Of a stretch of 64,000 bases of DNA, positions 1 through 64,000 are shown piece by piece. Source of the DNA: Aspergillus flavus (Eukaryota > Ascomycota > Eurotiomycetes > Eurotiales > Aspergillaceae); assembly GCF_009017415.1 (NCBI RefSeq), contig NC_092407.1, positions 1,798,001-1,862,000 of the forward strand, written 5' to 3'. Under the pieces are notes generated by a model that was not told where the DNA came from, searched no databases, and saw only the letters and a program-made list of their open reading frames with translations. Made by a program: the position numbers and the translations under genes. Within the stretch, counting starts at the first letter, position 1. Each line of letters starts with the position of its first letter.

Positions 1-684
1 TACTGACCATCTCCTGTAAGACTCCTACTTGACTACCTCTTTCTATATTATACACCATACCAACATCATCATGATTTCTAAGATTTATTACTCCATGTCG
101 ATAATCTTGGATCAAAGGTAATATTTTATATTGTATATTAACAATGCAGACACCGGCTGGTCAAAGCATCCACAGAGGATTGCTAAATATGGCGACCATA
201 TTTTACTAGAGGACTAAATGTCCTCTTAATTGTATAGTAAGTTTCTATATTATGTGTTGGGATCAGGGTTCAATGCATGACTTGACGCCATATAGTGTTA
301 ATGTACTCCTTTATCTACTAATACACTTGGAAATGTACTGTAATGCTACACGATATACTATGTTCCATAGAATAATCGACGCTAGCAGGACACTTGTACG
401 CAGATCTAACCTACTCAACACCCATTTATGCTTTTCTTTCCTCATACTGAACAACAATCCTTATTATAGGAAGACAAAAGGTACCTTATAACAGATACCT
501 ATCCATGGTTCTGACCAAAAACCCCACACCCTACGATAAAATAACTCAGGTACGCATAATTTCGTCAACTTCCTCAACGGAGTAAAAATGACATAACACC
601 GGAATTCATCTGCCTGATAGCAGCCTTATAATCAACAGTTTCCAGTAGCAGCCAATTTCCCTCATAACACTCTACATCGCAATC
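1..684. other. Intergenic or gene-end region, no gene recognised
   Basis: AT-rich sequence at the window edge. The only long open frame (252-491) has no recognisable family and no coding signature. It could contain the 3' end of a gene lying to the left, but nothing supports that directly. Confidence 0.5.
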
Positions 685-1852
685 ATGGGCAATTCACAAA
701 GTCGGTCCAGAACACCTGCGGAATGGTGTGACTACTATGAAAACAGGCTGTGCTGCATAGCATGTGGGATACAGATCAATGAGTGTTTTAAAAGGGAGAT
801 ACTGAAAGAGCGAGATGACTGGAAGCAATCAGCCAGATGGAGAAAATGCCTTTTCACAACAGCTGCTGAGCTGGAACATATGTATTTCAAAAAGAACCCT
901 TTACTGTGGTCCTACTACTACCGCATAAGTTAGTCTTTGTTTCATTTTTTCTTCTAAGGTTAAAGTTCTCTTCTAACAGATACTAACTACAATAGTACTC
1001 GTCGAACCCCAAGGCGAGCGTTTGTCAGGAATATGCCCGAGGCTCTACAATAAAAAGAACATTAACCGTGTCCCTGTTGATCCCCACCAAGCCCGCATTT
1101 TCGGACTGGCTAGGAAAGGGAGTGGGAACGTTGACTTTCGCGTGGCTAAGGTGGCTGTGAACACTGAGCCGGACAGGCCGAAAGAGCGCATCGGATATCC
1201 TATCCATGCACACTGCTGGGTGATCCTTGACCGTGTGATTGGACATGAGATGGTCCAGAAGCATCTGCGGGAATTCACCCGAGCTGTGGAGGCATATTGG
1301 TCGCGTAATAGGATATACTGGGGTTCTATACTGGGGCATGATACTTGCTGTGGGATATGTTCATTAGAAACTTGTCACCAATGGCCCCTCTTTCATTTTT
1401 CGGGAAGCCCCTTGAGGATCCCTGGGATACTGGGATTGATTACGAAGGCTACAGAATGTACGGGCGTGGGCCGCGTGGAACTGCGACGGGATTCGGTGAT
1501 CGTTAATCCGCCTTTGGATGTTGCAATACTCATCGTCGATCAGATTTATGGGAGTCGTCCGTGTTCATTGGAGATGCTGAGAGATACGCGCAATTTACTA
1601 GAAGCTTTTCAGTGGAAGTTGCCTGATACATACTGGCGAACGCGGTGCGAGTCTCGGTTGGTGTTTGAGATGGACGACCTGATCAGGGAGAATCGTCCTG
1701 TCAATTGGAAAGAGTTCTGTCTTGGGCTGGAGGAGCTTCTATTAGATAAGGATTGGTTCTGCAACAGTGGTATGAGAATTCGGCTACGAACTTTGACATC
1801 GCTCGGAGGTATCAAGGAGTGCTTTTTAGACCTGGTTGATCAGCAGGCTTGA
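685..1852 (+). CDS. Unknown fungal protein, two exons, 366 aa
   Basis: Exons 685-928 and 996-1852. The 67-nt intron has a GTTAGT donor, a TACTAAC branch site and an AATAG acceptor, and the join keeps frame. The protein starts MGNSQSRSRTPAEW; the Gly at position 2 could allow N-myristoylation (inference). Residues around 30-40 hold a CCIAC cluster. The middle has a YPIHAHCWVILDR motif of a kind I associate with uncharacterised Aspergillus/Penicillium proteins that are sometimes F-box-like, but I see no convincing F-box here. No signal peptide or membrane segment. It converges on the ABC transporter gene, the two stop codons lying about 45 bp apart. Function unknown. Confidence 0.72.
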
Positions 1853-1897
1853 GCCTTGGTTTTATTGGTTGCTTGAGATTTCTCCTATCTAATGTCA

Positions 1898-4800
1898 TTA
1901 TGTCCTATGTTGATCGTTTATCAATGCTTGCAAATGAGGCCTTTTTGCCAGTGTTTTGTATGGCCCACTGTCGACTACACGTCCTTGCTCTAGAACAACC
2001 ACATTATCTGCAATGGCCATCATTTCATTTGCATGAGTGATGATGACCACTGTGAGGCCTACCTGCGACGCCACTAGCTTCTGCGCAGTATGTCGGATGA
2101 TTTCAGCACTGGCCGGATCAAGGGCCGATGTAGCTTCATCCAGAATCAAAATCCGAGGTCGACGGACAAGTGCCCGCGCAATCACAACTCGCTGCGCTTG
2201 CCCACCGGATAACCCAACTCCGCCATCTCCAATAACGGTAGAGTAGCCTTGCGGAAGGGATGATACGAACTCATCAATCCCCGCTGCCTTTGCTGCATCG
2301 CGGACGTTGCGTGGATCCCGAAGAGGTCCTTCCAGTCCGTAGCTAATGTTGCTTTCAATGGTGCCTGGGAATATCGTCGGTTGCTGTGAGACGATCGCCA
2401 CAACGGAGCGAAGCGTCGGAGTGTGTAGATCGCGTATGTCAACACCCCCCAGTGAAATGGCTGGCACACTATCGGAAGCGGGCGTTTCTTCCAGAGCTAA
2501 TAGCAGAGCGGCTATGGTAGATTTACCTGAACCTGAAAGGCCCACAATTGCCGTACATGAGTTCTCGGGGATGGTGAAAGAAACGTCTTTCAGGACTGGT
2601 GTATCTGGACGCGATGGATACTGGAAGTTCAACCTGGTGATCTTTACCGGTGTTGGCGTTGCGACGCGTAAATATCCTAGACGCTCATGGGAAGCTCCCG
2701 CAAGATTCGCCAGCTGTAAGAGCCTGGACCCTCTCTCTCGAGATACACTGATTTGCGGGACTGGGAAAGTTAGCGAAGCCTACAGGTAGATGAGAATACT
2801 CACTCCAAGAAAGTACCACAATTGCATATCCAATGCTGAATAACAGCATCGAGAGAACTGTCATGATATCCTCGACGGTGTATTCTAAAACCGACACCAA
2901 AAGTCCTCCGTAGTAGATAATCAATGCGCTCACGAAGACGATAACAGACTCGACCAGCCCAAAGAGAAACCCCGTATAACCCGCCTTCCGCAGCCCCGTT
3001 GTGAGACATTTTAACAAGGCTTTCGTATGTTTGCCTTGGAAGAACGGCTCTAGCGTCAGGGTACGTACGGTGCGTATCTCCGAGAACGTCTCGACGAATA
3101 CCTCCGACGCTGCACCCCTGGCCTCGTTACAGCGTCTATCCCACAGTCCGCTGATCCGTTCAAAACCTCTTGTGATTGCGTATACCACAGGCCCAACTGA
3201 AAGCGCGACCAGAGTCAGCTTCCAGCAAACAGCCAGGCTCCATACGGTCGCTATCACGGCGATCGAAGTTGCAACCAAAGCGTAGCCACCGAAACGGCTA
3301 AGTATCTCTCGCATTTCTTCGCCATCTCGGGCCAGGCAAGCGGTCAGCTGTGACGGACTGTTTTCCTCCTCGAACCATTTCTTCGGCTGAGCGAGAACTC
3401 GCCGGAAGGCTCTTTTTCGGAGGCAATCCACCCAAGCTTGGCTACAAAGACTGAGAAGATAATGCATAAAGAAGGACACCATACCGTCGGATATCGAGAC
3501 CCCCAAAACAGCCAGGGCCCATTTCAGAGCGCTCCTCTTGTTGAAGAATGTCACTTGCAGTTTCGATAAGAAGTAAGCGAATATAGGGGTGGTGCTCGAG
3601 TGGCAAAGAGTAAATAGAACCCCAAGGAGCAGAAGAACACGTTGTCCGACTGTCAAATTAGGTATGATCGTGAGCATTATCTGGAACAGAGACTTCATCT
3701 GGTCTTTGTTTTTGCTTGATTCATGCCGAGTTCCTCGATCAGTAAAATCAGCTAGCTGCACTCCATCTTGCAAAGTCTCTTGCGGGGTGGGCACTATTGA
3801 AAGCCGGCCCATAATCACAGAGGATATACGTCGGTTTTTATCATGCGGCATGTCAGCGGACTCTGAGAGTATGCTGTCGCCACAGTTATCCAATTGGTAG
3901 TCTTCCTCATTGGATGGAAAGAAGTCCTCATTCCCTAGGACTTTCTCAAGCTCATATCTATACCCAGATTGTACCACTGAGCCTTGATCCAGGACATACA
4001 CAAAGTCTTTGTCCATGATGTGCGACATGTCGTGCGTGATGATGATGGTTGTTTTCCCTTTACGCCACTCTCGGATTGCTCGGATCACCTCATGACGATT
4101 CGCCCCATCTAGAGCGCTTGTAGGCTCATCCATGATCAAGACCGGCGTATCTCTTAATCTAGCCCTGGCAATTACAATTCTTTGTTTTTGGCCTCCGCTC
4201 AGAAAACTACCGCCATAACCCACACACGTGTCGATACCGTTCGGCATGTGGTCGATTACGCTTTGTAGCATCGCCAGATCAATGCATTCCTGAACATCTT
4301 CTTTTCGAATTTGGTCATAGTCGTGCCGTCCAAATGCAATGTTCATGAAGATCGATTCGTTGAAGAGAACGCTCCGTTGTTCGACCAGGGTGAAATTGTT
4401 TCGAATCCAGCTCTTGCTCAAAGTTTGTATTGGGTAGCCGTCTACTAGAATCTCACCGGAGGTTGGGGAGTATATCCTAGTGAGTAGTTGCCCTAGGGTA
4501 CTTTTCCCAGATCCACTCTTCCCAATGACGAATGTTGTCTCCCCAGCTGGAAAGAAGAAGCTTGCCGAGTTCAAGCTGAGTCTCTCGGGCTGAGATGAGT
4601 AGGAGAAACTTACATCGCTCACTTCAATATCGCCATCGCAATGATGGGGATATACTGCTCCCTCCATTTCTTTCGGGCCGCCGCCTTTGGTCTGCCTATT
4701 CAAGGTCTTTTTTAATGCGGAAGCTGCAATCGCACCTTTATCTAGTACGATTACTTGAGTCATGATAAATTCAATTGACTGTGCTGCGGTGAGACAAGCC

Positions 4801-5760
4801 CAGAACGTCCTCAAAACGTCACCGGGTGAGAGCCGTCCAGACGTTGCCAAAGAGCTGCCGTACCAGAAACCCTGAACAAACATGCCGTATGTCATCAATC
4901 GAATGAGCGCTATCTGAATGGAGTTTAACCGCGCCTGTTTAAGGAACTGCGACGCAGCCCCGTCGATTCTGTTCGAGAAATTGTGAAGTTCAAAGGCTTC
5001 CCCGTTCAGGCACTTGACCGTATCGATCGAAGTGGTGGTGCTGTTGACAACCTTCGAAGCGCTTGCCAACTCAGCCTGCTGTGCTTCAATATTCAACTTC
5101 ATCTTGGAAGAGATAAACGAAGCCATGGCGGAAAAAACCGGTATCCCTGCTAGCGTGACCAGAGAAAGGTTCCAGGAGGTACAGAATGCTAGAGTCAGGG
5201 ACCCGATAGCTCGGAAACTATATTGCAATAGCAGTCCCAAAGGCTGGGATGTTGATTTTTGCAACTCATAGATTTGGCTATGTGAGGTTAGATAAGTATA
5301 AAACGACCCGGGGTATGACTGACGCTTGAAGACAGGATAAAAATGTCCGGGTTCCATCTTGTTGTGTTTCAAACCATTCCTGTTCTTTCTGCAGAAGCCC
5401 GTCGAAGAGGGTGCCGCGTGCATTAGCGACTTGCAGTTCTCCGAAGATTATGAAAAGAATGAAATAGATGCTGTTGCAGAACCAACTATAAACACCCAAG
5501 CATGCCAGTTTGATACAGCTCGTTTTTGTCTTTTGAATTAGTTCGTGGGCAGAGATTTGATCGCTACCAAACAATGCCAACGAGTTGAACGCCTCCCCAA
5601 GGAGCGTAGCAAAAACCGGAGAGCTGGCACTGGCTAATGCTGCGAAAAGAATGGCAAAGCAAAGAGTTGGAATGTGCTTTTTGGTGGTGAAGCTGAAGAG
5701 CGACAGCCAGCTCGGCTTCCAGGCCAAGCAGCGTTTGAACTGGACAAGTATACCTGTCAT
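1898..5760 (-). CDS. Full-length ABC transporter, MDR/Ste6 type (ABCB), 1257 aa
   Basis: Exons 5760-5324, 5277-2804 and 2760-1898, with introns of 46 and 43 nt. The order is membrane domain, nucleotide-binding domain, membrane domain, nucleotide-binding domain. NBD1 has Walker A GKSGSGKST (about residue 395), signature LSGGQKQR (about 501) and Walker B VLIMDEPTSALD (about 528). NBD2 has GLSGSGKST (about 1042), LSGGQAQR (about 1157) and ILILDEATSALD (about 1177). Both ATP sites therefore keep consensus residues, which suggests an active exporter. The overall pattern resembles the fungal a-factor/Ste6 exporter group, but a multidrug pump of the same family is possible. The start is the first ATG in frame (MTGILVQFK); the frame is open a few codons further up without an ATG. 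It probably acts in the plasma membrane. Confidence 0.9.
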
Positions 5761-6273
5761 GGTGTAGGTCAATATTCCATGGCTGTCTGAGCAGATTCTT
5801 CAGCATCATGAGTCGATACAAAACATAAATTGAGGTGGATAGGCCAGCCACAGACAGAAGTCATCTAGAGTCATTGTAACAAATTTGACTTTAGTATTCT
5901 TTTGTTCCGATATGGAGGGGTTGTGGGGAAGTAAGATAATGGGTTGGGCTGCCATTGTTCTTGGTTGAGTCGGCGGCCATCAATGGTCCCGTGCCTGTTC
6001 AACACAATCGTACCAAACTACCTACACAGACATCCGCAATGTATGTACACTTTTGCTTTCAGAAAGAGAATTTCTATAAAAGTCGAGGGTAATCATTTAT
6101 CAGATGTCAAAACCATCTGGACCGCGCTCCGGCCCTACGTCCAGAGACGCTATAGTCTACAAATTGAGTAGATAGCTCCGCAGACTCCATCTTTGGAAGT
6201 CAGTCACTGCTGGTGGTCCGAGATTCCCTCGACCAGTAACCGGTTCGGCGAACGTAAAATAGAAACACTGGGC
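5761..6273. other. Intergenic: ABC transporter promoter side
   Basis: The gap lies between the ABC transporter start and the 3' end of the next gene on the same strand. No conserved element recognised. Confidence 0.5.
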
Positions 6274-6947
6274 TTACGAGCTGGACTTGCCCTTCTGTGC
6301 CCGCTCATAGATCCAGTCATTAAGACCGGCACGGTTTCTGCAATTGTCAGTACTATGAAGCCAATCCAAAGTTGTCGGTGCTCACCTGGCGATTTCAACG
6401 GCATAGAACTGCATGCGCACGGCTGTTTCTTTGTTAGCCCCGCGTTGCCCGACGGCACACTAACAAAGTAAGACGGGGAAACCCACCAAAGATCGTAGTA
6501 TCCTGGTCGTATTCAAACTTGGGGTTGGAGCGCAGCATAGTGCCGAAGTTGAAGTCGTCAATCGTTTTTTCGTACTGCTTCATCCAGTTGCGCCACTTTT
6601 CCTTGCCTGCCTTGCTCTTCATATCATCCTCGTTGAGGGTCGCGGCGGGATCGAAGTCGGGAAATTCTTTCTTGAAGCTCTCGAGGATTTGGTCATCCAT
6701 CTTTGTCAACCGAAGCTTCGAGCCTGGGACCTTCTCGAGAATTGACCAATAGGTCATCAGATGTTCGACAGCTGTGGAAAGTAAGCATAAGGAGCGGAGG
6801 TAAAACGACGGGTTTGCGACGTACCCTTGACCGCGAACTGCTTCTCCATCTACAAAGAAGGTCAGCATCCAATCCAGATCTCAGAGGCGCAAGGGAACGT
6901 ACATCCTCGAAGTTCTCGGCCGTCTCGGGGTCAAATTTCTGCGACAT
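6274..6947 (-). CDS. chp1: Chp1/PBDC1 family eEF1A-biogenesis chaperone, 151 aa
   Basis: Five exons: 6947-6903, 6849-6825, 6771-6487, 6422-6386 and 6337-6274. All four introns (53, 53, 64 and 48 nt) have GT-AG ends and the frame is kept throughout. The product matches the PBDC1 (polysaccharide biosynthesis domain-containing 1; yeast YPL225W) family, with hallmark stretches MEKQFAVKAVEHLMTYW, ILEKVPGSKLRLTKMDD, FKKEFPDFDP and DFNFGTMLR. Family knowledge: the yeast and human proteins act as co-translational chaperones for the G domain of elongation factor eEF1A, despite the misleading domain name. The length fits the family. Exon 2 is only 25 nt and exon 4 only 37 nt, so automatic gene callers may break this gene. 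Confidence 0.9.
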
Positions 6948-7890
6948 GTTGGGCGAATGTGATGGGAATAACCAAACAAAAGTAAATGAGCAAAGTCAAG
7001 CAATCTTTGGTGTATCAACAACGTTTCGTGGAGGTTCGTGAAGTTGGTCGAATGAATTGCCCCGCGCGATCTAATCTTTTCTGCCGGCGGAAATTTTGCA
7101 GTCCCACTTTATCGGTACGTCATTTAATCCACCTTCTGTACTGAGACATCTGAACAACATTGTTTTTCACTTTCCCGGCTTAATAGAGTCTCTGTGAAGG
7201 CAACGATAGTATTCCTATCCATTCTTAAATTTCTCTTTTCGGTAGGTATCTGTCTATGTATTAAGTGCGAAGTTTGACTAGTAGGCACAAATGTATAGCT
7301 TACTAATCAGCACAATTACATGAGTAATATCAGTCGACATCAGCGCTTAGAGGAAGAAGGTTGATCCATGGTAGGACTATAGAAAATAAATAGAGAGAGC
7401 CCAATTTGCGATTAGTAGATCACCAAACCTTGACACCGACTAACGGGGGTGGAATGTTGTCAAGTGGCAATTTGGATAGCGACAACGACATTCCTTGGAT
7501 TTACAGCGATTGAGCACTACTAATATTTTTATACGTTCACTGAAATGGGCTAAACAAATAATAGGCAGGAACTATGACTAGCAAATGACCATCTCGAGAT
7601 TCAGACATGGCTATTTCATTAACAAATGCAGTATTTCCTTCTCAGACTACACTATAATTTAGCTCAATGCTAGTCTCCAGCGTTCAGCTTGATGTATTAT
7701 TCGACTAGGGCAATATACAAGCGAGAGATGCAAGACTGGGAGATATAACAACGTCGAATCCTTGGAGAAGCACAACATATGAGTGTACTGCGAGAGAGAC
7801 ATTGTCAATACTTCCAAAACTGATTAAATTGTTGTACAGGAGGCCATCCCCCTATCTTTTACATATCTCAATGGATCAAAATTGGCATAA
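6948..7890. other. Intergenic, no gene recognised
   Basis: About 0.94 kb, moderately AT-rich. It carries the chp1 promoter at its left edge and the 3' flank of the ankyrin gene at its right. No RNA gene or repeat recognised. Confidence 0.5.
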
Positions 7891-9450
7891 TCAATCAGAG
7901 TCTGATACGGTCATAGAGCTTAAAAGCTTTACCACATCGGTCTCTCCTGCCTTAGCGGCTAGGTCTCGTGCGGTCTGCCCACTGTCATCTTTATCATCTG
8001 CGGAGGCTCCGTGGCCAAGAAGGAAATAGACGTCGTTCCTGAGTCCGGCTTTGGCCGCCATATGAAGCGCAGTCTGCCCGAACATGTCCCTAGCAAAGAC
8101 GTCTGCGTTCCTATTCACGAGTAATCTCAATGCATGGCCTTTGGAGGATACTGCCCGATGCAGAGCAGTTCGCCCATAGTCGTCCTGCAGGTCAATATCT
8201 GCTCCGTTTTGCACCAGGAAGTCGACCATTTTGCGATGGCCGCGCTCGGCAGCCTTGTGCAAAGGCGTCTCTCCAGAATAATTTGTCACATTGATATCCA
8301 CTGTGCTCTCCAGTAGTAAGGCTACCATGCTTCTGGAAATCCCGGATGCTGCAATATGGAGTGGTGTATCACCAAGGTCGTCTTGTGCATCAGGTTCAGC
8401 GCCACTCGATAGTAGCAATTCTGCAGTACTATCATGCTCATATCGCACGGCATGATGCAGAGGCGTCTTGCCCTCTTTATCAAGCTCGTTCACGTCTGCG
8501 CCCATCTGCAGGAGGAGAGTAGCCAACTCAACATCACCATTCCTAGCCGATATATGTAGGCTGGTTTGACCGGAGTTATCCTTCACATTGACATCTGCAC
8601 CTTTCTTCAGTAAAAGCTGCAGCATCTTCATCATACTGCGTTTGCTTCTATCATACATGACCAGTGTCAGCACCAATGGCAGGCCAAGCTCTCCGGAAGG
8701 TGTGTTCTTATCCGCGCCTTTTCTCACCAAATACCTGACCACTTCAGTATGTCCTTGGCGCACAGCTTGATACAATGGTGTACCATGCAGTCCTTGTGTC
8801 TCACTGTCGACAGGAGGATGTGCTTCCAAGTTGGCACCTTGTCGCACCAACAATTGCACGACTGGCAAATGCCCGTTTCGGGCAGCCCACCACAAGGGCG
8901 TACGGCCAGCGGCATCTGCATCATCGACGTTGATTCTCCCGGAGTCAATGAGCAACATGACAACTTGAACATGGCCTTTATCCGCGGCCCAGAGCAACGG
9001 CGTCCGGCCATTGGCATCTTTCATTCCAGGGTCGGCGTTTCTCTTCAACAACAACGCCATTAACGTCGGCTTTCCCTTCTCGGCAGCCCAGTACAATGGT
9101 GTATTACCATTCAAATCTGGGATGTTTGGATCGACTTCACTGCGCGCCAGGAGTTGGCTCACCACTCCTTCATGTCCGTTTTTGACAGCCCAGCAAAGAG
9201 GGGTCTGGCCGAGCTTAGTATCCCTCGCGTTCACATCGACATTTCCGCTGGCCATCAAGAGCTGAACTACTTTCTCATGACCTTCTTCTGCGGCCCAAGA
9301 AAGTGCACTTCGACCATCTTCATCCTTACAATCCAGAGCCACGCCAGGGGTGCCGAGTAAAAGTTGCACAATCGACTCATACCCTTTACTGGCAGCCAGA
9401 AAAAGCGCAACCTCGAATTTGCTTTTGGGGCCAGGAGTTTCAGACGCCAT
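7891..9450 (-). CDS. Ankyrin-repeat protein, 519 aa, about 15 repeats
   Basis: Single exon starting MASETPGPKSKFEVALFLAAS. From about residue 12 to the C-terminus it is made almost wholly of ankyrin repeats; I count about 15. The first block (repeats 2-6) has Trp where His is usual (for example TPLYWAAEKG, TPLLWAADKG, TPLWWAARNG). The second block (about repeats 10-12) has the classic TPLH form, and repeats 13-14 have TALH. Repeat 8 (GLPLVLTLVMYDRSK) is degenerate and longer. No kinase, NACHT, F-box or membrane segment is present, so it is a scaffold-type protein of unknown partner. Fungal genomes hold many such genes, and they diverge quickly. Confidence 0.9.
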   Translation of the reverse strand: MASETPGPKSKFEVALFLAASKGYESIVQLLLGTPGVALDCKDEDGRSALSWAAEEGHEKVVQLLMASGNVDVNARDTKLGQTPLCWAVKNGHEGVVSQLLARSEVDPNIPDLNGNTPLYWAAEKGKPTLMALLLKRNADPGMKDANGRTPLLWAADKGHVQVVMLLIDSGRINVDDADAAGRTPLWWAARNGHLPVVQLLVRQGANLEAHPPVDSETQGLHGTPLYQAVRQGHTEVVRYLVRKGADKNTPSGELGLPLVLTLVMYDRSKRSMMKMLQLLLKKGADVNVKDNSGQTSLHISARNGDVELATLLLQMGADVNELDKEGKTPLHHAVRYEHDSTAELLLSSGAEPDAQDDLGDTPLHIAASGISRSMVALLLESTVDINVTNYSGETPLHKAAERGHRKMVDFLVQNGADIDLQDDYGRTALHRAVSSKGHALRLLVNRNADVFARDMFGQTALHMAAKAGLRNDVYFLLGHGASADDKDDSGQTARDLAAKAGETDVVKLLSSMTVSDSD

Positions 9451-10118
9451 CTTAGGATGTGACCAGGTTAGATTATTCCTCAGTCCATCGGATAGACTTA
9501 AACAATTTCTATTTCAGGTATGGTCGTAGAAGGGTGTCAGAAGGCTATGTCATTTTTGCAACCCACGGGATGTGCTGTGGATCAAATATCGGGCACTTTT
9601 TTTCTTCGATAGCATTCTTTGTGAGCTAGCAGAGGGGCAAAATTATGGCATTAATTCAGGTTTCGACGCCACGTGGGTTGCGTTCACTGGTTCTCTAGGG
9701 TGCCCACTTGAGACGAGGTCCCTTGTCTTGTCGGTGGGCTCATCCCGGTTCCGTTTCGTATGATGTGCATGGGATGCTAACCTTTACCCTTTTGGAGCGG
9801 GGACTTGTGGTGGGGGATCGTACCAATATTAGTGTATTCAAGGCTCTTGCTTCGATTTCCACTTCTATGAGTATAATATTTCTTCGCTAAGAACGTGCTT
9901 ACCTTCCTCATTTACCAATGTACAATTTCTGGTGGGAAGACTGCAGATCTCCCTCAACCATTGGGCATGAACCATTGCTATACCCGAAGCTTATTAGCCT
10001 CAGCCTTGACACGAAACGAAGGAAACTCTATTGGGTATACTTTGCTTTAGACTACTTCATGTTAAAGTTTCAATTACATATCTAACTAAAATTATAATAC
10101 AACACAAGAATCAATCAT
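9451..10118. other. Intergenic between ankyrin gene and RIC8
   Basis: About 0.67 kb: the 5' flank of the ankyrin gene and the 3' flank of RIC8, both on the minus strand. Nothing further recognised. Confidence 0.5.
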
Positions 10119-11808
10119 TTAATCACTATCCGAATCAGGTAATTCTTCCAGCCTTCCCTCACGGACAGCCTGCGCGACGGGGTTCTCCACCTTGAGGATA
10201 CCGTTGGCTCTGGCCCTAGTCAGGGTTAGCATTAGCCCGTATGAGCAATAGGATAGACTTACCTCTCGAAAAGCACAAACAGTCGCTCGGCCTCTCTCTC
10301 CTTCTCTTCCTGGGACATCGGTGGACCCGTATCCTGTTTCTCTGCGGCCCATCTTTGACCGGTGATGGGGTTGATCTCAGGGTCGAACCTTTCTGCGGCG
10401 AACGCCTCTCCGGCAGTCTTAGGGATCTCCATGCCACGGGTGGCGAGTAGTCCTGCAGCAAATCCGTATCCGATATTCTTCGTAAGGTTTTCAGCATTCT
10501 TGCCAGAGAGCACAAACATAAGCTCTGAAATGGCGGTTTTCAGATTCGGGTATGGCGCGGTGGAGAGCTTTAGTAGCTTGGAAGAAAGCGTGTCAGATTG
10601 TCCGATAGGCTGATTCCTGTCGTTATCCTCTGGCAAGAGTAGCCACTGCATGTATTTACGGGGCCCATCCGGCGCCAATTCATGAATGGTAATGAGCGAG
10701 TGAAGAAGTGGGATGGCCTTGGTCTCAAGCTCCTCAGGGCTGTACAATGACGTGGCATGGTCCAAGATATTGATCAGCTTGTCAACATTGCAGTTCTGAT
10801 TGAACGTAGGGAACAGTGGGTTGCTGTCAAAAGGCTTGCCTTTCTTGTTTTCGAGGTCAAGAGTAGACAAGCAGTTGAGGAGGTAACTAAGCAGGCCATC
10901 CAGTGGTTTAGCGGGGATTTCAATACGACTGATCATCTTGAATATATGGGGAATTGAAGGCGCAAATGTTGCAGACAGGTCCGGATAGATCTTGGACACG
11001 TTGAAAATGAGCTTCAGTGTGTCGATAAGAGCGAGCTCGTCGATCTGAGGTAGAGGCTTTTTGAGTGACTTTGGGAACTGCTTAGCATGTCGGACAATTT
11101 GCTATAGAGCTGGTTAGCAACGGCAACGGGTCATGGAGCGGGTAATCATTACATAGTTGACATTATCACCCAGCCCATGTTTATTCACAAGATTGTCAAA
11201 GTCCATGGTTGTGTCGTATGTGGATAGAAATAATATCCGGCTGATGACCATTTCATCCTCCGATGAGTCGCACTGAACCGTCAGCTTCCGTAAGATCATA
11301 GCTGCGAAAGCCATACCTTGAGTTTCTCTGCTAGTTTACCGCCATGGCCAGTATCTGCGAACAGCTGACGCATCTTGGGATCCAACAGAAGAGCATTTGC
11401 AACGCAGCGCAAGGCAGCTCGTCGGATGTCTACAGATTCTCCGTCGACACCATATTTTGCCAAAATTTCCATTCCCTACGTAGCTGTTAGTACAAATACT
11501 CCGGGAAATAGAGCAGAACGCACCCTTTTTGAATATATGGGACCGGCATCAGCTGGATTTGTGCCATGTTGTCTCAACTGCAAAAGTAGCTGGACCTTCA
11601 CTATATCATGGTTAGATGTCGAACATACTAGCTTATGGGTACCTACCAGTGCTGCTAAGCTTTTTCTCATTCAAGTCTTTTTCTAATGAGCTCAGTAGTT
11701 GGGTGACTTGTTGCAGTTTCTCTGATCATAACAGGTTGGTCAGTGTCATTCATGATTGCTTTCACTTTGCTTGCACATACCTGCACCTCGGAGTGTCTGG
11801 AAGTCCAT
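10119..11808 (-). CDS. ric8: RIC8 (synembryn) G-alpha exchange factor/chaperone, 464 aa
   Basis: Seven exons: 11808-11781, 11721-11647, 11600-11524, 11475-11317, 11272-11153, 11101-10263 and 10215-10119. Introns are 44-59 nt with GT-AG ends and all phases agree. Conserved stretches include MEILAKYG, RRAALRCVANALLLDPKMR, ISRILFLSTYDTTMDFDNL, ETKAIPLLHSLITI and the C-terminal NIGYGFAAGLLATRG followed by INPITGQRW. Family knowledge: Ric-8 proteins fold nascent G-alpha subunits and act as receptor-independent exchange factors; in filamentous fungi they are needed for growth and conidiation. The acidic tail (ELPDSDSD) ends in casein kinase 2-like serines. The start MDFQTLRGAEKLQQV gives the short N-terminus usual for fungal members. 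It is head-to-head with RIF1. Confidence 0.9.
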
Positions 11809-12569
11809 ATTTCGCGTTGTCTTATGTCTCAGGGGTATAAAGCCGTCGTTGAGTGTGTTCTCACTCTGTGTAACGGCCTCAGCTATCAGGACCCCTACAG
11901 ATAAGCGACCTGTGGAGGCGGGGTCTATTCAAGCAAGAGTCCAAGGTCTCACAGTAGATCTAGCGCTGTGAGCGGGTTGAGAGATGTCCACAAGATCACT
12001 GGTGTTTCTGAGACAAGAGCTACATTGCAGATGGACAGAATAGAATAGGCGGGCAGATCAACCCCACCGACGTTCATTCAATCATGGTTAGCCGCTTTCT
12101 CCGCAAAGACGGCAATGGCGTTTCTTCATATGCATGTATTCAGATTAAAAAATCCTGTTAAGTCCTTGAAATTCCCTTTTCGGAAGAGATACTTCCCTCT
12201 TTTGAAATCCTCAGTTATCGCTCATACTCACTTCATGTGCTCAATTGGGAAGGTAGTAAAGATCTTTTGCTGCCTTGACACCTGACCCTAGGCTCACGGC
12301 CTTACTGCCCCAGGCACTGAACGCGCCACTGCCACTTTACGCGTGATTTACGCCACAGGCGCGATTTCGGACCAGGGGCGCGTCTTTTTGAATTGCGAGT
12401 CTTGGCGCCGCCTTAGGAGATCGACCTCGCAATTGCTTCAGATCGCCGCAGAAAGGCTTCAACCCGGGCAATGGATATTGCGGTCTGAGTTTACTGCTGC
12501 CCTGTATCGCGATGTTCCTGACCTTCCGTCCGATCCCATCCTTCTCCTCGTCGCTCGACCTTTTGAAAC
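11809..12569. promoter_or_regulatory. Divergent RIC8/RIF1 promoter region
   Basis: A 761-bp gap between two genes transcribed away from each other. The half nearest RIF1 is rich in CpG-containing GCG motifs, including one perfect ACGCGT (listed separately). No open frame with coding character. Confidence 0.55.
12339..12344. promoter_or_regulatory. MCB-like element (ACGCGT) upstream of RIF1
   Basis: A perfect ACGCGT lies about 230 bp upstream of the RIF1 start, next to AACGCGCC (about 12320) and other GCGCG blocks. ACGCGT is the core of the MluI cell-cycle box bound by MBF-type (Mbp1/Swi6, APSES) factors at G1/S. That it controls RIF1 is inference from position. Confidence 0.35.
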
Positions 12570-15500
12570 ATGGTGCAGGCTCTCGGTCCTTTGTCTGCTC
12601 GTCCGCCTACTCCACCCAGGACATCACGTACTGAACTAAATCATACGCAAGATACCCCGATTACCGTGAAGACCTCGCATAATTCCCCGTTACCAGCAAA
12701 GGAAAATGGCAGCCTCGCCAGTCGCAAATCCAAGCGGGTGAACTTCTCGCCATGGCCGAAATCTCACCCGAACAAGTCAGATTTGAAGGCTTTACCTCCT
12801 TCGAATGAATGCAAACCTTCAAAATCGATTCTCAAGGCGACCAGCTCACCCGCACCTGTCAACTCGCCTCATGTTACATCTTACACGCCGGAGTCTTTTG
12901 CCATGCTGCTAGAGTCGATCACGCAGCAATTGGCCGGTGAATCGGTCAGTTCAAGACTTGACGCCTACATGCAGTTCTTCGGGGCGTTGAGAGCATACGA
13001 TGGACTTCCTGGAGGACAGGAAATTGCAGACAAGCTTGGTCTTATAACACAGTTCATCCAACGGGATGTGACTCGGGACCTTGGGACTGGGGGACCCTCA
13101 GATACCAATCTCGTTACTCAGGCTCTGAAGCTGGCCACCGCTCTAGTATGGCACACCGAAATATGTGCCCAGCTGCCGGATGACTTTAAAATCTTTCTCG
13201 TCGATCATTCCATCAATGGCTTACAGGATGCCAAACTGCCCAAATCCGTGGCCACCCATTATTTGTCGATTCTGTCAACACAGACTTTCCATGCGAAGAT
13301 AATGAACAACGCTAGACTCAACCGTTTGATGAGCGTATTGCACGATATCACCAACAGGGTTAATGGGAATGCAATCACCCTACAGCGGTTAGCTATATAC
13401 CAACGTATTCTCAACCAGAACAAGTCATTGTTCATCTCTCAAACAGCGCTATGGATGAACCACCTCATATCGGGCTTGCTTCATCATATCAAGGACGTCA
13501 GAATAAAGGCCATCTCCCTCAGCTATCAAACTTCCCTGGCATTCGGCCCAAATCCCATTCTATCGAAGAATATTAGAGATAATCTTGACCGCCCCATCGG
13601 TCAGGATAGGAAACTAGTGCAGGAGGTCAGCGAAAGAATGTCGCGGATGATGTCAAGTGCAGATACCGGCGTACACGTACCTCAGATTTGGATTGCTGTT
13701 ATCTTACTTCTTAGGAATAGGAGATTGACCGTCGATCATTGGGAGCATTTAAAAGAATTTACTACTCCACTGCAGAAATGTTTCAACTGCAGTGATGGGC
13801 AAACCAGAGCGCAATCCATCATTGCATGGAACCGCTTTGTTTGTGTCATCGGGCCGAATGACGCAACAAATCCTGCGGTTTTGAAAATACTGATCAGGGC
13901 AATCCTCTCTCAGCTCGAGCGAAGGAGCCAGAGTAAGCTGCCCTCACAGCCTAACCAAATGGTGCTGTGCAGCTATTACAATCTCCTGTATTATGCCTTC
14001 CGCCCGTCTGCGTCTTACCATCATCTGGACATCGTGTGGGAGGAATACCTTGCCGTGCCCTCCTCGACCACATTTAGTATGGTTCCTGGCTTAAGCGACA
14101 AACTAGCCCAGGTCTTATCCAATATGTTGTGGAGCTCCCAGGCGAAGGTTTGGTTGGAGAATAAAGCCAATGAAAGCAATCGCCTTCTCCCGGAGGAGCT
14201 GCCTTCACTTGATTGCAGATGGGTACGGTCCAGGATCACCGCTGTATTGAAGGTATTCGAAAACATCTTCAGATCTTCCACCTGGTCCGATGACATCGAA
14301 CAGTCAAGCATCGCCGCTGCCTGGGTCAGTCTTTCTCGAGCCCTGTCGTATGCTTCCAGCAAAGAGATTACCCCGTCTCCGGAATCAATGCAAGCAGTCG
14401 CCCATATGCTCGGTCTGCTCCAGCGCCTTTGGAAAGCTGGCCCTTCTTCACTCAACGCCATCGAAGACCATGCCTTGGATAAGTTTTTCGACCGATTTAG
14501 GTTCCTGTCGACGACCATGATTGTCTCACTTGGAAGCATTCCATTCACCGAGAAACTCCTCCTGAAGACAGCCGATGAGAAGTTCCAAGCTGCCAATACA
14601 CCGACACATCGGCCTTTAAGAGTTAACACGAGCCTCGACAGCCCTATCCTACATTTTCTTCGACTGGTCAGCGATGTGTCCGGAGTCCGGGAGCCAACTG
14701 CTTCGTATCTGCGCCTGATCAACGATACTCTTAGCGCTGCATGCAAGGGCAGAACGGCCAGGAGCTCACGCTTAGAGCTTCTCAGGCAGTGCGCAGATTT
14801 GTATCCATGTGAAACAGAATTTTCTTTCCGAACCCATAACTTCGCCCAGGTAGGTTGGAAGTCAACAGCACGTCTGGCAGCGGATTCTGTATGTTCTTAT
14901 CCGATTGAGTCCGCCCGCGAGCGTGACGGATCTGTTTTGCGCGACTACGATAATGTTATCAAGATCCTCTCTACGGGATTGAAGTTTTCCGACACCATCC
15001 AGGAGTGGGATCAGCTTGTGGACTCCCTTATTCGCGTTGTGCGAACCGAGAAGGGTGACGATGCAATCGCAACAATGGTTGTAGAACCACTCTCTGAGTG
15101 CATGATGGCGCTCAACGTCCGGGATACCTACTTGCCGGCCGCCTCCTTATTAAACCATTCTCTTTCCATCACATACTGCCTACACAACGTTCGGAACACG
15201 GGAGGACCAGTGAGTGGACCAAATCAGCGTGCCAGCGGCAGTTCGATATTCCCCGCCAAACTAGTTGAACTAGTGAATCGGATCCTTCGAGAGTCTTATG
15301 GAGGCTTCGACCCTACAGTCACCAATGGCATCGCGGACTTTTTAGAATCGTTCACGTCCCTTTTAAGCTCTGGTGTTCCAGAATTTCGCTCTGCGATCCT
15401 TGAAACTACTCAACAACCCCTTGCTCTTTGGTTAAAGGATGACGTGCGCAAGATCAACGTTGAAAGTGGCGTGGAAAGCAGGATCATCACTGCGGTAAGT

Positions 15501-17905
15501 TTATTAAGCAAGGGATGTGAAAAAGTACTAACAAGGCCAAGGGCCGCGCTCTCTCGTCCGCAGTCATAAATATTTTGCAAGCTTCTTCACCCCACAATGC
15601 TTCCTGTCTGCAGAGGTTTGAACCTGTTACATGTTCAGGCCTCGAGTCCTCCCACATGTCTATCGCGAAGAGATTTCTCGATTTCTGGAATGCTTCATTT
15701 GGACAACAAAAGTCACACCCATATCCCGAATCTATATCTCGTGCGCTGCAGCAGCTTGAATCGCAGATCAAGCTTCAGAACTCGGGACAGGCACAGGGAC
15801 AACGGCAGGTACGTGGTTTGATATTCGCTTTGAATTTATATACTGATTGGTTCCAGGCTGAACTCGAGACAACATCCCTTGAATCACAATCATCGAATAG
15901 CAATAGGATAGATATGTCTGAAAAATCCCGCATAGCGTTTATCCTGGACCATCCAGTGGAGCCATCCTACCCTGTGGGCTTTAACTCATCTCCTGTCACG
16001 AGAGTCATTGAACCTAGAGTTGCGGAACAGCCAAGTGAGGCACGACCTCGCCGATCAGCTGAACCCAATGGATCAGATCAAATTGGTGTTGAGGATGCTT
16101 CAGTCTCATTTCTTCCAACCAGCGAAGAACCCAACAAGCGTACGGATGTATTTTCGATGATCGAGAATCTCCGCTCTTCCTCACCCCCCACAAATACACC
16201 AAAGGAATACGGGTTCATGACACCTCCGCAGTTACGTGGTCTGCGTGGTCCCGATCGTGGGTCGGGAACACCTCAAACGCCCACTTTGCCACCTGTCATA
16301 GCTGACAATGAAGACGGCTTTCTCGGCTCTTCTCCAACTCCTGGTATTAGAGGTCGAACACAGTCTGTTGGATCGCAGATACCATCGTCGTTATCAACAC
16401 CAGCAATGGACTCTCGCTTTGACAGTGACCTTCCATCCTCGCCTCCTGAGCTCAAGTCACAGGGTGCAAATGCCCGCAACAAACAGATATCTCTGAGCAC
16501 TACAGCTGTCGAGAACAGAGTGAGCAAGAAGAAGAAAGCTAAGAAATCTAAAAGTTCGGCATCGAAGGATAAGAAACGATCTGACAGTCAACATACGCAA
16601 TCTGAAGAGGCACGCGAAGGTCCCAGTCAAGCAGGAACACCGCTGAGCAGTCGTCTCCGTTCATCTACCGGCAAGACACCCAAGGCTGACGCGCAAAGTA
16701 CGACGGAACCTCAGCCTAATATGCCCCCCATGGGTGAATCAAACCTTGCTGCGAACGCTTCAAATTCTAATCACGGCTCTCCTGACAAGCCAATGTTCTC
16801 TAAATCTACTCCTAAGGACGTCGCCGTATCTGGTGAAACCACGGACGGTCTAGACCCTGCTTCTGACTGGATCGCGGATTCTTTCAGTGACGACATGGAG
16901 ACGCAGATTGCGTCTCAACTAGAGCAAGACCTAGAATTTGCTGTCGATTCGGATAAACCAGATCAAGAACAAGAGACGGGGCTTCCGTTTGAACCTCCGT
17001 CTGAACCTCCGATGACAAGGAAAAGGAAAAGAGATGAAGAAATCGCGTCAACACCTTCTAGTAAAGAGCGACGTCGATCGACGAGACATTCTGCGAAGGA
17101 AATAGATAATGCTGATCTCGAGGAACCTCGGAGCACCCGCTCAAAGAAGTCAATGTCGTCGAGCAATGCCCAACAGGTTGCATCTTCACCAGCTGGGTCA
17201 GCGCCGAAGAAGCAAAAGCTCCATGCAAAAGGCGCTGCCGATGATGCACCTGCCAGTCTGCCCGATCTACAGCAGGGCAATCCCGGCACTACTAAGGTCA
17301 ATGAGGCCACTGACTCGCAGAAACGCAGGTCCTCCCGCCTGAGTGGTCACTCCCCACTGGCTGTACCAAAAGAAGACGCAACTCCCAGGAAATCACCTCG
17401 GAAAGGTCGTTGGCGCAAGCGAAACGCTAAGCGTAAAGGCAATGCATCAAGGGAACCATCTCCGAGGCCAGAGGCTCACGCCGAAGAAATTGCTACGGCA
17501 GCTTCTCATGATAATCACGAAGAAGAAACACAAGAGGGTTCTTTGGAACACCATGACATTCAACACCCCGAAGAACCTGCCCCGGCCGCCGAGAAGACGG
17601 CTACCGCTCCTACAAGCGAGAAGGAACCACCTACCAACCAAGAACCTAAAAACGATATCAATATAGGAAACGCGGACGTCGATCCCGTTTTCCGAACAGG
17701 AAAACAAGCCCTCTCCCGAACAACCCAGATGGATGCCCATCCAGATAATGTCAGCGGTGCAACAGGAATTATCACCTCGTTCAGAAACCTGCTGGACGAT
17801 ATTAAATCGGCCACCCTGGACCGAGATGCGATTCGACAAATTGATGATCTGATGTTTGAAATCCGGGTTGAAACGGGCGAGGCCTTAAGGAGACATACTG
17901 GTTAA
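12570..17905 (+). CDS. rif1: RIF1 telomere/replication-timing protein, 1746 aa
   Basis: Exons 12570-15494, 15542-15808 and 15857-17905. Intron 1 (47 nt) has GTAAGT and TACTAAC. Intron 2 (48 nt, 15809-15856) is supported by GTACGT and TTCCAG but is stop-free and a multiple of three, so an unspliced form would also be translatable. The N-terminus carries two PP1-docking motifs: RVNF at residues 56-59 and SILK at 86-89. From about residue 105 to 1050 it is alpha-helical HEAT-like Rif1 sequence. The rest is a long disordered Ser/Pro/Lys-rich region with basic patches (KKKKAKKSK, RKRKRDE) and a conserved-looking tail ending RVETGEALRRHTG. Family knowledge: Rif1 recruits PP1 to counter DDK at origins, and acts at telomeres and breaks. 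It is nuclear. Confidence 0.88.
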
Positions 17906-19460
<1,555 letters not shown>

Positions 19461-19717
19461 AGGGTTTCGATCTAGTCTGACTTTCTACGATAGATGGCTA
19501 GATAGCTGGCAGCATCGTCTCTCTTCAAGCTTGCAGGTAAGAAATATGCGCCAGGCGCGACAGAGTACCTTATCAATTTTAATGGCGTTGTAAATAGATC
19601 GCCCAGGACGAACTCTGAACTTGAAAATACATTGACGATTTCGGTATTGTGTTCTATGACTATATGTGCAGTCTGATATATACAAGCTGCTTCCCCCAGG
19701 TTCTAGAGACCAGTAAT

Positions 19718-21336
19718 CTAAGTCTTTCCCTCCACAGGGCGATCCGATTCGCTCAAAAGCCGTAGAGCAGCATCCTTGCTATATTGAGGTCCCCTGTAGT
19801 CACGCCTACCGCGAAAGAACCACCAGACCGCGGTCATAGCCATCAACCCTACAACAATGACACTAGTATAGTTCATATCACGCGCTGTCGCTGGAAGAAC
19901 GAGCGGAAAACAGAAGAAAACCACAGTCACGATAATATACACAACAGCAACAGCATTAATAACAAGCCCGAATTGCCCCAAATAAAAAGGACCAGGAACG
20001 ATATTCTTCCTGCCCGTCAATACATGCGGAAGAATAGCCCCAAGGTAAGACAACGTGCTCAGCACGATATACGAGGAAATCAAAGCCTGGAACGCAGTTG
20101 TGCTGCCAACATATATACACCCGAGACACGTCACCATGGTACTCACAGCCACAGTTGCACGAACAGGGGCATTGAGTTTCGGATGTACTTCGCAGAAATA
20201 AGAGGCGAATGGAGTTGCATTGTCCCTGGCCAGGCTCCACCACATACGCCCACCTGTGACCAAGGTTCCGATTAGAGTTGGGAAAGTGGCGAGGAAGAGG
20301 ACGGCGATTAGTCCGATTGCGCCTGCGCGGGATCCGGTGGCTTGTTTGTAGATTTCGGCTGTTGGGAAGACTGCTATTTCGCTGTTGAAGACGGCGTCTA
20401 GGTCTTGGATGGAGTAGAATAGGGCGATTAGGTATATGAATGCTGTGGTGAAGGCTGTGAGCATCTGGAGCATGATGCCCTGGGGGACCTTGATTTCGGG
20501 GTTTGGGACTGTGGATGGAATCAATAGAATGCTTTTGAGGTGGACGGGAAAATGTACCTTCTTCGGATAAATGCGAGATACAATCGGGCACTCCGACTGC
20601 GAAGGCTGCATTTAGTAGTCCGGTCATGAAGCTGATGCCATCTGGCCATCGGCCGGTGTTGTGGAAGTTTGTCCACACTTCGGGACTACTTGCATGTTTC
20701 GTCGGCATCACTGCCAGGATGATGACTGTCACGATTAACCCACACATTGAAAGTAGCAGGGCAATTCGGTTTATCAGAGGGATGAATCGATTCCCTAAGC
20801 ATACTATGCCGCAACAGATCCAATTGACTAGCTGGAAGACGATAAAAACCTGCCATGGTTGCCATTTCATGCCAGGACTCCGGAGCAGATGCATAGCCAC
20901 GATCTCATTCCCCATCATTGAGCTGATAGACGAAGCGGAAAGAAGCCAGGCACAGGCATTGAGATAGCCGGTGAAGAACCCGACAATTCGTCCATGCTTT
21001 TGACTTAACACCGATGACCAGTAGTAGACTCCTCCAGCGGATGGCATCGAGGAGGCGAGCTCGGATAGAGAAGCAGAGATCAGTGTGTAGAAGACGCTGA
21101 CGAGAATAAGTCCATAGAGAACGGCCATTGGCCCTCCATTTTGCAGAGCTGCAACGATTGTACCACCTGTTGTGGCCCAAGAACTGCAGTCGTCAGCTAC
21201 TAGTATCTCTTCATGTGCTATTCATCATCACTTACTTGGCAATGATGATCCCTAAGCTAGTTAAACTGACGAGATCGAAGTTGCGGACTAGCTCCTGCTT
21301 GTGTCCCAGTGCTGACTCTAGTCGAGCTGTGTCCAT
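19718..21336 (-). CDS. Amino acid/choline/GABA permease, APC family, 505 aa
   Basis: Exons 21336-21236, 21183-20558 and 20508-19718 (introns 52 and 49 nt). The join at exon 1 gives LTSLGIIIAKNSWATTGGTI, followed by LQNGGPMAVLYGLI and SELASSMPSAGGVYYW, hallmarks of the fungal Hnm1/Uga4-like APC subfamily. About twelve hydrophobic segments follow, with the conserved loop TFPTLIGTLVTGGRMWWSLA and GARDNATP-like ARDNATPFASYF. The C-terminal tail is short and charged. Substrate cannot be told from sequence; choline, GABA or polyamines are possible. It probably lies in the plasma membrane. Confidence 0.9.
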
Positions 21337-21862
21337 TATGGGTTATAGCCAGAGAAATTGGAATTGGCGGAGTTCGTGACCGTCGAGATAACCACACTGC
21401 AGTGTATGACAAGAGATAAAAGGAAAGCTAGAGTAACAGTATCTTATTCTCCATAGCCATGCAAGGGTGCCATATGGTTACCACGTGAATAAGCGTGTCA
21501 TATAGTTTCCGAGGCAGATTGGTCCAGAATAGGCAGTTTTGAAGAGAAAGGGATGTCCAATACGATGTGTAGACCCCACGCTGATGCAAGGGACTCGAAG
21601 ATTATAAATCGAGAAAAACCTTGACGTTTCGCCACAGAAATCTAGACATATATGCTTTAGGAATAATATAGGAGCTTCATCATGTACAAGGTAACTGCCT
21701 GGAAATATGTGCTATGGCACTACCACGGAGTATGTTCTATGTGCCGACCAACGCGCATATCTGACTCCCGGCTAATCGCTGTCTAATAAAGACCTAATGT
21801 TAAAGGTATATACAAAGTTGAAAATAGAGCTTTTAATAAGCCTTCCACAAGACATAGTAGGA
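21337..21862. other. Intergenic: permease promoter region
   Basis: About 0.53 kb between the permease start and the 3' end of the F-box-like gene. Nothing recognised beyond presumed promoter and UTR sequence. Confidence 0.5.
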
Positions 21863-23227
21863 TTAAGGGGTCCCATCAGGCAGCACTTCCGTATACTGTC
21901 TTTCAATTTGGGCATCATGGACTGTGAAAGAAACTCCGTTTTCAAAACAAATTGTACTCAGTTCCTTTGTGATTTCGTATATCCAAGATACCAGCAGTGA
22001 TGAAGGCTCTGGATATATCTTCAAGCATTCACTTCTTTCTTGAGATGATAAATTGGGGTTCTGAAAAGTCCCTTCAATACTCAGTTGTTTGAGCAGAGGG
22101 AATATGACATACGATGCCTGGACATGCGATGCCTTAACCAAACTGCACAACCCTGCCACTAATACCTCATGTTTACCCTCATCCCTACCCATATCAGCTA
22201 TATAGAGAGATTCAAGGCACGGAGGTAAAATATCCACCAAAGGAGTGCGCAGCCTATCACCAACAAGGATATCCATACTTAGTCGAAGACGTTTCAACGC
22301 GGCATAGTCGCTCAACGACCCAAAGCTCTTGCTATCAATCGTACCAGAAGAGACTCCCCAAAAACGATCCACCGAGAGCTCTTCCAATGTGTCTTTCCTT
22401 GCACCGAGGGACTGGCTGAAAGCTTCAACGTCTAGCCTAGAACTGTCGTGGTGTGAATATTTGAATGATTCGAGGTTTTTGCACGGCGCAATGAGATCAT
22501 GACAACCATTGGGCATACAGCTCTGTACTATCTCAAGGTGTTCGATCGGGGAGCTCTTCTCTGGTAGCTGGTCGGCCGGCACGAAGCCACCGATGACCAT
22601 CTGCGCCTTTAAGACTTTCATTGATGGGAGTTGATAGAACGGCCTCAGTTTCCGTGAAGTGTTGCCCCTTCCACCCGACTGAATCAGTTTGATATGGACC
22701 TGGCGAAGACCTGTAAAGCCCGGTCTCCCATCAACAAAGGGCATTTTCCCAGCAACAATCGCCTTTAGCATTAGATCGACGCAATGCACCTTGTTTCCTA
22801 CCCAGAAACATTCTAGTTCTTCGAGATTTGGAAGAAGGTGAAGAAGCAACGCCATCCAATACTCCCCATTCTGATTCCCTTCTAATTGGGAGATCCAATG
22901 AGCTCTTTCGCTTTCAGAGTGACTGATTTCTCCTATCATATCCTCCAAGGTCTTTCTTACGAGGCACCCTACCCAGCGCGTTGGCTCGGGCTTTCCGACT
23001 TTGAAGCAGCGTACATTCTTGGCCAGATAGCGGTACTTATTGAATGTCAAGGTCAATGGGATCAGATACTCTGGACTGCATCGAGGTAGTTCTATCGATG
23101 AGAGTAAGCGCGGGGACAACAGTTTGTAGAACCGTCGACATAATCTAGCTAGGTTCAATCGCTGTTGATAAGTTTCAAGATGATCAAAAATGACAAAAAT
23201 AAGCTCAAGCGGCAAGGACAGTAACAT
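21863..23227 (-). CDS. F-box-like protein, 454 aa
   Basis: Single exon from the first ATG in frame (MLLSLPLELIFVIFDHL). Residues 1-45 fit an F-box: LPLELIFVIFDHLETYQQRL followed by LARLCRRFYKLLSPRLL. The remainder is a loose leucine-rich-like region (for example LPNLEELECFWVGN, TLEELSVDRFWG, ALKRLRLSMDIL) of the kind that follows the F-box in many rapidly evolving fungal proteins. Family knowledge: F-box proteins bring substrates to SCF ubiquitin ligases through Skp1. Substrate unknown. Confidence 0.8.
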   Translation of the reverse strand: MLLSLPLELIFVIFDHLETYQQRLNLARLCRRFYKLLSPRLLSSIELPRCSPEYLIPLTLTFNKYRYLAKNVRCFKVGKPEPTRWVGCLVRKTLEDMIGEISHSESERAHWISQLEGNQNGEYWMALLLHLLPNLEELECFWVGNKVHCVDLMLKAIVAGKMPFVDGRPGFTGLRQVHIKLIQSGGRGNTSRKLRPFYQLPSMKVLKAQMVIGGFVPADQLPEKSSPIEHLEIVQSCMPNGCHDLIAPCKNLESFKYSHHDSSRLDVEAFSQSLGARKDTLEELSVDRFWGVSSGTIDSKSFGSLSDYAALKRLRLSMDILVGDRLRTPLVDILPPCLESLYIADMGRDEGKHEVLVAGLCSLVKASHVQASYVIFPLLKQLSIEGTFQNPNLSSQERSECLKIYPEPSSLLVSWIYEITKELSTICFENGVSFTVHDAQIERQYTEVLPDGTP

Positions 23228-24453
23228 ATTGCAGTATAGAGCGAGTGCTGGATAGTGAGAAATTTGCGCATCATTCTGTGTGTTATAAAATGATATCCAA
23301 CTTTCCACTCCACTTGTGAGTAATTAAACTAAATCGTGCAGATCGCTGATTGCAAGTCCCCACCTGCCTGTATTTAGATAAATCCGCTCATTAGCCGACA
23401 GGAAAATGCTACCGACGAAATTGATTCATGTTCACAGTGTCGAGCATACAGAAGAATTTATCCTGTAACCTGATCATCTCACGGCTGTGATCTCAGGACT
23501 CCACCGGGACAGCAACGTGTCAATTTGCAACAGAGGGAAACTTGTCAGAGCCCCTCCATCCTCAACGCGAATATCGGCACCTATCAGAATACCGCAACGT
23601 GCCTCACCGCTATTTGTTATCGTTGACAGGTAGAATCCGCGTGCCGACTTGAAATATGCAAAGTCATCAATCCTCGGTCTTCGCGACGGTCCTGGGTTAT
23701 GTTTCGTGATGAATTCATATCACCACCGTGTAGAGACTTCATGCAAGGCGACGCATTGTGACCAACGGCTGGCACTGTCCAGCCTGTCAATGTCTAGAAC
23801 ATCCTGAACTTACTGAAGGTCAGGAAATTGAACACTTCTCCGTGAAAGTCAGCCCATGCTTCGCTTAGGCAAACCTAACCGGTCGAGCAATGCAGATATA
23901 GTTCGCATGCAAGCCCTCGCTGCCTTCAGCATTCCAAGGAACATAAGAATTACCCCCGAATAATTTAACACCCCTTGTTTTAGAGACATTGGAGGGTACG
24001 TGGCAGATACATGCTGAGGCTGGACCTGTGGTCTATCTCAATCTCGGCACAAAATCTTATGGTAAATTTACGCAGGCCTGTTTCACTCCCAGGGTAAATA
24101 CCGTTGCGCGGCACCTGACAATTAATATGGACGACGTTCACTCGTGCCACTGTTGTGATATCCCTTGCATATCTCTCCATTCCCTTACTTCCACCACTTG
24201 GCACGATCAAGACACCCATGTGCCGGGTATCGCAAATGACTCCAGTAAAAATGCTCATAAGCGAGAAACATACTGCACTGTATCCAGGAAACAAGGAGAT
24301 TTTGGTCCCTTTTGAACCTGCTAGTGTTGACATCTTTAAGTCCAATGAAGTCCATTGTATGTCCATGTATGCCAACCCGAATATGTCCTATCTCTTCATA
24401 GACAATACACACCTTAGTCCTACCTTAGAGAGGCGTTATAGGCTGTCAACAAG
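23228..24453. other. Intergenic, no gene recognised
   Basis: About 1.2 kb between divergently transcribed genes (F-box-like and rhodopsin-domain). Open frames here on both strands lack ATG starts in good context or family features. It may hold both promoters. Confidence 0.5.
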
Positions 24454-25838
24454 ATGGGGAACGTGTCGCCCACTCCCCGTCAGCTTCTCACCGAGGGTTT
24501 GATTTTATGGAGTATTGGCGTTGTGCTGTTCATTGGTAGAATGTACGTACTACCAGTGCTATCAGCACGGAAATCAGCACATCTTACGCCGGTCATCTAG
24601 GATTTCTCGTTCCATTGCCGCTGGTTCGGTTAAGAGGTTGTCTTGTATGCTTTCGTTCTTTTTATATGCTATAAACTACGCTGACTGTGTGTGGATAGTT
24701 GACGACTATGTCATGACGGCAACTTTTGTGAGCTTCACTTGCATACTCTTGATAATGAGAATCTAATACTTCCGCATTCTAGATGATCTATACTAGCTTA
24801 TTGATTCTAATCCAAGTGTCCTCGAGACATGGAACGAATCTCTTTCCCACGGAAGAGACGCAGCAAATCCTCTCAGATCCCCAGCAAGTCAGAGACCGAA
24901 TATACGGAAGCAAGATTGTCATCGGCCTGGAACAATGTATGCTGTTCTCGACGTGGGGCGTTAAGATATGCATGTTGAGCTTGTTCTGGCGGTTGACTGC
25001 GAATATCCGCTTCCTACATCTCTACGTCAAGGCTATCGCCGTCTATGTCGCCGTTGGCTTCGTTGTGATCATGGTCACCTACTTCGGAGTGTACTGCAGG
25101 CCTTTCGAGCAGTACTGGCAACTTCCAGTGGAGAATATACAGTGTGCAACCTATCAACACTATTCCATTACTCAAGCTGTCTTTAATATCTCCTCCGACG
25201 CTGCCATGCTAGTTGTCCCCGTCCCACTACTCATGAAGACTCAGCTAAAAGCTAGGAGAAAGTTCATTCTGGTCTGTATCATGAGCCTGGGGGTATTCAC
25301 CATCTTCGCTGCGATACTCAACAAGGTATATAACTTTTTAAGTCCTCTTACGACGATGTACCAGATATGGTACATCCGAGAAGCAAGCACGGCGATATAT
25401 GTGGCAAACTTGATCTGCCTCTGGCCGCTCCTGCGCAAATTATTTGGCCTGAAGGCGTTCCAGTTCAATAGCAAGCATTACCGACATCATGGTGCTCATC
25501 TGATCAAGGAATCACCCGGCGCCTCGCAGTCTCCAGGGACTACAGTCAGCTCACAATCACGACCATCCTTCTCAATCCCACGTCTTCATTTGAGCAGGCT
25601 TGGAAGCGGGAGGACCGTCCAAAACGTTGTGCACAAAGGGTCTGACGAAATGCATCCGAGCCCGGAAGCAACGAACAAAATGTCGCTCACTCGCCTGGAT
25701 ACAAAGGAGGCCACTCATCAAGAGAAAAAAGGCCTTGGAGAGCCGGGCCCCACCACTCTGGAGACGCATGCCTCGTATGACCTTGAGGCCGGAGATATTG
25801 GGCATATCGATTACCACTCCAGCTTGAAGTTTGGGTAA
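24454..25838 (+). CDS. Fungal rhodopsin-domain integral membrane protein, 405 aa
   Basis: Exons 24454-24542, 24601-24644, 24699-24727 and 24783-25838 (introns 58, 54 and 55 nt). The short exons restore the family hallmark SVKRLSFDDYVMTATF at the first loop, and the core follows: GLEQCMLFSTWGVKICMLSL, FGVYCRPFEQYW, SITQAVFNISSDAAMLVVPV and WYIREASTAIYVANL. It has about seven membrane segments and a hydrophilic tail from about residue 290, rich in Ser and Pro. Family knowledge: this large Pezizomycotina family (rhodopsin-domain/PTH11-related) has mostly unknown function; it does not bind retinal through the classic Lys as far as known. Confidence 0.85.
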
Positions 25839-26015
25839 TGGCGCAGCTGACAAGGCCCCCTACTCCTCAGTCCCACCAACAGGAATAAACGGCCAATATC
25901 TGACGCAACAACGGATCTCGTGCAATGCTTAGCAAAACCTGCATTGCCGGCTTTGACCTTATACCGAGCGGAAGACTCAAGACGTTGCGCATATTGACAA
26001 TGCATCGATATCGTC

Positions 26016-26821
26016 TCAGATTGTCCTGGGGAAAACGTCACTTCTAAGCATTGCTGCCCTTGGCACGGCAAGAACGGGGAATATATGTGCAACCGTTTCC
26101 TCCCTATTACTTGCTTCATGATCACCGAAGCTCTTATTGCACAAAGGACAGCTTGCACGTCGCTTTGTGAGCCAGGGATCCACGCAAGAAGAGTGGAAAA
26201 TGTGGCCGCATGTCAGAGGCCGAATATATGTTTCACCTTCAAAAGAATCCATGCAAATCGCACATAGGCATCCCGTCTCGCTGGCTGCATCATCAGTGTC
26301 GTGCTCACAAGCATTCCCTGAGCCGCGAACACGTTCCTGTGCCTTGTCTATTTGAGTGTCTGGAGCATTCTCAGCAGAGTTTGTCTTTTGGACATGGCCT
26401 TCAGGGACGGTAATTGCTATCTCCTTGTCTTCCAGACCATTTTTGGGGTCTTCTGACGCCGAACTAAGCGATCCAATAGTCTCTTTCGCTATACTCTCCT
26501 TTCTACTTCGACCTGCCCACCAGTCGCTGTACTTCATCAACGGGAATTGCTTGTCGACCTCGCCGCTTGAGATAACCGTAGATCCGCGTCGAAAGGGAAC
26601 ACTTTCAAGATCCAAGAAACCAGCATTCCGTCGGTCACGACGAAAATGGCGATACCTGAGAGCAATAACTAGCCTATTGAGCGGACGCCAAATCAACACA
26701 GGGGTCTCGCGATCTACGATGAAGCAACATACCAAACACTGATCACGAGAAGACCGGCGCAGACAGGTGCGAGGTAACCGAGGGGAGCTGCGGGAGAGTG
26801 CTTGTCAGAATGATCTCCCAT
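26016..26821 (-). CDS. Membrane-anchored RING-H2 E3 ubiquitin ligase, 248 aa
   Basis: Exons 26821-26733 and 26673-26016, with a 59-nt intron whose removal joins the membrane segment (GYLAPVCAGLLVISVW) to LVIALRYRHFRRDRR in frame. One N-terminal transmembrane helix (about residues 14-38) is followed by a charged linker and a C-terminal RING-H2 finger at about 162-205: CAICMDSFEGE, then TCGHIFHSSCVDPWL and CPLCN, so all C3H2C3 zinc ligands are present. The architecture resembles ATL/RNF-type ligases of the endomembrane system. Substrate unknown. It converges on the preceding rhodopsin-domain gene. Confidence 0.85.
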
Positions 26822-27400
26822 GGTAAATATGACGCGATCGTCATCAGTTGGACCACCAGAGCTACATCAATGAAATGGCTTAATACGCATGGGAATTTAT
26901 TGTATCACCTGAAGGATAGACCTGTTTTCCTTATGGTCTTATAAGGTCTGGCAACTGTGGAGAAAAAGCAAAATCAGACTTTTGAACGCTCTGCCGCATG
27001 AGGTAATGACATATGTATAATGGACAAAAGATACGAGCTGGTGGTGTGTCAATGGGCCAAGAACCAACCCCGCAGACTACCAGATCATGACTCGTGGTTC
27101 CGTGCCCTTTTAAGCTGCACAGCCATAAAGGACTGGGATGATCATTGGATTACGAGCTCCCTCCGGCTCCGGGTCCTTGGTCCGTCGGGCTGTCATGTGC
27201 CAGCTAGTTGTCCACATCCAGACTAGTCCTCGATGTAGCTTTCTTCATCTATCAACTTAGTCATGATCAATACTGGCTGGCTCGTCTTTTTACTTCATAT
27301 GCTTAGAATGAAAGCAACCTTGTCGGTCATAAAGACTGAAAGATTATATATAATGTTACATAGCCGCTACAGTCCTTAAAGATACACTTCAAATCTGATG
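26822..27400. other. Intergenic, no gene recognised
   Basis: Promoter side of the RING-H2 gene and the start of a gene-poor stretch that runs to about 31.5 kb. Confidence 0.45.
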
Positions 27401-27516
27401 GTTCTAATCTTTAGAATAGACAGCCCTAAAAAGTGTAGTGCAGTGATAACCACGCGTGCTTTCATGACGATCAAAAGTACAGAGTTTGTGTCTGGCCTTA
27501 TACATAGATATTCTTT

Positions 27517-28266
27517 AGAGTACTCCCAAGGTCAGCACCGCCATCCCCTCCTCCACACCCTGCTGCTGGGGCTCAGTACTAGCAGCAGAGGTATCACGAG
27601 ACCAACGCGAGCGCCGACGCGGAGCAGGGGGTGTGGGCAGCGCGGCAGTCTATACAATTAGTCTTTATTTTCAAACTGGTTGGGTGGGGGCTTACCAGAT
27701 CACCGATAGCACACAGGCCTCTATTAAAGCTTCGCATTCTGGTGCGGCAGTCGCAAACGGCGAGAGGCACCTGGGGCGGCGGCCTAGATAGTCAGTATCC
27801 ATATCAAATATAACCCTGGTTGAATGACTAACCACGTGGCCCTAGAGAAATGTTAGTATTATATATAGTATTAAGCTCAACAAGCGGATCCCCATCACGG
27901 CCAGCAATTAGCGTTCTGACATCCAGCAAAGCTATCCATGAAACTACCAAGGCCACTCACCATTCCGCCTAAACCACGATGCCAGTCCGTCCGCCATTCG
28001 GCGGCGACATTCACTTTGACGATGCCCTTACTTATGGCGATAATAACACTATATATTTTAAGTATCAGTATTTGTCTGATATAGAACCCTAAAGTAGCAA
28101 AACACTTTGAGGAAGATGGGAGGATCTTCAAGGCACAACTGCTATTTTGTTAAGAGAGCTTGGAAGGAACCACAGGAGAGGGGCCAACAACTCAAAGTCT
28201 AGCCCATCCAGCCAAGTGCTTCCAAATCAACGCAAGGCAAGAGGAGCTGTTACTTACCTTGACCAT
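27517..28266 (-). CDS. Possible small multi-exon gene, structure uncertain
   Basis: A start in good context (CACCATGG, 28266) is followed after three codons by GTAAGT. An acceptor at 28027 would join MVK to an open stretch GIVKVNVAAEWRTDWHRGLG at 28026-27961. That stretch ends at a strong GTGAGT donor (27960) or reads on to about 27900. An ACTAAC...CTAG acceptor near 27845 follows, then further open frames in a GC-rich segment (27517-27780) with a second candidate intron (GTAAGC to TATAG). More than one splicing solution keeps frame, and they give different C-termini. I recognise no family. It could equally be a spliced non-coding RNA. Confidence 0.3.
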
Positions 28267-28660
28267 GGTGGCTACTGCCGGCTGGCAAGACGGACACTAA
28301 AACGCCATATGCTCATATGATATTGACATATCATTAATATCTCAAAGTCTACCGAAAGTGTCAGACAGGCCCGTAGGCCGCCCGACTGCCATGGGCGTTA
28401 TCTACCCTAGATTCTGGCAGAGGTGGGACTGTAATCTGTATTACCATTGAGATTTAGACATCTTTGTCCAGATCTTCAAATATGTATACGTAAAGAGCAA
28501 GAATATGTTAGCCGGCCAGTCTATCGTTTACAGTAGAGATGAAGAAGAGGTAGTAAGGTATTATAGAGCTAGTAGGAAGAGATAAACCAAAGACGAGGAG
28601 GTGAATGGATATCTACATCTGTACTGGCTTGTTAAGTCACTTCTTCAGTCCCTGGTTAAT

Positions 28661-28858
28661 CTACGGCATTGAACTATTCCCTAGATTCAGTGACTGCTCC
28701 AGTTCAATCTGAAATACTAGTCTTGTATTCTCCATGGCCAGTGAATCGGTGGATGTATATGCAGCCGGAGTGTGAGCGTATGATGTAGCGTGAGGAGCTT
28801 TGAACTGGCTCTTCTGGATCAAGGAATTGCACAAAAGCTCAAAATTGACATCAGACAT
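28661..28858 (-). CDS. Possible small ORF, 65 aa, unknown
   Basis: ATG-started frame MSDVNFELLCNSLIQKSQ ending in NLGNSSMP. The context before the ATG is A-rich (CAAATATG). No family, signal or domain recognised. It may be a remnant or chance. Confidence 0.2.
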   Translation of the reverse strand: MSDVNFELLCNSLIQKSQFKAPHATSYAHTPAAYTSTDSLAMENTRLVFQIELEQSLNLGNSSMP

Positions 28859-28866
28859 ATTTGCTG

Positions 28867-30179
28867 GGTGTCAAAATAAAAGAAACAGACGGAAAGGGCT
28901 ATTCCGAATAGATATCTTCTATTGACTATGTACATGACTTCAAAGCTGGACGTCTTCAATGCCATACACTATGTACAACCCCCACCACCTCCCCATACAA
29001 CCAACTTCCCGTTTGCTACACTAAACTTGCACGCTCTCATTGTTGATAGGATTCGACCGGGGCTCCCCTCTCCAAGTACCTGGTAATACCAGATTGCTTG
29101 ATGAGAGGGCCTCGCTTCCCTCCTACGAGTTTAAACATGTAGTTGTGCGAGGAGCTATCTAAACTATGTACAGTTAAACGCAGCAGTAGACAAAAATTAC
29201 AGAAGATTGGTAGACAGGGAGGTCAAAAGGAAACAAGGGACAAAGAAAGAGAGGTACAAAAAAGGTAGATGTGGATAAGAATAGCAGAAGGATAAAAATA
29301 GGAAGGCGAACAAGGGTAAGAATAGAATGATAAGCATGGAACGGGGCTGCTTAGTGTTGGTGTGGTCGAGAAGGAGGATGAGGACGACGAAAGAAGGCTG
29401 TTCAAGTAGGGCAGTGTGAGTTCTGTTGTCGGGGAGAAAGAGGAAGAAGGCAGAGCAAAGTATTTATACCTGAGCCATAGGCCAAAAGAGGAAGGTGGTG
29501 AGGTCATCCGCACCTGCTCCAACTGGAAGCTGAAGCTAAACGGAGAAGCTTGGTACCATGACTATGAGCCCAGCAATGGTTTAAATCACATGTACTGTTG
29601 CAGAGGTATCCAAGTCTATAGGAAACGGTGGATATCAACGGATGCCACGAGAGGGGAGTTTCGGCCGCGAAATCAGAAATGTTCTAAATGAGTCAAAGAT
29701 TGTCTATGGCACCGGGTGTAATATACGGTATCTCGTTCTGAGTTATCGTAGAAAGCCATGGCATGCTTACAGTATAAGAGAACGGGTGCAGGAAGACCTG
29801 TATACTACAGGAAATCAACATACGATTAGTGGGAGCGCCTAAAAGGCTTAAGTTCTATATTTCGTATACAAGTACCATGGAGCTGTCACACTTCTAGGGT
29901 TGATCGATGTAACGTATAGTGATAATGCAAGAACAATTTCAAAGCTAAGCATCTGTCTGTTGGGGTTACATTTACAAACTATAGTTGATCTAACAGGTCC
30001 ACCGAGCCATATTCCATAAACTCTCAAGCAGCTGAGCGGCTGAATCCGAATGATTATTCGAGTTATATGAAGGCTACATGACAAGTACCACGAGGAATGA
30101 TTATGCTCTCTGGTAAAAAAGATAAAGTAAAGATATGGAGGGTGCAAAAAAAGAAACAAAGAAAGGTGAGAAATGGGGG
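28867..30179. other. Gene-poor region with purine-rich tract
   Basis: No gene supported. The plus strand at about 29220-29450 is strongly purine-rich (AG-rich, with GGAGGATGAGGACGACGAAA-type sequence). This gives a low-complexity frame on the minus strand (SLLSSSSSSFS...) that I do not regard as coding. Confidence 0.45.
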
Positions 30180-30187
30180 AAAAAAAA
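30180..30187 (-). terminator. RNA polymerase III terminator (T8)
   Basis: Eight A residues on the plus strand, so T8 on the tRNA strand, 7 nt after the last base of the initiator tRNA gene. This is a strong Pol III stop signal. Confidence 0.8.
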
Positions 30188-30194
30188 GATAGGA

Positions 30195-30321
30195 TAGCAT
30201 GTCCTGGTTTCGATCCAGGGACCTCCGGGTTATGAGCCCGGCTGTGATTATGTTAGTTTATAACTCGAATTAATTGGAGGTCACGTGAAAAATTACCGCT
30301 CTTCCCCTGAGCTAACATGCT
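30195..30321 (-). tRNA. Initiator tRNA-Met (CAT), split by a 55-nt insert
   Basis: 5' part 30321-30297 (AGCATGTTAGCTCAGG... through D-arm plus G26) and 3' part 30241-30195. Joined, they give a perfect 72-nt cloverleaf. The acceptor AGCATGT pairs with ACATGCT; the D-arm is GCTC/GAGC with loop AGGGGAA; the anticodon stem is CCGGG/CCCGG around CTCATAA; the T-arm is CCTGG/CCAGG; the discriminator is A. Initiator identity marks are all present: A1-U72, three G-C pairs at 29-31/39-41, and T-loop ATCGAAA with A54 and A60. Box A (TTAGCTCAGG) and box B (GGATCGAAACC) are intact, and T8 follows. The insert sits at position 26/27, not at 37/38 where tRNA introns normally lie. Confidence 0.85.
30242..30296 (-). 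other. Intron-like insert in the initiator tRNA gene
   Basis: 55 nt starting GTAATT, with ACTAAC near the 3' end and ending CACAG. These are the same donor, branch-site and acceptor signals and the same length as the spliceosomal introns of protein genes in this window. Removal restores the tRNA exactly. The one-base ambiguity at the joint (G at both ends) does not change the product. It also contains a CACGTG palindrome. Confidence 0.7.
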
Positions 30322-31503
30322 GCAGTTGTCTAGATACTTCCAGTACTTAAATTATGTTCTACCATATTTACTTTTAAAAAGGGCATCAACATCTAGTAGT
30401 ACTCCGTAGTGTACCTCTTTTTCGTGAGTCTTAATCCTCTTGTACTCATATCGTTATTCTTTCGACTAACATCTACAATACCTGGACCTGTATGCAGTGA
30501 CTGACCACTACTTAACCCGTAAGGAAGACGCTTAATACAAACTTCTAACAAGGGAAGCCGATCTTGTAGTTTCTATCTTCTGCAGGTAAATTACCTATCG
30601 AGGTGAGCAGAGAAAGGGCTAGCTATCCGTATCCCTTCCGACTCCCAGATAAAGGAGCCAGGTCCTGCCTTTCAAACTATAGCGATTGGATTATATGTGT
30701 TCCTGTAGCATATGAGTGGGTCGCAAGGAATTAAGGGGCTCAATGGCTTCACGTACGCGAGATGGATGTGACTATGTATATATCTTGTAGCGGATATAGT
30801 AGCCGGTAAGCCGCGCACGGGCCGTTTGACGAAGTTGTTGAGAAGTCCAGGATACCGATGAACCATTTAATACGCCTTTGAACCTTCAAGTTTACATAAT
30901 TCCTTGGATTCCATACTAGTTAAGCAGGATGAGGCTATGCTATACAACGGGTGATGGATCAGATCTTGATCTGAATGCTGCGACAGTGCCCCAAAAGTAT
31001 TAGATAAGCTTTCCGTAAATTAAAATCTAAAAATATTGTTACAGGAGAAAACCGAGTCCGTACCAGCCACTCCAGCCTTCAAATTAGAAAGCCAGTAAGT
31101 ACGGAGTAGCTCCGTAATGATAACAAAAGACTGGAAGACTCCACCCTTACTTCCCCGTCTTCATCTTTTTGCCATAGATTTCTGCTGAACTACTCTCTCC
31201 ATGATGAAGGATCTGATCGGTTTTCTTCCTCCTATATAAACCAACACAGGTCTGGTGTAACGAATGGTGATTGCACGCTAGCGTTACTTTGGCGCCTGTC
31301 ATCTCTCATCATCGCCGAGACTGGCTCAGCCCTGCCCAGCCATCCGCCCATTCCGCTGGTTTGCCTAACCCACGCAGAACATTCTTTTCATCTGACCTTT
31401 CCAGACCCCTGACCATGAACCGTCCTTGTCATCACATTCCGCATGTCGAATAGCTGAGAATTCACTGGATCCTTTGTTTAGCTCCCTCGTGGGATTGCGG
31501 AGA
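30322..31503. other. Gene-poor region before the membrane-protein gene
   Basis: No gene supported. It contains TACTCCGTA-type motifs near 30400 and a short perfect inverted repeat at 31100-31116. A TATATAAA at 31233-31240 may serve the gene starting at 31504, about 265 bp downstream. Confidence 0.45.
31100..31116. repeat. Short inverted repeat TACGGAG-tag-CTCCGTA
   Basis: Perfect 7-bp arms around a 3-base centre. The same ACTCCGTA core occurs near 30400 and 57213. This motif is frequent between genes in Eurotiales; its role is unknown to me. Confidence 0.5.
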
Positions 31504-32874
31504 ATGTATATCCCATCTCAATATGGACGGCTTGTCGCCCGTCAGAGTGGACCGCCGGGCGCGGACAACAACCATGACTCTCGATCCGAGACTTCTCGCA
31601 GGAATAATATCTTTATCATAGTAAGTAGATCCTCAGATGATCCAGTCGCAGACCTAGCTGACAACTCATCTTGACAGGTCGCTGCGTCCATCGTCTTCAC
31701 CATAGCCGTCATTCTTATGACGTATTTCACCCTGCGCACGCTCCGTCGCATGAACTGTCGTCCAAAATACATTCCTGGGAAGTCCTTGAAGGATCGATGG
31801 AATCGCTGGCAAGCTGGAGCGTCATACGGTCAAGTTCCGAATGATGGAGCGTCATCAAATCGAGCGGAAGCCGGCGCAAACACCGGGTCTGCAGAACGAG
31901 GATCAGAAATGAACACCAACAGCGCAGTTCGCCGTGAAACGTCAGTCCGTTCCGTCATGACACTTCCCGCCTATTCGTCGAGTCCGAAACCCTCAGAGCA
32001 GGTCATTGCCCGAGAAGGAGAGCGGGGCGGCATGGATGTCGTCGTTGAATTTCCCGAGACTGCCGAGGAAGAGGAGTCCCGTAGGGAGGAGCTGATGGAA
32101 TCTTTATACCAAATCCGCCAGCAACGGAGACAGGAGATAGCAGAGCGCGAAGCCAGGCGAGAGGAGCGTCGTGAGGCGCGTGCTCGTGGGGATTATATCC
32201 GTCTCGAGCAGCTTCGCCAAGAGAGTCGTGCTCGAGCCCAGGGTCGTCCTTCTGCCAACGGGAGCAACTCCAACTTATCGTCTGCAGTGGCTCTGGCCGA
32301 AGCTCGGAGTCGCGGTCGGGAGAGGCGTATTTCCAGTGTCAGCTACGCAGCATTGGGCTACGTGCGACATGATGGAACGCGTATGCGCAATGCCTCGCCT
32401 GATGAACCGGATACGGATTCTCGCCCACTCCTGTCGAATGTAGATACGACGAGCACGGAAACGGCCAATCGTTCATCCACGTCGAGTCTGACGAATGTTC
32501 ATTCACGAGGCGAATCGTACTCGTCTGCTCATACCGCAGACACTGGGGTATCGGAACAAGATAGCTTGACCCCGGTCCAATCACATGCTGCTTCCACCCA
32601 CTCCATGATTCCGAGTTCTGGGGAAGGCGATCTGGGGGCTCTTCATATCCCCCCTCCGGACTATGAACAGTTGGACTGGGGAGAGGCGCCTCCGTACGAA
32701 AGTCCGACCGCAGAGCGAGGTAGCCATCCGCCACAGTTGCGAGAGCTCACTCCTCTGCCTACAATTCAAATCGAGCTCGCCAGCCCTGTGAATAACACAC
32801 CTACAACACCTACGAACCCCCACCGTGAAGAGCATAGCTCAACAGAAAACCAAAGCACTCATCGCGACTCTTAG
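31504..32874 (+). CDS. Single-pass membrane protein with Arg/Glu-rich coiled coil, 437 aa
   Basis: Exons 31504-31620 and 31678-32874 (57-nt intron, GTAAGT to GACAG). The N-terminal 33 residues are hydrophilic (MYIPSQYGRLVARQSGPPG), followed by one transmembrane helix assembled across the intron (NIFIIVAASIVFTIAVILM, about 34-55). After it come a basic stretch (LRRMNCRPKYIPG), a Glu/Arg-rich predicted coiled coil at about 165-225 (EEEESRREELMESLY and REARREERREARARGDY) and a Ser/Pro/Thr-rich tail with PPDYEQLDW and APPYES motifs that could bind WW domains. I do not recognise a named family; it looks like a conserved Eurotiomycete protein. Confidence 0.8.
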
Positions 32875-33677
32875 CCCTTAATTCTCCTGTTTGCATTCCT
32901 GCTCCGTTGATGTCGTATGCCTATTGTTCTTTGGCATCTTCTCCACCGTCTCTGGCGTGCTTAGACCGTTACGAGCTTACGACGTTTAGATTCCCCACTG
33001 TGTGGCCACTTGATTGTTATTAATAGCGCGTTCTCTGTTCATTTTCTTCCTTATTGAAGCTTGGTTTCATTCCGCTAGCATGGCGTTCGGGTGGCATGTA
33101 TATGGCTTATGCAAACCTCTGTATGTATATAAAGAGTGATTTGTATGGATTTTTTTTGAACATATGACTCCAACGCTAGTCAACGGTAAATGGACGTGTA
33201 GCTTACGGAATACAATCCGACCTATTGGATTGATTCGCTTTCCCGGCCAATGCGGCGAGCCCAAGCAATAGAATCGTGTCTATTCTTAAACGTGTTGTAT
33301 CCATAGTTGGAAGTCGTGATCAATCGATGTCCACACATCCGCACTCATCGGAAGTCGGTAAGACAGCAGTGGTAGAACAATATTTGTTACCTTCCTAATA
33401 CAGTGGCACAATGTCTGCTCGCATCTGTCCACGTGAAGGCCAGGTTTGGTTCGATTATGCATGATGACCAAAAGGCTGGCGCGAAATGCATTGTACGGGT
33501 CTCGGAGTGCAACCCTCATACCATTAGGGGTATACCTTATATTTCGCACGAATGTTCATGATACATACTGAAGCTCCATAGATAATGACACACTGACAAT
33601 CTGAGTCTACGATGAGAGTCGTGATGTCTATTATTACCAAGATTGGTGGGTGGTGACCGAAGTGAGATCTATTTCAA
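32875..33677. other. Intergenic between convergent genes
   Basis: About 0.8 kb between two gene 3' ends. Longer than usual for convergent genes; no RNA gene or repeat recognised. Confidence 0.45.
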
Positions 33678-35088
33678 TTAACACTTTGGATACCGACTGT
33701 GACTACTTCTAGTCTCATGAGTGACTTCAATCTGGTTTGAAACCATTATGCCTTTGAAAATTGCGCCGTCGGCCACAGGCTCCGAGTATATGTTCATGTT
33801 CTGCATCTTAACATCCTCGACTATCCGTTCCTTGCTCTCGCTGAATGTCATATTGGTGATGGGATTCACGCTAGGGGGTCCGCGCCGACTCCGATAATTC
33901 CGGCTGGTGAAGTCGCTGCCGCCGATATAGGGTGACTTGTATGAGGTCTTCTCGGTCGATTGGAAGGCACTTCCGAAGAGTACGGTGAGCCAGGATCTGA
34001 AGAGGTGGAAGATCATCGGGAGGTTGGTTGTGACGACTGCGACAAAGGTCTCGCGCGTGCCCCAGGAGTTGGCAATCTCGGCGCCGTCCAACGGCTCCTG
34101 GTGTGCGTTAGAGATGATCTACTTGGAGAGATATCTTGGACGTACCGTGATGAGAAAGACGCTCTTGAGAGTGGCGCAGACGAGAACAAACACACCGGCG
34201 CCCAGCACGATGGTCGTTGCGATCTTCTTGATGAGCTTCAGGCTAGATTTCCACAACATGGGAATTGGGATGAAGATGAGGTACGGATCGGTGATGATGT
34301 TGGCGATGAACGTCACCCAGACGATGGCCTCGGAAATAGCGGGCTGACAGATGTCTACATGTGACAGACTTCATGTTAGCAGCGGCAGATATTACAAGAG
34401 AGAGATACTTACTTCCAGGGTCTGGGTAGATCTGCCAGTACTTGTGGAATGGCCGACACGCTGCAAGAATGACGATGAAGCTTGCCAGGAAAGAGCCAAT
34501 GACAAGCGCGAACCCGATCCAAACTGGAACGCGATAGCGGTGACCAAGGCCATTCTGAGGATGTCAGTGACTAGTCGAAAGATACAGTGGTCATATTGGA
34601 GTTCATACAGTGAGTCGGACGTAGAATGCCATCATGGACAGTTTCAAGGACCCGATCAAAGCCATATAAGTCGCCCAGCCCGCAACCTGGATTTTCGAGC
34701 CAACCACTCTATCGCGTTGGTATTAGCTTCCACGACGCTTTATTGGTCAACTGAGGTGTGACGCACCTTTGATAGTATTCCGGGCTCTCAGTCGAAAGTG
34801 TGGCCCTCTGGGCATCTGTCATTCCACTGTTCGCCAGGCCATGGGCCACACTGCTCACACTATATGCAAGAGCTGTCTGCGCCGTGTAGAATAACTTCCA
34901 GCAAATTAGCATTGGTCGAAGGTACGATGCAGTGGGAGGGCACGCACAATTCCGACCCATACCAAGTAGTCGTCGGCCGCGAATCGCTTCCATCCCACGG
35001 CTCTGTATCGTGCGTATGTTCTAAGCAGCGTTATAGCCACTCCAAAAGAATATAGCGTCCATAACTCCACCACAGCAGGACTGAGCAT
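33678..35088 (-). CDS. Fungal rhodopsin-domain membrane protein, 379 aa
   Basis: Six exons: 35088-34948, 34894-34767, 34708-34609, 34554-34413, 34354-34146 and 34097-33678. The five introns (48-58 nt) all keep frame. The family loop WKRFAADDYLVWVG is near residue 40. Then come CRPFHKYWQIYPDPG, the loop NICQPAISEAIVWVTFIANI, ITDPYLIFIPIPMLWK and EIANSWGTRETFVAVVTTNL, the conserved core of the fungal rhodopsin-domain family. About seven membrane segments are followed by a hydrophilic tail of about 80 residues. Function unknown. It is a second, divergent member in this window, not a recent duplicate of the gene at 24454. Confidence 0.85.
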
Positions 35089-35910
35089 CTTGCGCAGCAA
35101 GCGTCGTCTCGTATCCCAAGGTGGTCCTTGTCGACATTTGTCAACAGCAGGTTTGGTAAAGAATAATGCCTGCTAGCGTGCCTGACGCCAGCGACGAAGT
35201 TCTCACTCCTGTTTCCATTCTTCACCCTCCATAACGCCATTAATCTATTGTAGCCGAGGAGAAATTGCAAACGAACCAACGGTTTCTATACTAAAAGAAC
35301 GCTAGGGTCAGTTGGGGGCGCATAAGCCAATCGCCCGATCCCACTATAGTGTGTCCACCTAGACGAAGCTCCATATTAATCAATTACCGTTGCATCGTTC
35401 CGGCCGAAGGATGGATTACGTCTAACATGGGTTGACTGAAGAAATCGGGCAGAGTAAATTTGCGCAGACCGTTCCTCGCTTCCTCATTTTTATTCTCTCA
35501 TTGAAAGGCAATTCCTGCCCAGCAGACATAAAGCGACCGAAAACAACGCAGCTGGCTATATGTGAACGGTGGGACATGACGGGATCGCATTGACAGATCC
35601 GACCGATGGCCCCGAGGCTTCCGGCAGGTTGAGCCCACAATGGGGCGATGGCTCTGGGTCTACAAACAAGACCCACTTTTATAGAGTAAAACACGCGCCA
35701 ACGCACGATACAATTGCTTGGTCAAAAAGAAATAGCAGCGCAAACTAGGCTACTCCAGGCTCGAATTCCGAGACCCAGTATTCCATACCCCCTGAGCTAA
35801 TCGCCAATGGTTCCTGCGGCTTCTACATAAGCGCTGCAGCCCGCTTGCAGGGTTGCTCGGCTGTGAGGCAGTAGAGTTTCTTGACTGGCATTCCAGAGCC
35901 CCTCGTCACC
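35089..35910. other. Divergent promoter region
   Basis: About 0.8 kb between the rhodopsin-domain gene and the FAD oxidase gene, transcribed away from each other. A tRNA-like box A motif near 35800 does not fold into a tRNA (see rejected items). Confidence 0.5.
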
Positions 35911-37606
35911 ATGTACTTACTCAAGATGGAGGCCTTCACGGCCGTCGCCGTGTGGGCAATGACATCGGCCTGCCGCAGTGTTGCCCGCGATTGGGCAAAT
36001 GGCCTGTGCCCGCGGGACGACGCCGATCTTCAGGAACTAGGAGCCAAGCTTTCCAGCACGGCTAAGGTGTACTTCCCTGGCTCATCTGAGTTTGAGGATG
36101 CATCTGCACGGTGGTCTACACTGGCCGAACCCAATGTAACCGTCGTGGTGGTTCCCGGCACCGAGAGCGATGTCGTGGAGACGGTAATCCTTCCTTAATG
36201 GCTGAAAGTAACAATAGCTGGTTGCTAACTATGTCATTGCTCAGGTGAAATTCGCCAACAAGAAAGACCTACCCTTCCTCGCATACAATGGCGCCCATGG
36301 AGCCCTTACCACCCTGGGCCAAATGACTCACGGCATTGAGATCTCCCTGAGTCAACTGAGTAGCGTGGAAGTCGCCGATGATGGCAAGACGGCTAAATTC
36401 GGTGGCGGAACCATCTCCAAGACTGTTACCGATGAGCTGTGGAAAGTTGACAAGCAGGCAGGCAAGTTTATAGGCTCTGTCATATTTCGGCCTGTCCAGA
36501 ATGCTGACTTTCCGAAACAGTGACTGGAACCTGTGAGTGCGTCAGTCTTCTCGGACCGGCGCTCGGCGGCGGACACGGCTGGCTTCAAGGACACCACGGC
36601 CTTGCTTCAGACCAGTTCATCTCCATGAATGTTGTTCTTGCCAACGGAACCTTGATAACCGTTGACGAGAAGTCAGATCTCTGGTGGGCGATGAAGGGAG
36701 CAGGTCATAACTTTGGCATTGTCACCTCTCTTACTACTAAGATCTTTGACATTGAGCATCGCGATTGGGCTATCGAGACAATTACCTTCAGCGGTGATAA
36801 AGTCGAGGCTGTTTACCAGGCCGCCAATGACTATCTCTTGAAGAACGGCACACAGCCCGAGGGTGTCATCAACTGGTCCTACTGGATGAACGACGCGACT
36901 GCAGACCCTAACAACGTGAGTACATCAACGTATTAATGCGCCGAGCCATCCTCTGACCTCACCCTCTTAGCCTGTCATCGTCTTCTACATTATCCAGGAA
37001 GGAGTAACGACCGTGGACTCCAAGTACACCAAGCCCTTCCATGACATTGGCCCGCTATCCGTGGTGCCCGACAGCGGTACCTACAAGGACCTCGCTACCT
37101 GGACTGGCATTGCCAACTCCTCCATCCCATGCCAGAAAGCCGGCTACTCCAACCCCCGTTTCCCCATCTATCTCGAATCGTATAACCCCCAGGCTCAAAA
37201 GAAGATCTGGGATATCTTCGCCCCGGCCATCCGCGGCAACTCGGTCTTCAACAATTCAATGTTCCAGTTCGAGGGCTACTCTACCCAGGGCGTTTACAAC
37301 ACTGACAGCCGCTCGAGTGCATTTGCCTTCCGCGGCGAGCACCTCCTTGTCGCCCCGCTCATCAACTACCTGCCCGGCGGCGCAGACCGTGACAGTCAGG
37401 CGCGTGCCTTGGGCACCCAACTTCGCGACATTCTCCACGAAGCGAGTGGTCGCAAGGACATGCGGGCGTACGTCAACTACGCCTACGGAGACGAGACACC
37501 AGAGCAGTTGTACGGCAGCGAGCAGTGGCGTCAGAACCGCTTGCGATCGTTGAAGCAGAAGTATGACCCGGAAGGCAAATTCAGCTTCTACGCTCCCATT
37601 CCTTGA
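35911..37606 (+). CDS. Secreted FAD-linked oxidase (BBE/VAO type), 506 aa
   Basis: Exons 35911-36183, 36245-36461, 36521-36915 and 36971-37606. The start is in good context (CACCATGTAC). An N-terminal hydrophobic stretch (FTAVAVWAMTSAC) may be a signal peptide. The FAD-binding PCMH-type domain holds VVVVPGTESDVVETVKFANK, YNGAHGALTTLG and VSLLGPALGGGHGWLQGHHG; the His in NGAHG is the likely covalent flavin site (inference). The C-terminal BBE motif is AYVNYAYGDETPEQLYG with EGKFSFYAPIP at the end. Intron 2 (36462-36520) starts with GC instead of GT; using it is required to reach KQAVTGTCECVSLLG. Family knowledge: such enzymes oxidise sugars, alkaloids or secondary metabolites. Substrate unknown; no biosynthetic cluster surrounds it. 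Confidence 0.9.
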
Positions 37607-38607
37607 TCTAGGCGCAAGGGTGTGAAACTTGTATATATTATTTGAACTTCTCCTAGACCAATGTACATTAGTGTACCGCTATTGTAGATGAAGAAATGGC
37701 ATTAAAGTCTTTTTCAGATTATGACATACTCTCCAATTATCATTCTATAACCATGCAAATTACGGGGTGCATGCTATGCTACACCATTAATACACCATTT
37801 TAATGAGCGAACAGGCTGAGTAGAGACCAGCCATGTATTTAGAATATGGTAGGTCCTTACATACAGCAACAGTTAGTCATCCGAACCAAATGCCTCATGT
37901 TAGAGCAGATCTCGTTTGTCAACTGGCGATACCACCTTCCGCAATGCTGGTGTAGTTGTGTGATGAGAACCTGAACATTGCGGCATCAGTTGAACCGCAG
38001 ATAACGCATGAGAGAATGACCCATCCTGCGCATATAGGCAGTATGATATTGCTGGTAGCGATGCACAGGGGGTACGCCATTGGCGTGGGCCTCAGCATGT
38101 ACCTTGCCTCAAGAGTACTACCGCGATAAATCGACTACCCGAAAATTGCTTTGAAGTATGCGGGTATGTCAATGACGTGGAATATGATTTATGCGGCACG
38201 AAAGGCGGTCGCTACGTCGCACGGTGGCAGGACAAGGACTCCACCACGGTAAACAAACCACTAACAACTCATCCCAACCTCCTCAATTTCGACCCGCTAG
38301 ACCCGTCAATGCAATTTACTCGTGCACTGCATTCAGCAATGCCATTGAGTTGACTGCGGAAAGACTTGATTTTGCCATCGCATGCAACGCGCCTCGAATA
38401 TCAATTTTCTCTTGTGTTGATTACTGCTCGTCGTTGAAGCTCGGAAGTCGCGGTGGCCGACGCGCCATCCAAGCTTTCCCTTTCGTACGCTTTGATCTTA
38501 ACGACCTTTAGAGCGTCATTTTGATGTTTCGCTCAGTATTATAATTATTGAGTCTATTTCTGCCTTGATACTGCATCTAGTTACTTCAAGCCACGCTTGC
38601 AGCCAAC
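37607..38607. other. Intergenic, no gene recognised
   Basis: About 1 kb between two genes on the plus strand. The frame at 38191-38511 has no ATG in good context and no family, and I treat it as chance. The last part is presumably the promoter of the spindle-pole gene. Confidence 0.5.
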
Positions 38608-41600
38608 ATGTCGCGCGAGCATACCGCTAACAGCTTCGCGTCATTCGGCTCGGACTTCGATCTAGAGCACGAAGCTTTCGCGTCCACCAAAGAAGTCGGC
38701 CACAGTCCAAAGCTTCCTGATATGAAGGATAGCCTTGGAAAGTCGCGACACGAATCTGATCACGAAGAAGAACCCGACTACGCCATTAACTCCTCCATGT
38801 TAGAACGCTACTTCCCCGAATTCTCGCAGGCGGGTTCATCGGAGGAAGACGATCTCCCTGAGGACGATGAGTTCTCTGTAGAAGTCGGACGGGGCCCCGC
38901 AAAACCCGCGCGTCGTCTGGATGATTCGCGGAATTCGTATATGAGCATCGAGAACAGTGTCCGATCTTCGTCGCCCGCCGTGAGACTCGATTACCCTACC
39001 TTTACTCCCCAGAAGCCAGCCACGCGCAACACGTCACGCAGGGTGGCTAGCGAGAATCTCCGCAAAGATGCTCAACTGAGACGGGCAAGTCTCGCTCAAA
39101 AAGAAAATGTCGACCCGCAGACTTCCAAATCCAAGGCGAGTAGCCAACGGCGGACGCTATCCGACATGCATGCCAAGGTACGCGACTCTTACGACGGCTC
39201 TTTTCTCGGCGACGAACGACCCCCAGCGGCCACGAACAACGCGCGCACGACACGCTTCGGAAGCCACCAGATTGCCGACGCCGTGGAAAGAGCGTCGCAG
39301 GAAGCATATGCTCGAGAAATTAGAAAAGGAAAGCAACCCGCCAACTCACGGCTGGCGTACATGAGCACGGCCGGGGATACTGCTACGCAACAGTCGTTTC
39401 TGCTCCCCGATCTTCCCAATCTCTCGGAACTGGTTTCTGGTGTATACGAAGACGGCACGCCGGTGTTCACGCGTCAAAATCGCGCACGCACTACTCGTTT
39501 CGTGTCCCCTCCTCATGATGCCACCGACGTGTCTTTGACTCGTGATCATGTCCCTCTTGATGCTGTCCCCATCCCGGAAGATGAGAAGGCACTGTTTGTA
39601 TCCCTGAGGCTTCTCCAGGATAAGGTCTCGGAGCTTGAGAGAGCCAAAGCGGAAGCTGAAAGGAAGATTGAAGAAGTCAAAAGCGAGAACGCTACCCTGA
39701 AAGCTGGCAAGCCTCGCGCAAAGGATAAACATGGCCGGACGAGATACGACACCGATGAGGATGATCAGCGGAAGGATCGTCTGACCAATGAGAACCGAAG
39801 TAAGTATATTACGGCATTTACCTTGTTCTTGTGCTAACGGACTGCTCTAGAACTTGATGCCACCAACTTGGCTCTGCAGAACAAGCTGGACGTTGTAGAG
39901 CGCAAGGTTGAAATTCAAGAGACAGCCTTGAAAAGATTGAACCGGGAACGTGATATGGCAGTCTCCCAATTAGGGGTGGCTTATCTCGAATCCCAGGATC
40001 TCAAAAACGAGATCGAGGACCTTCGGCATGAGAATACGGAGCTAAAATCCCAACTCATGAAACTTGCTCCGTTCATCGCAAAAAAGCGTGAAGAGACCCA
40101 ACAATCGGAACAGACATCCGCGTCTGAAGCAAGCACCGAAGCCAGCCAAGACAACACACACAGCAGAAATGTGAGTCGGGGAACCAAGGAGCTCACCAGT
40201 AAGAGTACACGATCGAAGACCGGGCGCCGGGAAGATTCCAAGGCGAGAGTTTCTACCCAGGTTGACAACGAGATTTCGCGACTTGAGAAGGAGCGAGCGG
40301 ATGAGGCTCTCTTTACCATTGACGTACCGCGATCAAAGGAGCCATCTTCCAGTACGAGCAGGTCAGGACAGCGTAGCCAGACCAAAAAGTCAAACACGGG
40401 CAAGCAGCGTGTCAAGCGAGTGGTGGTGGAGGAAGTAGATGTCACCGAACCTGTTGATTCGACTGTGGAGGCAACCGGGAACACCAGGAAATCCTCTGGG
40501 GCGGAGCAGGACTTGACCTTGCTGAGCTTTATCGACGTAAGTAATCATTGCAAAATTATGTGGTCGGTCCGAAGCTTATCATATATCCAGGAACGTGAAA
40601 TTGCCCAGCTGCGAAAGACTTTAGAAGAAGAAAGATTGGCGCGCAAACGACGACAATCAAATACCTCCAGGGATCACACCTCTAACGAAACCGACAATAG
40701 CACCCGTCGAAGTGTGTCCAAATCGGCAGCGCCTCGGAAATCGTCCCTAAAAGAACCCAAGGAAATCCCTGCGAGACCGGCCTCGGCTATGGGCGACGTG
40801 ACAGCAACCTCCAAGGCCAGTGAAGGGGACAGTAACTTGTCAGTGCCTATTGAACGCCCTAGACGACACTCGGACCATTCCGCTACCCCTCGCCGGAAGC
40901 GCCAAGTTTCCGAAGATATGACGTCGGCCTTCATCCTGCCTGACATCACGCTCCATCGTGCTGACCTAGTAGCTGAAAACCCGGCGCGTCTGCCTCCGTC
41001 TGCCCAACGGGCACTGGACAGCGCCACCCAACACAATGGAAAGAACTGCACGGTGTGCAAGCGTTCTATTCCCGGCGACTCTTGTGACCACACTCGAGAG
41101 TCGGTGAAGATTCCTAAGCCTATCCCGGTGTCGGAGCGTATGCCAGAACCGTCCATTTACAATGAAGAACCTACCATGCGCCCCGCACAACCGCCAGCGG
41201 TTGCCCTTGCTACAGTGCTCAAGGCGTTGGAGGACGAGCTTTCGCATCTAAAGATGCAGCTTGTGACGTACCAGGGGGCGTACAATAAACTGGACGCGTC
41301 ATTGAGCAAGCGCCAAAGGAAATCACTCTCTACGAAGATCGAGAAGCTACTGAAGGACATTGACATGAAGGCCGATCAGATTTATGCCCTGTACGATGTT
41401 CTTGAAGGGCAGAAGAGTAAGGGTCAAGAGATGACTGAGCAGGAGATGGAGGTGACTCTCCAATCAATTGGCATTGACGTGGGAGCGGCAAGAGCCGATG
41501 TGACTGCTACGACTGATAAGTCGTCACAGAAAAATGCTGAAACAGACTTTGACATAGACGATGACGAGGACCTTCCATGGGAAGGAATTGAGAGTACGAT

Positions 41601-41631
41601 GGATGTGACCGGTGGTAGTAATCACCAATGA
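38608..41631 (+). CDS. Ppc89/Cep57-like spindle pole body protein, 972 aa
   Basis: Exons 38608-39799, 39851-40536 and 40591-41631. Intron 2 (54 nt) is stop-free and in frame, but has a clear GTAAGT donor and ATCCAG acceptor. The N-terminal third is disordered and acidic, with Ser/Thr-Pro sites. Coiled coils run at about residues 330-480 (LLQDKVSELERAKAEAERKI and onward). A conserved block carries LPDITLHRADLVAENPARLP and a Cys/His cluster (CTVCKRSIPGDSCDH). A C-terminal coiled coil LEDELSHLKMQLVTYQGAY resembles the Cep57-type microtubule-binding region. Family knowledge: S. pombe Ppc89 is an essential spindle pole body scaffold. The assignment rests on architecture and these blocks. Confidence 0.75.
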
Positions 41632-42371
41632 ATGCTAGGATATCGTCGAATTATACGTGAACTATACGACAACTGGGGTTGTGCCACTCTACCCTTTCCT
41701 TCTCCTTATTTTTTTTTAGTACCCTTCCCTTTTCTCTTGATATCCTTTCTTTCCTCCCAATCCTGAAGCATGGTACAAGGCCGGGTTTCAGACTGACTTG
41801 AAACTGACTTGAATGTGTATGTCCCTGAGCTGAGAACCATGCTTTTTCTTTGTCAGAAACGAGTTTTACACCAGAAAGAAGTGTCCGCTCGTTTATTGAG
41901 CGTTGACTGTTCTCGGTGCCTGGCAAAGACCTTTGTTGCTTGAGATCAGCCTGGCGTTGATTGACCTGAGCGGTCTCCGTCAGATTTTGAGCTCGTAACT
42001 AAACTTGCCCCCTCTTTTGAGTTTCTTCTGTTCTTCCAGGAAATGGCGTCTCGTGTCCGGCTACATTGGTGTATGTTAGGCATTGTTACTTTGCTGTATT
42101 ATGATGTGGGATAGGGAATTGGATAAATGCTACTACAGTAATACCACACAGGTCACTCGGACCCACTGTCAGACTCCAGGCTAGATCTGATAGACTTAAA
42201 CGGGTATAGCGTGCATGTCGCCATGCTTCTCCGGGTCTTAAATCTTCTTCCCCAACTCAACCAAACTTTCTTCCTATACAACTAATCGCCACCTGACCTT
42301 GTACTATAATCTCATTTCTTAGGTTTCTCTACTGTGTGTCATTGGGAGCTTGTTATTTCTATATATTTTTG
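41632..42371. other. Intergenic between spindle-pole and MFS genes
   Basis: About 0.74 kb, with T-rich 3'-UTR-like sequence near 41700 and a pyrimidine-rich leader before 42372. No gene recognised. Confidence 0.5.
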
Positions 42372-44404
42372 ATGGGACCCAGCCGACTGCGCGTAATTCC
42401 ACCTCGCCCTATCGACGATGTAGATACCGGTATTACTACCGAAGATACCGACGCCCAACACTCCCAGCACCGCAAAACTCGGTCACCGCCAGAAGGTGAT
42501 AATCATTCGGCTTCCGCACATTCTTACCACAGCACCCTCGACGAGTATGATGACACTGAAAGCGTAGATACCGTTATTCACGATGGTGATTCTACTCATG
42601 ATCGCTCACTTACCGGCGCCTCAATAAGTCGTCGGCGTCGGGGTGTTTCCGACGATAGCGAAGATGAAGATGACAGCGACGATGATCCGGCGGAATCTTC
42701 TAGTGAGAAACCAGTAACATGGCGCTCATTACCTAAAAAGGGCCAACTTGCCATCCTGACCTTTGCACGTCTATCCGAGCCGTTGGCCCAGACGTCTTTG
42801 CAAGCATATCTGTTCTACCAGCTTCGGTCTTTTGATCCCTCCCTTCCCGACTCTACTATCTCGGCGCAAGCAGGCATCTTGCAGGGTAGTTTTACTGCTG
42901 CGCAGTTTGTGACAGCTATTTGGTGGGGTCGATTGGCGGATACTGAGTGGATGGGTAGGAAAAAGGTTCTCATAATTGGCCTGTTGGGAACATGTATCTC
43001 GTCCCTCGGGTTCGGCTTTTCAAGAACTTTTGCTTCCGCAGTGGCGTTCCGAACCCTAGGTGGTTTTCTGAATAGCAATGTCGGAGTGATGAGGACTATG
43101 ATTGCCGAGATCATTCATGAGAAGAAGTGAGTTCGCACCCTGCGTAAACACTAGACCTTTTGTTCAAACCACAAGGCGCCTAACAAGTAGCCACAGATTT
43201 CAGTCTCGGGCGTTTCTTCTGCTGCCGATGTGTTTCAATATCGGGGTTATCATTGGGCCTATATTAGGAGGCATACTGGCTGATCCTGTGAAAAACTTTC
43301 CGCAGCTGTTTGGACCTGGGTCGTTGTTAGGGGGCAAAGATGGTGTAGGGTGGATGTTGCATTGGCCCTATGCACTGCCAAATCTTCTCAGTGCCGTATT
43401 CATCTTCATCTCTTTGTTGGCCGTAATCCTTGGGTTAGAGGAGGTAAGGGTCACCAGGTTTGCCGATTTATTCAATTTGCTAATAGATGTAACAGACCCA
43501 TGAGGTTACTCGGCACAGAAGCGATTGGGGCCGGAAGTTAGGCAAAAGACTTGCCAATACTTTCTCCCGACGTCGGGTCCCGCAGTATTACCGTCGCCTT
43601 ATCAGCCATGAGGACGATGAATCTCTATACATTGATGGGAGTGTAGCCAGCAGATCAGCACCCCCAAGTCCAGCTCGCTCACGCGTTCGACCTCGTGGTG
43701 ATCGTCCCAGCTTTCGTCAGATCTGGACGCCCAATGTGTTGCTTACCTTGCTGGTGCATTTCTTATTAGCATTCCACACCAGCGCCTGTAATTCTATGGC
43801 TTTCGTGTTCTTGCCTGCCCCGCGGGCCCCGAAAGGTAGCCGAGATGGTTTCTTCCATTTCGGTGGTGGTCTGGGATTGCCATCCTCTCGAGTCGGTCTT
43901 GCCACTGCTATTATCGGGCTCATCGGCCTTCCGCTGCAGATCTTCATCTATCCTCGAGTCCAAGCTCGTCTGGGGACCTTAACTTCTTTCCGCACGTTTC
44001 TGCCATTCTCACCTTTAGCCTACGCGCTCATGCCGTTTATTGTCCTGATACCGCGATACCCGTGGCTGGTTTGGCCTGCATTTACTGTTGTTGTAGGGTT
44101 GCAGGTGGTCTCACGAACGTTTGCGCAGCCGGCGGCGATCATCCTTGTGAATAACAGCGTCACGGACCCTCGCGTTCTGGGAACCGTTCATGGCGTGGCG
44201 CAGAGCATCGCGAGCGGCGCGCGTACTCTTGGCCCTATGATCGGGGGATGGGGCTTAGGACTGGGACTCAAGTACAACATGGTGGGCGGCATATGGTGGG
44301 CCCTGGCGGTGGAGGCCATAGTAGGCTGGTTCTTACTTTGGTCGATCTATGAGGATAAAGGGATTGAACAGAGGAAGGATCAAACCGAAGAAGAGGACAC
44401 CTAA
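42372..44404 (+). CDS. Major facilitator superfamily transporter, 636 aa
   Basis: Exons 42372-43126, 43197-43443 and 43496-44404 (introns 70 and 52 nt). The first ATG in frame gives MGPSRLRVIPPRP, and the first 120 residues are hydrophilic and very acidic (DDSEDEDDSDDDPAE). Twelve membrane segments follow. The MFS loop 2-3 signature is WWGRLADTEWMGRKKVLIIG. After segment 6 there is a long basic cytoplasmic loop (GRKLGKRLANTFSRRR). Motifs FNIGVIIGPILGGILADP and GARTLGPMIGGWGLG fit the YCR023C-like/ZIFL-like fungal MFS group. Substrate unknown. The acidic head could be regulatory or bind metal ions; that is inference. Confidence 0.88.
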
Positions 44405-44662
44405 TAAGGTGTTGTGCATATATCACAAGATCTAGACAGTATGGTCTGTTGCGATCTTATGAGTTTACAAGATACGCATACGATAGAGCATTGGATACCA
44501 TTTCATTCAGTTGATATAATCTCAGGTCATTAAGTTCGTTAACTTTTATCCGGGCAAGCAGTCGTTATGGCTCTTCGTTGCCCAGCCATACTTAGTATTT
44601 GTTTAGTGAGATACATCTTAATATCAATACCTTTCAATTTCAGACAGCCAGCAGGTAATAAT

Positions 44663-45140
44663 TCAAGCCCCAATAGGAGTTATAAAAGCTTTGATGGCCT
44701 GCTTAGCATCGCCATTGTTGGATTTCAAGAGCTCTGTTGCCTTGACCTTCGTTAGATCCAACTGGTCGACCTGAAACCATTGTTACATGTCAGACTATCC
44801 GGCATAGTTGGGAAAGGGAGTCTAATAGCAAACGCACCAAGAGGCTAATATCCTCCGGGGTCACTTTCACGGCTTTCTTCCTCACTACCTCTGCCTCCTT
44901 CTGCTGCTCAGTCGTCTTCTTGCCGGCATCCTGCCCCGCAACGATCTCCAACCGGCTCATCGCCTTCCCCAGTGCCTCCTGGTCCGCTGATGAAGGCGGC
45001 TTGGCGCCTGAGTCCGCACCGATCTCATTCGTGTTCAGAGAGGAAAGGGCAGCGGCAGCTTTGCGGTCTTCCGCGTTTGCGGGGCGATGCTGGTCGACAG
45101 CGTCAGGGTCAGGGTGGGCAGAGGGGATGGAGTCCGACAT
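44663..45140 (-). CDS. hypk: HYPK-like NatA-associated protein, 136 aa
   Basis: Exons 45140-44838 and 44770-44663 (67-nt intron, GTGCGT to TTTCAG). The N-terminal 95 residues are Ala-rich and disordered with a helix around RLEIVAGQDAGKKTT. The C-terminus is a UBA-like domain: VKVTPEDISLLVDQLDLTKV, then KATELLKSNNGDAKQAIKAF. This is the Huntingtin-interacting protein K arrangement. Family knowledge: HYPK binds and regulates the ribosome-bound NatA N-terminal acetyltransferase (Naa10/Naa15). The second exon is required to complete the UBA fold. It shares a 391-bp divergent promoter with DAHP synthase. Confidence 0.88.
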
Positions 45141-45531
45141 GGTCAGTAAGCTTCAAAAAGAAGGTTTAGTCAAGTTAAAAAAGAGCTTATATCAAGCCTG
45201 GGGTAGATTGTGGGGACAGGATCTGCAGGAGCTTGTCCTTGTCGTCGTCGATGGAGGTTGAATGATTGATAACGGAGGAATGACCCGATAAGCCAGCTGT
45301 AACCCTTTGCCTGCCCGATCAGGACTAGTGGCGTTGTGTGACTCAGGCCGCGAATAACCGGCAGTTTTTTCCCTCAATTGTGGTGTAACAAAATACAAAT
45401 TCCTGCCAAGTTGAAAGCCATCTGGCACGTACGTCGGTCGATTCGTTGATTTTCCTACGGTTATCAGTCTAAACCCTCTTTCTGGTAGCCATCGAATCAT
45501 CAGGTAGCCGTCGATCCTTAGACTCCACATC
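45141..45531. promoter_or_regulatory. Divergent HYPK/DAHP synthase promoter
   Basis: 391 bp between two start codons pointing away from each other. It contains one canonical general-control element (listed separately). Confidence 0.6.
45339..45345. promoter_or_regulatory. Gcn4/CpcA-type site TGACTCA
   Basis: A perfect TGACTCA about 190 bp upstream of the DAHP synthase start. This is the consensus for the bZIP general amino acid control activator (Gcn4, CpcA in Aspergillus), which fits a gene for the first step of aromatic amino acid synthesis. Binding is inferred. Confidence 0.55.
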
Positions 45532-47249
45532 ATGGACCCTTGGACTCCAAGCTGTGCGTGCCCCGGATATGTCCTTTTCCCCGCCATATAGCGTATAGCC
45601 GCCCTGGATACTGACAGCGGACTCCCCACTAGCCTGGGCTTCGAAACCCATCAAGCAGGATGTCCCTTACAGTGACACCAAAGGTGTTCAAGCGGCTTTG
45701 GACAAGTTACAGAAATTGCCTCCTTTGGTCACCACACAAGAGGTATGCCCTTCATTCTCCCACCGCATACTAGTCTGATTGAGGATGCTGACTCAATTGA
45801 TAGATCACCAACTTGAAGAAGAACTTGAAAAATGTAGCACTAGGAAAGGCCTTCGTACTCCAAGGAGGTACGGATTCGTCCAATCACTGGTTCTATGAGT
45901 TTCAGTCGCTGACCCATGAACAGGAGATTGTGCGGAGCTGTTTGACTACTGTAATCAAGACATGATCGAGGCTAAAGTTAAGCTGCTTTTGCAAATGAGC
46001 TTAGTCCTGATTTGGGGTATGTTTCCCGTCAATCTGTCCTATACCGATACTAACGTTTACAGGTGCCAATAAGCCAGTCGTCCGTATTGCGCGGATAGCA
46101 GGGCAGTTTGCCAAGTGAGTTTCCATTTTTGGCTGAGTACATCAGACAGACAAACCGTCTAACGTTATCAGGCCGCGGTCGAGTCCCATGGAAGTTGTTA
46201 ATGGCGTTGAGATGCCCTCATTCCGTGGAGACAATATCAATGGATTTGAGGCCACCCTGGAATCCCGCACTCCAGACCCATCGCGGCTGGTCTCTGCATA
46301 CTTCCATTCTGCCGCCACGCTCAACTACATGCGCGCATCATTAACCTCTGGTCTGGCTGATCTCCACTCCCCACTGGACTGGGGACTCGGTCATGTCATC
46401 ACACCGACCATCAAGGAGAAATACGAGCGCATCGTCAACAGGGTCAAGGACGCCCTGCGGTTCATGCAGACCGTGGGGATCGACACTGACCGTGGTGTAG
46501 AAACCGTCGATATCTACACAAGTCACGAGGGTCTTCTACTTGAATACGAGCAGAGTCTAACCCGCCTTCTTAAAAATCCAGCCACTGAGACTACCCACCC
46601 TGCACAAGCCCCGGGGGCAACAACAGCCCCTGCACCCCCGCAAAGCTACTTTGCTACATCCGCCCACTTCCTCTGGATCGGAGATCGCACCCGTCAACTC
46701 GACGGCGCACATATCGAGTTCTTCCGCGGCATCGCTAACCCTATCGGCATCAAGATTGGCCCCAGCATGACCCCGGACGAGCTCGTGCGCATCCTTGACG
46801 TCGTGAACCCCACTCGCGAGATCGGCAAAGTTACACTTATCTCCCGCTATGGTGCACAGAAGATCGCCCAGCATCTTCCCGGCCACATCGCCGCCGTTCA
46901 GGCCTCCGGCCACCTGCCCGTCTGGCAATGCGATCCCATGCACGGCAACACCCAGTCCACGCCCTCCGGCGTCAAGACTCGTCATTTCACCGACATTCTC
47001 TCTGAGCTGCGTCAAGCTTTGGAAATCCACAAGGCGGCTGGCTCGTTCCTTGGCGGCATGCATCTTGAGCTGACCGGCGAGGCAGTCACGGAGTGCGTTG
47101 GTGGTGCCGGCGGTTTGACCGAGGAGAACTTGAGTGAGCGGTACACGACGTTCTGTGACCCCCGGTTGAACGAGAAGCAGGCATTGGAGTTGGCGTTCTT
47201 AGTGGCTGGATTTTACCGCGAGATGGACGAAGAGACGAATTCGATCTAA
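45532..47249 (+). CDS. Class II (plant-type) DAHP synthase, 472 aa
   Basis: Six exons: 45532-45553, 45633-45742, 45804-45867, 45924-46016, 46063-46114 and 46172-47249. The first exon is only 22 nt (MDPWTPS), and the join gives SSWASKPIKQDVPY, which matches the usual fungal start. Motifs: metal-binding Cys in LQGGDCAELFDYC; RIARIAGQFAKPRSSP; FRGDNINGF; PVWQCDPMHGNT; GGMHLELTGEAVTEC. Family knowledge: the enzyme condenses phosphoenolpyruvate and erythrose 4-phosphate in the first step of the shikimate pathway. Fungi usually also have class I (Aro3/Aro4) enzymes; class II genes are additional and sometimes tied to secondary metabolism, but no cluster is seen here. Confidence 0.93.
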
Positions 47250-47427
47250 TGAAGAATATGGATACTATATCTCGGGTTTTTCTTTTCCTTTCTACAACTA
47301 CTTGGAATATAAAAAGCATGAAAGCATGACATAATGACGATCGAAATACAAAGTGTCATACAAATGGACCCAAGAATTCCCACAATAGTAAACTCAACAA
47401 CATCTGAACATAATCAAATATCAAGAC

Positions 47428-48271
47428 TCAATCAAACCCCACAAACCACTCCATAGCACTGTCAATGAGCCCACGCACATCCCGATCTAACTCAGAACCC
47501 ACAGCGTCCTGGGCAACATTGTTCAGTAAATTGAGCAAAGCCTGTGACATCAGATGCTCGAAATCACCGATATTCATCTCAATTGACACCCAGTGAACCT
47601 TCTTTTTCTCTTTCTTTCTCCCACCCTCACCTTCCTCACCCCCCTTGTCCCCCTCTTTAACTGCTTCGCCACTCTGGTCTTCAACTTGACAGTCAGTCTC
47701 CATCTCTCCCTCATCCACATCCTTACTACCTTCCTTCTTATCTCCCTCACTCTCACAATCATGAACTGCAACCCTCCCCAAAACCCTAACCCTCCACCCA
47801 ACCCCCTCCCTCAAAAAACAATCCACCCCACCCCCCCTAATCCCCGCAAGTAACACTTCAACAAGATACCCCCCATCACACTTGTCATTAACCCAGCCCC
47901 GAGTCCAACACACAGGATAAAACCCCCTCAACCTCTTCCCGTCCTTATCCCCATACCTCCCCAACCCAAAGATATCCCTTACATCGCTCAGAAGACTCAA
48001 ATCGAAGTCCTGGTCCTCAAGGAAAGATGTATATCGTTCGAAAGGATAGAGGAGACAGTTCAGAGCGAGGCTGGTTAGGCGGTGGGTGAGGTAGAACTGG
48101 ACGGTGGTTTTGGGGGGGGGGGGGGGGGGGGGGGTAGGTTGGGAGGCAGGTTGAGAGGTCGTTGAGGAGGTTGGGTTGGGTTTGGGTTGAGGGGAGGAGG
48201 TAGGCTGTTAGGGCTTGGGTCAGGGTTGTGGTTGTGAGGTTTTGAGGGAGTTGCGGATATCTTGGTGGCAT
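47428..48271 (-). pseudogene. Unknown gene, about 280 aa, frame broken by a 23-C run
   Basis: On the minus strand the frame starts at 48271 (MPPRYPQLPQNLTTTTLTQA) and runs into a 23-base C homopolymer (48112-48134), after which it is out of phase. The following frame continues smoothly (TVQFYLTHRLTSLALNCLLY, then DVRDIFGLGRYGDKDGKRL) to the stop at 47428. A run of 22 or 25 would join both halves into one protein with a proline stretch. An acidic-basic linker (EEGEGGRKKEKKKVHWVS) precedes the C-terminus. Family not recognised. It may be a sequencing error, a length-variable site or a real break. Codon use is extremely C-rich before the run and G-rich after it. Confidence 0.6.
48112..48134 (+). 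repeat. Poly-G homopolymer, 23 bases
   Basis: 23 consecutive G on the plus strand, inside the gene at 47428-48271. It is the longest homopolymer I noticed in the window. Confidence 0.95.
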
Positions 48272-48714
48272 TTTGGGAGGGTTGTTTGGTTTTGGAGGAT
48301 TTGAGATATGGTGCGTTGAGGATGGGTTTGGAGGTGGATGTGGAAGATCTGGGTTTGGGGATGGGTTGGAGACTGTTTATATAGGGTTGGTTTGAGGTGA
48401 AGTGAATGATTGTAGTGTATCGCTATAGTGTAGCGCTATGGTGTTGCGTTCAGTGTAGGATTGTGCTCTTCTGTGCTGGGTTCTTGTTTTGATAATTGTG
48501 TGCATATAATGTTGGCACTGCGGCTATCCTGTGTAGCCTGGGATAGTCCGTGATAACAACAACTTACAAAGAACAAAATGAACAATAGAATCTCCAATTG
48601 ATATCTGTACAATACAAAATACAACTGCTAAGGGGTATGATTTAAGAAACAGAACAAACAACTTAATCCAGATCCAAACCAATGCACGAAACACCAAAGA
48701 AGTCAAACGAACAA
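48272..48714. other. Intergenic, G-rich near the left edge
   Basis: About 0.44 kb. The left part continues the G-rich plus strand of the neighbouring gene; the rest is AT-rich. No gene. Confidence 0.5.
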
Positions 48715-51700
48715 TTATTGCACCAATGGGCTCCCGATCTTGGGTTTAAAAGCAAGACTCTTCCGTCTGGCTGCCTCTAATTTCACCCGCAGCTTCTGTG
48801 ACTGCTCCTCACTTGGCCCTGAGTTGGAGAAAAGTCCCTGTCGGAGCTGCTTTGGCGGACAGGTCTGCTGTACAAGTTTCGACCGTTGAGAAAGGAAGAA
48901 GGGGGTTGCGGGGGACATGCCAACGGAGTCCATGTTGAAGGTGAAAGCAGGAGTTTTGGGTGTTTGGAAATATCTCGGGTCTATTCCCGGATAGCCAGCT
49001 TCGGATTTCTTGCTCCTCTTGGGGGTTGAAGGTGCATCACGGGTAGTGGACGTGGTCGAACGCGCGAAATCGGCAGCGCCCACACCAGATCGTCTGCTCC
49101 CTGCATCGGCCTTGACAAGGGTTCCGTTGACATTGCTCAGTGCGCGGGGCTCCATGCTCTTTCTGCGCTTAGCCCCTCCACGCGGAATAATTGAGCTGTC
49201 GACGGCATAGTGAGCCTCGTCAAGCCACTTGTTTTCTCTTTCGCAATCCAAGACCCAGCCAACACCTACGCACTTGACTAGACCCGCAGCTTGCCTGACC
49301 TTCTCCATAGTCCGCACACCGCCATCCTTATAGACAACGTGAGTTATGCCGACTTTGCCTTCCCTGGTCTCTGTCTGTTCATCGGGAGACACACTCGAGC
49401 GGGGATTCCAGGACCAGTTCTTAACACATCTGGCACCCATCTGCTGTAAAAGCTCCACGAAGATCCCACTAGCGTCTTCTCCTTCGGTCGTATGCACGTC
49501 CACATACACAACAGCTCCTTGCAAGGCTCCAGTGGGAGTCGGCTGGTGGATGCTGCTACGCCTGCGAGAGGACTTGGCAGGGCTGGGAGAACGCGAAGGC
49601 GCCCTTTTCCGCTCAGCCTCTTGTGTCGTTTCCCGTGCCCTGGAGCTGCTTCGGGACCGGCTAGGCTGCAATTGTGGCATTGTACTATACGATAATCTCG
49701 GTGCCTTGCGAGGGGGGAGAGAATCAGTATCCTCTTGGAGAGCGAGGATAGATTTGCGAAGTCGAGGAGACGAGCGAGTGGGTGATGTGATGGAAAGAGA
49801 GCGACCTCTCTTACGGGACACCTTCAAAGGGGATACTTCCCCTTCCGGCTTCAGGGGTACCTTCGAAACCGTGTGGAATGTCTGCAAGGGGTTGGTCTTG
49901 CCCCGCACTGGCGTGGCCGGTGCGGGAAGCTGAACTTCATAATTTTCTTTCTCATCATCCAACGCTTCTTGGATGGACGCAGCTGGACGCAGTGGGCTCT
50001 CGTAAACAATCGAAACTTGTGTATCCTCATGAGCATCAGGCTGTTTGTTTTCCACAATGTCCTCATCGCTAAATATCTCGAACATAGGAAGTCCGGGAGA
50101 CTTCTCCAGATCCTCAAAAGCACAGCGACCCATTTCAGGCGACACAATGTCATACTCGTCCTCCGTGGCCGCAAGTTCTTCGTTTGGCTGGAGTTCATCA
50201 AGCACTGGGGATTGTGACTTGGCCGAGAGATCGGGGTAAGACACATCTTCTTGAACTGTATTGACATTGCTAGGGCCGCTCAGATTGCCTGAAAGGGAGA
50301 AGATGCCTCGGCGTCCAGAGCGCCTCTGCTCAGTCTTCTGGGGGCTACTCGCCTTCAACTCGCTGAGTTGCTCGGCCAACAGCGTGAAGCGGGGACGTTG
50401 ATGCCTTTCCTTCTCCGGCCCAGGAGCATGATTTTGGGGCTGAGGAGAGGGCTGAGCATCTGGGACGGGGAGATCCGTCGTAGTCGTGTTATCAGCGACA
50501 TCAAAGTTCACAGTTTCCACTGCCGTGTCACGGTACTCATCAGCGAAGCGAGGAGGCGCGAACGAGGCGAAATACTGTGGAACGAAATAGAAATAGTGTG
50601 GAAGCTGGGGTGTCGGTGGTTCTTCGATTTCGTAAGGAGCATATACCTCAGGGGTGATTGCGCGTGGTTGAGGGGTCGGTTCAGGTGTTTCTCTAGGCAT
50701 CTGTTCATAAGGTTGTTGAGGCGTCTGTTCAGGAACCTGTTCAGGAATCTGTTCAGGGGTTTGCTCAGGAGTGTGCCTCGGCACCTCTACAGGTGTTTGT
50801 CTAGAACTCTGTGCAGATGCCAGTCTAGGTGTCCGTTCAGACACTCTTCTAGATGTCCGTCGTAGGGTCCCTCGGGGTGTACGACGAGGCGTATGTCTGA
50901 GTGTTCTACCAGGAGTATCAAATGCGACAAGCGTAGCCTCTTCCTCATCGAACTCGTAATCATCGAGCATGTCGACCTCTTCTTCGTCATACTCCAAGTT
51001 AGGACCGACGCTTTGATCACCCGCAACTTCCGGAGTCTTAGCACGATCATCTGTCTCTTCATTGCGAGGCATTTCAGAGGCGCCGGAAGGATCTTCAATG
51101 AAGACGTCTTCAAGCCCCTCGAGCATACTTTCGCGACTTGCGAACTCTACTGGTTCCTGCAGCTCGTCGTTCTGTGAATCATCCTCAGATTTGTAGTTCT
51201 CTTCCTCATAATCATCACCCTGTTGATTTTCAAGGGTGGTGATATCTTCCTCCACATCCGGCGCCACCGAAATTCTATCCTCGGCAGTAGCGTGCTCATC
51301 ATAAATCTCAGTATCAACTAAGCTCTCCACATATTTAGTAGGCTCATAGTCATCCTGCTCCGCGACCTCAAGACAAATTGTGTATTCATCAGGGATCTCT
51401 GGCACATAGGCTTCGAGGCGTTCCTCAAAGTGGTCCTGCTCGAAATCATCCTCCATGAGAATATTTTCGACAATCTCATTTTGGCCTTCAAAGAGCTCAT
51501 AGAGGCCCATGTCGGCCCCATCGCTCTCAGCGGTGCTCTCACGATCCATGTCAACAGCATCCAGAGGCTCTTCTAGGCCGTCGTTGATATGCTCCATATC
51601 TCCTTCGTGCTCACTTGCGGTCTCTCCGCGGTTCATACCAAAATCTTCGACAGCATCTACGTGAGCTTCATCAGTATGTTCCAAGTTTTGCCCATGGCTG

Positions 51701-53460
51701 TCATCTTCCATCTGAGACTGCGGTGTATATGAAACGTCGTTGGATTCCTCAATAAATTCAGGCTCGGCTTCAGGTTCTGGAGTCTCAGCATCGTGTCTGC
51801 CCGCCAGGGCCTCCGTGACGAGCTCATCATCCGGCATTTCCAAGGTCTCTTCCGAGTCATACCTTTGGTAGGAACTTTCAGCAACCTTAGGGGAAGGGAT
51901 CTCCAACTCATTCGGCCGGTTGGAATCAGACTCTACATGCTCAGTCATTAGGGATCTCGAGAAAAGTAGAGAGCTTTTAAACGGAGAGGCAACCTTCTTC
52001 GCAGGACTCTGGAGGAAGCTGCGTTTCAAAGGTGTTGACGATTCCTGTAAGGACGGCTGTGACAAAAACGAGGCTCCAAAAAGTCCCTTCTTAGGTGACG
52101 ACTTAAGCGGGGAGTTCTGCCCAGGTGTGAAGTTCGGCTGGGAAAGAGGCCTCAGATCATCGAAACCGAGATTACCACGTCTCGGTGTCTCCAAGTTTGC
52201 CTTCCTTGGCGACGACTTTAGTGGCGAGTTGTCTGTGGGTGTAAAGTTAGGCTGAGCAATAGACTTTGGATTCTCTGACAAAGCAAGACCGCGCCGTGGG
52301 GTCTCTCTGACGCTGTAGCTAAATGGAGAAGGAGGAGGTCGGCGAGCAGGGCTAGACAAGAAAGCTGCATCGCTGAAATCGACAGACTTCGGTGGTTGGA
52401 GAGTAGGCTGTCCGTTCTCGTCGACAGCTTTGGGAGGTTGGCTGGAAGTGAAATTGATTCGTTTCACTGGGGAGCTGAGTCCGGTTTGTTCTGATCCGTG
52501 TTTGTTGGGGGAGTCGACGTGTAGCTTAATCTGGTCCTTGGTGGTGCTTAATTCATCATCCTCACCGTCAGAGCTAGCGTACGAGGAGATTCCCTTCGCG
52601 ACTTGTGTTGCCTTCTTCGGAGAAAGAGGCTTGGAGGCACCCTTTTTGGTTGCCGCCGGCTTGCGGCCTCTACCAGGAGTACCCTTTCGAGAAGGCTTCG
52701 CAGCAAGGCCAGCTGGACGTTCAGCTGGTCGCCTTCTCCCTGCGGGCGGTGGGGGTGATGGTTCGCTGAAGTCGTCTGAGTCCGACACATCCTTAAAGGT
52801 CACCGTCTTCTTCTTCGCTGGGCCTCGCAAAAGATTCGATCTCATGAGTGTAGAATTGGTCGTTATCGTCAGCTCCTTAGGCCCTTGGGACGATGTATTC
52901 TCAGTGGCTAGGGTGCGGGCCTTCTTCTGAGTATCAGCAGCAGCAGTGGTCGACTTCGCATTCGTCGACCCCTTAGGTCTACCTCGCTGCTTTGGAGCAG
53001 CAGTCGCGGAATCTGTCTCAGTCGCCGGCTTTGTCCTCGGTCTTCCGGCCCGCTTCTTCTGTCCATCTGCGTGTGTTTCACCATCCTCGTTCTCATTCAC
53101 AGTCCCTGACTTAGTGGATGTAGTAGTGGCCGGTTTCCTACCACGACCCGTAGTAGCAGTAGTCGATCCAGCGGGCCTGCCTCTGGCTTTGGTGGTCGAG
53201 GATTTCTCCGTCGTATTCATTACTCCCAGCTCATCATCAGTATCTTCATCCGTAACATCGTCAGCTGATTTACTCATAGACGATAGATTTGTCCGGGCGG
53301 TCCGCTTTCTTCCCTCCGTAGCTGAAGTGGGTGCCTTTGCTTTCGTCGTCTTCGCAGCAGGCTTAGCCCCGGCCCTGCTAGTCGTAGTGGTAGTTCGTTT
53401 CGCCGTACGCGTCGCGCGTGGAGGCGACGCCGCCGCCGGAATAACCGCAGCTCGAGCCAT
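48715..53460 (-). CDS. Large AT-hook and BRCT-domain nuclear protein, 1581 aa
   Basis: Single exon; first ATG in frame gives MARAAVIPAAASPPRATRT. The N-terminal 240 residues are basic and carry AT-hook-like cores (KARGRPAGS, TGRGRKPAT, RAGRPRTKP, KQRGRPKGS). At about 385-455 there is a 35-residue duplication containing SQPNFTP...NSPLKSSP. At about 470-850 the chain is very acidic. At about 850-925 there is a 4-residue tandem array (RTPR and PEQT types). One BRCT-like domain lies at about 1310-1420 (GAVVYVDVHTTEGEDASGIF, ending VGVGWVLDCERENKWLDEAH). Many S/T-P-x-K/R sites suggest CDK control. It probably acts on chromatin in DNA damage or chromosome structure; no named orthologue recognised. 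Confidence 0.85.
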   Translation of the reverse strand: MARAAVIPAAASPPRATRTAKRTTTTTSRAGAKPAAKTTKAKAPTSATEGRKRTARTNLSSMSKSADDVTDEDTDDELGVMNTTEKSSTTKARGRPAGSTTATTGRGRKPATTTSTKSGTVNENEDGETHADGQKKRAGRPRTKPATETDSATAAPKQRGRPKGSTNAKSTTAAADTQKKARTLATENTSSQGPKELTITTNSTLMRSNLLRGPAKKKTVTFKDVSDSDDFSEPSPPPPAGRRRPAERPAGLAAKPSRKGTPGRGRKPAATKKGASKPLSPKKATQVAKGISSYASSDGEDDELSTTKDQIKLHVDSPNKHGSEQTGLSSPVKRINFTSSQPPKAVDENGQPTLQPPKSVDFSDAAFLSSPARRPPPSPFSYSVRETPRRGLALSENPKSIAQPNFTPTDNSPLKSSPRKANLETPRRGNLGFDDLRPLSQPNFTPGQNSPLKSSPKKGLFGASFLSQPSLQESSTPLKRSFLQSPAKKVASPFKSSLLFSRSLMTEHVESDSNRPNELEIPSPKVAESSYQRYDSEETLEMPDDELVTEALAGRHDAETPEPEAEPEFIEESNDVSYTPQSQMEDDSHGQNLEHTDEAHVDAVEDFGMNRGETASEHEGDMEHINDGLEEPLDAVDMDRESTAESDGADMGLYELFEGQNEIVENILMEDDFEQDHFEERLEAYVPEIPDEYTICLEVAEQDDYEPTKYVESLVDTEIYDEHATAEDRISVAPDVEEDITTLENQQGDDYEEENYKSEDDSQNDELQEPVEFASRESMLEGLEDVFIEDPSGASEMPRNEETDDRAKTPEVAGDQSVGPNLEYDEEEVDMLDDYEFDEEEATLVAFDTPGRTLRHTPRRTPRGTLRRTSRRVSERTPRLASAQSSRQTPVEVPRHTPEQTPEQIPEQVPEQTPQQPYEQMPRETPEPTPQPRAITPEVYAPYEIEEPPTPQLPHYFYFVPQYFASFAPPRFADEYRDTAVETVNFDVADNTTTTDLPVPDAQPSPQPQNHAPGPEKERHQRPRFTLLAEQLSELKASSPQKTEQRRSGRRGIFSLSGNLSGPSNVNTVQEDVSYPDLSAKSQSPVLDELQPNEELAATEDEYDIVSPEMGRCAFEDLEKSPGLPMFEIFSDEDIVENKQPDAHEDTQVSIVYESPLRPAASIQEALDDEKENYEVQLPAPATPVRGKTNPLQTFHTVSKVPLKPEGEVSPLKVSRKRGRSLSITSPTRSSPRLRKSILALQEDTDSLPPRKAPRLSYSTMPQLQPSRSRSSSRARETTQEAERKRAPSRSPSPAKSSRRRSSIHQPTPTGALQGAVVYVDVHTTEGEDASGIFVELLQQMGARCVKNWSWNPRSSVSPDEQTETREGKVGITHVVYKDGGVRTMEKVRQAAGLVKCVGVGWVLDCERENKWLDEAHYAVDSSIIPRGGAKRRKSMEPRALSNVNGTLVKADAGSRRSGVGAADFARSTTSTTRDAPSTPKRSKKSEAGYPGIDPRYFQTPKTPAFTFNMDSVGMSPATPFFLSQRSKLVQQTCPPKQLRQGLFSNSGPSEEQSQKLRVKLEAARRKSLAFKPKIGSPLVQ
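50690..50905 (-). repeat. 12-nt degenerate tandem array inside the BRCT gene
   Basis: Encodes repeated four-residue units, first RTPR/RTSR-like, then PEQT/PEQI/PEQV-like. In-frame 12-bp periodicity is visible on the plus strand as repeated GTTCAGG(A/G) blocks. Confidence 0.7.
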
Positions 53461-54182
53461 TGTGTAGCTATATACCAACCAATCCGTCGTCGGAAAACAA
53501 GTCGTAAATCGGCCAGGCGATGTTTATTTGGCGTGGCGGGGAACAAAAACAAAAATTAATTACACACCGCAATACTCATTGTGCGCCTGGTCGAGGTGCT
53601 ATCAGCCACAATTGTTGACCCTCGAAAAGAAACCTTCAAAACATGTGCAGGGTCGGCAAAGTAGGAGAGTTGAAGGTATGTGTTGTCGTTGGCGCCGATC
53701 GTTTAGTCTAAGTGGGCGTTTGTCATGGGTTGCTTGTTTGGGCCGTGGCGTCTGTTTCTCTGGCAACCGACTGGACCCACATAGGGCACGTGAGTGAGAC
53801 TGTGTTGCATCATCTGCGAGCTTAACTTGGTTGCACTTAAATTATTATGATACGTAGTTTAATTCGATAAGTACATTCACTGTAGGCCAGATATAGAAAA
53901 CAGTGTGTAATACTGCCATTAGTTGACCGTACCGTAGGTCCCAATTAGATGCAGTTTGGAAACCTCCCCACAACCACCACAATTGGGTAATCCAGAAATA
54001 TATTCAAAAAGGACCGTGCCAAGGCCGAGATGTAACTTAGATACAATCAAGCTAAAAGGCACAGGAGGAAGAAATTGAAGAGAAGCAAAAAAAAAAGTCG
54101 GGATATATCGCAATATATATAAAAGTAGTTCCTGGGAAGAGAAAAGAGAAAGAAAGCCGTATCCAACAGAATTGCTCCAGTC
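53461..54182. other. Intergenic between BRCT gene and phospholipase B
   Basis: About 0.72 kb: the 5' flank of the BRCT gene and the 3' flank of the phospholipase gene, both minus strand. No gene recognised. Confidence 0.5.
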
Positions 54183-56246
54183 TCACAGCAAGGTGAAAAG
54201 AGCAGCACTGGTCGCTACGATGGTGGTGATGACAGCCGGGGAGAGAGCGGAACCAGCACTATCCTCCAACAGGGTGACGGGCTCATAGTCAGCAGGGTTG
54301 GTGGAGTTCGTAGTGCCATCCCAGCAGTACTTCTGGAAGCACTGGGTGCAGGCATCCGGAACCTGGGTATTCGTGCGCTCGAAAGACCGACTCAGAATAG
54401 CACAACCGACGCAGGTCGTCCAGTTACCATCACGAGTGCTGTTACCCATCGTCACCACATCATATCCGTTGCGGATGGTGTCGTCTCTTTCGGAGATCTC
54501 ATAGCTTGGCTGGAAGGTTGACCAGTTCGAGTAAGACACGTATGGATAGTTCGGAAGGTAGACAACCAAAGGCGTAGGGCCTGTGGTGTTCGTACTGTTA
54601 CATCCGAAGAACGTTGGCCGCGTATTCAAGCCATTGTTAACAAAGGTATTCTGGTCAGGGATCGCGGGGAATGAGGTTCCGTTAGCGATACCGGTGGAGT
54701 TCAGGCTGCGCTCGTAAGTGGCAACGAGAGCTGTGCCGTTGGGCCAAGAATAAGTCGTGTCAGCGGAGGAGTCAACAGCAAAGATAACATCTACGTGACG
54801 CTCTGGCTGAATCAAAGGATGCAGAGGAATGTTCTGAAGATCCTCGCCACCGTCCACCATATCGAGTTCCTGTTGATGGGCTGCTGGTGAGCTCTCGGGG
54901 GCCCAGTTGTAGAACGGGTTGGGTGCATAGACAGCAATGTCCTCATCTTCTTCACCAATCTTTGCCAAGATGTCCGAGAATGCCGTCTTCAGGAAATCAG
55001 GAAGCGAAGTTGAGTTAACCTGCAGGAAGAACTGGTTGAACAAACTTGACGAAGTACCCATAACAAAACCGGCGTTGTCGAATCCGCGTACACAGGTCTC
55101 GTTGTCGGGGATAGAACCACCGTCGAATTTAGAGCCTACGTATTCTAGAGGCACAAACCCGTAGACTGTTGGATCAAAAGTACCAAACTCCCAAGGGTTA
55201 AACTCATAGACAGTAGCGTTGCTGCTGACCACGAGCTCATCGGGATACCGACCGTCGGCAACGAGGAGAGGCATCGGCATATCTGCCTGCTTAAATGTAT
55301 CGGTTAGGGCAATGGACGACCAAGTATAGCTCGGACCGCCGTCGGTAGCATTGATCAATTGATAAGAGAGAGCGCGACCCCTAACGCCTATTAGTGCTGC
55401 TCGCATCCACGAGGTGTTCCACGACGTACCAATAATCAGTGATAGAGGTTTCGTATCCCGCATCCTTCTTGTCTTGCACTGCATCGTAAACGTGCTTGTA
55501 GTAAGTCGCAGAATCCAGAATCTGAATGCTATCGCCGTCAGGGCCCTCAAAAATCGAGTTTTGAAACTGCCAGACAGCACCATCCTCATGGGTCTGCAGT
55601 GCTGAAATGGTGGTGAAATTGTTGATATAGATCGACCCCACCAGCCATCCACCACCACTCAGACCAGCCAGATACGTCGCCGACTGTAGCAGACCACCCA
55701 ACTGTCCCGTCGCCGTCGAGTTCTCCGTTCGGCTATCAAACGCTTTGATCGCTCCGGCACCGTTCATCAGGGCGCGATAACCTCCACCAGACACCGCAAT
55801 ACCAATATTGGGAAGATTGGACGTGTTACTCGAGTGGTTGTCGAGATATTGGACAGCATCAAAGTCCTTAATCGTGACATGGTTGAAGAAATCTTTCATG
55901 GCAGATTGAGTCTTCTCCCGTCGGGTTTTCAACCACGAGGTCTCATTGCTCGAGAGCCCGGATGATGCGCTACGCACCGTCGGGCGATTCGCAGGACAAC
56001 TGACGTTGGACGGTACATATCCATCGGGAGCATTTGGCAATGCACGTTCCAACACAGTTCTATCAATCCTCTCAATCCTTTCTCCATGAGGGCCTGGGGC
56101 CGCTGTCACGCCTACCGACCATCAGCGATGTCAGAATAGGTTAAAAGCGCGACGATCGTAGTAAATCGGGAACCACAATAAGAGTGATCAATAAACTTAC
56201 CAGACAGCAACCCGGCTAAAGCAATTGCAGCTGTTGTGGGTTTCAT
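54183..56246 (-). CDS. plb: Phospholipase B (lysophospholipase), secreted, GPI-anchored, 641 aa
   Basis: Exons 56246-56201, 56111-55430 and 55380-54183 (introns 89 and 49 nt). A signal peptide ([20 protein letters not shown]) is completed across intron 1. The cPLA2-like catalytic domain shows the oxyanion Arg in [14 protein letters not shown], the nucleophile Ser in [14 protein letters not shown] and the catalytic Asp in [20 protein letters not shown]. Many Asn-X-Ser/Thr sites and a Cys-rich C-terminal part ([26 protein letters not shown]) follow. The C-terminus ([20 protein letters not shown]) fits a GPI signal. Family knowledge: removes acyl chains from phospholipids and lysophospholipids at the cell surface. 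Confidence 0.93.
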
Positions 56247-57682
56247 ACTGACCTGAAGTGGTCGCACACAGTTCTACGTGAGAGCGACACGTTGTTTTTT
56301 TTTCGAGCAATGTCGAAGGAATTGCTCGGAGACTTGGCCAAATTTTAGGAGACGCAGTGGTCACTCCTTTCTTTTACTAGGGGTGTTCTTAGGAACCGGG
56401 ACTCGGAAGCTTGGCCAAGCACACCAGGGTCTTGGTGCGATCGCAACTAGTGTTTTGAGTGATCTGACTGGAGGACCATGAATTTGATTTGATCGGTTAG
56501 GGGCTGGGGAGCCCGAACCGAGGAATGGATTTCATGAGGTTCGATCCATGATGTCAAAGGATGGCCTAAGTCCGGCTCTTCCGCAATGGTGGCTGACTTG
56601 GGATGGGCGATCGACAACTATTATTGATCAATGGACTTTCTTTTGAGTAGCGTGACTATCAATCAGTTTACGTGTTAGGAAGATTCTCTCAGCTCTGGAA
56701 TTGCTTCGCTTACTGATCGGATTCCTTGTGAGCATATTCTTTTGTGCCAGAATAGAAAAGACAATAAACCCGATACAATTAAAAGAACATAAAAATAGAC
56801 AGTGCAGCGCAGTGCATCTGTCAGATCAGCATTATATGCATAACTCCATGAAGAAGTTCCCGATACGAGTACGTAGAGTGGGTCAGTCGGAAATGAAGTG
56901 AAAAAAGTCGAGGTGCAAATGGAATGTAAGGCTTCCAAGTTCCATCCCCACTCTCTGATAGGCCATCTTCAATCCAATAGACCGAACCCATGGATGCAGG
57001 CTGTGGCTATGTTCTCTTCCGATGAAAAGTTTTTTCCTCTGAATGAAAATTCTTCTGCATCTGAAAACAGGCAGCAAGATAAACCGGGTATATTCCGCTT
57101 ACAAATACATTCAACATTGAATTGAAAAGTCACGTTATGATGGCTTGGCAAAAGCTTGACAACCTGCGGTGTAACAATTTAACACAGGCTCTGGAATATA
57201 CTTAGTAGTAGTACTCCGTACACTACTCACATTTACCCAGTAACACTTGAACTGATTTCCTTGTATTATACTAGTAGTCTGCCACATATAGCACTTACCC
57301 CTCCTATCAAATATTTTCGCGATTTTTCAGGGATCGTTAACCTTTGAAGTTTTGCGCTCACTCAAACGATTGGTCAAATACCACAACCATTCTATATGGG
57401 GTACTCGTAATCATCAAGACAATACGTACCACCAAAGCACTACTTGATTTCCCCCTATCTATACTCTTTTCCCCACTGACCTTTTTACAACGAGAGACCG
57501 AATACATAGTATCTGCTTAATGATGAACAGAGGAAACGAAACCAAACCAATATACCGCTTACAATCGTCGTACTCTCTCTCTCTCCCCGAGATATATAAT
57601 TCCAAACGTATAGGCACCAAGTACAGATCTTTTGAACCAAGTCTGAAAGAATACATTTCAATTTCACACTCCACTGAGGACA
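56247..57682. other. Intergenic, no gene recognised
   Basis: About 1.4 kb. It contains the phospholipase promoter, a TACTCCGTA-type motif near 57213 and a CT repeat near 57575. No coding stretch supported. Confidence 0.5.
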
Positions 57683-59046
57683 TCATTTGATAGCTACAAA
57701 GAGGACCACTCTGTACCAGACCTGCAGCAGGAGCACTAGTACCTGTGAAAGGGTCTGTTCTACTGACGGGGAATCCTGGCTTTGTGATAAACTAGCTATG
57801 AGTGAAGAAACAATCAGTTCCCCGTCACGATCCTCGCGCGCACGAATCACCAGTCCAAGGATTAATGCACCACCCATCCTCATATGGTCCTTCCTTTCTA
57901 TGTCCCATGGACCATACTCGTGCATCACCTGGAAAGAATCGCCAGTGTAGGGTTGTCCCTTGATGTATTTCAAGTACTCCACATCGTACTCGGCAAAGGT
58001 CACATATATCTCATGCCGGTCTTCAGAGACGATGAAGCTCCTACGCTGCTGTCAATTCAAGGTGAATAAAGAAGGTGAATAAAGGCAAAACTGACCGACC
58101 AGGAAGATCCGCGCGAGACTCAGGCTGGTGATCCAAGCTACCATCTCAGCACTTTCTTGCATTCGTATGCTTTTCTCCGAGCTTCTCAATCCTGCCTTGA
58201 CCTCCACTATTCCAATGACATTACCTGTCCTGTGGTCCTTCAGGTAGCCGTCTGTTCGGGCTTCAAAGGCCGCGCCCCCTGACTCGAATTTAAACCGAAC
58301 TCTATGAGGAGTCCATCTTAGGGAGCCCTCAAAGTGAAGGGATATTGCATTCAAAAAATTCAGGAGGGAAAAACAACAGTCTCTTCATCATCTGTGCGCT
58401 CGAGTAGTATGGACGCCTCCTTGGGGGCAGGGGGATATGGCGATATTTTCATCGGCCTTGTTGGAGCTTCGGCTAAGTTAAGTCCACCGATGTCCAAGTC
58501 CAGATCTTCACCTTCCTCCATCATCATAGTCATGCCCCGGCCATGGAAAAGTCCCTTTGGCGGTTTAGAGGGAGTCTCTGGTGCACCTTGGCCTGGACCT
58601 TCCCGTTGTTGGATACTTTTCGCTTTGACTTTTGCGCGAGTTCGTCCCGACGACGGGCTCGGGCTAAACTGAACATTGCTGGACTGTATCACGGGCTTCT
58701 GCAATCCTTGAACATCCGCCTGGAAGTCTTCAACAAGGGAGAACGTGCCAAGATCGGGTATTGTATGGTTACTCGCGGTTGTCCTACGGGGAGTCAAGAC
58801 GCTACGATAGTTCGCGAAATCCTTGTAATTGGCTAGAATTTCGTTTGCTTGTTTTATTGGACCACCTAAGCCGACATGATCCGGGTTGAAAAAGCAAGCA
58901 TCGTAGTGCTTCTTGAGTAGCAAGAACTGTTCGATGTTAATCTTGGACGCAGAAAGAAGGTCAAGACTTTGTAGAGTTTTGCCCTCGAGACCTGCGCCCC
59001 TGAGGGCCGTTTCCCATTCTGATTTGAGCTCTGGTGGCTTGTCCAT
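57683..59046 (-). pseudogene. PD-(D/E)xK-like fungal protein, frameshifted
   Basis: Frame 1 runs from ATG 59046 (MDKPPELKSEWETALRGAGL) to a stop at 58360. The family-like continuation (LLNFLNAISLHF, LRWTPHRVRFKF) is in another frame up to about 58100. A 54-nt intron (58046-58099) then leads to RRSFIVSEDRHEIYVTFAEY and the stop at 57683. The core AFEARTDGYL...IVEVKAG has the Asp and Glu-x-Lys of a PD-(D/E)xK nuclease fold. One extra T in the TTTTT run at about 58367-58372 would join frames 1 and 2. A 50-nt GTTGTT...TTTGAG intron could also keep phase, but would remove conserved residues. Similar proteins are lineage-specific in Aspergillus and of unknown function. Confidence 0.55.
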
Positions 59047-59638
59047 TTCTCAAAATATTCAGCGCGTGCGTTGAGTCTGATAGCCAAGTGAGGGCTTCAG
59101 AAGAGACAGGTGAGGGTAAAACAAGGGTAAGCGAAGAGGGATCTATGCAGGAACGGCCCTTTAATAAGTTCAAACCCCGGATGTGAATATGACCTTGCAC
59201 TAAGGAGGCTTTGCTATAGTCGCATCGATATCACTGGCTGTTTCCGCCAGAACACTGCACGATTGGTCGAAACGTACATGGAAAGACGAGGTGAATAGGC
59301 TACCGCAGCCTTGCGGCGCGCAGAAGAGTTCGCCAGAGCCAATCATTGTCTATAATTTTATATAGAAGCCAGACTAATTACTCGTTAGATTGGCGGGGAA
59401 TGGGGGAAGATTGAGAATACAGGCAGCAATTGGTAGCAGTGAATGGTGATATTCCTCGGCGGCGGCTGTCATTTATCAACGTCCTTAAATTGTCTCGGCA
59501 GAAAAGGAAAACATTTAATAACAAACAAACAAGGCCGGCCCGCCTGATAAGTAAGTTAGATAAACAAGTTCTCTTGCTCAAGTTCTCGATCCTGTTGCCA
59601 CCATTTATTCCACGTCCAATACGCTACGATCATTCAGG
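59047..59638. other. Divergent promoter region of two degenerate genes
   Basis: About 0.6 kb between starts at 59046 (minus) and 59639 (plus). No element recognised. Confidence 0.45.
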
Positions 59639-60609
59639 ATGAAATTCCCGGAGAAATATAAGCCTACAGTCAAGGCCTTATTAGAGATGGAAAGCCAAAT
59701 CGTCAATGGAAATCTCAGTCAACTCAGTGTCAGGTGCTCCCAATGGACTTTACCGCCCAAGGTGCTCCTGCTTTCGATCCTCGTTTCAAGTTCTTTGAAC
59801 CTGTTCCTGCCAAATTGCTTTTGCGTCCGGTTAAAGAAGAAGATTATGATCCTGTGTTTCCTGAGTTTGATGAAAATAATACAATGGTAAAGGGATATCC
59901 CTCCATTTCTGCGCTGGCCTTATGGAACTTCCTAAGCTCCTATCTCAAGTCGTATCGCTCTGCGAAGGACCCCAAATACCAAAATCCTCTCTAGCTTCGG
60001 CCCCGAATGGTTTGGTTTTAGGTTCGGCTCCCTATTATCCAACTTGTTATCTATAACAATACAACAGTGGCATCTGGCTGATCAGTGCTGACATTATGGC
60101 AGCGAAGCTGAGTACCGGTTTCGACGCCCACTCCATCACGCTTCTTCCGGCACCGACTGGATAACTATGAACCTCTGGGATCGACTCGACCGCCGGTTTC
60201 CAAATATCAAATGCACTTTGATCAGCAATGAATATGCTGACGACGAATTGCTGAGCAGCGAGTTACTTTTGATTACTAGGCTCATGTGGCAACGGCGGAT
60301 CAGATCGATGACTCTCGATCATGACATCGTTCCGGTGAGCGTGGCCTTCACTTATTGCTTCTAATGCTGTTGTTTCTCCGGCCAACCGGTTCACATCTAC
60401 AGATCCTGGTGTTTTCTTTGATGGGCACCCAACATGTCAGGATCCTGCAGGCTCATTTTGATGGCTCTACCCTCATTAGATTAAAGAGCAAAACGTTGGA
60501 CTTGACAACCCGGGATGATGAAGCCTTGGATCTGTTGGGACAGTGGTATTGCAGTGATCCGGTTGGAAATACAATGTGGGACGAGCCTGTTCGAACTGGA
60601 ACTGTATGA
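59639..60609 (+). pseudogene. Unknown fungal protein gene with two compensating frameshifts
   Basis: Best model: exons 59639-60021, 60103-60334 and 60403-60609. Exon 1 starts MKFPEKYKPTVKALLEMESQ and shifts frame near 59748 (SQWT then FTAQGAPAFDPRFKFFEP). It runs through PVKEEDYDPVFPEFDENN, then shifts back near 59972 (YRSAKDP then SSFGPEWFGF). The middle exon reads EAEYRFRRPLHHASSGTDWI and MNLWDRLDRRFPNIKCTLIS. The last reads ILVFSLMGTQHVRILQAHFD to the stop at 60609. The second shift exactly undoes the first. Family unknown. It is either a decaying gene or has two base-call errors. Confidence 0.5.
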
Positions 60610-61077
60610 TCTAGTGCACGGGGCCAGGCACGTATGAGCACCTTTCTAGGTGGTTATTTACGAGATTTCAGAGTAATGAGGGCAATGAGTACTTATGGCG
60701 TTATTGCGGATTTGCGAATGGGCTGGGAATGGCTCTCAGAGATTGGTCCTGGGAGTTTTCGGGTACATACCATCTTATATTAATGCTTAACTTGATTCGT
60801 ATTATGTTTATGATATGCATATTGCTTTTAAAAAAAAGTCCAGGCCTGGATCAAAGCTATACTGCACCTTCTTTATACCACTATCATGATATAACGCGAA
60901 GATCCAAGGTAAGCCCTGAAGTTCTGCAAATACGTACTTGGAATAAGTTAGACGTCCATTATGGTATATCAAACTGAAGATCATTTGTCTTGCCATCCAT
61001 AACGACAGTTCTTCTACCCATGCCCACTAAACCCTCAATAGCCCTTGATACCTCCATTCGATATAAGATAGTCATCT
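60610..61077. other. Intergenic, no gene recognised
   Basis: About 0.47 kb between convergent genes; AT-rich, with a run of A at about 60830. No gene supported. Confidence 0.45.
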
Positions 61078-61911
61078 TCACAACTCCTGATACAAAATAT
61101 CCGTCCGCATAGTAAGCTTCGTCCCCCGAAACACCGAATCCCCAGCATGAAGCAAATCATTGTGCTGAAACACAAGCACCGAGCCCGCTTTAGGAAAAAC
61201 CCTCAAATGCCTCTCCTTCTCCTCAAACCTCGGAAGAAAAGATGTAGCACCCCCAAGTAACTTCCCCCCAACACCCAAATTAACATCTCCCTCTCCCCTT
61301 TCTACCCTGGCCTGCTCTCTCCTCAACTCTTTAAGGTCCTGCTCCCCGTCCCCATTCAGATACAAATGAACGGTAAAAAACGACTTCTCCTTGCGATCGG
61401 GAGTAGTATAGGACGCATCCCAATGCGGCCTGAAGTACTCCCCGCCTTCATACCTGAGAAACCGGAGTCGTTCATTCAATCTCGTTAATCTGTAGGTCTT
61501 ATTCCGACCCGCGAGCCCGGTGACAAGGGGTCGGTTCTCCAGTCGATCGATCTCAAATTCCCGCAGAAAGGGCATTAATCGATTTAGTAGCTTGTCGGCT
61601 AGCTCGGGTGTATCCCAGATAATACGACCGCAGTTGCGGGTATCTGTTGCGAGTTTTTGTTTCCCGTTACCCACGTTGATCATGGCGCGTTCCCAGACCG
61701 GGGTCGGGGACTGGGGAGTTACGGTTGATGCTTCCGCGAGACGGATTAGTTCGTTGCATTCTTCTTCTGTGAGGATGTTGTCTATTACTGCTGCGAAGCG
61801 GTTTTTGAATTCGGGGAGTGGTGGATTGGAGGTTGTAAAGTCGATTTTGTGATATTTGGCTCCCGAAGGTGCCTTTGAGGGCAAAAAGTTGGGGTTTGGT
61901 TGGGGACTCAT
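61078..61911 (-). CDS. 2-oxoglutarate/Fe(II)-dependent oxygenase (prolyl 4-hydroxylase-like), 277 aa
   Basis: Single exon. The start is taken at MSPQPNPNFLPSKAPSGAKY; the frame is open a further 72 codons upstream, but that part (SYHHIRLMTWQ..., HHITSHHTLTT) is low-complexity 5'-leader sequence. The P4Hc-like double-stranded beta-helix holds the iron ligands His and Asp in YFRPHWDASYTT and the distal His in QHNDLLHAGDSVF. Arg in KLTMRTDILYQ is the likely 2-oxoglutarate-binding residue. It lacks a signal peptide, so is presumably cytosolic. Substrate unknown; fungal members of this group are uncharacterised or act on small molecules. Confidence 0.88.
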   Translation of the reverse strand: MSPQPNPNFLPSKAPSGAKYHKIDFTTSNPPLPEFKNRFAAVIDNILTEEECNELIRLAEASTVTPQSPTPVWERAMINVGNGKQKLATDTRNCGRIIWDTPELADKLLNRLMPFLREFEIDRLENRPLVTGLAGRNKTYRLTRLNERLRFLRYEGGEYFRPHWDASYTTPDRKEKSFFTVHLYLNGDGEQDLKELRREQARVERGEGDVNLGVGGKLLGGATSFLPRFEEKERHLRVFPKAGSVLVFQHNDLLHAGDSVFRGTKLTMRTDILYQEL

Positions 61912-64000
61912 GGTTGTCAATGTGTGATGTGATGTGATGTGGTGGTTGGGATATGTTGTTAGGGTGTTGGTTTGGATGTTGTATTTATAGTGGCTTGGTG
62001 GCTGATGCCTAGTGCTCTTGTCTGCCTTAAAACTTACTTGGGAGGCTGAGTCACAACATCGATCTTGCCATGTCATCAGTCTGATATGATGGTATGACCG
62101 GTATAATGGATGCTTGTTATTTATCATCCTGTTTTCTAGTACATTTGCATGATTGGGAGTTTCCCAAAGTTCTTAAAACTGTACAATGAGTCATTCCCTA
62201 GACTCATTATCCAAGCGATGAGTCCAGCTCAACCTCAGAATGCCCTTAGGCTCTATGAACTTCAAGATATTATATCTTAGTAAATTACTTTTTATCGTTT
62301 GTTTTGGTAAGATAAGCTACCAACCGCATATTTCCGACAAGGAGATAGAACAAGTCGAAACAAAGCTGCGTTATACCGTTCAAGTCTCTGACATGCTACT
62401 GAGAACCTCATTTACCTTCATACCCAGGTATGACGATATTTTCCGAGTGTTTCATCTGCTATCATTGCTCGTTACCTTCGAACTAACCAGCCATACACGA
62501 AGTTCGAAGCATCTTGAGGAGAATAGCCCGCTTCAATCGCGAAATCCAGAGGAAACACATATATGGCTGTACTGTTTCCACATTATCGCATTGTAGCTGT
62601 CATTTTGATAAGACAATGACTGTGTCTCAAGCTTGGAACGAGTTCCATAACAACCATTACTAAAAAGGCGTAAGTCGGCATATGAGTTCACATATATTAT
62701 GTTTTCTCAATGGGATTGAGAGAGCGGTGATTGAACGTGTTAGCGTGCCCCCAGTCTAAATAGGCTCAGTTGAAGTCAGTAACTGCCAGTCGTGGAAGGT
62801 AGCGTTCATTTCTCCATCCTTTGTCGCATTATAGTTATATTATAAATACAACTTAGGGCTTTGAAGCACCATCGTAACAACATGCAAGAAGAGGGTTCAA
62901 CCCAGGCCTCGAGACGAGGCCAAGAAGCCTGGTTGGGCCTGGCCAGACAGTTCTCAAAGCTCGTGTAAACGCTGCGCTTAACTCTATTAGCTATACCAAG
63001 GAATACGCTGTATCATACGTGGGGTTCCTGACGGATCGGAGTTCCCCCGGGTCAGAAACTTGAGACGAGCCGTGGAGACTTCTAGAAAGCAGGGTACGCG
63101 TATCTGAGGTCTGAGCGGCAAAGAGGGGTAAATATTTGAACATTAGGAAACTGGGCCAAAGTGTATTGGAAAATGTATTATCTACATGGGCGGGATTGAA
63201 ATTGAGTGTTGATGGACAGCCTAGTGAGGTCATTGTAGTATGCCGCACTGAAGATGGGGTATAGGAGCCACGTCAACAACTGGTTAATATATAAGGGTAC
63301 TTTCGTTCGGCGATAGATTATCTGTGTTGTACGAGATAGTTGAGCTTCACCGTACTCTATAAGTATCTTCAGCCTGACTGCGTGTGTGTATACTGTACCT
63401 ACTAAGTACCTGAGCAAGTGGGAAGTGGGCCAAATCTCTGCTGGTCACACGGGCAGGGCTGGGCATATTACAGTTAGGCTCAGAAATCGAGACCGTTCTC
63501 TGTACGGGGAACAGGGATGGCCGAAGCACAGACCACACTTGATAGGATTCTGGAACCTGGGGTCGTATAAGGGAAGTCGGCCTTAGGTAATTTCATATTC
63601 TCCTCAAGGGATCGGTCCGACAGGATCGGATTACCCGGATCATCAGGCTCTGTACTGCCACCACTGAAATGTTATCTCTTCTAGATTGACCTTCGAACAA
63701 AAGGGTACATATGAAGACACAGAAGAAACTAAGACTATCGGGTAAATTCTGGAGCCATCGTTTATTTTATTTAAGATTAGCTTGCTCCTCCGAAGATAAG
63801 AAATTTTTAAGAAGGCTGATCCCTGGTGAAATTCAACTAATGGGATACCGTCCTTTAGGTCCGTTGTGAACTGCGGCCATTATTGGACAATTCCGTACAA
63901 AATAAACTCCAATTGTCAAATAATCTACTAGAACTTTTCTATCAATAGTACAAAGTATAAGATGCTCACGGGGACAGGCACAGACGATAGCAAGGGTTCA
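61912..64000. other. Right-end region, no gene recognised
   Basis: About 2.1 kb. It starts with a GATGT repeat (61925-61940) in the oxygenase leader. The ATG-started frame at 62240-62596 (118 aa) has no family and irregular composition, so I do not call it. GC-rich inverted sequence near 62905-62960 (AGGCCTCGAGACGAGGCC) could be a remnant of a mobile element; nothing identifies it. Confidence 0.4.

Follow-up and report, generated by a model that had tools for sequence, protein, structure and literature searches.

How could an initiator tRNA be produced from a gene that is interrupted, between positions 26 and 27, by an insert with the appearance of an mRNA intron? In nuclear tRNA genes, introns occur at 37/38 and are cut out by the tRNA splicing endonuclease; to our knowledge, they are held to be handled by that enzyme alone. 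The gene in question is on the minus strand, at positions 30321–30195 of the window, that is, the whole stretch of 64,000 nt analyzed here (C3:1798001-1862000, in a genome of 37.7 Mb and eight contigs). A first, sequence-only reading of the locus proposed either a Pol III tRNA processed by the spliceosome or a recently disrupted copy.

The split gene of the window

The gene consists of two halves, of 25 and 47 nt, with 55 nt between them. Exon 1 (nt 1–25, standard positions 1–26; minus strand, 30297..30321) contains box A at 30304–30315, and exon 2 (standard positions 27–73; minus strand, 30195..30241) contains the CAT anticodon at 30232–30234 and box B at 30206–30216. The insert at 26/27 (minus strand, 30242..30296) starts with GTAATT, carries ACTAAC at 30252–30257, and ends with CACAG. 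A run of eight Ts on the same strand (30180..30187; A8 on the plus strand), presumed to be the Pol III terminator, starts 8 nt past the gene end. Once joined, the exons make up an initiator tRNA of 72 nt in which 21 of 21 cloverleaf pairs form. Of the 55-nt deletions tried, the 21 pairs are obtained only with the GT..AG placement and with the GG..CA placement one base earlier. The cloverleaf of the joined exons has an energy of −28.6 kcal/mol; the free minimum, at −29.1 kcal/mol, is another fold.

The initiator marks of the joined exons are A1–U72, three G–C pairs at 29–31/39–41, the CAU anticodon, A54, and A60, as read from the sequence and from an alignment with the yeast and human initiators. 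These marks, with A54 in place of T54, are those of a eukaryotic initiator tRNA. On the split at 26/27 and its coordinates, the marks of the joined 72 nt, boxes A and B, the T8 run (30187–30180), and the splice signals of the insert (30296–30242), the sequence-only reading was correct. Chance was ruled out as the source of those signals: of 127,881 55-nt pieces of the window, 48 have GT, CTRAY, and an end at the first AG, with two placements allowed (4e-4).

As the same reading had anticipated, standard tRNA finders can miss the gene. ARAGORN (bacterial code) and Rfam at the gathering score found nothing in the 64-kb window, and the Rfam tRNA model gives the window gene 19.9 bits for a cut-off of 29. 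Applied to the genome loci described below, ARAGORN as run here finds both intronless genes and none of the four with introns. The Rfam tRNA list covers only part of the genome's candidates, 63 of 1246 having been scored, and the two intronless genes (L041 and L046) are absent from it. Elsewhere in the window, one of the seven ORFs scanned has a fungal rhodopsin domain.

Initiator genes in the genome

With the window gene, the anticodon arm, and the initiator T arm as queries, the whole genome yields ten initiator-type loci, four intact with inserts, two intact without, and four broken (the T-arm search gives 20 sites, eight of them initiator-like on reading). Besides the window gene, which has one insert, the intact genes with inserts are three sister genes on two other contigs, each with two inserts: C2:5484918 (L017/L034), C6:3414481 (L019/L043), and C6:3418719 (L018/L044, minus strand). 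The intronless genes are at C4:4342964 (L021/L041) and C8:891244 (L022/L046), both on the minus strand. The broken copies are at C4:2038894 (L024/L038), C4:2047288 (L020, minus strand), C4:2039831 (L039), and C4:2087343 (L023, minus strand), all within about 50 kb of each other on contig 4 (C4:2038894-2087388). Two of the two-insert genes (L018 and L019) are neighbors that face opposite ways, with about 4 kb between them (C6:3414481-3418719).

In the sister genes, a 51-nt insert occupies 26/27 and a second insert, of 52–54 nt, occupies 45/46 in the variable loop, between GGAG and GTCCC, with the form GT...CCTAAC...TAG. In the window gene, the same site is empty (30222..30223, minus strand), and the absence of the insert is exact between AG and GT, so that insert 2 was either gained at an AG/GT site or lost precisely. 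Once the seven inserts are taken out, one and the same 72-nt tRNA results from each of the four genes. A lone disrupted copy is rejected, since four intact loci carry the insert, and for the same reason the “recently disrupted copy” of the sequence-only reading is not supported. That reading had also called for a genome-wide search for initiator genes, on the grounds that an insert common to all copies must be removed: the four intact genes discussed here do contain it, but two diverged genes are free of it.

The exons and the inserts differ strongly in their variation. In the four intact genes, 0 of 72 exon columns and 30 of 111 insert columns are variable (Fisher P = 6e-8); the variable columns number 16 of 55 for insert 1 (four genes) and 14 of 56 for insert 2 (three genes). 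When only the three genes with two inserts are compared, 20 of 107 insert columns vary (P = 2e-5). In both tests the columns are taken as independent and shared ancestry is ignored. Identical exons with varying inserts is the pattern expected of selected exons and drifting introns, as far as sequences can tell. Flank homology among seven loci is not detected by blastn (E of 0.01 or better, up to 1200 nt on each side), so that the identity of the exons is not explained by recent segmental duplication, which is rejected. Gene conversion between exons may be another source of that identity.

Further searches extend the family little. More sequence patterns, and an initiator covariance model run on the retrieved loci, gave no other full-length initiator; the weak matches of the model are L059 (15.2 bits) and L071 (12.1 bits). 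Whole-genome patterns revealed no uninterrupted canonical initiator gene, with 30 of 57 anticodon-arm matches and 4 of 12 matches of one further pattern looked at, and a diverged gene could escape such patterns. A yeast-like elongator Met pattern has one match in the genome, with three mismatches. Beyond this genome, two pattern searches for relatives gave no match and three others gave at least 120, 14, and at least 119 stretches; in the 253 stretches listed, a motif scan has 18 matches and, L286 apart, none was seen to have a T arm of the initiator type at the expected place.

Splice signals of the inserts

All seven inserts of the four intact genes have the signals of U2-type introns (GT, CTRAY near the end, AG). 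They start with GTAATT or GTACGA, contain ACTAAC, GCTAAC, or CCTAAC, in which the branch A lies 10–12 nt from the end, and terminate, despite indels, at the first AG past the branch site. In random 51–55-nt pieces of the window, the same rule is passed in 7e-5 to 1.9e-4 of placements. Reverse splicing, raised in the sequence-only reading as a possible origin, may have been involved; insert 2 does lie at AG/GT. For comparison, eight actin introns of the genome (two genes), located by our own spliced alignment to human actin, start with GTA or GTG and end with AG; the branch rule is passed by six of them and failed by two. The inserts are 51–55 nt long and the actin introns 53–234 nt, eight being a small number from which to define a range.

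These observations make it probable that the four are working initiator tRNA genes, the introns of which would be removed by the spliceosome, and this is the best reading of the data. In its favor are the identical exons, the retention of splice signals in inserts that have otherwise diverged, the presence of a second site, the exact absence of insert 2 from the window gene, the lack of an endonuclease motif among those searched for, the T-runs downstream, and the resemblance to the actin introns. Against this reading stand the intronless state of L041 and L046, a T5 run within insert 1, and the two actin introns that fail the branch rule. The proposal of a spliceosome-processed Pol III tRNA, contained in the sequence-only reading, is thus the better supported of its two options, with four loci and signals in seven of seven inserts behind it.

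Comparison with endonuclease-type introns

The insertion sites, 26/27 and 45/46, are not the canonical 37/38 of the anticodon loop, and both are junctions between helices of the cloverleaf. Ectopic tRNA introns do occur in algal nuclei and nucleomorphs, and many of the nucleomorph ones have no clear bulge-helix-bulge (PMC3978253). Like some introns of algae and archaea, the inserts might be cut out at non-standard positions by the tRNA splicing endonuclease, with ligase joining the ends. A strict search of the inserts for the bulge-helix-bulge (two 3-nt bulges and a 4-bp helix), run without a positive control, did not find it. The placements that scored best have one to three of the four pairs of the central helix, and the only one with three (insert 2 of L043) lies at a boundary displaced from GT..AG. 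For the window insert, the only one shuffled, five of ten pairs form, a value that does not surpass those of its shuffles (mostly five to seven). Excision by the endonuclease would moreover leave the GT, the CTAAC, and the AG unexplained, and we regard it as most improbable.

Keeping the whole cloverleaf costs the precursors 0.7 to 4.0 kcal/mol relative to the free minimum. With this cost and with the sites between helices, end processing could precede splicing.

Pol III signals and the start of insert 1

The four genes have the characteristics of Pol III tRNA genes, with internal boxes A and B, as read from the sequence, and T-runs of 8, 11, 5, and 6 that begin 3–8 nt past the gene ends. In all four, however, a T5 run is present in insert 1, ahead of box B, and is followed each time by C. 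In a sample of 28 tRNA genes (20 chosen from the 63 Rfam matches, plus the eight best matches, all close to a single tRNA in sequence), none has T4 or longer within its body. After 14 of those 28 genes, the first run of T5 or longer is exactly T5, and the next base is G in 11, A in one, and C in two, both C cases with a second T5 behind. The intronic T5 followed by C in all four genes may therefore be leaky, as work on terminator context in yeast would suggest. Pol III might still read it as a terminator, and the intronic T5 is the best argument for a reduced output of the genes with introns.

In the sampled genes (L001-L008, L339-L358), T5G looks like a preferred short Pol III terminator (G next in 11 of 14). 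One locus of the second set, L343 (C2:1627255-1627527), is tRNA-like and above the Rfam cut-off and has no T-run longer than three in the first 40 nt downstream; the other 19 tRNA genes of its set do have such a run. L343 is perhaps of mitochondrial origin.

The T5 (30288–30292) belongs to a block, together with a CACGTG (30282–30287), formed by the first 19 nt of the insert (30278..30296, minus strand). All four intact genes share this block without a difference, whereas 16 of the 36 remaining columns of insert 1 vary (P = 4e-4). Genome-wide, the block has five sites, each in an initiator copy, one of which is broken. As a count, five sites are not unusual, since the reversed control pattern of the block occurs at six. 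Dispersal in the manner of introners is rejected, the block being confined to initiator copies at five of five sites.

Such conservation could indicate that the start of insert 1 is a control element, either a partial Pol III stop at T5 or a site for a CACGTG-bound factor, with splicing secondary. The restriction of the block to initiator copies and its invariance fit this explanation, but invariance over four related copies may equally reflect recent ancestry, the control pattern has its six sites, and the broken L020 keeps the CACGTG (core CACGTGA) without the T5. A pairing of the block with exon 1, by which the 5′ splice site would be presented, is rejected as well, since 1586 of 2000 shuffled blocks fold as well as the block itself. 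A control element is, on balance, quite improbable.

The two intronless genes

L041 and L046 form sound 72-nt cloverleaves with the CAT anticodon and A54, and both are followed by T-runs. From the joined sequence of the window gene they differ in the D stem (A10–U25 and U11–A24), the anticodon stem, the variable loop, and the T stem. In L046, an A–U pair replaces one of the three G–C pairs of the anticodon stem. The changes in the D and T stems are paired, and the anticodon stem differs between L041 and L046. The two genes have the aspect of a second initiator lineage in one genome. A10 does not disqualify them, since it is also found in other tRNA genes of this genome. Judged by their sequences, L041 and L046 could supply initiator tRNA. 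Uninterrupted initiator genes elsewhere, combined with a lack of spliced reads from the locus, were named in the sequence-only reading as grounds for seeing a pseudogene in the window; such genes do exist, but the sequence of their body is not that of the window gene.

The genes with introns could then be a dead or dying family, with the initiator tRNA made from L041 and L046. The two genes are sound, have T-runs, and are found by ARAGORN, unlike the genes with introns; the T5 may stop Pol III; and four copies of the family are broken. Dead exons should, however, diverge at least as fast as introns, contrary to the 0 of 72 and 30 of 111 columns that vary, and splice signals are retained in seven of seven inserts. 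L046 also lacks one of the three G–C pairs, and the D stem is changed in both intronless genes. As for the broken copies, L024 has lost the 5′ exon together with the branch site of insert 1, and L020 has lost the T arm, which argues for working genes among the intact ones. A dead or dying family is thus unlikely, and we retain the reading of working genes with spliceosomal introns.

Discussion

If the four genes work as we propose, each would be transcribed by Pol III from its internal boxes A and B to the T-run. The precursor would contain one U2-type intron (window gene) or two (sister genes), at 26/27 and 45/46. The spliceosome would remove them through the usual chemistry of GU, CUAAC branch, and AG, and the same 72-nt initiator tRNA would come from all four genes and serve in translation.

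Koehrer, Vogel and Domdey reportedly showed in 1990 that a yeast tRNA precursor engineered to contain a pre-mRNA intron is spliced by the mRNA route. That construct was artificial, whereas the genes described here are natural. With the nuclear introns at 37/38, the inserts have in common that they lie in nuclear tRNA genes and must be removed before use; they differ from them in their positions, GT and AG ends, CTAAC branch site, and in that no bulge-helix-bulge was found. Like the ectopic tRNA introns of archaea and algae, they lie outside 37/38, where several per gene sometimes occur; those of known mechanism use the bulge-helix-bulge, unlike the mRNA splice signals here (PMC3978253, PMC8450103). 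The tRNAscan-SE 2.0 program seeks non-canonical introns in archaeal genes (PMC8450103).

A close parallel is the U6 snRNA of fission yeast, which has an mRNA-type intron removed by the spliceosome, an intron proposed to have arisen by reverse splicing (PMC10484740). There too, a short Pol III RNA contains an mRNA-type intron; U6 is a component of the spliceosome, whereas the RNA here is a tRNA, encoded by several gene copies and interrupted at two sites. This genome has two U6 genes, both of them uninterrupted matches to the full-length model. Spliceosomal introns are also known from rRNA genes of ascomycetes, to judge from a title cited in PMC2586383; these are again mRNA-type introns in a non-coding RNA gene, but in rRNA and not tRNA. 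In a study on A. niger, two 72-nt Met tRNA genes without introns, which may or may not be initiators, were used and 14 ARAGORN models with introns longer than 100 nt were removed (PMC6108506). In a survey of titles and abstract openings in an open-access library, none of the papers listed was seen to report a spliceosomal intron in a tRNA gene.

A wider possibility is that the main initiator tRNA would be made only from a Pol III transcript that the spliceosome has first freed of its one or two introns, that translation initiation would depend directly on the spliceosome, and that intron gain or loss may be under way in the family, the last from the presence of insert 2 in three genes and its exact absence from the window gene. 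We regard this possibility as tentative, with a chance a little below even. If the introns are real, the mRNA-type introns known from the Pol III RNA U6 would here interrupt an essential tRNA, and the genes would show how the spliceosome handles an uncapped Pol III transcript. tRNA finders would be seen to be able to miss initiator genes (as ARAGORN, as run here, does with all four), and the family would offer a clean system for intron gain or loss at AG/GT in a non-protein-coding gene. With spliceosomal introns in a natural tRNA, the division between endonuclease and spliceosome would no longer stand, and splicing would be tied to translation initiation.
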